Positions 1-40,892 of a stretch of DNA of 40,892 nucleotides are shown here, in pieces (position 1 is the stretch's first letter; each line of letters starts with the position of its first letter). The translations under genes were made by a program, and so were the position numbers. Below the pieces are notes generated by a model that ran no database searches, had not been told where the DNA came from, and saw only the letters and a list, made by a program, of their open reading frames with translations. Source of the stretch: Phycisphaeraceae bacterium (GTDB taxonomy: Bacteria > Planctomycetota > Phycisphaerae > Phycisphaerales > Phycisphaeraceae); contig JADZET010000281.1 in NCBI GenBank assembly GCA_020850375.1, forward strand, positions 1-40,892, written 5' to 3'.

Positions 1-279
1 CCGGGTGAAGGTCTCCTCGAAGGCGGCGGCGAAGCGGTCGGCGCACTGCTGGGGCGTCAGGCCCAGGGCGGCGGCGGCCTCGGCGACCTTGGCGGCGTGC
101 TCGTCGACGCCGGTCAGGAAGAAGGTCTCGGCTCCGAGCAGGCGGTGATAGCGCGCCGCGACGTCGGCGAGCGTCGTGGTGTAGACGTGGCCGATGTGCG
201 GCCGATCGTTGACGTAGTAGATCGGCGTGGTGACGTAGAAGCGGGCTGGCGAGGAAGTTGGGGCAGCGGGAGAATTCAT
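1..279 (-). CDS. metG: Methionyl-tRNA synthetase, N-terminal part (runs off the window)
   Basis: Only the first 93 codons are present; the gene continues past the left edge. The protein charges tRNA-Met with methionine in the cytoplasm. The read N-terminus has FYVTTPIYYVNDRPHIGH, the class I synthetase opening with its HIGH-type ATP-binding motif at about residues 28-31, followed by the YTTTLADVAARYHRL helix and FLTGVDEHAAK, both typical of MetG. The KMSKS loop and anticodon domain lie outside. The ATG at 279 is chosen because it gives the family's usual short N-terminus. No Shine-Dalgarno precedes it; a promoter ends nine bases upstream. It is divergent from waaA. Confidence 0.93.
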   Translation of the reverse strand, partial: MNSPAAPTSSPARFYVTTPIYYVNDRPHIGHVYTTTLADVAARYHRLLGAETFFLTGVDEHAAKVAEAAAALGLTPQQCADRFAAAFEETFTR

Positions 280-288
280 AGACGGAGG

Positions 289-317
289 ATTGTAAAGGGG
301 CGTGGCGGGACTGCCAA
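289..317 (-). promoter_or_regulatory. metG promoter, probably giving a leaderless mRNA
   Basis: On the minus strand TTGGCA (312-317), a 17-base spacer and TACAAT (289-294) form a good sigma-70-type promoter. The -10 box ends nine bases before the metG ATG, so transcription should start within about three bases of the start codon. The bases between are CCTCCGTCT, which cannot act as a Shine-Dalgarno. Confidence 0.55.
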
Positions 318-386
318 AGGCCTCGCTGCGCCGGGGACGCGGGTTTTCCAGGTCTCGGCGTGAATGAGCCGCGGACTGCGGCACGA

Positions 387-392
387 TACACT
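387..392 (+). promoter_or_regulatory. Possible -10 box of waaA (leaderless)
   Basis: TACACT lies ten bases before the ATG at 403. The intervening bases contain no G, so there is no Shine-Dalgarno. No convincing -35 box was seen. Inferred by analogy with the better promoters elsewhere in the window. Confidence 0.35.
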
Positions 393-402
393 ATCCCTTT
401 CC

Positions 403-1713
403 ATGCCCGCCAAGAGCATCATCCGCGACATCGCTTACACCGTGGCCGTCACCGTGGCCAGCCCCATCTGGGGGTACAAGTGGCTGAGCACGGGCAAGTG
501 GCGGACGGACTGGAAGGCCCGGTTGGGGCATTGCCCGCTGACGCCGCTTCCGGGGGCGGATGGGCTGAGCAAACCTAAGACGCTGCTGATCCACGCCGTG
601 AGCGTCGGCGAGATCGACGCCATCCGTCAGCTTGTGCAGACCCTGGGCAAGCTCGCGGGGCCGGCGTTGCGGGTGGTGGTGTCCACGACGACCGACACGG
701 GCACGGCCCGGGCGCGGACGCTGTATGAGCCGGACTTCGCGGTGGTGCGGTACCCGTTCGACTTCTCGCGGTCGGTCCATCGCTTCCTCGACGCCGTCCG
801 GCCGGACCTGGTGGCGCTCGTGGAACTGGAGGTCTGGCCGAACTTCGTCGATGAGTGCACGCGGCGCGGCATCCCGGTGGCGGTGATCAATGGGCGGTTG
901 TCGGCGCGGAGTTTCAAGGCATATCGGCGGGTGCGGCCGCTGGTGGCGCCGATGTTCCGGCAGCTCGCCCGCGTCGGGGCTCAGAGCCGGGAGATCGCCG
1001 ATCGCTTCATCGCCGTGGGCGCGCCGGCCGAGCGCGTGAGCGTGACGGACACGATGAAGTGGGACACGGCCGAGATCCTTGATACCGTTCCGGGAAGCGA
1101 TGAGCTGGCGGCGGCGATGGGGATCGACACATCTAAGCCATTGATCGTCGCGGGGTCGACGGGGCCGGGCGAGGAGGAGATGCTGATCCGCACCTGTCCG
1201 CAGGACGTCCAACTCCTGCTCGTGCCGCGCAAGCCCGAACGGTTCGACGAGGTGGCCAGGCTGGCTGACACGTTCGAGCCGCAGCGGCCGATCGTTCGGC
1301 GGACGCGGTATCGCGACGGCGCCAAGCGACCGCTGAGCGACCAGCGGCTCTTCCTGCTCGACACGATCGGTGAGCTGCGCAAGGCGTACGCTCTGGCGGA
1401 TGTCGTCCTGGTGGGGCGCAGCTTCCTGGGTCTGTACGGGTCGAACATGCTCGAACCGATCGGCTTAGGCAAGCCGACGATCATCGGCACGCATCACAGC
1501 GACTTCGCCGACGTGATGAGGGCGCTCATCGACGGCCAGGGGATCCTGGTGACCGACGACCCCGGACCGGCCGCGGCAGGGTTGCTGGCGGACAAGGTCA
1601 AGGCGGCCGAATTGGCCCGGCGCGGCCGGGAGGTGATCCTGGCACGCAAGGGCGCCACCCTCCGCCACGCCCATCTGTTGCTGGAGCTGCTGGGCCTGCC
1701 CAAATCCCCGTAA
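403..1713 (+). CDS. waaA: 3-deoxy-D-manno-octulosonic acid (Kdo) transferase
   Basis: A 436-residue GT30-family glycosyltransferase that adds Kdo from CMP-Kdo to lipid A precursor at the inner membrane, so the organism should make lipopolysaccharide. Visible family features are an N-terminal membrane anchor (IAYTVAVTVASPIWGYKWL), the HAVSVGEID motif carrying the catalytic glutamate, VALVELEVWPNF, INGRLSARSF, and the C-terminal donor-site region with LEPIGLGKPTIIGTH. An upstream in-frame ATG at 364 would add 13 unremarkable residues; 403 is preferred because it gives the normal N-terminus and has a -10-like box just before it. proB follows 49 bases later on the same strand. Confidence 0.92.
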   Translation: MPAKSIIRDIAYTVAVTVASPIWGYKWLSTGKWRTDWKARLGHCPLTPLPGADGLSKPKTLLIHAVSVGEIDAIRQLVQTLGKLAGPALRVVVSTTTDTGTARARTLYEPDFAVVRYPFDFSRSVHRFLDAVRPDLVALVELEVWPNFVDECTRRGIPVAVINGRLSARSFKAYRRVRPLVAPMFRQLARVGAQSREIADRFIAVGAPAERVSVTDTMKWDTAEILDTVPGSDELAAAMGIDTSKPLIVAGSTGPGEEEMLIRTCPQDVQLLLVPRKPERFDEVARLADTFEPQRPIVRRTRYRDGAKRPLSDQRLFLLDTIGELRKAYALADVVLVGRSFLGLYGSNMLEPIGLGKPTIIGTHHSDFADVMRALIDGQGILVTDDPGPAAAGLLADKVKAAELARRGREVILARKGATLRHAHLLLELLGLPKSP

Positions 1714-1762
1714 TCGACGGCCCCCTCGACAATCGGGTGAAAAACGCGAAAATTCCATTCCC

Positions 1763-2908
1763 ATGCCCTCCACCGCCATCCGCCAGAACGTTCTGTCCAA
1801 CGCCCGCAGCGTGGTGATCAAGCTCGGAACGCAACTGTTGCGCGGCTCCAAGGCCGACGACAACGGCGGGCTGGACCAGCCCTACATCAAGGACGTGGCT
1901 CGGCAGGTGGTGGCGTTGCGGGAGCGCGGGGTCGAGGTAACGCTCGTCTCGAGCGGCGCGATCGGGGCGGGTTGCGCCCAGCTGGGCCTGAAGAAGCGGC
2001 CCACCGACGTGGCGGCGCTGCAGGCCGTGGCGGCTGTCGGGCAAAGGCAGCTCATGACGCGCTTCCATGACGCGTTTGCCGAACACAAGCTGTCGGTGGC
2101 GCAGCTCCTCTTGACGCGCGACGACTTCGACCACCGCCAGCGGTTCCTGAACATCCGCAACTGCATCGCTCAGCTGCACGCCATGGGGTGCGTGCCGATC
2201 GTCAACGAGAACGACACGGTGGCTGTGGAGGAGATCCGCTTCGGCGACAACGACCAGCTCTCGGCCCTGCTGACCACGGCGGTGGGGGCGAGGGTGCTGC
2301 TGCTGCTGAGCGTGGTCGACGGGCTGCTCGACGGCGAGGGCAAACCGATCGACCTGGTGTCGGACGTGGCGGCGGTGATGGGGCTGGCGCGAGAGGACAA
2401 GACCTCGTTCGGCTCGGGCGGGATGGGCAGCAAGCTCACAGCTGCCCAACTCGTGACCGAGGCGGGGGAGATGGTGGTGATCGCCAACGGGCGCACGCCG
2501 GACGTGTGCCTGCGGCTGCTGGCCGGCGAACGGATCGGGACGCTGTTCGTGCCCCGCCCCAGCGCCCGGCGGCTCGACAGCCGGCGGCGGTGGATCGGCC
2601 TGGCCAAGCGGCCCGCGGGGTCGATCACGATCGACGACGGTGCGGCGGCGGCGCTGACGCAGCGGGGCAAGAGCCTGCTGGCCTCGGGGGTGACCGGCTG
2701 CACGGGCGATTTCGAGAAGGGCCAGGTCGTCAGCGTCCGCGACGGCGGGGGCGCCGAGGTGGCCCGGGGGCTGACGAACTACGGCCAGGACGAGCTCAAG
2801 CTGATCATGGGTCGTAAGAGCAGCCAGTTTGAGAAGATCCTCGGCCACCCCGCCTACGCCGAGGTGGTGCACCGGGACAATCTGGTGCTGACGCCCACGT
2901 CCAGATAA
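1763..2908 (+). CDS. proB: Glutamate 5-kinase
   Basis: A 381-residue enzyme that phosphorylates L-glutamate to gamma-glutamyl phosphate, the first step of proline synthesis. The amino-acid-kinase domain covers about residues 15-260 with VVIKLGTQLL, VSSGAIGAG, NENDTVAVEEIRFGDNDQLSA and FGSGGMGSKLTAAQL, the last two being glutamate- and ATP-binding segments. A PUA domain follows at about 280-370 (GSITIDDGAAAAL through EVARGLTNYGQDELKLIMG). Length and architecture match long bacterial ProB. No Shine-Dalgarno is visible before the ATG. proA is not adjacent, so the proline genes are dispersed. Confidence 0.96.
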   Translation: MPSTAIRQNVLSNARSVVIKLGTQLLRGSKADDNGGLDQPYIKDVARQVVALRERGVEVTLVSSGAIGAGCAQLGLKKRPTDVAALQAVAAVGQRQLMTRFHDAFAEHKLSVAQLLLTRDDFDHRQRFLNIRNCIAQLHAMGCVPIVNENDTVAVEEIRFGDNDQLSALLTTAVGARVLLLLSVVDGLLDGEGKPIDLVSDVAAVMGLAREDKTSFGSGGMGSKLTAAQLVTEAGEMVVIANGRTPDVCLRLLAGERIGTLFVPRPSARRLDSRRRWIGLAKRPAGSITIDDGAAAALTQRGKSLLASGVTGCTGDFEKGQVVSVRDGGGAEVARGLTNYGQDELKLIMGRKSSQFEKILGHPAYAEVVHRDNLVLTPTSR

Positions 2909-3118
2909 CCGGTAGGTCCCACTCTCATTTCTTAATGTGACGCACTGGACCTCAACAGCACAAGCTCTGTCAGGGCAGTGTGTTATTCATTAATGGGGCG
3001 GCCTCCTGATCACGAGACGATCGTCTTTTTATTGCCATGCGTGAATTGCCTATTCGCTACAGCCGATACAGGTGATACGCGCAGGCAATACCCGGGGCCC
3101 TAGTGTCGAGGCAGCACC

Positions 3119-4000
3119 ATGCAAAAGTCCAGGCAACTCAACGATCACTCGGGGGAGACGCCCGTGCCGTCGCTCACGCAGGCAACGGCCGCGTCGCAGG
3201 GCCTCAGCCGCCGTGAGGAGGCCGGGGCGCTGCTCGCCCAGGCCAAGCTGGCGCTGGAGGTCGGCCTGCTGCGCGACTCAAACGAACTGATCCGCAAGGC
3301 TTTGGTCATCCAGCCCGACCACCTCGAGGCCCGGCTGCTGCGGGCCCGCATCAGCCTGCTGACCGACCGTCAGCGTCCGACGTTCTGGGCCAACAGCGGG
3401 GCAAGCGGCCAGGACTGGGAGAAGCAGCAACTGCTGCGCGAGATCCAATCCCGCGCGCGGTCGCTGTGCGAATCGCACCAGCACCCACTGGCCGTCGCCA
3501 TGCTCGAGCGGGCCTGCCAGATCGACCCGCGCCAGAGGCAGCTGCGGCAGCTGGCGGCGGTGATCTGCATGATCGACGGGCAGCGTGGCAAGGCGATGGG
3601 GCACTTGGCGGTGCTGCTGGAGCTGGACCCGGCCAACAAGTCGGCCCGGCGGATCTACGCCCGCATGCTGGCCCTGCGTGACCCGCTGGCGGCGGTGGAC
3701 CTGATCCTGGCCGAACCGCAGCACGCCCAGGCGCCCGAGCTGCAATTCTGGGCCGCGCGACTGCTGGCCCAGCAGGGCTACCACGAGCGGGCGAGGAATC
3801 TGCTGACCCGGCTCGAACGCCAGCCGCTGACCAAGCCGGCCGCGGTGGTCAAGCCCCGCGCCGCCAAGCCGACGACGCGCATCGTCGCCAAGGCCATCGC
3901 CAAGCCCGCCGCTAAGACTTCGGTCAAATCCGTCGCCAAATCCAAGGGCCGCAAGACCACCAAGCCCAAGCACGCCACGGCCAGCCGACGGTCGGACTGA
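3119..4000 (+). CDS. TPR-repeat protein with lysine/alanine-rich, histone-H1-like C-terminal tail
   Basis: Function not recognised. The 293-residue protein has helical TPR-like repeats at about residues 35-80, 110-185 and 195-235, for example AVAMLERACQIDPRQRQL and KAMGHLAVLLELDPANKS, which usually bind other proteins. The last 57 residues or so are rich in Lys, Ala, Pro and Thr with repeated AK, KP and SVAKS units, like histone H1 or AlgP tails, and should be disordered and strongly basic. No signal peptide is seen, so it is probably cytoplasmic and may contact DNA or RNA (inference). GAGG seven bases before the ATG supports this start. It stands alone, 210 bases after proB. Confidence 0.8.
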   Translation: MQKSRQLNDHSGETPVPSLTQATAASQGLSRREEAGALLAQAKLALEVGLLRDSNELIRKALVIQPDHLEARLLRARISLLTDRQRPTFWANSGASGQDWEKQQLLREIQSRARSLCESHQHPLAVAMLERACQIDPRQRQLRQLAAVICMIDGQRGKAMGHLAVLLELDPANKSARRIYARMLALRDPLAAVDLILAEPQHAQAPELQFWAARLLAQQGYHERARNLLTRLERQPLTKPAAVVKPRAAKPTTRIVAKAIAKPAAKTSVKSVAKSKGRKTTKPKHATASRRSD

Positions 4001-4025
4001 GACGGCCGCGTCTCGCCCGGCCGCG

Positions 4026-4298
4026 TCACCACACCTGGACACGCCACGACCTTACACGCGTGGCGTGCTCGTCCTGCCAATCGAAGAACCATTCGAACTG
4101 TTCGCTCGAGCAGTATTCCTGGGCCATCCGCCGGGCAACGTCACCCTCACGCCCCCGAACGAGGCCGAAGAAGCTCTCGGCCATGCCGCGGCGGTCCAGC
4201 ACGCTTACGCCCAGCCCGCCACGATCACGTCGGCAGCGAACCTCACAGCCGTTGCGCTGAATCACGCGAATCACGTCGTGAATGATGCGTCGCGTCAT
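4026..4298 (-). CDS. Small hypothetical protein
   Basis: A 90-residue protein I do not recognise. It starts MTRRIIHDVIRVIQRNGCEV and ends with an aromatic stretch (EQFEWFFDWQDEHATRVRSW). It is charged, with no signal peptide or membrane segment, and is probably cytoplasmic. GGGAGG six bases before the ATG at 4298 strongly supports this start over an upstream in-frame alternative at 4373. It is convergent with the TPR gene, whose stop lies 25 bases away. Confidence 0.6.
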   Translation of the reverse strand: MTRRIIHDVIRVIQRNGCEVRCRRDRGGLGVSVLDRRGMAESFFGLVRGREGDVARRMAQEYCSSEQFEWFFDWQDEHATRVRSWRVQVW

Positions 4299-4502
4299 CG
4301 GATCCTCCCTGACCATCGCGAGTAGGCCCGGGCAACCGGCCGGGGTCCATCCCGGCCTAGGCCGCCCGGACAATTAGCCCGCCGCCGTGCGAGACCGTCA
4401 CGCAAGTACTGGATCTGATCGTGACAGTCCCGGACGTCCATGTCTGCTAGGGAAGCACGTCGTGGAAGGGCTGGCCCTCGGTCAGGGTCAGCGGGGCAGC
4501 TA

Positions 4503-4682
4503 CTAAGGGGTTCGCGTGGATCTGCCGCGCAGCAGGCCGGCGATCAGCGAGAGCACGAACAGCACCAGGAAGACAAAGAATAGGATCTGGGCAATGGCCG
4601 CCGCGTCGGAGGCAATGCCCCCGAAGCCGAGCACGGCAGCGACCAACGCCACGATAAAGAACACTAGCGCCCAGTACAGCAT
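4503..4682 (-). CDS. DUF1328 (YtjA-like) small inner-membrane protein
   Basis: A 59-residue protein with two hydrophobic helices, [20 protein letters not shown] and [20 protein letters not shown], joined by [10 protein letters not shown]. This is the pattern of the DUF1328/YtjA family of tiny two-helix membrane proteins, often present in stress-related gene sets; their biochemical role is unknown. AGAAAGGAGG six bases before the ATG fixes the start at 4682; the reading frame remains open further upstream but that part looks non-coding. It lies downstream of the secreted PRC-barrel gene on the same strand, but a strong terminator separates them. Confidence 0.85.
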
Positions 4683-4863
4683 GAGGGGCCTCCTTTCTGC
4701 ACGATGCCGCCATCCCAGGGAAGATTCATCGGCCATGGACGGTTCGTCGCCATGAGACGACCGTGATGGATCCTTCCCCCGACGTGTGGATGGCGGCTGA
4801 ACCCTAGGTGAAAGGCTCTTCATCCGGCCCGAGCCTTTGGCATCGTGCCCCACACGAAGGGAC

Positions 4864-4900
4864 AAAAAAGCGCCGGCGAAGCGAGGCCTTCGTCGGCGCT
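4864..4900 (-). terminator. Intrinsic terminator after the PRC-barrel gene
   Basis: On the minus strand a 13-base stem with a single mismatch (arms 4888-4900 and 4869-4881, loop of six) is followed by TTTTTT. It lies about 50 bases past the stop codon of the PRC-barrel gene. Confidence 0.85.
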
Positions 4901-4952
4901 ATGGGACGCCTCCGTCCCGGCGACCGGCCGGGGGGAGGATTATTCCATCCGG

Positions 4953-6518
4953 CTATTCATACCGGCTAAGGTCGTCGCCCTTCACACCGCTGAAACGCAG
5001 CTCCTGATTCCCGCTGCGGATCAGCCATGCCATGTAAATCGCCTCGCCATTGCGGGAGGTCTTGATGGCATCGACCACGACAGGGTCGCCGCGTTCAAAG
5101 TCCATGGTCCGGCTCTGGCTTGGGCTCGGGTCGATCTCGACGGTGCGCTCTTGGCCGTCCTGGGACCGGATGGTCAGCAGGGAGACCTGGCCTTGACGGT
5201 CCTGATCGTCGGCGGTCTGGGCGGCGCCGGCGTTCTTCTCGAACCGGACAACCTGACCGCTCAGATGGACGTGCTCGTCCTTCATGGCCACCGGTTGCTG
5301 GAGGCCGCGGCTGGCGTCGGCCTGACGCCGGCCGCCCTCCGCACGCACGCCACGGGCCTGGAAATCTTCCTCGCCGACGCCGAATCCCTTGTAGATCTCC
5401 TTGCGGAAGGACTTGTCGGACAACCGGTCCAGATCCTCCGGCACGGTCGCGGCTGTCGAGAGCGCGTCGCTCGGACCGCTCAGGTGGATCTTCTGATCAG
5501 CCCCCAGGCTCACGGCCGCATATGGCACAAGACGGTTGGCGTCATCCTTCGTCACCGAGTCCGCGGGGTCCACGATGAGGAAGGCTGTCTTGCCCGAGTC
5601 GAGCTCGACGACCAGGTCCTCGACCTCACCGATGTCCTGATCGCCGGTCCGGGCCCGGAGGTCGGAATCATCAATCTGACTGAGCAGGCAGAGGTGGGTG
5701 CTGACCTTCTCGGGAGCATCGGCGGTGTTGACGTGCTCGGGGGAGCCCTGCGAGGCTTGATCGCCCGACTTGGCGGGCGCCGTCATGTCCTGACGCGGTT
5801 CGGCCGCGGCCTGGCTCTGGCGCGCGGCCTGGGCGGCCTCACTGGCGCGGCCCTCGCGGCGTTCGCCGACGGGGGTGGTGTCGCGTGGGCCACTGCTCTC
5901 CAAGCTACCCAGACGCCATGACGGAGCGTCGTCGGCCAGGTCATCCGACGTCCAGTCCGCGGAGATCTGCTGGTAGTACTGGTTCATCTGCTGACGCCAG
6001 GTCGTGTACTGCAGCTCGGAGAATTTCTGGGCGTCAAAGTCCGGCGCCTGTTCGATCTGCTGCGAGGTCATGTTGAGCCGGAGGCGGGGATTGCCGTTCT
6101 CATCGGGGCCGAGTGTCTCAAAGGCCCGGAAGGGCACGGCGGTCTGTTTGGCGCCGACACCCAGCACGCCGCCGCTGCGCAGCACCAGGTACCGGATGTC
6201 GCCCGAGTGGCGACGGATGATCACGTCCGAGATAACGCCAAGATCCTCGTTGCTCTTGGCCGATTGCACGTGGACGTCATCGATGTCGCTGTAGCAAACG
6301 AACGCGAGGGGTTGTTCGGCCCACGGGTTCATGCCCTGCGTTTGATCCCTTGGGGTCATGTCCCCGGGGCTCGTGGCGTGCTGAGCTTCCATGCCGCCCG
6401 ACGCGGCGTTGGGGGTCTCGGCCGCGGTTCGGTCCGCCGGCTCGGCCAGAGCGACGCCACTGACAAACAACGCCGCGATGCCTAACCGGCCCATCAGACG
6501 TTTTCGCATCGTGCTCAT
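4953..6518 (-). CDS. Secreted protein with two PRC-barrel domains
   Basis: A 521-residue protein with a signal peptide (hydrophobic core IAALFVSGVALA, likely cut after ALA at residue 25). PRC-barrel domains lie at about residues 72-137 (LGVISDVIIRRHSGDIRYLV) and 274-348 (IGEVEDLVVELDSGKTAFLI), separated by a Gln/Ala-rich linker. A beta-rich C-terminal part (about 415-505; VSLLTIRSQDGQERTVEIDP) may be an OB- or SH3-like fold. PRC barrels are protein- or RNA-binding modules; periplasmic versions often accompany osmotic or envelope-stress genes. AGGAG eight bases before the ATG supports the start. The exact role is unknown. Confidence 0.85.
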   Translation of the reverse strand: MSTMRKRLMGRLGIAALFVSGVALAEPADRTAAETPNAASGGMEAQHATSPGDMTPRDQTQGMNPWAEQPLAFVCYSDIDDVHVQSAKSNEDLGVISDVIIRRHSGDIRYLVLRSGGVLGVGAKQTAVPFRAFETLGPDENGNPRLRLNMTSQQIEQAPDFDAQKFSELQYTTWRQQMNQYYQQISADWTSDDLADDAPSWRLGSLESSGPRDTTPVGERREGRASEAAQAARQSQAAAEPRQDMTAPAKSGDQASQGSPEHVNTADAPEKVSTHLCLLSQIDDSDLRARTGDQDIGEVEDLVVELDSGKTAFLIVDPADSVTKDDANRLVPYAAVSLGADQKIHLSGPSDALSTAATVPEDLDRLSDKSFRKEIYKGFGVGEEDFQARGVRAEGGRRQADASRGLQQPVAMKDEHVHLSGQVVRFEKNAGAAQTADDQDRQGQVSLLTIRSQDGQERTVEIDPSPSQSRTMDFERGDPVVVDAIKTSRNGEAIYMAWLIRSGNQELRFSGVKGDDLSRYE

Positions 6519-6829
6519 GGTGGTACTCCTGATCGTGCAGGGCGGCTGGCTGGACGCCGAACCCTGGGCCGCCCACCTGCCGGTTCGGCTTGACTGTGTG
6601 ATCGTCCCATCGCCTAGATGAGCGGCCGCTGATGAATCGCTGAAAACAGCTTCATCTCATCGCGGGCACGCCGGCCCTGGCGTTTTTTCATTTCACCGGC
6701 AGTGATCTGGTGTGTTCACCGAGTGATGTGAGCGTGAAAACCCTGTCATGAAGATCCTGTTTCCCCCGATGCCGGAGCGTTCGCCGCCCGGAATAATCAT
6801 TAACAAAACGTCAAGCTGGGGGCGTCATC
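6519..6829. other. Divergent intergenic region with two hairpins
   Basis: This 311-base stretch separates the leftward PRC-barrel gene from the rightward response regulator. It contains an interrupted hairpin at 6631-6656 (GATGAA and TTCATC arms around GCTG-AAAA-CAGC), then a short hairpin ACGCC/GGCGT at 6668-6683 followed by T residues to 6688, which looks like a weak rightward terminator. No open frame with a start signal was found. Confidence 0.4.
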
Positions 6830-7543
6830 ATGAGAGTGCTGATTATTGAGGACAACCCGAAGATCGCCGCGGCCATCACCCACGGCCTGCGTGAGCAGGG
6901 CATGGCCGCCGATACCTGTGCCAAGGGCTTCGAGGGCGAGGAATTGGCCGCTTCGAACCCCTACGACGCGATCATCCTGGACCTGATGCTGCCCGATCGC
7001 GACGGCGTGGAGGTCTGCAAGAACCTGCGCCGGCGCAAGATCGCCACGCCGCTGCTGATGCTCACGGCCCTCGCGACCACGCAGGACAAGGTCAACGGGC
7101 TCGAGGCCGGGGCCGACGACTACATGAGCAAACCTTTTGAGTTCGACGAGCTTGTCGCCCGCCTGCGGACCATGGCCCGACGCGGGCAGGCGAGTGAGGG
7201 ACGCAATCTCAGGTTCCATGACCTCGAGCTCGACCTGGACCGACGCGTCGCGATCAGAGAGAACCGACGGATCAGGCTCTCGAACAAGGAGTTCAGCCTC
7301 CTCTACCACTTCCTGCAGCACCCCGAGCGTGTTCTGAGCCGGACCCAGATCATTGGGAAGGTGTGGGACATGAACTACGAGCCCGAGAGCAACGTCGTGG
7401 ACGTCTATGTCTCGGCCCTGCGCAAGAAGATCGACCGGGACTTCTCCGTGCCGCTGCTGCAGACGGTGATCGGCGGCGGATACCGTCTGGGCCTGCCGGA
7501 TGAAGTGGCGGCATCGAGTCAGGCGGACACGTCAACGGCATGA
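6830..7543 (+). CDS. OmpR/PhoB-family response regulator (orphan)
   Basis: A 237-residue two-component DNA-binding regulator. The receiver domain (about 1-115) has the acidic pair E7-D8, the phosphoacceptor D51 in ILDLMLPD, T79 and the conserved K101 in SKPFEFDELVARL. A winged-helix domain follows (about 125-225) with RIRLSNKEFSLLYHFLQHP, SRTQIIGKVWDM, NVVDVYVSALRKKID and the terminal GGGYRL hairpin, as in PhoB and CusR. No sensor kinase gene flanks it: a lyase gene lies 5 bases past the stop on the other strand, and the upstream neighbour is divergent. A G-rich GGGGGCG lies before the ATG. Its targets are unknown; the divergent PRC-barrel gene is a candidate. Confidence 0.93.
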   Translation: MRVLIIEDNPKIAAAITHGLREQGMAADTCAKGFEGEELAASNPYDAIILDLMLPDRDGVEVCKNLRRRKIATPLLMLTALATTQDKVNGLEAGADDYMSKPFEFDELVARLRTMARRGQASEGRNLRFHDLELDLDRRVAIRENRRIRLSNKEFSLLYHFLQHPERVLSRTQIIGKVWDMNYEPESNVVDVYVSALRKKIDRDFSVPLLQTVIGGGYRLGLPDEVAASSQADTSTA

Positions 7544-7548
7544 ATCGC

Positions 7549-9360
7549 TCAAGTATCCAGGCCGCCGATCTCGAAGGTCAGCTCCGTCCGGAGCTTGGGG
7601 CGAGCGAGTTTGAAGACGATGCGGTTGAGGACCCGGCCCCAGCGGTCCTCGTGGATGTACTGGTGCATCGGCTGCACGACGAACCGGCCCGCGGCGCCGG
7701 GCGCGACGGTCATCCGGATGCTCTTCCTGCCCCGGCCGATCCGCACGGCCCGGCCGGAGCGGGCGACGGTCACGGGCTGGAAGGTGACGAAGGCGTCTTC
7801 GATCGATCTCGGCTGGCGCGTGAACTCGAAGGTGTCCGTCAGGCGCAGCACGCCCTGGGGCGACAGGACGAACTTCCGCTCGAGCAGCTTGAGCGTCCGG
7901 TCGGCGTAGGCGTGCGTCATGTCGATGACGGCCGTGCGGTCGCCGCCACTGTTGAGGCCCTGGGTGGTCAGCGTGCCGCGGTACCGTGCGCCGGCCGGCT
8001 GCTCGCGGCCGTTGATCCGGGGGACGGAGTGGCCCAGCGAGCGGCAGTAGAGGATCTCGTACCGCTTGGGGCCCCAGGTCTTGGAGGTGTACCAGTGCAC
8101 GCCGGGGTCGGTCAGGTAATTCTCGCCATCGCGGACGAACATGAAGCTGCCGACATCGTTGTCGTTGTGGGGCATGTCGTTGTGCCCGGCGATGGCGGTG
8201 ACCACGGTGGCGACCTTGCTCTCGGTGGCGCGCATGGTCACCAGGCCCAGGTCGGGCAGGAGGTAGTCCGTGCGGTCGAAGCCTGGCAGGGCCTTCTGGC
8301 CGCGCCACAGGGCCAGGCCGCGCCAGTCGCAGACCTTGACGGTGCGGTCGGGATTCGTCTCTCCCATCCAGTAGGCCTGGGGCAGATCGATGAAGTGGTT
8401 GATCTTGAGCGAGATCTTGGGCTCGAACCAGCGATCGACCGCCCCGCTGAACATGGCCGGGTGCGGGCCGTGGGTGTGCAGGGCCGGGCCGGCGCGGCAG
8501 ATGGTCTGGACCTTGGGGTCGTCGACGAGGTTGAGCTTGCCGCCGGTGCGGTGATGCAGGCAGAGGGCGGCGTCGAGGAAGCACTCGGCGAACCCCTCCT
8601 CCCAGTGGCTGGCCCCCTCGAGGCATCCGCCGTCGGGCGTGTATCCGTTGAAGGCGTACTGAAGGTTGACAAGCATCGGGTGCAAGTAGCCGGCCAACAC
8701 GTAGGCGTCCTCGATCAGGTTCAGGGCGATGACCACGAGGCTGCCGTTGCACATCAGGTTGCCCAGGCCCTCCTCGGTCTGCCAACGCGGCGGGCGCATG
8801 GGGTCGGCCGCGGCCAGCAGCACCCGCTGCATCAGCGTCGCGCGCAGCCGATCCGTCCCGTCCTGTTCCAGTTGGTCCTTGAGGACGACCAGGATGTCCG
8901 CCAGCACGTCGCCTCGCCAGGTCACGAACATGTCCACCGGGTTGATCGATCGCTCGTGCGGGGCCTGCGTCCACGTCCAGGTGTCGCAGTGGGCCCAGAT
9001 CTGGTCCTGAAGATCGTCGAGGTACGCGGCGGGGTGCCCCAGCCACAGCCCCAGGGCCGTGGTCCGTATCCGCGCGTTCTCAGCCCGGAAGCGCACGCCG
9101 ATGCCGAACGACTCGCCGGTCCGTCGGTGCGTGCGATAGAACGATCGCTTGAGCACGCGCAGCTCGGCCGGGTGGGCCAGTGTTCGGCCGATCTCATCCC
9201 ACAGGCCGTACTTCTTCGCGTAGCGACGGGCCCGGGCCTGGAGGCCCGGATCATCCAGGCCCGGCCAGGCGGGCTTGCCCATGTGGGGTTTGAGCATCTG
9301 TTCGAGCTGCACCACGGTCGGCAGGTCGGTCCGCATTGTCGTCGGCTCCTGTGCTGACAT
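7549..9360 (-). CDS. Heparinase II/III-family polysaccharide lyase-like protein
   Basis: A protein of about 603 residues. The N-terminal two-thirds is an alpha-helical toroid-like region containing YTPDGGCLEGASHWEEG. The C-terminal beta region has HNDMPHNDNDVGSFMF and LTDPGVHWYTS, matching the heparinase II/III C-terminal domain with its conserved His/Asp segment. Such enzymes cleave uronic-acid polysaccharides (heparin, alginate and similar) by beta-elimination. No clear signal peptide is seen, so it may act on imported oligosaccharides. The start at 9360 has GGAGGG before it; an ATG at 9336 with AGGAG is a close alternative. It is convergent with the response regulator. Confidence 0.87.
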   Translation of the reverse strand: MSAQEPTTMRTDLPTVVQLEQMLKPHMGKPAWPGLDDPGLQARARRYAKKYGLWDEIGRTLAHPAELRVLKRSFYRTHRRTGESFGIGVRFRAENARIRTTALGLWLGHPAAYLDDLQDQIWAHCDTWTWTQAPHERSINPVDMFVTWRGDVLADILVVLKDQLEQDGTDRLRATLMQRVLLAAADPMRPPRWQTEEGLGNLMCNGSLVVIALNLIEDAYVLAGYLHPMLVNLQYAFNGYTPDGGCLEGASHWEEGFAECFLDAALCLHHRTGGKLNLVDDPKVQTICRAGPALHTHGPHPAMFSGAVDRWFEPKISLKINHFIDLPQAYWMGETNPDRTVKVCDWRGLALWRGQKALPGFDRTDYLLPDLGLVTMRATESKVATVVTAIAGHNDMPHNDNDVGSFMFVRDGENYLTDPGVHWYTSKTWGPKRYEILYCRSLGHSVPRINGREQPAGARYRGTLTTQGLNSGGDRTAVIDMTHAYADRTLKLLERKFVLSPQGVLRLTDTFEFTRQPRSIEDAFVTFQPVTVARSGRAVRIGRGRKSIRMTVAPGAAGRFVVQPMHQYIHEDRWGRVLNRIVFKLARPKLRTELTFEIGGLDT

Positions 9361-9462
9361 GCTTGACGCCCTCCGCACCCGTGGCGGGCTGGGGGTGAAG
9401 ATACCGCGCCTCACCCCGCGAAGCCGCGAGGGTCATGTGCCGGCTGGATGTTGATGTCGCGG

Positions 9463-10638
9463 TCAGACTTGTCGAGCGGACCGGGCCGATCGGCGCAGGG
9501 GCAGGATCAACCACGCGGCCAGCCAGGCCAGGGACGTCGGCTCGGGGATAAGAGACAGCCCGTCGGTGACGAAGGCGTCGAAGATGAGGTTGGCCAAGTA
9601 ATCGGCCCCGGCCGGGGAGTGGTGGAGGTTGTCCCCGTAGAGGTAGCCATTGTCGAGGAAGAAGGCCTTGTTCCCGGCGGTGGTGCCGAGGTTGAGGAAT
9701 CCCAGGCCCAGGTCGGCCGCGGCCTGCTCCTGGACGCCCCAGATCATCGGCAGGCGTGAGCTGCCCGAGTCGTAGGTGCCCAGGATCAACACGTCGGAGT
9801 CGGGGCTGGCGGTGAGCATCCGCTGGATCAGGTAGGGGAAGGCCACCTCGTACTGGGACTGAGTGTAGTGGTCGTTCTGGCCGAGTGAGATGATGATCAG
9901 TTCGGGGCTGAGCATGGCCAGCTGGGCGTCGAAGGTCCGGTCGCGGAAGAGGTAGTTGGAGGTGCCGTAGCCGCTGTTGGCCGCCCGGTTGACACGGATG
10001 CCGGGGTCGCTGGTGGCGTTCTGAACGCCCAGCAGGGCCACCGTGCCGGGGCTGGTGACCTCGAAGTTCAGTTCATGGTCGTCGCCGGTGAAGGTGTGAG
10101 ACCAGGAAGAGGCGCTGATGGCCTTGCTGTCGGTGTGGGTGTCGATGTTGCCGAGCAGGTTGCCGGCCGAGTCGCGGATGGCGACCACGCCGCCGTTGTT
10201 GGCCGTGCCGTAGTGCACTTCGACCTGCTGATTCCAGGTGTCGATGGCGAGACTGCTGCCGACCACGTCAGGTCCGAGCCAGATGCCGTTGAGGGCCTTG
10301 CGGGGGGGGATATCCACGTTGGCGCCGCTGCCGATGAAGTGGCCGGTGACGTCGTGCACGCCGGTCAGCCCGCTGAACTCCTGGTAGCCCGCGCCCGCGT
10401 CGCCGTAGTAGTTGCGCATCAGCGTGTTGAAACGCGGCAGCCAGGCCGACCAGCCCAGGCCCTCGAAGCAGAGGCTGTCGCCGAAGACCATGATGTCGGC
10501 CTGCCCGCCCGAGGCGACGACCTGCTTGGTCTGCGCGAACGTCTGGGCCAGGTTGAGCTGGTCCGCCGCGTAGACCTGAACGTTGAGGATCGCCAGGGCG
10601 AGAGCGAAACAAAGGGCGAACCGCCGCGCATTGGTCAT
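9463..10638 (-). CDS. Secreted SGNH/GDSL hydrolase with PEP-CTERM sorting tail
   Basis: A 391-residue exported protein with a signal peptide ending near VYAA (residue 25). GDS at 53-55 is the SGNH block I nucleophile, SLGQND at 251-256 is block III, and DNLHH with D336 and H339 is block V, so the catalytic triad looks complete. An inserted beta-rich segment (about 120-220) may bind carbohydrate. The C-terminus has IPEP at 364-367, a hydrophobic helix and an Arg-rich end (LRRSARSAR), the PEP-CTERM signal processed by exosortase. The likely role is deacylation of an extracellular polysaccharide (inference). GGAG eight bases before the ATG supports the start. Confidence 0.88.
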   Translation of the reverse strand: MTNARRFALCFALALAILNVQVYAADQLNLAQTFAQTKQVVASGGQADIMVFGDSLCFEGLGWSAWLPRFNTLMRNYYGDAGAGYQEFSGLTGVHDVTGHFIGSGANVDIPPRKALNGIWLGPDVVGSSLAIDTWNQQVEVHYGTANNGGVVAIRDSAGNLLGNIDTHTDSKAISASSWSHTFTGDDHELNFEVTSPGTVALLGVQNATSDPGIRVNRAANSGYGTSNYLFRDRTFDAQLAMLSPELIIISLGQNDHYTQSQYEVAFPYLIQRMLTASPDSDVLILGTYDSGSSRLPMIWGVQEQAAADLGLGFLNLGTTAGNKAFFLDNGYLYGDNLHHSPAGADYLANLIFDAFVTDGLSLIPEPTSLAWLAAWLILPLRRSARSARQV

Positions 10639-10821
10639 GACAAGAACTCCATCCGGCTGCCTTTGACCCGGCTCTTTCGCCCCAACCTAGATGTCCGTGT
10701 TCGCGGGAAGTGTATCACCGATCAGGCTCAGACCAGCCCCAAACTGTTCAAATACGGCAGGATCAGCAAGTTTTTGATCGCGGCCCCGCAAGGTTGCAGA
10801 CCCGGCCGTGAAGATGGGTAA

Positions 10822-10857
10822 AGAAAAACCGTCGAGGACGCCTGTCCACGACGGTTT
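10822..10857 (-). terminator. Intrinsic terminator of the tRNA-Gly gene
   Basis: On the minus strand AAACCGTCG and CGACGGTTT form a perfect nine-base stem with an inner GGAC/GTCC pairing, followed by TTTTTCTTT. It begins five bases after the tRNA. Confidence 0.88.
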
Positions 10858-10861
10858 CGAA

Positions 10862-10934
10862 AGCGGGTGACCGGATTTGAACCGGCGACAACCACGTTGG
10901 CAACGTGGTGCTCTACCAACTGAGCTACACCCGC
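10862..10934 (-). tRNA. tRNA-Gly (anticodon GCC)
   Basis: The 73-base minus-strand sequence folds as a normal cloverleaf. The acceptor stem is GCGGGTG/CACCCGC, the D arm GCTC-AGTTGGTA-GAGC, the anticodon stem CCACG/CGTGG with loop TTGCCAA (anticodon GCC), and the T arm GCCGG-TTCAAAT-CCGGT with one G-U pair. The discriminator base is T and the 3' CCA is not encoded. Confidence 0.97.
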
Positions 10935-10956
10935 GTCTAGCCACGCAAGGCCCCGT

Positions 10957-10984
10957 ATTCTACATCCATCGGCCACCCTTTCAA
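10957..10984 (-). promoter_or_regulatory. Promoter of tRNA-Gly
   Basis: TTGAAA (10979-10984), a 16-base spacer and TAGAAT (10957-10962) on the minus strand precede the tRNA by about 22 bases. It is close to the sigma-70 consensus and supports the promoter calls elsewhere in this window. Confidence 0.62.
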
Positions 10985-11056
10985 CCGGCTTAACAGGTGG
11001 GCGCCACCCCCTCTGATGGGCCGGAAAGGGTGTTTCCACAGCCCGATCGCGCTGGG

Positions 11057-11084
11057 TTGCCCCCGGCCGACGACCCTGTTACTT
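11057..11084 (+). promoter_or_regulatory. Promoter of the B12-riboswitch operon
   Basis: TTGCCC (11057-11062), a 16-base spacer and TTACTT (11079-11084) predict a transcript starting near 11091, only about four bases before the first riboswitch helix. The position fits well; the -10 box is imperfect. Confidence 0.45.
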
Positions 11085-11094
11085 TCCGACTTGT

Positions 11095-11399
11095 TCGACA
11101 GGTGCCTCGATCATCACGATCGAGGTGAAAAGGGAAGTGGGGTCACCCCCCCGCCCCCGGAAGTGGAATTCGGTGCCATGCACGCGAGTTCAACGACCGG
11201 GGCAAGGGGCAATCCCCCGCGGACGCGCCGCCGTGATGGGTGTTCCGCCTGGCTGACCGCCAGCGGACGACCGGCAGGCCAACGCCACTGTCCGACCGCT
11301 CTTCAAAGGAAGCGCCAGCTTCCAGCGGAAGGATGGGAAGGCATGACCTGCTCCGCCGAGGCCGACTCGGCACCCTAAGCCGGAAGACCTGCCTGTTGA
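11095..11399 (+). promoter_or_regulatory. Cobalamin (adenosylcobalamin/B12) riboswitch
   Basis: The core boxes of the cobalamin riboswitch occur in order: GGTGCC plus hairpin (11101-11124), AAAAGGGAA (11128-11136), a CCCCGGAAGTGGAATTCGG segment near 11156-11174 that aligns with the conserved CCCCGCAACTGT region, then after a long variable arm GCCACTG (11284-11290), GGGAAGG (11335-11341) and AAGCCGGAAGACCTGCC (11377-11393). The closing helix TCGACAGG (11095-11102) pairs with CCTGTTGA (11392-11399). It is about 305 nt, longer than usual because of the variable arm. It lies 199 bases upstream of the surface-protein gene and should lower its expression when cobalamin is plentiful. Confidence 0.93.
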
Positions 11400-11523
11400 C
11401 GCCGTTGTGTGTCCTCGCGCCAAGGACACAAGGCCCCCGGAAGTCACCCTCGGCCAGCTCTGGTTGTCCCGAGGCGTCGGCAGACGGGCAGCAGGTCGAT
11501 CTGGAACCCCAGGCCCACCTCGC

Positions 11524-11553
11524 CTTGTCCCCCTCGCGCCAGGACGGGTTTTT
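11524..11553 (+). terminator. Possible terminator of the riboswitch expression platform
   Basis: CTTGTCC (11524-11530) can pair with GGACGGG (11542-11548), with two G-U pairs, around an 11-base loop, followed directly by TTTTT. It sits between the riboswitch and the start codon, where a ligand-controlled terminator would be expected. The stem is not strong. Confidence 0.4.
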
Positions 11554-11598
11554 CCCACCCCGTTGTGCCCTGCGCGATTCAGGGCGAGGAGGTCCTCC

Positions 11599-12561
11599 GT
11601 GCGTTACGTTTTCTTCTTCGCGCTCGCGCTGGCGGTGCTCTGCACCCAGGCGAGCCAGGCCGGTCCCTACGCCCCGGCCGCGGGCGTCACCGGCTCAACC
11701 GCGATCTACAAGACCGACGTCGGCTTCACCGCCTGGGCCAGCGGCTACCAGGATTACCTTCCGGGGGCGGCGGTCGACGAGATCTGGAAGACGCCGGAGT
11801 TGGCGCTCGGCCCGGCGGCCGGCGACTCGTACGACATTGTCTGCCTCGGGGCGGGCGGGCGAATCACCTTGACGTTCGACAAGCCCATCGCCAACGGCGC
11901 GGGGGCGGACTTCGCCGTCTTCGAGAACGCCATCACCGACGGCTTCCTCGAACTGGCCTACGTCGAGGTCTCGGCCGACGGGACGAATTACTTTCGCTTC
12001 CCCTCGGCCTCACTGACGGTCGCCCCCGTCGCGGCGTACGGCACGCTGGACCCGACGAACATCGACGGCCTGGCGGGCAAGTACCGCCAGGGGTACGGCA
12101 CGCCCTTTGACCTGAGCGTGGTGGGGCTGTCCTCGGCCCGCTATGTCCGCATCCTGGACATCGTCGGCGACGGCTCGGCCCAGGACTCGTCGAACCGGCC
12201 CATCTATGACCCCTACCCCAATTACGGCTCGGCGGGCTTCGACCTCGAGGCCGTGGGCGTGATCCATCAACTGCTCGGACTTCCGGGGGATTTCAACGGG
12301 GACGGCGAGGTCAACGTGCAGGACATCAACCCCTTCGTCGTCGCGCTGACGGACGAGGCTGGCTTCTTCGCCACACACCCCGAGATCAGCCTCGCCGCGG
12401 TCGACCTCAACGCCGACGGCCACATCAACGTGCAGGACATCAACCCCTTCGTTGAGAAACTCACCGGCACGGGCATCGTGGGATCCAACCTCGTCATCCC
12501 CGAGCCAATCGGCGTGCTGCCGGTGATGTTGCTTGCGATGGCGTTCGTGCGCCGTCGCTGA
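11599..12561 (+). CDS. B12-regulated surface protein with dockerin-type repeats and PEP-CTERM tail
   Basis: A 320-residue exported protein starting at GTG 11599, preceded by GAGGAGG; the open frame extends upstream but without coding character. The signal peptide ends near QASQA (21). A beta-rich module (about 60-225; [45 protein letters not shown]) resembles cell-surface proteins that, to my knowledge, occur near B12 transport genes in Bacteroidetes. Two dockerin-like calcium loops follow, at 231-242 and 269-280, each with D-x-N-x-D-G. The C-terminus is PEP (301-303), a hydrophobic helix and RRR, for exosortase sorting. The riboswitch upstream suggests a role in capturing cobalamin or a cobamide (inference). 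Confidence 0.85.
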
Positions 12562-12606
12562 ATCGCCCGCCCCCCACTCACCCACTCTGATCCAGGAGAA
12601 AGATCC

Positions 12607-13413
12607 GTGAATTTCCGCACTCTTGTCGTTGCTGTTCTGGCCACCCTTCTGACCCTCCCCGCTGCCGCCTCAGGCGTGGCGGATTTCGAGGACCTGGCTC
12701 TCGCCCCCGAGTCGCACTGGAGCGGCGACTACCCGATCGACGGCGTCGGCGGGGAGGGCCAGATCACCACCTTCACCAGCGGCTGCGTCGCATTCACGAA
12801 CTACTCCGACGGCGACTGGTCCTACTGGCGGGGCTTCGCCTACTCCAACGTCACCGACAACACCACGCCCGGCTACGGCAATCAGTTCTCCGCGTTCCCG
12901 GGCTCGGGCGTCCACGGCAGCGCTAACTACGCCGTGGCCGACACGTCCTACGCCGCCGAGATCATCCTGCCGACTCCCACGATGGTGCTAGGCGGGTACT
13001 TCACCAACACCACCTATGCCGCGCTTTCCATGCTCAACGGCGATGCGTTCGCCAAGAAGTTCGGCGGGCCGACGGGCGAGGACCCCGACTTCCTCCTGCT
13101 GACCGTGACGGGCCGCGATGGTCAGGGCCAGATCACCGGCACGGTCGAGCTCTACCTGGCGGACTACACCCAGCCGGCCGGGCAGGACGTGCTGCTGTCG
13201 CAGTGGACGTGGGTCGACCTGATCGGGCTGGGCGAGTCGGTCAAGACGATCGCCTTCGCCATGACCTCAAGCGACGTCGGCCCGTGGGGCATCAACACGC
13301 CGACCTACTTCGCGCTCGACGACCTGACGCTGGCGCCGCTGCCCGAGCCGGCGACGCTGACGCCGCTGCTGGCCGCGGCGATCCTCGTCCGCCGTGCCCG
13401 CCCCCGGAAGTGA
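12607..13413 (+). CDS. DUF4465 surface protein with PEP-CTERM tail (BtuH-like candidate)
   Basis: A 268-residue exported protein with start GTG and AGGAG eight bases before it. The signal peptide ends near AAASG (23). The DUF4465 signature is clear: [21 protein letters not shown] at about 77-97, split here as [17 protein letters not shown] and GNQFSAF, then [24 protein letters not shown] and the closing FALDDL. As I recall, DUF4465 is the domain of the Bacteroidetes BtuH B12-binding surface proteins; this should be verified. The tail has LPEP at 245-248, a hydrophobic helix and RRARPRK (PEP-CTERM). It lies 45 bases after the first gene, so it should share the riboswitch-controlled mRNA. Confidence 0.87.
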
Positions 13414-13435
13414 CTGCGCAAGCCGTGAGCGAACC

Positions 13436-14287
13436 ATGTTCCCCAATCCCCGATCCCCAACCCCCCCCTCCCGCCCCGGCTTCACGCTCATCGAGCTGCT
13501 GGTGGTCGTCGTGATCATCGCCACGCTCGTGGGCCTGCTGCTGCCGGCGCTGGCGTCGGGGCGGGCGTCGTCGCGGGCGACCGTCTGCGGGTCGAACCTC
13601 AAACAGCTTGCCCAGGCGGCGATGGGCTACGCTCCGGAGCACGGCGGACGATTCCCTCCCGGGGCGTCGACGATCTTCGTCTACGGCTCGGGCAAGCGGC
13701 CCGTGCCGGACCTCGAGCGCTGGCACGGCCGACGGGCCAGGGAGAATGAGCCGTTCGATCCCTCGCGCGGCCCATTGGCTGAGTACCTCGGCGGCGACGG
13801 GATGGTCAAGCAATGCCCCTCCTTCCAGCCCGACAACCCCAACGGCTTCGAGGCGGGCTGCGGCGGGTACGGCTACAACAACGAGTACGTCGGCCGCGAG
13901 AGCGGGACGGTCATCGACGTTGGGGCGCGCGTCGATGTCTTCGCCCAACCCGTGGCCACCGTCTTCTTCGCCGACACCGCCTTCGCTCAACCCGCCCCCG
14001 GGGGCGGGGGCGGGGGCGGGGGGGGTGACGCGTACCTGATCGAGTATTCCTTCGTCGAGCCGGCCGTCTGGTCGTCGGGCTTCTCCGCGGGCCAGCCGAC
14101 CGATCCCTCGATGCACTTCCGCCACCGGGAATCCGCCAGCGTCGCCTGGCTCGACGGCCACATCGACCGCCAGACGATGAGCTACACCCGGGCCAACGTC
14201 TACGGCGTCAGCGAAGCACGGAACCGACAGATGCACATCGGTAACATCGGCGATCCCGACAACAATGCCCTGTTCGACCGGGAGTAG
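13436..14287 (+). CDS. Type II secretion/type IV pilin-like protein (DUF1559, H-X9-DG type)
   Basis: A 283-residue pseudopilin. [19 protein letters not shown] holds the prepilin peptidase site (cut between G15 and F16) with the conserved glutamate five residues into the mature protein. The globular part has [20 protein letters not shown], a run of nine glycines encoded by a G-rich tract, and [12 protein letters not shown], the H-X9-DG motif of the large planctomycete DUF1559 family. These proteins are secreted-structure subunits of unclear function. It starts 22 bases after the DUF4465 gene, with no good Shine-Dalgarno; an overlapping GTG at 13394 is an alternative. The position suggests cotranscription with the B12 unit. 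Confidence 0.86.
13441..13472. repeat. C-rich telomere-like tract inside the pseudopilin N-terminus
   Basis: Runs of 4, 4, 4 and 8 cytosines with AAT, GAT and AA spacers encode the Pro-rich leader just after the start codon. On the minus strand it reads as a G-rich tract much like the one at 16744-16777. Confidence 0.45.
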
Positions 14288-14320
14288 CTCACGTGGACGC
14301 TGGGCACATGGCCCAGCGGA

Positions 14321-15073
14321 TCACTGAAGCGCCGACAGAAATAATTGGCGATGAGCCTGCGTGTACTCAAGCTCACGCCGCGACCAGTCCACACGTTCCT
14401 GAATCTGCTCGCGACTGGTGGCCGGCCCCTCGAAGGCGTCGATCCGCTCGCTCCAGAAGCGGATGTTGCGCGACTGCCTCTGCATCATCGCGTTCACGAG
14501 CAGCGGCCGCTCCGCTGCGCCGAGCCCGTACGCGTCGGCCAGGACGTGTAACTGAGCGGCCTGAACCTCGACGAGACCCCGCTTGGGATTCGATGAAACG
14601 CACCACGTCCAGGCCATGTAGCCCACGTCCTCCAGCGGCTCACCCGGCGCGGCGAAGTCAAAGTCGATGAACGCCACGGGGCATCCATCCTGGAACACGG
14701 TGTTGTTGGGGCCGGGGTCGTTGTGGCAGACGATCGGACTCTCCCCGGCCAATTCGCTGCCCCGTGTTGCATCATGAAACGTGCGGAGCAGGACGGCCGC
14801 CCGGCTGACCTGTTCGTCGGCGAATCGCTGAAATTTAGCCGGAACCCAGCCGGGGATGTAGCTCAGGATGTCGCGTCCGAGGTCGTCCTGTCCCAGGTGG
14901 CGGGGAACACAGTCGCAGCCCGATTGCTCGAGGTGCCTTAGAAGACGTGCCACAAACGGCGACCAGGGCCTCGAAGGCCGGCGGACCGTGTCGCCGACGC
15001 GCACCACCCCGACGGTGTAACGGCCGCCGGGCATGGGGAACTCGTCTTGCGTGGCGTGCGATGGATGGGACAT
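14321..15073 (-). CDS. Aminoglycoside phosphotransferase (APH)-fold kinase-like protein
   Basis: A 250-residue member of the APH/choline kinase superfamily. IVCHNDPGPNNTVF is the Brenner-type catalytic loop (Asp base and metal-binding Asn), and FIDFDFAAPGEPLEDVGY holds the metal-binding DFD motif and following helix. The N-lobe is short, and no typical glycine-rich loop could be read. The substrate is unknown; relatives phosphorylate antibiotics, choline, homoserine or sugars. ATG 15073 is used because AAGGA lies nine bases upstream. It follows the GNAT gene by 51 bases on the same strand and is probably in the same operon. Confidence 0.85.
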   Translation of the reverse strand: MSHPSHATQDEFPMPGGRYTVGVVRVGDTVRRPSRPWSPFVARLLRHLEQSGCDCVPRHLGQDDLGRDILSYIPGWVPAKFQRFADEQVSRAAVLLRTFHDATRGSELAGESPIVCHNDPGPNNTVFQDGCPVAFIDFDFAAPGEPLEDVGYMAWTWCVSSNPKRGLVEVQAAQLHVLADAYGLGAAERPLLVNAMMQRQSRNIRFWSERIDAFEGPATSREQIQERVDWSRRELEYTQAHRQLFLSALQ

Positions 15074-15124
15074 TCCGGGCAATCCTTATCCGCTGGCCGG
15101 CCGGAGCGTCGACTTCACGGTGAA

Positions 15125-15598
15125 TCAGCCCTCGTCGGACCTGCGTTTGATGAACCGGCTCTGCACCTTGGCGTAACCGCACGATTCATAGAACAGATGG
15201 GCCTGGGCCCGATGGTCGGCGCTGGTGATCTCGATCCGCCGGCAGCCGTGCGCCCAGAGCCACGACTCGGCCTCGTGGAGAAGGGCCTGGCCGATGCCCC
15301 GTCCTCGTCGATCCTCCGCGACCACCAGTGAGGTGATCCGACCCAAAAAATCAGACGCGTGCAGGACCGAGGTCAGGTGCATGCTGGCCACGCCGACCAC
15401 CTTGCCCGCCTCATCCGCCACGATCACACCGTCAGTGTCCGACGAGAGCAGGCGGGTCAGTCGTTCGACCACCTCAGCGGGCTCGGCAGGGTAGCCGAGT
15501 TGCCCCATCAACGGCGCGATGTCCTGGGCGTCCGCCGGGGTGGCGGATCGCAAGGTGACGCCGTGTGTGGGGCTGGGCTTGTGCGGTTCGTTTGGCAT
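15125..15598 (-). CDS. GNAT-family N-acetyltransferase
   Basis: A 157-residue acetyltransferase. Motif A for acetyl-CoA binding is SLVVAEDRRGRGIGQALLHE (R/Q-x-x-G-x-G/A pattern), preceded by VIVADEAGKVVGVASMHL and followed by a C-terminal motif B-like region with IEITSADHRAQAHLFYESCGY, as in N-terminal or antibiotic acetyltransferases. The substrate cannot be told. ATG 15598 is preferred to an upstream in-frame start because the preceding residues look unlike the family; the Shine-Dalgarno is weak. It is divergent from trxB and cotranscribed with the APH-like gene. Confidence 0.85.
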   Translation of the reverse strand: MPNEPHKPSPTHGVTLRSATPADAQDIAPLMGQLGYPAEPAEVVERLTRLLSSDTDGVIVADEAGKVVGVASMHLTSVLHASDFLGRITSLVVAEDRRGRGIGQALLHEAESWLWAHGCRRIEITSADHRAQAHLFYESCGYAKVQSRFIKRRSDEG

Positions 15599-15690
15599 CG
15601 GTTGCCCGCCTATTGAGTCGATGTCCCGAGCGGATGACCACGGCCAATTTACCACGTCCGTGAGGCTCCTCCGGACACGATTTCTTCCCC

Positions 15691-15696
15691 TATAAT
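15691..15696 (+). promoter_or_regulatory. -10 box of trxB, probably leaderless
   Basis: A perfect TATAAT ends seven bases before the trxB ATG, so the transcript should begin about one base before the start codon. The bases between are CCCCCGC, with no Shine-Dalgarno. The -35 region is not recognisable. Confidence 0.5.
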
Positions 15697-15703
15697 CCCC
15701 CGC

Positions 15704-16735
15704 ATGCCTGACCCATCCATCGAGAAGATCGTCATCGTCGGCTCCGGCCCCGCGGGCTGGACGGCCGCCATCTACGCCGCCCGTGCCAATCTCGACCCGC
15801 TGGTCATCCCCGGCCGGGCGCAGGGCAAGGACCTCGTCGCTGGCGGGCAGTTGATGCTCACCACCGAGGTCGAGAACTTCCCCGGCTTCCCCAAGGGCGT
15901 CCTCGGGCCGGAGCTGATGCAGCTATTCTTCAACCAGGCCATGCGGTTCAGCACCCGCGTCGTCACCGACTCGGGCGTGAAGGCCGGGCCGGACCTGGCG
16001 TCGACGGGCCTTTACACGCCGTTCCCGAACGTGCAGTCCGTCGACTTGTCCAAGCGGCCCTTCCGCGTGGTGGCGGACAGCGGGTTTGAGTGTCTGGCGC
16101 ACACGCTGGTGATCGCCACCGGGGCCAAGGCCAACTGGATCGGCCTGCCCAATGAGCAGAGGCTGGCGCTGTCCGGGGGCGGCGTCTCGGCCTGTGCGGT
16201 GTGTGACGGGGCGCTTCCCGTCTTCCGGGGGCAGCCGCTGGGCGTGGTCGGCGGCGGCGACTCGGCCATCGAGGAGGCGACGTACCTGACCAAGTTCGCC
16301 TCGAAGGTCTATCTGATTCACCGGCGCGACCAGCTCCGGGCCTCGAAGATCATGCAGGAGCGGGCCCTGGGCAATCCCAAGATCCAGCCGTGCTGGAACA
16401 AGGTTGTCGTCGACGTGCTGGGGCAGGACCGCGTCTCGGGCGTGCGGCTCAAGGACACGGTGACCGGGGAGGAATCGGAGCTGACGCTGGGCGGGCTGTT
16501 CATGGCGATTGGCCACACGCCCATCACGAGCTTCCTGAACGGTCAGGTCGCGCTGACGGAGAAGGGCTACATCAAGCTGGCCGATCCGTTCCGCTCGACC
16601 ACGAGCGTGCCGGGCGTCTTCGCCGCGGGCGACGTGGCCGACAGCACCTACCGCCAGGCCATCACCGCCGCGGGCATGGGCTGCAAGGCGGCGCTCGACG
16701 CGGAGCGGTACCTGGCTGAGCAGGGCGTGCACTGA
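15704..16735 (+). CDS. trxB: Thioredoxin reductase
   Basis: A 343-residue NADPH-dependent flavoenzyme that reduces thioredoxin in the cytoplasm. The FAD-binding [17 protein letters not shown] is at 14-30, the redox disulfide CAVCDG has cysteines 164 and 167, the NADPH-binding [13 protein letters not shown] follows, and [15 protein letters not shown] binds FAD near the C-terminus. It is slightly longer than the usual 320 residues because of an insertion near residues 92-112. It is divergent from the GNAT gene and convergent with ruvA. Confidence 0.96.
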
Positions 16736-16743
16736 GGCGAGGA

Positions 16744-16777
16744 GGGATTGGGGATTAGGGGTTGGGGGTTTGGAGGG
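16744..16777. repeat. G-rich telomere-like tract between trxB and ruvA
   Basis: Runs of 3, 4, 4, 5 and 3 guanines are separated by ATT, ATTA, TT and short spacers on the plus strand (GGGGATTAGGGGTTGGGGG in the middle). It meets the usual G-quadruplex pattern and lies just after the trxB stop. A similar tract on the other strand is at 13441-13472. Confidence 0.5.
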
Positions 16778-16812
16778 CCGATTGGGATGTGTCCCAAGGC
16801 TTACTTCCCCCG

Positions 16813-17517
16813 TTACCCACCGGCTTTGATCTGATAGGCCCGAGCGATCAGTTCCTCGACGTTCTTGGGCGGCTGCCCGGAGGCCATGATCTGGTCCGTC
16901 CAGGTGATCGCGGCCAGGCGGTTCTCGCCGAGCTTGACCAGGACCTCGACGGCCTCGAGGGACATCGTGCCCGTCCCGGCTCGGTCGGTCGTTCCCGCCG
17001 ACGGGGCTGCCGAACCGGGGGCCTTGGTCCCGGACGATTTACCTTTTGCTTGCCCGCCCTCTTCCATCTCCCGCGCCACACCCTCGACGGCCAGGCCGCG
17101 CACTTTCTCGCGGAGAGACACCACCAGCGTCTCGGCCATCTTCCGGCCGATCTCGGGCAGGCTCTGGAGGGTCTTGTGGTCCTGCTGGGCGATGGCGGCG
17201 GCGATCCGGCCCGAGTCCAGGGCCATGGCCCGCAGCGCCTTGCGCGGGCCGATCCCCCGGCAACTGGTCAGGAGCTCGAACAGGTGCCGGTCCCGCTCGC
17301 TGAGGAAACCCAGCAGGCGGGGCGTGAGGTTCGCCCCCTGGCCGGCCCCCTCGAGGTAGAAGACCGTCCGCAGTGTCACCGATCGGCCGACTGACTCGGC
17401 GAGGGCCGCGACGTTGCTGGCGGGCACCAGCACCTCCAGGACGATCCCCGGGGCCACGGACAGCAGCACCCCCTCGGCCCGGACCGACTCAACGACGCCC
17501 TGCAATCTGGCAATCAT
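16813..17517 (-). CDS. ruvA: Holliday junction branch migration protein RuvA
   Basis: A 234-residue DNA-binding subunit of the RuvAB recombination complex. The N-terminal OB domain (MIARLQGVVESV to about 64) is followed by the helix-hairpin-helix region with LLTSCRGIGPRKALRAM and LQSLPEIGRKMAETLVVSL, a long Gly/Ala/Ser linker (about 150-185) and the C-terminal RuvB-binding domain (EAVEVLVKLG and onward). It is about 30 residues longer than E. coli RuvA because of the linker. ruvB and ruvC are not adjacent. No Shine-Dalgarno precedes the ATG. Confidence 0.94.
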   Translation of the reverse strand: MIARLQGVVESVRAEGVLLSVAPGIVLEVLVPASNVAALAESVGRSVTLRTVFYLEGAGQGANLTPRLLGFLSERDRHLFELLTSCRGIGPRKALRAMALDSGRIAAAIAQQDHKTLQSLPEIGRKMAETLVVSLREKVRGLAVEGVAREMEEGGQAKGKSSGTKAPGSAAPSAGTTDRAGTGTMSLEAVEVLVKLGENRLAAITWTDQIMASGQPPKNVEELIARAYQIKAGG

Positions 17518-17525
17518 GCGGGCTG

Positions 17526-17531
17526 ATCATA
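17526..17531 (-). promoter_or_regulatory. -10 box of ruvA, probably leaderless
   Basis: TATGAT on the minus strand ends eight bases before the ruvA ATG, with CAGCCCGC between them. No Shine-Dalgarno is present and the -35 region is weak. Confidence 0.45.
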
Positions 17532-17722
17532 CCACCTGATCTGCCCCTGACATGTGCTCGATAACTTCCTGTCCCTCGGGCAAATGGCTGATAACCGCAT
17601 GCCCGACGTCTAATTCAGTCGAAAATCAAAAGGGAATCTCCAGACAAGCCGACCTTCTTTCCAGGCCACGGCCGGGGTTGGATATCCGTGCCGATTCGAA
17701 AACGCCATGGAGGCCTCTCTCT

Positions 17723-19066
17723 ATGTCCAAACGAACACGATTCATCGTCACAATGCTGCTGCTGATCGGCGCATCACCATCCCTGGCGGACAAGACCGAG
17801 GACAAGTTCGCGGCGATGCAGGCCCAGCTCGACGCCCAGGCCGCCCGCATGGCCAAGCAGGAGCAGACCATCGCCGCCCAGAACAACAAGATCGCGGAGT
17901 TGAGCGCGGCGCCTTCACCCGCGCCCGCCGGCCCCCCTACCGGGGGCGGGGGCGATGACGCGCACGTGCGTGAGATCGTCCAGCAGGTCATGGCCGACGC
18001 GCAGTCGCGGCCGTCGATGTGCGACAAGCCGCTGGCGGGCTACGACAACGGCCTCTACGCCCGCACGGCCGACGGCAACTACATGCTCAAGGTCAACGGC
18101 GTCATCCAGGTCCGTTACACCCTCGACAGCATCGACCACCCGACGACCGACACGACCGGGGGGTTCGAGCTGCCGCACGCCGACGTCATTTTCAGCGGCA
18201 ATGTCATTGACCCGAGCTGGAAGTACCGGATCGTCAGCGGGTACAGCACGTCCGGCGGGACCAACCTCCAGGACGCGTGGGTCGAGAAGTCCTTCACCGA
18301 CTGTCTCTCCCTGACCGCCGGCCAGTTCAAGCCCCCCTTCTGGGAGGAGAACCTGGTCGCCTACACCAAGCTGCAGTTCGTCGACCGCTCGCTGCTGAAC
18401 TCGATCCACGGCGGGTACACCCAGGGCCTGATGCTGGCCGTCAAGATACCGCGCTTCCGTACCTATTTCTCGTTCAACGACGGCATGCGCGCCGCCGCCC
18501 GCAACTCAACCTGGAGCACGGACGGCTCCGACCTGGCCCTGACCGCCCGCGGCGAGGTCCTGGTCACCGGCGACTGGAAGAACTACGGCGACATGGCCTC
18601 CTTCCGCGGCGAGAAGCTGACGATCGTGCTGGGGTCGGCCGCGCACTATGAGCTGTCGCAGACCGCGGCGACGCCCGACATGACGCAGTTGACGGGCGAC
18701 GCGACCTTCAAGTTCGGCGGGGCCAGCCTGTTCGTCGCCGGGCTCGCGCGGTTCGAGGACGGCGCATCGGCCGTCGACCGCTACGGCGTGCTGACTCAGG
18801 CCGGCGTATTCGTCACCGACAAGATCGAGCTGGTCGCCCGCCACGAGTGGGGCACCGCCGACGGAGCCATCGACGACCTGAACCTCGTCACGGCCGGCGT
18901 CAACTACTACTTCCTCAAGCACCAGGCCAAGTTCATGATCGACGCGGGCTACGCCTTCGGCGCCGTCGACGCCATGTGGGCCAACACCGCGTACGGCTGG
19001 CGGGCCGACTCGGCCGGCCGCGAGGGACAGTTCGTCGCTCGCACGCAGCTGCAGATCGGGTTCTGA
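17723..19066 (+). CDS. Outer-membrane porin, OprP/phosphate-selective family
   Basis: A 447-residue exported protein with a signal peptide ending near SLA (about residue 22). A coiled coil follows (about 25-60; AQLDAQAARMAKQEQTIAAQ), likely periplasmic or peptidoglycan-facing. The rest is a beta-barrel with alternating strands, NGVIQVRYTLDS, SLTAGQFKPPFWEEN and LVTAGVNYYFLKHQAKFMID, ending in RTQLQIGF with a terminal Phe as needed for outer-membrane assembly. These porins pass phosphate or other anions; selectivity cannot be inferred. GGAGG nine bases before ATG 17723 fixes the start. A strong terminator follows. Confidence 0.87.
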   Translation: MSKRTRFIVTMLLLIGASPSLADKTEDKFAAMQAQLDAQAARMAKQEQTIAAQNNKIAELSAAPSPAPAGPPTGGGGDDAHVREIVQQVMADAQSRPSMCDKPLAGYDNGLYARTADGNYMLKVNGVIQVRYTLDSIDHPTTDTTGGFELPHADVIFSGNVIDPSWKYRIVSGYSTSGGTNLQDAWVEKSFTDCLSLTAGQFKPPFWEENLVAYTKLQFVDRSLLNSIHGGYTQGLMLAVKIPRFRTYFSFNDGMRAAARNSTWSTDGSDLALTARGEVLVTGDWKNYGDMASFRGEKLTIVLGSAAHYELSQTAATPDMTQLTGDATFKFGGASLFVAGLARFEDGASAVDRYGVLTQAGVFVTDKIELVARHEWGTADGAIDDLNLVTAGVNYYFLKHQAKFMIDAGYAFGAVDAMWANTAYGWRADSAGREGQFVARTQLQIGF

Positions 19067-19089
19067 CCCTCGATGACCGTGGATCAAAC

Positions 19090-19124
19090 AAGAAGCCCAC
19101 GTTCAACGAACGTGGGCTTCTTTC
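19090..19124. terminator. Bidirectional intrinsic terminator between porin and sulfite reductase
   Basis: AAGAAGCCCACGTTC and GAACGTGGGCTTCTT form a perfect 15-base stem around AAC. The 3' arm and following bases give TTCTTTC on the plus strand, and the other strand ends TTCTTGTTTG. It serves two convergent genes. Confidence 0.92.
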
Positions 19125-19153
19125 ATTGAGATCCGTTCAACCATCCCGCAGGT

Positions 19154-20941
19154 CTACTCGGCCTGCCCGACGCGCTCCAGGGCCGGGGTGTGCTTGTCGC
19201 CGGTCAGCACGGTGCGGGGCTTGCCGTCGCCGAAGACGCGCTCGTAGTAGTCGCCGAGTGATTCCTCGCCGCGCTTCTCCTTGGACCAGCGGGTCAAGAG
19301 CGGTCTGAGGGACTCGACGACCTGTTTTTCCTCGACGTTATCGGCGTAGAGCTCGGCCAGCCGGTCGCCTGCGAGCCGGCCGCCGACGAAGATGTCGTAC
19401 ACGCCGGGCTTGCGGCCGACGAAGGCCAGGTCGGCCGTGTAGGGCCGGGCACAGCCGTTGGGGCAACCGGTCATCCGCACGGTCAGGGGCTGGTCGATCA
19501 GGCCCAGGCGCTCGAACTCGCCCTCGAGCTCATCGAGCATGCCCGGCAGAATCCGCTCACTCTCGGCCAGGGCCAAGCCGCATGTCGGCAGGGCCGGGCA
19601 GGCCATCGAGTAGCGGCGCAGGAGCGTCAGCTCGCCGAGCCGGCGGACCTTGTGCTGGGCCAGGATGGCCTCGAGCGCGGCGACCTGTTCGGCCGTGAGG
19701 TTGGCGAACAAGAGGCTCTGGTTGGGCGTGAGCACGACATCACAGCCGAAGCGATCGACGATCGCCCGGAAGGCGGTCTTGTACTTCGGGCCGGTCTCGG
19801 GGTAGTCCATCACCCGGCCGTTCTCGACCCAGACGCCGTAGAAGAGCTTGCCGTCGCCCTGCTCGTGTCTGCCGAGGTAGTCGTTGAGCTGGAGCGGGCC
19901 GACGTCGACCCAGGGCTTGAGCTCGAAGTTCACGCGTGAGCGGAATTCCTGCTGGAACCACTCGACGCCCTTCTCCTCGATGACGTACTTGAGGCGGGCG
20001 TGGCGGCGGTCGGCCCGGTTGCCGTGGTCGCGGAAGATGGCGGCGACGGTGCGCATGGCCTCGACGGCGTGCTCGACGTCGACGTAGCCGATGTGCGAGG
20101 CCATGCGGGCGAAGGTGTCAGCCTTGCGATGGGTCATGCCCAGTCCGCCGCCGGCCAGGACGTTGACGCCGACGATCTTGTTGCCGCGCACCACGGCGAT
20201 CAGGCCGCAGTCCTGCGTGTAGACGTCGATGGAGTTGTCCTCGGGCAAGGCGATGCCGACCTTGAACTTGCGGGGGAGGTAGGCCGGGCCGTAGAAGGGC
20301 TCATCACCCTTGCCGGTGTTGGAGTCCGAGTGCTTCTCGCCGTTGACCCAGATCTCGAAGTAGGCGATGCTCTTGGGCAGGAGTTCCGTGGAGATCCTCT
20401 TGGCCAATTCGAGGAGCTGCTGGTGGGCTTGATCCTTGAGCGGGGCGGGGGAGGCCATGACGTTGCGGCCGACGTCGCCGCAGGCGGCCAGGGTGGTGAC
20501 GAGGGAGTCGTTGACGCCCTTGAGCACGGCGTGGAGGTTACCCTTGACCACGCCGTGGTACTGGAAGCCCTGGCGGGTGGTGATGCGCAGGGACTGGTTG
20601 TAGGTGAACTTGGTGGCCAGGTCGTCCAGGGCGCGGTACTGGGCGGCGTTCATCCAGCCGCCCGGAAGGCGGGTACGGACCATGAACCAGGTCTCGGGCT
20701 CGATGCCGGTCTCCTTGGCCTTGGCGCGGGCGTCGCGGTCCTCCTGCTGGTAGATGCCGTGGAACTTGAGCAGGGCCTGGTCGTCGTGGGTGAACTCCTT
20801 GACGGCCTGGTCGTCGAGCGTCTGCTGGATCGAGCCGCGCAGGTAATTGCTGGCCTTCTTGGCCTTCTCGACGGCGGACTCCTCGGAGCGCATCGTGCGT
20901 CCGAAGCTCTTGGCGTCGCCGGCTGGGGAACTCTCGCTCAT
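19154..20941 (-). CDS. cysI: Assimilatory sulfite reductase, siroheme/[4Fe-4S] hemoprotein subunit
   Basis: A 595-residue enzyme that reduces sulfite to sulfide for cysteine synthesis. Two homologous half-repeats are visible: MVRTRLPGGWMNAAQY with RITTRQGFQYHGVVKG early and CDVVLTPNQSLLFANL later. The cluster and siroheme ligands are CPALPTC (C-x5-C) and CPNGC (C-x3-C). The electron donor (NADPH flavoprotein or ferredoxin) cannot be decided, and no cysJ is nearby. ATG 20941 is chosen because GGAGA lies upstream; an ATG at 20956 has nothing before it. It is divergent from the ArsR-type gene, a likely regulator. Confidence 0.94.
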   Translation of the reverse strand: MSESSPAGDAKSFGRTMRSEESAVEKAKKASNYLRGSIQQTLDDQAVKEFTHDDQALLKFHGIYQQEDRDARAKAKETGIEPETWFMVRTRLPGGWMNAAQYRALDDLATKFTYNQSLRITTRQGFQYHGVVKGNLHAVLKGVNDSLVTTLAACGDVGRNVMASPAPLKDQAHQQLLELAKRISTELLPKSIAYFEIWVNGEKHSDSNTGKGDEPFYGPAYLPRKFKVGIALPEDNSIDVYTQDCGLIAVVRGNKIVGVNVLAGGGLGMTHRKADTFARMASHIGYVDVEHAVEAMRTVAAIFRDHGNRADRRHARLKYVIEEKGVEWFQQEFRSRVNFELKPWVDVGPLQLNDYLGRHEQGDGKLFYGVWVENGRVMDYPETGPKYKTAFRAIVDRFGCDVVLTPNQSLLFANLTAEQVAALEAILAQHKVRRLGELTLLRRYSMACPALPTCGLALAESERILPGMLDELEGEFERLGLIDQPLTVRMTGCPNGCARPYTADLAFVGRKPGVYDIFVGGRLAGDRLAELYADNVEEKQVVESLRPLLTRWSKEKRGEESLGDYYERVFGDGKPRTVLTGDKHTPALERVGQAE

Positions 20942-21069
20942 GACCCGATTCTCCATGGCGCGCCCCGGCGGGTGCGGCGGCGCGGATGATTAGCTGTGGA
21001 AACAGGGCGCCCTCTTCTTGAGGGGGATAGTTCATCGTATCGACAAAACGGCTCCAATTCAAAATATCT

Positions 21070-21090
21070 ACCAAGAATGCATAAGTTGGT
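21070..21090. promoter_or_regulatory. Possible operator in the cysI-arsR divergent region
   Basis: In an unusually A+T-rich intergenic region, ACCAA and TTGGT flank a segment containing ATGCAT, forming an interrupted inverted repeat about 70 bases before the regulator gene. ArsR-type repressors bind such repeats between divergent genes. The match is imperfect. Confidence 0.3.
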
Positions 21091-21120
21091 CTTATCATGA
21101 TTGAAAACCTGATCTTGTGG

Positions 21121-21149
21121 TTGATACGTTAGTACGATTATCTTAGAAT
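21121..21149 (+). promoter_or_regulatory. Promoter of the ArsR-type regulator, probably leaderless
   Basis: TTGATA (21121-21126), a 17-base spacer and TAGAAT (21144-21149) match the sigma-70 consensus well. The -10 box ends nine bases before the ATG at 21159, leaving about three untranslated bases and no Shine-Dalgarno. Confidence 0.57.
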
Positions 21150-21158
21150 AATAGAATA

Positions 21159-21473
21159 ATGAATCTCCCGTTCTCCCCCCGCCAAGCCGCCGCCCTGCTC
21201 CGCGCCATGGGCCACCCCCAGCGCCTGCGCCTCCTCGCCAGCCTCGAGCGCCATCCCCTGACCGTCTCCGATCTTGCCGATCGGCTGCGTACCCGCCTGC
21301 CCGTCGTCAGCCACCACCTGGCCATCCTCCGCCACGGCCGACTCGTCAGCGCCCACCGCCGCGGCCGACAGGTCTTCTACCGCCTGTCCAGTCCCCAGGT
21401 CGCGCCCATCCTCCGCGCCCTGCGCCGTGACGAGACCTTCGCCGACTCCTTCCAGGACGGCGCTGCGATCTGA
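21159..21473 (+). CDS. ArsR/SmtB-family winged-helix transcriptional regulator
   Basis: A 104-residue regulator. ALLRAMGHPQRLRLLASLE is the typical first helices, LTVSDLADRLRTRLPVVSHHL is the helix-turn-helix (about 34-54), and HRRGRQVFYRL is the beta-wing. There is no cysteine, so the classic thiolate metal sites of ArsR, SmtB or CadC are absent; the signal may be another ligand or redox-independent. It is divergent from sulfite reductase and lies 26 bases before miaA, although miaA seems to have its own promoter. Confidence 0.88.
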   Translation: MNLPFSPRQAAALLRAMGHPQRLRLLASLERHPLTVSDLADRLRTRLPVVSHHLAILRHGRLVSAHRRGRQVFYRLSSPQVAPILRALRRDETFADSFQDGAAI

Positions 21474-21483
21474 CGCGATGCCT

Positions 21484-21489
21484 TAAAAT
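21484..21489 (+). promoter_or_regulatory. -10 box of miaA, probably leaderless
   Basis: TAAAAT ends ten bases before the miaA ATG with only C, T and A between them, so no Shine-Dalgarno is present. No good -35 box is visible. Confidence 0.4.
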
Positions 21490-21499
21490 CATCCCCCTC

Positions 21500-22513
21500 A
21501 TGCCCGCCCCACGACCGATCATCCTGCTCGGCCCGACCGCCGCCGGCAAGAGCGAGCTGGCCGTCCGACTCGCCCAACGGCTGCACCCCGGAGCGTCGCT
21601 GATCCTCAGCGCCGACTCCATGCAGCTCTACCGTCGCATGGACGCCGGCACGGCCAAGCCGTCGCCGCGGTTGCGCTCGCTCGTGCCGCACCACCTGATC
21701 GACCTGGTCGAGCCCAACGAGCCCTTCACCGTCGCCGACTGGCTCAGCCGTGCCGACGCATTGATCACCGACGCCCAAGCTCACGATCAACTCCCCATCG
21801 TCGTCGGGGGCACGAACCTCTACCTTCAGGCCCTTCTCGAGGGTCTCTTCGACGGCCCACCGCGCGACGCGTCGCTGAGGGCGGAGCTTGACGCCCTCTC
21901 GAACGCCGACCTGCACGCGCGCCTCGCTGCCGCCGACCCCGCTGCCGCCGAGCGTATCCACCCCAACGACCGCAAGAAGGCCATCCGCGCCCTGGAGGTT
22001 TTCCTCACCACCGGCTCGCCTATCTCGAGTCAGCAGCAGCAGTGGACCACCGTGCCGGCCTCGGAGACAACTTACCGCCATGACCCGATCCTGCTGGGGC
22101 TGGCCTGGCCGACGGAGCTGCTCAATCACCGCATCAACCTGCGCGTCAAGGCCATGTTTTTCCCGGAAAAAGCCCGCGAACAGGACGGCCTGAGCGATGA
22201 TGACCTCTGGCCCGGCCGGTCGCTCCAGGACGAGACTCGTGACCTGGAGTCGGCGGGCTTGCTCGGCACCCAGGCACGCCAGGCGTTGGGGTACAAGCAG
22301 GTCCTCGATCACCTGGCCGGCCGGTGCACGCTTGAGGAGGCCTACGAGCAGACCAAGATCCAGACGCGCCAGTTCGCCAAGCGTCAGCGCACCTGGCTCA
22401 AACGCTTCCGGGGGGTGCACTGGCTCGATCCCCGCCCGCTGATCGCAGGTCGGCCCGATGACTTGCTCGACCAGATCGTCTTATTGCCGCCATTTCTCGA
22501 CAAGACTGTCTGA
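21500..22513 (+). CDS. miaA: tRNA dimethylallyltransferase
   Basis: A 337-residue enzyme that adds a dimethylallyl group to A37 of tRNAs reading codons that begin with U. The P-loop GPTAAGKS is at 11-18, followed by ILSADSMQLYRRMDAGTAKPS, HHLIDLVEPNEPFTVADW and VVGGTNLYLQALLEG, all diagnostic for MiaA. LGYKQVLDHLAGRCTLEEAYEQ and RQFAKRQRTWLKRF are the conserved C-terminal tRNA-binding segments. Length is normal. Confidence 0.96.
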   Translation: MPAPRPIILLGPTAAGKSELAVRLAQRLHPGASLILSADSMQLYRRMDAGTAKPSPRLRSLVPHHLIDLVEPNEPFTVADWLSRADALITDAQAHDQLPIVVGGTNLYLQALLEGLFDGPPRDASLRAELDALSNADLHARLAAADPAAAERIHPNDRKKAIRALEVFLTTGSPISSQQQQWTTVPASETTYRHDPILLGLAWPTELLNHRINLRVKAMFFPEKAREQDGLSDDDLWPGRSLQDETRDLESAGLLGTQARQALGYKQVLDHLAGRCTLEEAYEQTKIQTRQFAKRQRTWLKRFRGVHWLDPRPLIAGRPDDLLDQIVLLPPFLDKTV

Positions 22514-22600
22514 TCGTCCATCGCCCTTCGCTGGTATGATCGCGCTCGATGGGGTTCGATCACCGATTCATCTCTGACTGACCTGCAAGGGAGACTTCAC

Positions 22601-23164
22601 ATGACACTCGCTCGCCGACTGACCATCGTTGCCCTGGTCCTGATCACCGCCCTGCTGGGCCTGGCCGTGTTGGCGCCCGCCACGCGCGCCGTGATGCCCA
22701 GCGACGGGGTTCCGCAGGACGCCGCCATGGGCACGCAGCCGCCGGCCGCACTGGCGGTCTCGGACGTCAGCCTCATGCAGGCCCACGTCGCCCTCGAGGC
22801 CGCGTACGAGAAGGCCAAGTCGATGAACTTGGCGATGGACGTGGCGATCGTCGACGCGGGCGGGAACCTCAAGGCCTTCATCCGCATGGACGGCGCCTGG
22901 CTGGGCTCGATCGACATCGCCATCAAGAAGGCCCGCACCGCGCGCTACTTCGACATGCCCACGGGCGAGATCGGCAAGCTCTCGCAGCCGGGCGGGCCGC
23001 TGTACAACATCGAGCACTCCAACGGCGGTTTGATCACGTTCCCCGGCGGGCTGCCGATCAAGAACGCCCAGGGGCAGGTCATCGGGGCCGTGGGCGTCTC
23101 GGGCTCGACGGTTGAGAACGATCACACCGTCGCCCAGGCGGCGGTGGAGGCGCTGGCGAAGTAA
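22601..23164 (+). CDS. Exported GlcG/HbpS-family protein
   Basis: A 187-residue protein with a signal peptide ([19 protein letters not shown], cut near residue 30). The GlcG/HbpS domain (DUF336) covers about 55-187 with [21 protein letters not shown], here read as [19 protein letters not shown], then [32 protein letters not shown] and a terminal helix. HbpS binds haem and other GlcG-like proteins bind cobalamin or small organics; the ligand here is unknown. AAGGGAG before the ATG supports the start, and TATGAT at 22535-22540 could be its -10 box, giving a normal leader of about 54 bases. It is convergent with the zinc-ribbon gene. Confidence 0.86.
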
Positions 23165-23186
23165 CGCGAGGCGCGTGGGCCGTCGG

Positions 23187-23495
23187 TCAGACTTCCAGGC
23201 CTTCTTTGGTGAACGCCCGCGTCGCTTGTTCGACGCAGGGCTTGCAGACCCGTGCGGCGGGCGCGTCGCCGACCGCCGCGCTGGACCAGCTCATCGTCCC
23301 GGCGGGCTTTTCCTGGATGCATAGCCGGCATTCGAACGCCGTCTCGGCCGGCGCGAGCTTGGGCCGCGCGGTCTTGAGGCATTCCAGGCACAGCACCGAG
23401 CCGCGGTGGCCCTCGATCATGGGCTTGACCTCGTCCCAGTCGGCGCCGCAGAAGTCGCAGCTGATGACGATCCCGCCGTCCTCGTTTCTCTGCAT
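23187..23495 (-). CDS. Small protein with four CxxC motifs (probable double zinc ribbon)
   Basis: A 102-residue protein of unknown function. CDFC, CLEC, CRLC and CKPC provide four cysteine pairs, enough for two zinc sites of the treble-clef or ribbon type. The first pair of motifs flanks GADWDEVKPMIEGHRGSVL. No signal peptide is present. ATG 23495 is chosen because GGGGAG lies just upstream; an in-frame start at 23534 is less likely. It lies 54 bases upstream of, and on the opposite side from, the TonB-like stop, reading in the same leftward direction, so cotranscription with exbD-tonB is possible. Confidence 0.7.
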   Translation of the reverse strand: MQRNEDGGIVISCDFCGADWDEVKPMIEGHRGSVLCLECLKTARPKLAPAETAFECRLCIQEKPAGTMSWSSAAVGDAPAARVCKPCVEQATRAFTKEGLEV

Positions 23496-23549
23496 GATGG
23501 CTCCCCAAGGGACCACGGCCATGCCGTGATCCAACCCACCGGTGTGATG

Positions 23550-24452
23550 CTACGGTTCCTCCGGCCGCAGGAGATAACGGATCGTCAGCTCCACGCCGTG
23601 TTGCCCCAGTGCCTCGCCGCGTGCCTTCCAGGCGTAGAGGCTGGCGAGGACCGGGCCGTCCACGTCAGCATAGCCGGTGGACTTGAGCAGCGTCGCCTGG
23701 ACCACCGTGCCGTCGGGGCCGAAGACGACGCGGACCTGCGTGTTGTTGGGGACGGTCGTCAGGCGCGTGACAATCGTGAATTGCGGCCGGGCCACGGTGA
23801 TCTCGAGCCCCTGGGTCACGAGCACGCCGCCGGGCCGGGCCTCGAGGGTGTCGGCGTGGACCTTGACGGGGGCGACGTCCTGATTCGCCTTCGGGGCCGA
23901 CGTGGGCGTGCCGCGGGTCGCCTCCGGGGTAACCGAGGGCTTGAGCACGAGCGTCGGCACGGGGGGCATCGCGGGCGTTGGGGGCAGGATCGCTCCCTGC
24001 TCGATCGAAGGAAGATCAAGCATGTCGGACATCTCCACCGGCTCGGATGCTTGTTGCTTCGGTGGCGGCGACACGATGACCAGCGTCGGCAACGAGGGCG
24101 AGGGAGCGGGCTTCTCAGGGTCGTGCGCGATCGGCGCGTGCTCGACGGGCTCGACCTTGCTCTGCATTGCCGGCTGCTCGGTGGTGCTCTTGTCGGGAAC
24201 GGTGAGCTTGCGGTAGTCCTCGTAGGAGATCCAGGCGAGCGCCGTGCGACGCGGCGCCTCGGGCGAGCCGACCGCCACCTGACGCTGCTCGATCGGCGGG
24301 GGTCCGTCGATCTGGCGCTGCGACGAGGTGGCGGTGTCGCCGGCGTCCGCGTTCGTCAGGCCCACCAGGACCGGCATCCCCGCCAGGTGCAGGCCCGCCG
24401 CCAGCAGGGCGCTGACCCACAGGGCCGAGTGGGAATCGTGCTCAGCCATCAT
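23550..24452 (-). CDS. TonB-like energy transducer
   Basis: A 300-residue protein with one N-terminal membrane anchor (ALWVSALLAAGLHLAGMPVLVGL, about residues 10-32). A long Pro/Ala/Glu-rich periplasmic linker (about 45-215) follows, then a C-terminal TonB-fold domain with TQVRVVFGPDGTVVQATLLKS and GYADVDGPVLASLYAWKARG. TonB couples inner-membrane proton flow to outer-membrane receptors for cobalamin, iron complexes or glycans. The ATG lies six bases after exbD, and ATG 24449 is an equal alternative. It forms a pair with exbD but exbB is absent. Confidence 0.83.
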   Translation of the reverse strand: MMAEHDSHSALWVSALLAAGLHLAGMPVLVGLTNADAGDTATSSQRQIDGPPPIEQRQVAVGSPEAPRRTALAWISYEDYRKLTVPDKSTTEQPAMQSKVEPVEHAPIAHDPEKPAPSPSLPTLVIVSPPPKQQASEPVEMSDMLDLPSIEQGAILPPTPAMPPVPTLVLKPSVTPEATRGTPTSAPKANQDVAPVKVHADTLEARPGGVLVTQGLEITVARPQFTIVTRLTTVPNNTQVRVVFGPDGTVVQATLLKSTGYADVDGPVLASLYAWKARGEALGQHGVELTIRYLLRPEEP

Positions 24453-24458
24453 CGCCGG

Positions 24459-24878
24459 TCAATCCTCTTTGGGCGGGCCGACGAGGGAGACGTCCTCGAT
24501 GCCCGCACGCCTGATCCGTTCAATCAGGTCCACCAGGATGGGCCCACGGTCCGCCCCGCCCAGAGCCTCGAGCGTGATCACCACGCGCGGCTTGCCGGGG
24601 TCCGTGGACAGATCGTGCAGCTTCATGTCGAGATCGGCCGCGGGGATGAGCTGGCCGTCGAGGAAGACGACGCCGTAGCGGTCGATGGTGATCGTCGCCA
24701 CCCAGCCGGGCTCAGCCTGCTGGCCGGTCCCGATCGGCAGCAGCGTCATGGGCAGGACGTTTGTTCTGATCGCCAGGATGAACGAATAGATAAAGAACGT
24801 CAGCAACAGGAAGATCACGTCGATCAGGGGCACCATCTCGACGCGGGGCTCAAGGTTGTTCCTGCGAATCGCGCGCAT
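24459..24878 (-). CDS. exbD: ExbD/TolR-family biopolymer transport protein
   Basis: A 139-residue inner-membrane protein that works with ExbB to energise TonB. One membrane helix holds the proton-carrying aspartate D20 in VPLIDVIFLLLTFFIYSF, preceded by a basic N-terminus. The periplasmic domain (about 60-139) includes VVFLDGQLIP and VVITLEALGGADRGPILVDL. It starts directly at a putative -10 box and is the first gene of an exbD-tonB unit. Confidence 0.88.
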   Translation of the reverse strand: MRAIRRNNLEPRVEMVPLIDVIFLLLTFFIYSFILAIRTNVLPMTLLPIGTGQQAEPGWVATITIDRYGVVFLDGQLIPAADLDMKLHDLSTDPGKPRVVITLEALGGADRGPILVDLIERIRRAGIEDVSLVGPPKED

Positions 24879-24884
24879 CGCGTC

Positions 24885-24890
24885 ATTTTA
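24885..24890 (-). promoter_or_regulatory. -10 box of exbD, probably leaderless
   Basis: TAAAAT on the minus strand ends exactly six bases before the exbD ATG, which would put the transcription start on the A of the start codon. No Shine-Dalgarno is present (GACGCG between). No good -35 box is visible. Confidence 0.42.
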
Positions 24891-25039
24891 CCGTCGGGGC
24901 GGTTACAGGGTGTCTTGCGCTCTGTAGAGGCAATCCCCGCGAGAGTAGATCGCAAAAGAGATAAACTACACGCATTCCTCCCGGGGCTCTCGCGGCGTCA
25001 TGCCGTCGTCGGCAACTCCCTCTACATAAAGTGCTTGCC

Positions 25040-26182
25040 ATGCCCACGCCAAACCTGACCAATGTGCAGAAGCAGCAACTCTGGGACGATTACTACGCCG
25101 GCAAGCCCACGCGCGTGCCGATGCGCCTCGACGCCAACCCGCGCATCATCCTGCTCGACCCCGAGCTCAACGTGGACGGCTACACCTTCGAGCAGGCGGC
25201 CAACGACCCCGAGACCCACGTCAAGGTGTGCCTGCAGTTCCAGCACTACCTGCGCACGCAGCTTCAACGCTGCACGGACATGCCCACGGGGCTGCCCGAC
25301 GCCTGGTCGGTGAACCTGAACGTCTACAACGTCTTCGAGGCGGCCTATTTCGGCGCGCCGGTGCGGTTCATTCCCGGTCAGGTGCCCTGCACCGAACCGA
25401 TCCTCACCGACGGCAACCGCGAGTCGATCTTCGATGTCGACATCGAGCACCCGCTGGAGAATCCCTTCATCAAGAAATGCCTGGCCTTCTGGCACGAGAT
25501 GCAGCGCATCTGCAAGGACCTGACCTTCGAGGGGCGTCCCGTGCGGCTGGACCGGTGGAACCTCTGCGGCACGGACGGGCCGCTGACCGTCGGGTGCAAC
25601 CTGCGCGGCACGGAATTTCTGGTCGATCTGCTGAACGACCCGGATTACGCCGACCGGCTGATGGCGTTCGTGACGCGGGCGGCCATCCTGCGTCGGCAGG
25701 CCTTCTGGGATTACTGGGGCGAGAGCTTCAGGCACGCCGGCTGGCAGGCCGACGACTCCTGCGAGATGCTCAGCCTAGAGACCTACCGCCAGCGCATCCT
25801 GCCGCTGCACAAACAATTTTTTGGAGCGATCGTGCCGGGCCAGGACCGCATGATGCACCTGTGCGGCGATGCGGGCCGGCTGTTCCCGACGATCTGCCGG
25901 GAATTGGGCGTCAGCAGCATCGACACGGGCTTCCCCCTGGACTTCGGCCAGCTGCGGCGCGAGGTCGGCCCGGACGTGCACGTCCTCGGCGGCATCGAGG
26001 TCAGCACGCTGCTGCACGGCACGACCGAGCAGGTCTACCAGCGAGGGCGGGAGATCCTCCAGAGCGGCGTGAAGGACGGGGGCAAGTTCATCTTCAAGGA
26101 AGCGAACAACTTCCCGCCGGGTGTGCCGCCGGCGAACGTCGAGGCGATGTACCAGGCCTGCCTGGATTTCGGGGGATATTGA
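25040..26182 (+). CDS. Uroporphyrinogen decarboxylase (URO-D) superfamily, methylcobamide methyltransferase-like
   Basis: A 380-residue TIM-barrel protein of the URO-D/MtaA/MtbA superfamily. HLCGD (H273, C275) corresponds to the H-x-C zinc motif of corrinoid-dependent methyltransferases, with GVSSIDTGFPLDFGQLRREV and VHVLGGIEVSTLL as the next strands. Where MtaA-type enzymes have a third zinc ligand cysteine near the C-terminus (a PGC segment), this protein has EANN (354-357) followed by FPPGVPPANVEAM, so the site differs. True HemE motifs are not evident. It may move methyl groups from a corrinoid or be a diverged decarboxylase (inference). No Shine-Dalgarno is seen. Confidence 0.8.
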   Translation: MPTPNLTNVQKQQLWDDYYAGKPTRVPMRLDANPRIILLDPELNVDGYTFEQAANDPETHVKVCLQFQHYLRTQLQRCTDMPTGLPDAWSVNLNVYNVFEAAYFGAPVRFIPGQVPCTEPILTDGNRESIFDVDIEHPLENPFIKKCLAFWHEMQRICKDLTFEGRPVRLDRWNLCGTDGPLTVGCNLRGTEFLVDLLNDPDYADRLMAFVTRAAILRRQAFWDYWGESFRHAGWQADDSCEMLSLETYRQRILPLHKQFFGAIVPGQDRMMHLCGDAGRLFPTICRELGVSSIDTGFPLDFGQLRREVGPDVHVLGGIEVSTLLHGTTEQVYQRGREILQSGVKDGGKFIFKEANNFPPGVPPANVEAMYQACLDFGGY

Positions 26183-26203
26183 GCGTCGACCGCGTTCGAT
26201 TAC

Positions 26204-27508
<1,305 letters not shown>

Positions 27509-27702
27509 GCATCACCCCACATCTCTGGCCCACTGGAAACCATGACCACCGACCCGCCGACCCGGTCGTCCGTGACCGGCGATGCCGCCCAGCCCGTCCT
27601 GGCTTTCCCTCAGCCAGGACATTGTATGAAAGACACGGCCCAACTCCAACGTCGCGCCGGGAACCCGTGACGTGGACCGGCCGGCAGCCGCGCCCCGCCT
27701 CC

Positions 27703-27720
27703 GCGGGGGCATGCCCCCGC
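27703..27720. repeat. Perfect 18-base palindrome after atpA
   Basis: GCGGGGGCATGCCCCCGC is a perfect palindrome starting four bases after the atpA stop codon. It can form a six-base stem with a six-base loop in the atp mRNA. There is no following T run, so it is more likely an mRNA-stabilising 3' hairpin or a factor-dependent stop than a classic terminator. Confidence 0.5.
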
Positions 27721-27723
27721 CAA

Positions 27724-29271
<1,548 letters not shown>

Positions 29272-29355
29272 GGCTGCCCTTGTCTTCAAGTCCAGGCCCG
29301 GCGGTTGTGCCGACGCCCGAGGATGTTCGCGAATCGTTCTGTCGATATTCCCGGA

Positions 29356-29979
29356 TCAGCCGCTGACGGCCACGCGGCCGATGTTCTTGCGGATCCATTC
29401 CCGGCCGCTCTGTTCGATCTGCCGGCGCATCAGCCGCAGGCGAGCCGCGACCGAGCCGTCGATCAGCCGGTCACCCATCCGCAGGCGCAGCCCGCCGATC
29501 AGGGCCGGGTCCACGCGCTGCTTCAGCACGATCTTGCGGTGCATCGCGGCGCCGACGGCGTCGGCCACCTGGTTCGCCTCGGCGTCGCTAAGCTCGCGGG
29601 CGACCTCGGCGTGCACTTCCTCGACGCCCTTGTGCCCGCGGGCCAGGCCCTCGAAGGCCGCGAAGATCGCCTCAAGCTCCCCCAGACGCCCCTTGTGGTT
29701 GACCACCTGGAGGAACCGCAGCATCAGGTCGCTGATCCGCCCCTTGAAGATGCGCTCGAGGCTCTCCTGCCGGTCCTTGACGCTCAGCAGCGGCGTCGCC
29801 AGCAGGGCCACCAGCTCCGGCTGGCTCCTCAAGAGCGCCGCGAGCTCCTTGGACTCCTCGACCGCGACGTCGAACTGGCCGTCCGTCACGGCCATCTCCA
29901 GCAGCGACCGGGCGTAGACCTTCGCCGCCGGGGTCAGCCGCACTTGTTCCTGTTTCACCTGCTTCGTCGCCAAGGCCAT
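29356..29979 (-). CDS. atpH: F1Fo ATP synthase subunit delta
   Basis: A 207-residue stator subunit that links the F1 head to the b-subunit stalk. VYARSLLEMAVTDGQFDVAV is the N-terminal helical domain typical of AtpH/OSCP, and RISDLMLRFLQVVNHKGRLG and DPALIGGLRLRMGDRLIDGS are the conserved mid and C-terminal signatures. It is slightly longer than average. It lies 42 bases after atpF. Confidence 0.93.
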   Translation of the reverse strand: MALATKQVKQEQVRLTPAAKVYARSLLEMAVTDGQFDVAVEESKELAALLRSQPELVALLATPLLSVKDRQESLERIFKGRISDLMLRFLQVVNHKGRLGELEAIFAAFEGLARGHKGVEEVHAEVARELSDAEANQVADAVGAAMHRKIVLKQRVDPALIGGLRLRMGDRLIDGSVAARLRLMRRQIEQSGREWIRKNIGRVAVSG

Positions 29980-30021
29980 CTCCTGGGTAATCGTTCCGTC
30001 ACGACTTGCGTCGGCACGGCG

Positions 30022-30663
30022 TCAGTTCTTGCCCTGCCCCCGGCTGAGCTCCGCCAGGGCCTCGGAGACCAGCGCCCGCTGGTCGTTCTCGTTGATGGTG
30101 CGGTGGAGGATCTTGCCCGCGATCTGCGTGGCCAGCGAGGCCGCCTCGGCGTGGAGCTGGGCGACGGCCTGCTCCGTGGCCGACTCGATCTCCTTCTGCG
30201 CCCGCTGGCGGAGAGCCAGGCCCTCGCGCTCGGCGTCGGCCTTGATCTGTCCGGCGAGCTTCTCGGCCTCACCGCGGCTGCGGTCGATCAATTGGCGTGC
30301 CTCGGCCTGCGCCGCGGCCAGGCGAGTCTCGATCTTCGCGAGGGTGTCGGCCGCCTTCTTGGCGGCCTGCTCGGCGTGCTCGAGGTCGTCGTGCAGCTTC
30401 TGCTCGCGGGCCCGCAGGCCCTTGAGGATCTTGGGCCAGACCAGGAAGCTCAGCACGCCGAAGAACACGCCGAAGACCACGATCGACCAGATCATCTCCG
30501 ACGCCACCACGTCCAGCAGCCCGCGATGGGCCTCGTGGGCCGCCGTGCCGTGGGCGGCCGCCTCTTGGGCCACCTCATGCGCCGTCTCGACGGTCTGCTC
30601 CGCCCAGGCCGCCGCAGGCACGAGCAGGTTGGTCATCACCGCCAGGAAGATCCGATTTCTCAT
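30022..30663 (-). CDS. atpF: F1Fo ATP synthase subunit b, with a signal-peptide-like N-terminus
   Basis: A 213-residue stator subunit. After an unusual N-terminus that looks like a cleavable signal peptide (IFLAVMTNLLVPAAAWA, about residues 5-21) come a His/Ala-rich stretch, the membrane helix MIWSIVVFGVFFGVLSFLVW (about 57-76) and a long charged coiled coil (LEHAEQAAKKAADTLAKIE onward). ATG 30663 with TGAGGA before it is preferred; in-frame ATGs at 30669 and 30675 are possible. Standard b subunits lack the first hydrophobic segment. Confidence 0.92.
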   Translation of the reverse strand: MRNRIFLAVMTNLLVPAAAWAEQTVETAHEVAQEAAAHGTAAHEAHRGLLDVVASEMIWSIVVFGVFFGVLSFLVWPKILKGLRAREQKLHDDLEHAEQAAKKAADTLAKIETRLAAAQAEARQLIDRSRGEAEKLAGQIKADAEREGLALRQRAQKEIESATEQAVAQLHAEAASLATQIAGKILHRTINENDQRALVSEALAELSRGQGKN

Positions 30664-30774
30664 GGGCATCCTCATCTCATCTCTCAAGCCTTGACCGACG
30701 CGCCGCCGGCGCCGTTTGTCGGGTCAAACCGGGCCGGCGCGTTCCCGCGACGGCCCAGGATTAGTCGCATCGCC

Positions 30775-31047
30775 TCAGGCGGCGGGGAACAGCCCCTTGC
30801 CGAGGTTCTGGGCCACGATGATGCCGAAGAAGGTGAAACCTTCGATCAGCGCGGCCGAGATGATCATCTGCAGGAAGATCTGCGTCGCGGCCTCGGGCTG
30901 GCGGGCCGTCGACTGCACGGCGTTGGCGCCGATGTTGCTGATGCCCCGGGCAGCGCCGAAGACAAGCACGCCCAGGCCGATGCCCACGCCCAGGATGCCC
31001 AGGCCCGCGCCATCCAGCGCCACGGCCAAGCTCAGAAACTGTGTCAT
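30775..31047 (-). CDS. atpE: F1Fo ATP synthase subunit c
   Basis: A 90-residue hairpin membrane protein that forms the rotor ring. The polar loop is ARQPEA and the ion-carrying carboxylate is E69 in IISAALIEGFTFFG. The residue after the glutamate is Gly, and helix 1 lacks the Gln of sodium-binding rings, so proton coupling is likely (inference). CAGGAG eight bases before the ATG and an A-rich stretch further upstream may allow the high translation this subunit needs. Confidence 0.95.
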   Translation of the reverse strand: MTQFLSLAVALDGAGLGILGVGIGLGVLVFGAARGISNIGANAVQSTARQPEAATQIFLQMIISAALIEGFTFFGIIVAQNLGKGLFPAA

Positions 31048-31095
31048 GATCCGATCTCCTGTTACCAGTCGTTACGCCAACTCTTGTTTATGTTT

Positions 31096-31119
31096 GCCCG
31101 GCCGTTGGCTTTGCCGGGC
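31096..31119 (-). other. Intercistronic hairpin between atpB and atpE
   Basis: GCCCGGC and GCCGGGC form a perfect seven-base stem around a ten-base loop in the atp mRNA. There is no T run; instead A-rich sequence leads to the atpE Shine-Dalgarno. It may stabilise or punctuate the atpE part of the transcript. Confidence 0.45.
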
Positions 31120-31141
31120 GTAGTAGTCGGTGTGGCCCCGT

Positions 31142-32077
31142 TCAGCCGTGCGTGCCGGCCGGCTCCGCGTGGCCGGGGGTGTGGCCTTCAGGGTCGTAGC
31201 CCTCGGAGTGCTCGTGCTCGTGGTCGTCGTGGTGCGTGGCCCCGAGCGAGATAAAGATCACCGTCAGGAACGTGAAGATGTACGCCTGAAGGAAGGCGAC
31301 GAACAGCTCCATGAACGACAGCGCCGCGGCCCCAAGCAGGGTCATGCCCTTGCCGGCGTAGTTGGCGCCGGTGACGATCATGATGATCAGCGACGCCAGC
31401 ACCATGTGCCCGGCGACCATGTTGGCGAAAAGACGGATGCACAGCGCGAAGCTCTTGATGCCCAGCCCGACGATCTCGAGCGCGAAGATCAAGAGCCCCA
31501 CCACCAACAGCAGCGGCGAGAGGTACCAGGGCGACAGCGGCACGGGCCACATGTGCCCGAAGAAGCCCAGCCCGTTCTCCCGCAGGCCGATGCCGATGAT
31601 CATGCACAGGGAGACGATCGCCAGCCCGGCGGTGAAGTTGACGTTGCCCGTGAACGTCCCGCCGACGTGCGAGAACTTCTCGCCCAGGGTCAGCCCCAGC
31701 ACCGGGCCGATCGGGATCATCCCCAGCAGATTGCCCAGGAGGATGAAGAAAAAGACCGACCAGACATAGTAGATATAGCGGTCGGTGGCCTTGCCGAGCA
31801 TGGGCTCGACGACGTCGCGGCGGAGGAACTCGCAGAGGGTCTCGAGCAGGTTCCCGCCGGCGCCGCGGCCGAGGTAGTCCGAGGGCCTGACCTGGTCGCC
31901 GACGGCCAGCTTCCTCGCCGCCAGGGCGAACACGACGATGCCCAGCACGGCCGCGGTGACGCTCATGACGTGGTGGTTGGTCAGCCAGGTCGAGCCGAAC
32001 AGGTAATGCGGCAGCACATGGCTCTCGGGGTTGAGCCCGGCCTCGGCCGCCAGCGTCAGGATCGAGGGCGTCAGCAC
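31142..32077 (-). CDS. atpB: F1Fo ATP synthase subunit a
   Basis: A 311-residue membrane subunit forming the ion half-channels. The essential arginine is in CIRLFANMVAGHMVLASL, and the C-terminal helices include FMELFVAFLQAYIFTFLTVI. A His/Glu-rich cytoplasmic tail (DDHEHEHSEG) follows. The start is GTG at 32077, preceded by GGAGA and overlapping the atpI stop in GTGCTGA, so the two are translationally coupled. The open frame continues upstream inside atpI but that part is not family-like. Confidence 0.94.
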   Translation of the reverse strand: MLTPSILTLAAEAGLNPESHVLPHYLFGSTWLTNHHVMSVTAAVLGIVVFALAARKLAVGDQVRPSDYLGRGAGGNLLETLCEFLRRDVVEPMLGKATDRYIYYVWSVFFFILLGNLLGMIPIGPVLGLTLGEKFSHVGGTFTGNVNFTAGLAIVSLCMIIGIGLRENGLGFFGHMWPVPLSPWYLSPLLLVVGLLIFALEIVGLGIKSFALCIRLFANMVAGHMVLASLIIMIVTGANYAGKGMTLLGAAALSFMELFVAFLQAYIFTFLTVIFISLGATHHDDHEHEHSEGYDPEGHTPGHAEPAGTHG

Positions 32078-32550
32078 GCTTTGGTCTCCAACGGTCCGGC
32101 CTTCGCCGCCGACCGGGTCCGCGCAGCGAGTCGGGTCAGGTGCCTGCCGATGAGGATCACGTCCATGGCCAGGGCCAGAAGGTACCAGCCGGCGATCCAC
32201 AACGAAAAGGGCCCGCGCTGGCCGGCCTCGAGGTAGGCCGGCACGATCAGCACCGCCGCCCCGCACAGGCCCAGCCGCAGCAGCGTGCCGACGAGGAACC
32301 CCATCGAACCGGCCGCCACCGAGACGCGGAACATCAGCCCCGCGGGCAGCAGCGACAGCATCGCGGCCGCGGTGCAGATCCCCGCCGTCATCGCGCTGAG
32401 CTTGGCCTGCTCGGGTCGGCCGAACTGGGCGAGCAGTCCCGACGTCGCCGCCGCGCTGATGCCCAGGACGCCGATCAGCCAGCATGCCGCGGCCATGAAC
32501 GAGAAACGTCCATCGCTCGCTTTGCCGGTTTGTTCACGAATCTCGTTCAT
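32071..32550 (-). CDS. atpI: AtpI-like membrane protein
   Basis: A 159-residue protein with four hydrophobic segments, for example AACWLIGVLGISAAATSGLL, VGTLLRLGLCGAAVLIVP and IAGWYLLALAMDVILIG. Its place directly before atpB and its topology match ATP synthase protein I, which helps assemble the c ring or carries ions. Sequence conservation in this family is low, so the call relies on position. It overlaps atpZ by 17 bases and atpB by 7. Confidence 0.75.
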   Translation of the reverse strand: MNEIREQTGKASDGRFSFMAAACWLIGVLGISAAATSGLLAQFGRPEQAKLSAMTAGICTAAAMLSLLPAGLMFRVSVAAGSMGFLVGTLLRLGLCGAAVLIVPAYLEAGQRGPFSLWIAGWYLLALAMDVILIGRHLTRLAARTRSAAKAGPLETKAC

Positions 32551-32809
32551 CCTGCCTCGGTTCGTTGCGTCGTTTTTCCTGTCTCGTCCGGCGCTCGAGC
32601 CGGCGGACCTCCCGCACCACGTTCATCACCCCCGCCGTCAGGCCCAGCAGGCTTCCGCCGAGGGTCAACCACGGCGAGCAGCCCCACCGTTCATCCGCCA
32701 GGTAACCCAGGTAGGTCGACCCGCCGATGACCACCCCCAGCTCGATCCCCACCGCCAGCACCCGGGCCATCGGAGCCAGCGTCGTCCGCAGATCAGGGGC
32801 TCGGGGCAT
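32534..32809 (-). CDS. atpZ: AtpZ/AtpI small membrane protein
   Basis: A 91-residue protein with two membrane helices (ARVLAVGIELGVVIGGSTYLG and LTLGGSLLGLTAGVMNVVRE), joined by a loop containing DERWGCSPW. This is the pattern of AtpZ, a small protein encoded at the start of many F-type operons and thought to act with AtpI in divalent-cation supply or c-ring assembly. The basic C-terminal tail is rich in Arg and Glu. It overlaps the atpI start. Confidence 0.84.
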   Translation of the reverse strand: MPRAPDLRTTLAPMARVLAVGIELGVVIGGSTYLGYLADERWGCSPWLTLGGSLLGLTAGVMNVVREVRRLERRTRQEKRRNEPRQDERDS

Positions 32810-32853
32810 TTTCTTCGCCCTATTTCTGCCGGACGGGGCTGACGCAACGAATC

Positions 32854-33783
32854 TTACTTCAGCGCCACCGACCCGCCGATGATCTCCGACAGTTCGGTCG
32901 TGATGGCTGCTTGGCGGGCCCGGTTGTACTGCCGCGTCAGCGCCTTCTTCATGTCGCCGGCCGCCTCGGTCGCCGCCTTCATCGCACGCATCCGCGCGAT
33001 GTGCTCGCTGACCACCGCCTCGTTGAGGATCTGAAGCAGCCGGACCTTCACCGTCGCGGGCAAGAGCTCAGCCAGCAGCTCCTTGGGCTCGGGCGAGAAG
33101 TCGTACTGCACCTCGCCGCGCTTCTCCACCGAACCAGCCGCGCCGGCGGCGGGCTTGGCGCCCGCACTTCCACTTCCGGTGGCGCTTCCGGGGGCGGGGG
33201 TGCTCAGCGGCAGGAGCGTCTGGACCTCGACCTTCTGCGTGCTCATCGACTGGAACGTCATCGACACGATCCGAATCGCGTCGAACTTCCCGGCCGTGAA
33301 CTCGGCCATGTATCGCTCGGCCAGACACTGCACCTGGTCATAGTCGACCTTGTCGCCGAACTCCGAAAGGTAATTGGACACGTCCACCTTGGTGAACCGG
33401 AAGTAGGCGCTGCCCTTCCTCCCGATGACCTCGAGATCCTTCGCCACCGCCCCCTGAAGCTGGCGCAGTTGCGCCATCGCCGCCCGCAGGATGCCGGCGT
33501 TGTACCCGCCGCACAGGCCGCGGTTGGAGGTGATCACCAGGACGAGTTCGCGTCCGACCGGCTCGGCCGGGGCATTAAGCAGAGGATGTGACCACGATCC
33601 GCCGCTGGCCGCGGCGAGCTCGCCGGTAAGCTCAGCGATCTTTCGGCTGTAGGGCCGCGAGGCGATGGCCTTGCGGTAGGCTGCATTAAACCTGACCGTG
33701 GCAATCATTTGCATCGTTTTGGTGATGCGCTGGATATTGCCCACGGCCTTCATGCGGCCCTTGATTTCCCGCGTCTTACCCAT
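32854..33783 (-). CDS. atpG: F1Fo ATP synthase subunit gamma
   Basis: A 309-residue central stalk subunit. MGKTREIKGRMKAVGNIQRI and TKTMQMIATVRF form the N-terminal helix, VLVITSNRGLCGGYN is the conserved core, and AMKAATEAAGDMKKALTRQY with YNRARQAAITTELSEIIGG is the C-terminal helix. A low-complexity Ala/Gly/Ser/Pro insert occurs at about 195-222. Unusually it is the first gene of the operon, ahead of atpZ, instead of following atpA. The ATG has no Shine-Dalgarno. Confidence 0.95.
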   Translation of the reverse strand: MGKTREIKGRMKAVGNIQRITKTMQMIATVRFNAAYRKAIASRPYSRKIAELTGELAAASGGSWSHPLLNAPAEPVGRELVLVITSNRGLCGGYNAGILRAAMAQLRQLQGAVAKDLEVIGRKGSAYFRFTKVDVSNYLSEFGDKVDYDQVQCLAERYMAEFTAGKFDAIRIVSMTFQSMSTQKVEVQTLLPLSTPAPGSATGSGSAGAKPAAGAAGSVEKRGEVQYDFSPEPKELLAELLPATVKVRLLQILNEAVVSEHIARMRAMKAATEAAGDMKKALTRQYNRARQAAITTELSEIIGGSVALK

Positions 33784-33792
33784 AGGGCCGAC

Positions 33793-33820
33793 ATCATATC
33801 GACCCCCCGCCGACGGGCAA
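33793..33820 (-). promoter_or_regulatory. Promoter of the atp operon, probably leaderless
   Basis: On the minus strand TTGCCC (33815-33820), a 16-base spacer and TATGAT (33793-33798) precede the atpG ATG by nine bases, leaving about three untranslated bases. No Shine-Dalgarno is present. Confidence 0.52.
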
Positions 33821-33901
33821 CTGCTTGGCAGTCATCGTTCTATGTCATCCTTACATGCCGGGGCGCGGCACCGACCAGCAGATCACCTCAGAAAAGCTGC
33901 G

Positions 33902-33925
33902 AAAAAATGGGATGGCGCCCATTTT
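33902..33925 (-). terminator. Terminator insulating the atp operon from upstream transcription
   Basis: AAAATGGG and CCCATTTT pair around a six-base loop; on the minus strand the 3' arm runs into TTTTTTCGC. It would stop leftward transcription from the helicase gene before atpG. The plus-strand side also has T-rich sequence, so it may work both ways. Confidence 0.72.
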
Positions 33926-33959
33926 CTCTATTTTCTTCTGCGCCACGTGAAAAAAATCC

Positions 33960-33988
33960 TTGCTCGGAACGTGCACGGGGTGGATAAT
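33960..33988 (+). promoter_or_regulatory. Promoter of a candidate small RNA
   Basis: TTGCTC (33960-33965), a 17-base spacer and GATAAT (33983-33988) on the plus strand predict a transcript starting near 33995 in a region without any plus-strand gene. Confidence 0.45.
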
Positions 33989-33994
33989 CAGACG

Positions 33995-34130
33995 TAGCCT
34001 GCAATGGGCGGCATCAGCCGCTGTTCCTGCCATTTCTTGTCTTAACACAACGCGGCGGAAGGGAGAGCACCGGCGGCGGTATTGCCGGGTCGCCCTCGTG
34101 TACCACCCCGCATGCGAGGGCTTTTCTCTT
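33995..34130 (+). ncRNA. Candidate small non-coding RNA (about 135 nt)
   Basis: The stretch between a promoter-like element and a strong terminator holds no convincing open frame. Predicted pairings include AATGG (34003-34007) with CCATT around the inner hairpin GCGGC-ATCA-GCCGC (34008-34021), and CCGGC/GCCGG near 34070-34088, before the terminator hairpin. It does not match 6S, SRP, tmRNA or RNase P signatures that I can recognise. The rest of the 33784-34234 gap shows only the terminator at 33902 and the atp promoter. Confidence 0.42.
34092..34130 (+). terminator. Intrinsic terminator of the candidate small RNA
   Basis: GCCCTCG (34092-34098) and CGAGGGC (34115-34121) form a seven-base stem followed by TTTTCTCTT on the plus strand. 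No plus-strand gene precedes it within several kilobases, so it points to an unannotated transcript. Confidence 0.72.
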
Positions 34131-34234
34131 AGCCTTTAATCCAGAGGATCAGATCGCCACACCGGCGGATGAGCATCGGCCGCGGCGATCGGTTTAACGG
34201 TATGTAAATGCAGAACTTTCAGATATTCGGCGCG

Positions 34235-35596
34235 TCACTTGCCCCGGCGAGTGCGGAAGCGCGAGCCGAGCGTCCGCTGCGGCACGTTCTTGGGGATCAC
34301 GCCGTTGGGGAACATCCGCCGGCGCTCCTCTTCGGACAACTCGTCGAAACCGCCGGTCGCCGTCGGCGCCGTCACGCGGGCGGTCATCGACTTCTGGGGA
34401 TCGGGACGGATCGCGTCCTTGGCCCGCCGAGCCCGGATGTCATCGGGCACGGGGCCGGGGGTGAAGCCCTCGTAGTCGAACTTCTCCATCAGCACGCCCG
34501 TGAGCTTCTCGATCTCGGTCAGCAGGTGGCCGTCCTCCGGCGTGGCGAAGGCCCAGGCCACGCCCCTCCGCCCTGCTCGCGCCGTGCGGCCGATGCGATG
34601 GACGTAGATCTCCGGGTCCTCGGGCAGGTCGTAGTTGACCACGTGCGAGATGTGCTCGACGTCCAGCCCGCGGGCGGCGAGGTCCGAGGCGATCAGCACG
34701 TCGACGTGGCCCTTGCGCATGGACGACATGACCTTGTTCCGCTTGCTCTGGGCCAGGTCGCCGTGGATCTCGCGGGCCTCGACGCCGTGGGCCTTGAGGT
34801 AGCGGGTCACGCCGCTGACGGTGGCCTTGGTCCGGCAGAAGACCAGCACGGTGTCGGGCTGCTCCTTCTTGAGCAGGTGCAGCAGCAGCGCCTTCTTGTC
34901 CCACGGCTCGACCGAGAGCACCTGCTGGTCCACGAGCGACACCGTCAGCGAGCCCGAGATGGTGACGATCTTCTCGGCGTCGGGCTTCATGAACGAACGG
35001 GCCAGTCGCTCGATTTCCCCGCTGATGGTGGCTGAAACAAAGACGGTCTGGTGCTCGCCGTGGACGAGCTTGAGGATCTTGCGGATGTCGTCGCGGAAGC
35101 CGATGTCGAGCATGCGGTCGACCTCGTCGAGGACGACGAACTTGACGTTATCGAAGCTGATCTGCCGCCGGCCCTGGAGGTCCATCACCCTTCCGGGGGT
35201 GCCGACCATGATGTGGCCGCCCTGGCGGACGGACTTGATCTGGTCATTCATCGACTCGCCGCCGATGATGCAGGTGGTGCGGATGGGGGTGTGCTTGCCG
35301 AGCTCCTCGAGCTCGGCCGCCACCTGAACGGCCAGCTCGCGCGTGGGGACGAGGATCAGGGCCTGCATGGGCACGTCCTTGTCGGACATGTGCAGGATGG
35401 GCAGGCCGAAGGCGGCGGTTTTTCCCGTGCCGGTCTTGGCCTGGCCGATGATGTCCTTGCCCGACAGCACGGCCGGGATGAGTTGGGCCTGGATGGTCGT
35501 CGGGTGCTTGAAGCCCGCCTCGTCCACCCCCTTGAGCACGCTCGAACGCAGGCCCAACTGGTCAAACGTCACTGACGTGTCGAAGATCTCGCTCAT
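34235..35596 (-). CDS. DEAD-box ATP-dependent RNA helicase (DEVD variant)
   Basis: A 453-residue RNA helicase. The motifs in order are TTIQAQLIPAVLSG (Q motif), AKTGTGKT (I), PTRELAVQ (Ia), TPGRVMDL (Ib), VLDEVD (II, with Val for the usual Ala), SATISG (III), VLVFCRTKATV (IV), IASDLAARGLDVEHISHV (V) and YVHRIGRTARAGR (VI). The short C-terminal extension is basic (SRFRTRRGK). It probably acts in RNA folding or decay. ATG 35596 matches the family start; no clear Shine-Dalgarno is seen. It is divergent from alr. Confidence 0.95.
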   Translation of the reverse strand: MSEIFDTSVTFDQLGLRSSVLKGVDEAGFKHPTTIQAQLIPAVLSGKDIIGQAKTGTGKTAAFGLPILHMSDKDVPMQALILVPTRELAVQVAAELEELGKHTPIRTTCIIGGESMNDQIKSVRQGGHIMVGTPGRVMDLQGRRQISFDNVKFVVLDEVDRMLDIGFRDDIRKILKLVHGEHQTVFVSATISGEIERLARSFMKPDAEKIVTISGSLTVSLVDQQVLSVEPWDKKALLLHLLKKEQPDTVLVFCRTKATVSGVTRYLKAHGVEAREIHGDLAQSKRNKVMSSMRKGHVDVLIASDLAARGLDVEHISHVVNYDLPEDPEIYVHRIGRTARAGRRGVAWAFATPEDGHLLTEIEKLTGVLMEKFDYEGFTPGPVPDDIRARRAKDAIRPDPQKSMTARVTAPTATGGFDELSEEERRRMFPNGVIPKNVPQRTLGSRFRTRRGK

Positions 35597-35773
35597 GGTC
35601 TGTCTACAACCGCCTCGAACCCCCAAACACCGACGCGCCGCCAGTCCGCACCACGCGGACATTTGCCGTCCTTCGGGGGACAGCCTCCCGCGGCCAACGA
35701 TCGAATAACCGCCCGGATTGAATTATTCTAACGCCATCACCCTCCTCCCACCACCGAACACCCCCGTGACGCC

Positions 35774-36931
35774 ATGACCTCGCCAAGCCGGCTCGAAATC
35801 ACCCTCTCCGACCTGACCCGCAATGTCCGCTGGTGGAAATCCATCCTGGAGCCCGGGTGCCTGTTCGGGGCGGTGGTCAAGGCCAACGCCTACGGGCTGG
35901 GCGCGGCGAAGATCTCCGAGTGTCTGCTGGGCGCCGGTGCGGATTGTCTGCTGGTCTACAGCCTGGAGGAAGCGGTGGAGCTGCTCCGGGCCGGGCTGAC
36001 CGCCCGAACGCTCGTCTTCATGCCCACCGACGACCCGTTGGCCGACGCGGACGCCCGCAGCGCCGTCGCGGCTGGTCGCCTCCAATTCTCGGCCGACAGC
36101 CCGGCGCAGATCGAACAACTCCGCCGGGCCGCCCGGACACTGGGCAAGCCCATCGACGTCCACCTGCACCTGGACACGGGCATGTCCCGCGCCGGCCTGA
36201 GTCCCGAGGAGTTTCGCCAGGCCATCGAAACGATGATCGCGCCAGACCCGTTGCTGACCCTCAGTGGCGTCTATTCCCACCTGGCGACCGCCAACGATGA
36301 CCTGGACTTCGCCCGCGAGCAGGACCGCCGGCTTGCCGATGCGCTCGCCCCTTACCGTCAGAAGCTTCCGAAGGACTTGCTGGTCCACATCGGCAGCACC
36401 TTCGTCGCCTGCCGCGACCGGCGGTTCCACAAGAGCCTGGCCCGCATCGGCCTGGGCCTCTACGGCTACGGCCCCGCCGCCGTGCCCGGCCCGCACCTCG
36501 CCCCGCCCGCCGAGCTGCGGCACGTCGTCCGCTGGGTCAGCTCCATCGTCCACGTCCAGACCTACGCGCCCGGCGCGACGGCCGGCTACGACCGCACCTA
36601 CCGCATCGATCAACCGACGCGCCTGGGGATCGTCCCGGTCGGCTACGGCCTGGGCTATCCCACCGCACTGGGCAACAAGTCCTCGATTCGCATCCTCGAC
36701 GCCATGGGCCAGCCGATCGGCCACGCGCCGCTGCGCGGCAAGGTCAACATGGACCAGGTGATCATCGACCTGACGGGCCTGCCCGGCGCCGGGGTGGGCG
36801 CGACGGTGGAGCTGATCTCGGCTGATCCCGCCTCGGAGTGTGCCCTGCCGCGCCTGGCCAAGCTCGTGGGCACGCACTGCTACGAGATGCTCTGCCGGGT
36901 GAGCACGCGCGTGCCGCGCGTCTACGTCTGA
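35774..36931 (+). CDS. alr: Alanine racemase
   Basis: A 385-residue PLP enzyme that makes D-alanine for peptidoglycan. AVVKANAYGLG carries the PLP lysine K36. VHLHLDTGMSRAGL, GVYSHLATAN, RIGLGLYGYGP and the C-terminal ATAGYDRTYRI with the catalytic Tyr follow, then PVGYGLGYPTAL and the MDQVIIDLTG segment. It supports the presence of a normal peptidoglycan wall. The ATG at 35774 fits the family; no Shine-Dalgarno or near -10 box is seen. Confidence 0.94.
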   Translation: MTSPSRLEITLSDLTRNVRWWKSILEPGCLFGAVVKANAYGLGAAKISECLLGAGADCLLVYSLEEAVELLRAGLTARTLVFMPTDDPLADADARSAVAAGRLQFSADSPAQIEQLRRAARTLGKPIDVHLHLDTGMSRAGLSPEEFRQAIETMIAPDPLLTLSGVYSHLATANDDLDFAREQDRRLADALAPYRQKLPKDLLVHIGSTFVACRDRRFHKSLARIGLGLYGYGPAAVPGPHLAPPAELRHVVRWVSSIVHVQTYAPGATAGYDRTYRIDQPTRLGIVPVGYGLGYPTALGNKSSIRILDAMGQPIGHAPLRGKVNMDQVIIDLTGLPGAGVGATVELISADPASECALPRLAKLVGTHCYEMLCRVSTRVPRVYV

Positions 36932-36952
36932 CCCACGGCGATTCGCCTCATT

Positions 36953-36980
36953 AAAAAACCTACGCCCTTTCGGACGTGGG
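36953..36980 (-). terminator. Terminator of the alkaline phosphatase gene
   Basis: CCTACG (36959-36964) pairs with CGTGGG (36975-36980), with one G-U pair, and CC/GG inside it. On the minus strand the stem is followed by TTTTTT. It lies between two convergent genes (alr and the phosphatase). Confidence 0.72.
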
Positions 36981-37010
36981 TGTTGATGATCGACGTCCTA
37001 GCTTCCTCGT

Positions 37011-38426
37011 CTATTGCTCAGCGCCCGCAGGTTCGGGCTGGGGAGGCTGGGTGCACGGGCAGGACCACGCGACACTCTCCATCGCGGCCTTGGCGACGTT
37101 GAATACGTCGGTGTTGTCACCGTAGGCCGGGCCCCAGCCGGGATGCGACTGAGCCAAGCCCGGATCCTGCTTGGTCGCCAGCTCCAGGAACTTTTCCGCG
37201 CCGGCGCCATGGGCCCAGAGGCGCACGAGCTCATTGGTGTGGTTGCCCGTGTGGAACCGCGCCCCGGGGAGCTGGCCCTTGCCGTGGTTGACGATCGGCT
37301 GCATGAACTGCTTGTCCGATTCCGGGCCCAGGAGCAGGCCGTTGCCGTGGTCGGTGGTGATGATGACCAGGTTCTCGTCCCAGCCGCCGTGGGATTCGAC
37401 CCACTGGACAACGGCCTCGACGGCGTCGTAGAAGTCCGACAGCTCGTGGACGAGCATCTTCAGATCGTTGGAGTGAGCGCCCCAGTCGGGCGCGCCGCCC
37501 TCGACCATCAGGAAGAATCCCTTGGGGTTCTGGCTAAGAACATTCAGCGCGCCCTGGGCCATCACGGCCAGGCTCGGGGTGTCGCGTTGGTCGTCGGGCA
37601 GGTCGTGCGTGGTGGCGATCTTGCTCGGCGCCATCGGCACGCCCAAGACGCGGGCCGGGGGGGTCTTCGTCGTCGCCAGGTCCTCGAAGTCCTTGCGGGA
37701 CTCGAGGAGCGTCCAGGAGGTCTTGCCGCCCTTGAGCAGCTTCCACGTCGCCTGCCCGCCGACGTAGCGGTAATCCGGTGTCTTGCCGGCGGCCTCGGCC
37801 GCTTCGACCATGGGGTTGCCCGCGCCCATGACGACGGTGAGCTTGCTCCTGACCATCTGCTGGGCGATCTGGGTGTAACTATCTCGCTGGAGCACGTGGG
37901 CCGAGAAGCCCGCCGGGGTCGCGTGCGCCAGCGGCACGGAGGTGACCACGCCGGCCGACTTGCCCAGCTCGATCGCCACCTCGCAGAGGTTCTTGACCGG
38001 CTGGCCGTCGTTGTCCACGCCGATCGCGGCGTTGTAGGTCTTGACGCCGGCGCCCATCGCGGTCGCGGCCGCGGCCGAGTCGGTCGGGCTCTGTTTGAGG
38101 TAGGCGTAGCCGGCGAAGAGGTCCTCGCCCTCGATCGGCGTGCCGTCCCACTCCTTGGCCGGGTCATAGCCGCCATTGGGAGCTGAGCCCTTGCCGCCGT
38201 CGGTCAGGGGATAGGTCGTCACCGGCAGCTTGACCGCAAACGCGTCGGTCGGCGCGTGCCCGAGCTCGCCGTCGCGGTAGTACGCCCCGGCGTCCCAGGA
38301 CTGCCAACCCGTGCCGTCGCTGATCATCACGATGACGTTCTTGGCCTTGCCCGCGGCCCACGATGTCGAGGCCCACATCAGCCCCGCCGCCACAATCGAC
38401 ACAACCTGCCAACGACTCTTGAGCAT
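37011..38426 (-). CDS. Secreted alkaline phosphatase (PhoA superfamily)
   Basis: A 471-residue exported phosphomonoesterase. The signal peptide is VVSIVAAGLMWASTSWA, cut near residue 24. VIVMISDGTGW binds metal, SPTDSAAAATAMGAG carries the nucleophilic serine, and DHGNG with FHTGNHTNE gives the zinc-binding histidines. GGAPDWGAHSND replaces the E. coli ASIDKQDHAAN segment. It should release phosphate in the periplasm, in line with the OprP-like porin elsewhere in the window. AGGAG before ATG 38426 fixes the start. It is divergent from the caspase-like lipoprotein gene. Confidence 0.91.
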   Translation of the reverse strand: MLKSRWQVVSIVAAGLMWASTSWAAGKAKNVIVMISDGTGWQSWDAGAYYRDGELGHAPTDAFAVKLPVTTYPLTDGGKGSAPNGGYDPAKEWDGTPIEGEDLFAGYAYLKQSPTDSAAAATAMGAGVKTYNAAIGVDNDGQPVKNLCEVAIELGKSAGVVTSVPLAHATPAGFSAHVLQRDSYTQIAQQMVRSKLTVVMGAGNPMVEAAEAAGKTPDYRYVGGQATWKLLKGGKTSWTLLESRKDFEDLATTKTPPARVLGVPMAPSKIATTHDLPDDQRDTPSLAVMAQGALNVLSQNPKGFFLMVEGGAPDWGAHSNDLKMLVHELSDFYDAVEAVVQWVESHGGWDENLVIITTDHGNGLLLGPESDKQFMQPIVNHGKGQLPGARFHTGNHTNELVRLWAHGAGAEKFLELATKQDPGLAQSHPGWGPAYGDNTDVFNVAKAAMESVAWSCPCTQPPQPEPAGAEQ

Positions 38427-38596
38427 GTCAGATCTCCTCAGATGGGGACCCATTATGTTAGCGAGATGGGCCGGTCCTTGTTCGCACGTCGGTTCGGCTT
38501 CCCTGGTGGGAAATCGTGCATCCTGGACGGAACAATCATTGACTTTCATCCTCCCGCGCAGAACAATCGCCCTGACCCACCGTCAAGGAGACTCGC

Positions 38597-39688
38597 ATGG
38601 CGCCTCACCTCCTTTCGCCCAGGCCGTGGCAGACAGCCCTTCTGCTGCTCCTGTTCATCGCAGGCTGCCGGCACGCTTCCCTGGTGGTTACTCGCGATGG
38701 CCAACCCACCCTGCGTCCGATGAGCCGCCAGGAGCAGTCCGGCGACCTGGCCTACGCCGCGCCATTCCCCCGCTACGCCGCCGCGCCCACCGACGGCAAG
38801 GGGCGCGTCTTCCTCGTCGCCCTGGGCTCGAACATCGCTAACTTCGCTCAGGAGATCGTCAACCAGCGCCAGGCCTGGCTGGACGCCGGCTTCGAGCCCA
38901 AGGAAGTGATCTGCTACTACGTCAAGCCCGACAAGGGCGACTATCTCAGCGACCGTGCGCAATTCGACGCGCTCAGCCTGCAACTCGCATGTTTCTACAT
39001 CGCCGCGCCGAGTCTGATCAAGCGGCATCTACTCGAGGCCGCTGAGCAGAAGCCGCGGGCCGTCTACCTCTACTTTACCAGCCACGGCAGCTACCCCCAC
39101 TCCGTGCGCATGCCGCCGAGCATGCGCACGTCCCCCGAAAAGGCCTTTCTTATTGACCAGCACCCCGGCTTCGACGACCACCGGCTCGCCACCGACGCCA
39201 CGGAGGCCGGCACGGTCGACATGCTCATGAAGCTCCACGCCGAGAAGGCCGGCGCGGACCCGGCCGACTTGTTCCTGACACCGGCCGTGCTGCGTCAGTG
39301 GTTGCTGGCGTTTCCCGACTCGACGAAGAAGGTCGCCGTGCTCCAGGGCTGCTACAGCGGCGGGTTCGTCCACCGCGACCCGGACTTCCCCACCGCGGAC
39401 ATGACCACGCTCGAGGGCGTGCCCAATCTCATCGCCATCACGGCCTCGCGCCACGATCGGCCGAGCTTCGGCTGCGGGCCCGGCCAGGATCAGACCGTCT
39501 TCGGCGAGCTCTGGAACAAGGAGCTCGCCGCCAGCCTGTCCAACGGCCTCGAGGTGGATTGGGCCTCGCTCTACCAGGCCGTCCGCAAGGCCGTCAACGA
39601 CGCCGAGATCGAACGCGACATGCCCGTGATGTACCGCTCCTGGCCGATGATGCTGACGACACCGGCGGCCACACAGCCGTCGAAGTGA
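38597..39688 (+). CDS. Lipoprotein with a caspase-like (clan CD, C13-type) peptidase domain
   Basis: A 363-residue protein with a lipoprotein signal (LLLLLFIAGC; Cys24 would be lipidated). The hydrophobic strand before YLYFTSHGSYPH puts the catalytic His at 163, and KKVAVLQGCYSGGF puts the catalytic Cys at 252; the order His then Cys after beta strands is that of clan CD peptidases such as legumain, caspases and gingipains. LIAITASRHDRPSFGCG follows as the next core strand. It is probably anchored in the envelope as a peptidase of unknown target. GGAG in AAGGAGACTCGC precedes the ATG. Confidence 0.78.
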   Translation: MAPHLLSPRPWQTALLLLLFIAGCRHASLVVTRDGQPTLRPMSRQEQSGDLAYAAPFPRYAAAPTDGKGRVFLVALGSNIANFAQEIVNQRQAWLDAGFEPKEVICYYVKPDKGDYLSDRAQFDALSLQLACFYIAAPSLIKRHLLEAAEQKPRAVYLYFTSHGSYPHSVRMPPSMRTSPEKAFLIDQHPGFDDHRLATDATEAGTVDMLMKLHAEKAGADPADLFLTPAVLRQWLLAFPDSTKKVAVLQGCYSGGFVHRDPDFPTADMTTLEGVPNLIAITASRHDRPSFGCGPGQDQTVFGELWNKELAASLSNGLEVDWASLYQAVRKAVNDAEIERDMPVMYRSWPMMLTTPAATQPSK

Positions 39689-39725
39689 AGGGGAGGCCAT
39701 CGTCTGCGCGGGTCTGAACCCCTGA

Positions 39726-40751
39726 TCAGCCCGCGTGGATCTCGAGCACTTCCAGCACGGCCTGAAGGTGCCTGGGGTCGCCGTCGGACGCCAGCACGGC
39801 CGGGGTGGTGACGGCCAATAGCCCGCGTCGCACGTCGGCCAGTTGCGCCCAGTCGGGATCGACGGGTAGGCCGAGGTCTTTTCGCTGGTGGGCGACGAGC
39901 CGGCAGAGCTTGCGGCCGGCGAGGCGTTCTTTCTGGGCCCAGTAGAGGTGCTCGAAGTAGACGGCGTCCTCGACCCAATGTCCCGGGCGCGTCTCGGCGA
40001 AGTCCAGCAGCACGGCCGGGCCGGCGGGGGCGGGGTCGCGGGTCATGGCGTTGCGCAGGTGCAGGTCCCCGTGCACCCAGCCGTCGATCGGCCGCTCCTC
40101 CCAGATCTTGGACCACTGCTTGAACTTCTTGTGGACCTTCTTGAGGGCCTTGTTCCACTGCTGCTCGTTGGGCAGGCTGTGCAGGCCGACGTTCTTGCGG
40201 GCCTTGTCGTAGGCGGCCTCCCAATCAACGCGTTTGGGCGCGCCCTCGAGCGGATAGACCGAGGAGGCGTGATAGAACTGGCTGATGGCGTGGACGAGCA
40301 GGTCGAACTCCTTGCCCGCCCAGCTCGTGCCCAGCGGGCCGTGGGGCAGGCGCTCCATGACCACCCAGGCGAAGTCGTACCCCCCGAGCGTGTCGCCGCC
40401 CTGGATGAGTTGCGGCGCGACGTGGCCGTGCGGCTGGAGACGGCGGAGCCAGGTCAGCTCGCGCGGCGGGACGGGGAGCTTGACGACGACCGAGGCGTCC
40501 GTGCCGTCATCGTGGCGATAGCGGGCGTAGCCGGTCATGGCCCCGCCGCGCTGCCAGTCGGTGCGGAACCAGTGCAGGTCGTGCAGCCGGCCGTGGCAGG
40601 CCTGCTCGAGCACGGGGGCCAATGCCGCGCCCAGGGGCCGGTCGGCCGGGCCCTCGGTCTGGATCGGGAAACGGTAGGGGTGGGTATCGTCCGCCCCCGC
40701 CAGGCCAGGCCGCGGGGGCAGATGCTGATCTTGACTGGACCTCTGCGTCAT
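39726..40751 (-). CDS. Aminoglycoside phosphotransferase (APH)-fold kinase-like protein
   Basis: A 341-residue kinase-like protein. GWVHGDLHLRNAM is the catalytic loop (Asp base, metal-binding Asn) and VLLDFAETRPGHWVEDAVYF holds the metal-binding Asp. VVVKLPVPPRELTWLRRL may supply the N-lobe lysine, and WVVMERLPHGPLG the hinge. The substrate is unknown; similar proteins phosphorylate small metabolites or antibiotics. ATG 40751 is the first in-frame ATG; a TTG at 40841 falls inside a promoter-like sequence and is rejected. It is convergent with the caspase-like gene. Confidence 0.85.
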   Translation of the reverse strand: MTQRSSQDQHLPPRPGLAGADDTHPYRFPIQTEGPADRPLGAALAPVLEQACHGRLHDLHWFRTDWQRGGAMTGYARYRHDDGTDASVVVKLPVPPRELTWLRRLQPHGHVAPQLIQGGDTLGGYDFAWVVMERLPHGPLGTSWAGKEFDLLVHAISQFYHASSVYPLEGAPKRVDWEAAYDKARKNVGLHSLPNEQQWNKALKKVHKKFKQWSKIWEERPIDGWVHGDLHLRNAMTRDPAPAGPAVLLDFAETRPGHWVEDAVYFEHLYWAQKERLAGRKLCRLVAHQRKDLGLPVDPDWAQLADVRRGLLAVTTPAVLASDGDPRHLQAVLEVLEIHAG

Positions 40752-40812
40752 TCGCGGTTCTCGAAGGGCCGCGCCAGCTTCAGCCAGACAGGACGCCCGA
40801 AGAACACCTACA

Positions 40813-40841
40813 ACCCTAGCCTTGAAATCGGACCGATGCAA
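40813..40841 (-). promoter_or_regulatory. Possible promoter of the second APH-like gene
   Basis: TTGCAT (40836-40841), a 17-base spacer and TAGGGT (40813-40818) on the minus strand would give a leader of about 55 bases. The -10 box is imperfect. Confidence 0.32.
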
Positions 40842-40892
40842 GGGCGAATTGAGGGCGGATCACACGTCCGGCATGATCCCTGTTCGGCCTTC

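Follow-up and report, generated by a model that had tools for sequence, protein, structure and literature searches.

The unit described here lies on the forward strand of a window of 40,892 nucleotides, the whole stretch of DNA that was analysed (contig JADZET010000281.1 of the Phycisphaeraceae bacterium assembly GCA_020850375.1). It consists of an aptamer and three genes on the same strand, separated by 188 bases (aptamer end to the GTG start of gene 1), 45 bases (genes 1 and 2) and 22 bases (genes 2 and 3). The aptamer is a full-length cobalamin riboswitch at 11083..11410 (+), which matches the RF00174 covariance model over its entire length (model positions 1-189) with 48.0 bits against a gathering threshold of 31.5 (E 4e-9). 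The complete riboswitch that the original prediction placed at the head of the unit is therefore real, while the start given for it, 11057, is 26 bases too early. Downstream of the aptamer, MFE folds of this one sequence (z -2.22) suggest a possible expression platform at 11513..11593 (+), in which a predicted helix between 11513-11527 and 11580-11593 would mask part of the ribosome-binding site (AGGAGG) that precedes gene 1. As a fold from a single sequence this fits translational control, and a terminator scan listed no terminator between the aptamer and gene 1.

Gene 1 (11599..12561, +) starts with GTG and encodes a 320-aa protein with an N-terminal hydrophobic signal as read by eye, a discoidin-type domain that resembles BtuH (11659..12270, +), a dockerin-type stretch and an I-P-E-P tail. 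Its closest named relative, with 88% identity, is P0002 of a Phycisphaeraceae bacterium. The protein had been described as a surface module with dockerin repeats. The repeats come down to one borderline dockerin type I-like stretch (aa 229-281; 12283..12441, +), on which PF00404 scores 22.9 bits in the 320-aa protein and 22.3 in the longer ORF at a cut-off of 22.9, and the label of surface module has to give way, as this protein is actually the BtuH-like one of the pair. The domain matched no Pfam family, the dockerin stretch being the only match in the protein, and a phmmer search of the PDB with gene 1 alone missed BtuH, its matches being confined to the dockerin/EF-hand part. By hhalign the domain aligns with BtuH over 54 columns (E 1.9e-6, 89.7% probability), a profile search of the PDB finds BtuH at E 0.014 with the domain-only alignment and at 0.0027 with the full proteins, and in the fold test the domain has the fold of the B12-binding domain of BtuH. 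Two positions could be mapped among the BtuH2 ligand residues (Q333, N399, F401, H476, Y510, W511, W577, L578): the equivalent of N399, for which N110 is the likely counterpart in gene 1, is invariant in 38/38 aligned sequences, and the position of F401 holds F in 34 of the 38 and I in the gene 1 of the window. The domain, unmatched in Pfam here, can now be named BtuH-like.

Gene 2 (12607..13413, +; GTG start) encodes a 268-aa protein with an L-P-E-P tail and is unambiguously a DUF4465 protein (PF14717, E 2.3e-51, 175.1 bits, cut-off 25), as had been proposed. The accompanying equation of DUF4465 with BtuH is rejected: DUF4465 proteins are BtuJ, the name given to them in PMC12751083 (PMC12751083; PMC13398666), and the structures matched by gene 2 include BtuJ1 and BtuJ2. 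The closest solved chains are 9qpm (E 3e-24), 9fct (8e-24) and the B12 complex 9hmu (1e-21), with 9i2l more distant (2e-7); 9FCT is BtuJ1, 9I2L is BtuJ2 and 9HMU is D5EK51 (PMC13398666). Y137 and Y234 of gene 2 align with Y146 and Y245 of BtuJ1, tyrosines in loops DE and HI for which a role in B12 contact is described (PMC13398666). Tight cobamide binding has been demonstrated for relatives of gene 2 (PMC13398666; PMC12751083), and distant DUF4465 members bind B12 as well, including 'Pan' of Mucisphaera calidilacus (PMC13398666). This species belongs to the class Phycisphaerae. Two signatures are recorded in the family, IPR013424, which we take to be that of PEP-CTERM, and IPR026444, presumably the Por sorting signature. 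The former occurs in 88 of 824 DUF4465 family members and the latter in 229 (PMC12751083). The B12 binding of 'Pan' and these sorting signatures mean that a sorted B12-binding DUF4465 protein in this class is not itself new, and the suggestion of a capture system new for Phycisphaerae does not hold (PMC13398666).

The interval singled out in the original prediction also spans a third ORF (13436..14287, +), which was left undiscussed there. This gene 3 starts with ATG and encodes a pseudopilin of 283 aa (database record P0121, likewise 283 aa) with a prepilin N-terminus (PF07963, 27.8 vs 21.2 bits; TIGR02532, 25.8 vs 16.3), a long alpha-1 and a head of the H-X9-DG type. Its structural model has a predicted helix at 17-68 and pLDDT blocks mostly over 90; Foldseek found no match for the model at E <= 0.001. 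The VIA listing for gene 3 names type IV pilins alone, which does not in itself exclude other families. The consensus of the unit pilins ends in G-W-F-G-P-x-D-N-S-L-F-D.

The same arrangement recurs in relatives. The locus set comprised 69 DUF4465 loci from Planctomycetota, Bacteroidota, Verrucomicrobiota, Deltaproteobacteria and others, and the gene-1 domain is close by or fused in 42 of them. RF00174 lies within the fetched stretch in 28 of the 32 loci that were scanned with Rfam, and among planctomycete loci in 14/17, the remaining three (L003, L012, L051) ending at most 755 bases upstream of the match. The genome set comprised 150 genomes drawn from the class of G001, taken as Phycisphaerae after the title of L007, two members being labelled Sedimentisphaerales (L006) and Planctomycetales (L019). 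DUF4465 is present in 22 of the 150; in 20 genomes RF00174 precedes it on the same strand at a distance of 406-1668 bases (G113 and G124 are split over contigs), and a gene-1 profile match lies 124-709 bases from DUF4465 in 19. Another five genomes lack DUF4465 and contain a strong gene-1 domain (best E at most 2.3e-26); four of these have a cobalamin riboswitch 356-1494 bases upstream of that domain on the same strand. Mere presence of RF00174 in a genome was rejected as evidence: 17 of 20 genomes without DUF4465 and gene-1 domain have it (the 20 first-listed of 93 match-less Phycisphaerae genomes, not a random draw), and because the element is so common there, adjacency alone counts. It is this adjacency that bears on the reading of the surface proteins as ordinary adhesion or polysaccharide binders, with a riboswitch that merely couples biofilm formation to B12 status. 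Such a reading could appeal to the discoidin/CBM32-like fold of gene 1, a protein whose only Pfam domain is the borderline dockerin stretch, but we consider it very improbable, given that the gene-1 domain follows the riboswitch even where DUF4465 is missing, that its DUF4465 partner belongs to a family with demonstrated B12 binding, and that BtuH2 ranks above every CBM32 structure among the matches listed.

The pseudopilin is likewise linked to the unit. It adjoins DUF4465 in 22/22 sampled Phycisphaerae genomes having DUF4465, a count obtained with the pp17 scoring model, of which 12 of the 22 pilins are themselves rows; the other ten were found without being rows (G040, G051, G058, G079, G089, G095, G113, G137, G142, G159). 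Of the 17 RF00174-bearing genomes with neither a DUF4465 nor a gene-1 match, 14 likewise have a pseudopilin downstream of the riboswitch; the stretches fetched from three of the 17 (G016, G024, G037) contain weak matches of the gene-1 type (E 4e-5 to 5e-7, under the whole-genome threshold). No such pilin was detected next to the riboswitch in G032 (a short stretch), G034 and G036, or in the stretch fetched for G027, which belongs to the five genomes that have a strong gene-1 domain and lack DUF4465. No other partner accompanies the riboswitch as constantly as the pilin, and gene 3 is among the conserved components of the cobalamin-riboswitch units of Planctomycetota. Pseudopilins of the H-X9-DG type are abundant in this phylum, with 8-91 pseudopilin-like matches per genome and at least 772 in 27 genomes (lower bounds in four genomes), and their position next to riboswitches might reflect chance or ancestry and have no role in B12 metabolism. 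We find this quite improbable, since only about 0.018 per riboswitch would be expected by chance in the 5 kb downstream on the same strand, against the 22/22 and 14/17 observed. Moreover, in 16 of the 27 genomes the top pilin reaches at least 294.7 bits, against 153.1 for the next match anywhere, and all 16 lie in riboswitch units. Fifteen of these are rows of profile A7 itself (the exception is G037), and the weight of the result lies in the fact that no other paralogue among the at least 772 matches comes near. The unit pilins of the remaining 11 genomes belong to less distinct subfamilies, with 87.1-128.6 bits in nine among the matches listed; in G058 and G026 the best pilin of the genome has an E-value of 5.8e-23 and 1.2e-19, respectively.

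The products of genes 1 and 2 are probably anchored at the cell surface by an exosortase. Both C-termini read by eye as I/L-P-E-P, a hydrophobic stretch and a tail rich in R/K, PEP-CTERM-like tails are plain in many relatives, and an exosortase was found in 22/22 Phycisphaerae genomes with DUF4465. These tails fit the original prediction of exosortase-sorted proteins, but no PEP-CTERM profile reached its cut-off on the window proteins, the best being NF038120 on gene 2 with 21 bits vs 80. The window further encodes a KDO-transferase-like protein (E 2e-82, under the equivalog cut-off), which makes an outer membrane with lipopolysaccharide probable for the host. Pfam or NCBIfam scans covered 25 of the 38 ORFs predicted in the window; they showed no BtuB TonB-dependent receptor, and a 300-aa ORF at 23550-24452 matched no Pfam family. 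Across the 22 unit-bearing Phycisphaerae genomes a Plug domain occurs in 12 and a TonB barrel domain in one of the other ten. Neither was found in the remaining nine, mostly drafts in which divergent receptors may escape detection; these nine include G001, a single-contig chromosome of 5.06 Mb. FecCD-type permeases are present in all 22. This raises the question of how B12 crosses the outer membrane in the unit-bearing genomes without a detected TonB receptor.

The observation of a surface-protein unit headed by a riboswitch is thus upheld by the RF00174 and PF14717 matches, and its interpretation as B12 control and surface capture is well supported by homology, synteny and the published biochemistry of relatives; what needed correction was the naming of DUF4465, the claim of newness and the missing pseudopilin. 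On the footing of the riboswitch, the family assignments and the conserved three-part linkage, all shown by computation, we think it likely that the unit is a B12-repressed operon for cobamide acquisition, with BtuH-like and BtuJ-family surface binders and a dedicated pseudopilin, putatively in a filament for display or import. When B12 is plentiful the riboswitch would fold and switch expression off, probably because the ribosome-binding site of gene 1 becomes inaccessible. Under B12 scarcity the BtuH-like and BtuJ-family proteins would be made, secreted and probably anchored by exosortase at the surface, where they would bind cobamides outside the cell; the pseudopilin, made under the same condition, may join a filament like that of type II secretion or type IV pili. 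This filament, the most conjectural part of the scheme, might display the binders or deliver the ligand to the periplasm, where BtuFCD would take over.

For the role of the filament two readings can be weighed. With a chance somewhat short of even, the pseudopilin works in a secretion filament that exports the B12-binding proteins across the outer membrane, and B12 enters through a TonB-dependent receptor encoded elsewhere. The pilin often adjoins proteins with PEP-CTERM-like tails, a Plug or TonB barrel domain occurs in 13 of the 22 genomes, and in G023 a second riboswitch shares its contig with a Plug receptor and FecCD; yet the nine receptor-negative genomes, the one-contig chromosome among them, speak against export with such a receptor, the same kinds of protein occur without a pilin outside the planctomycetes (pseudopilin in 0/52 non-planctomycete DUF4465 loci), and in G020 the pilin follows the riboswitch immediately, no surface-protein gene separating the two. 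Considerably less probable is a reading in which a retracting filament, formed or tipped by the pseudopilin, takes the place of BtuB and draws either cobamide or a loaded binder across the outer membrane to BtuF. The position of the pilin in G023, flanked by the binders on one side and by btuF-, btuD- and btuC-like genes on the other, points this way, as do the constancy of the pilin beside the riboswitch, the FecCD-type permeases in every unit-bearing genome and the nine genomes without a detected receptor domain. Against it, TonB receptors of divergent sequence, or porins, may have gone unnoticed in mostly draft genomes, the FecCD and BtuF families serve iron uptake too, the pilin has no demonstrated B12 site, and we know of no precedent for pilus-driven vitamin uptake. 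Slightly more doubtful still is a general pathway of the Planctomycetota in which a pseudopilus made only in B12 scarcity replaces BtuB and carries cobamide from BtuH/BtuJ-type catchers to BtuFCD.

The riboswitch, the binding by BtuJ (also in this class) and the sorting signals on DUF4465 were already known. In the open-licence PMC literature we found no paper that treats the cobalamin riboswitch together with Planctomycetes, nor one that identifies the planctomycete gene-1 domain as BtuH-like or describes the pilin as a constant component of units under a cobalamin riboswitch. A text search of PMC12751083 and PMC13398666 returned no pilins and no Planctomycetes by name; PMC10949472 covers the cobalamin riboswitch and the pseudopilin, but separately, and the riboswitches reported before PEP-CTERM genes are of the c-di-GMP and not the cobalamin type (PMC12530212). 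The association of pilin and riboswitch offers a clue to the function of one member of the extensive, little-studied pseudopilin families of planctomycetes and hints at an unstudied route of vitamin B12 uptake.

Surface capture by BtuJ and BtuH has been described in gut Bacteroides beside BtuB, and both kinds of binder are now seen together in many Planctomycetota, where a cobalamin riboswitch precedes them, their anchors are different and their most constant companion is a pilin. The nearest known system is cobamide operon 2 of Bacteroides thetaiotaomicron, btuJ2-btuH2-btuL-btuG2-btuB2-btuF-btuC-btuD (PMC12751083), which shares with the unit the cobalamin riboswitch, BtuJ- and BtuH-type binders together and the surface location; it has lipid anchors and BtuB/BtuG, whereas the unit has probable PEP-CTERM anchors, no BtuB seen within it and a conserved pseudopilin. 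The C-terminal domain of BtuH2 (7biz) and the H-domain of BtuG1 (8blw) share with gene 1 the fold and the Asn of the N-x-F motif at 21% identity in the structural alignment, but the gene 1 domain is shorter (about 200 aa against about 250-270), and its protein lacks PKD domains and carries a borderline dockerin stretch and a PEP-CTERM-like tail. 'Pan', from the same class, and D5EK51 (9hmu) have the DUF4465 domain and both B12-contact tyrosines in common with gene 2. Gene 3 resembles the DUF1559 / H-X9-DG type pseudopilins in its prepilin N-terminus, H-X9-DG motif and pilin-like model, and the unit pilin differs from them as one distinct high-scoring copy per genome (16/27) that is tied to the cobalamin riboswitch.

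In G020 (locus L132), the pseudopilin gene (6045-6878, minus strand) follows straight after the cobalamin riboswitch (RF00174, 6986-7178, minus strand), and no gene for a surface protein intervenes. Two cobalamin riboswitches stand back to back in G016 (L134) and G113 (L157), and a pair lies in tandem in G024 (L142).

Upstream of the riboswitch unit in the window, on the opposite strand and beyond a tRNA gene, a subthreshold profile match marks an SGNH/GDSL-like hydrolase (9463-10638, minus strand), whose C-terminus also carries a PEP-CTERM-like tail. Further along, the Pfam scan identified ExbD (PF02472); to the 300-aa ORF that comes after it (together 23550-24878, minus strand) the same scan assigned no family, but judged by eye this ORF appears TonB-like. 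A URO-D fold protein (25031-26182, plus strand), about 11 kb from the riboswitch unit, has subthreshold similarity to methylcobalamin:CoM methyltransferases (MtaA/CmuA) and is possibly a corrinoid-linked enzyme.

Among the relatives, a 2018-aa open frame of Rhodopirellula maiorica (L018, 4116-10169) combines one gene-1 (BtuH-like) domain with three DUF4465 domains. Two other loci hold riboswitch units without DUF4465: in L128, an NHL/SGL propeller-like protein with a PEP-CTERM-like end (1958-3214) adjoins a gene-1-type domain, and in L129 such a domain lies within a 621-aa protein with a similar end (2564-4429). The former may be a counterpart of BtuG, and the latter possibly one of BtuG-H.
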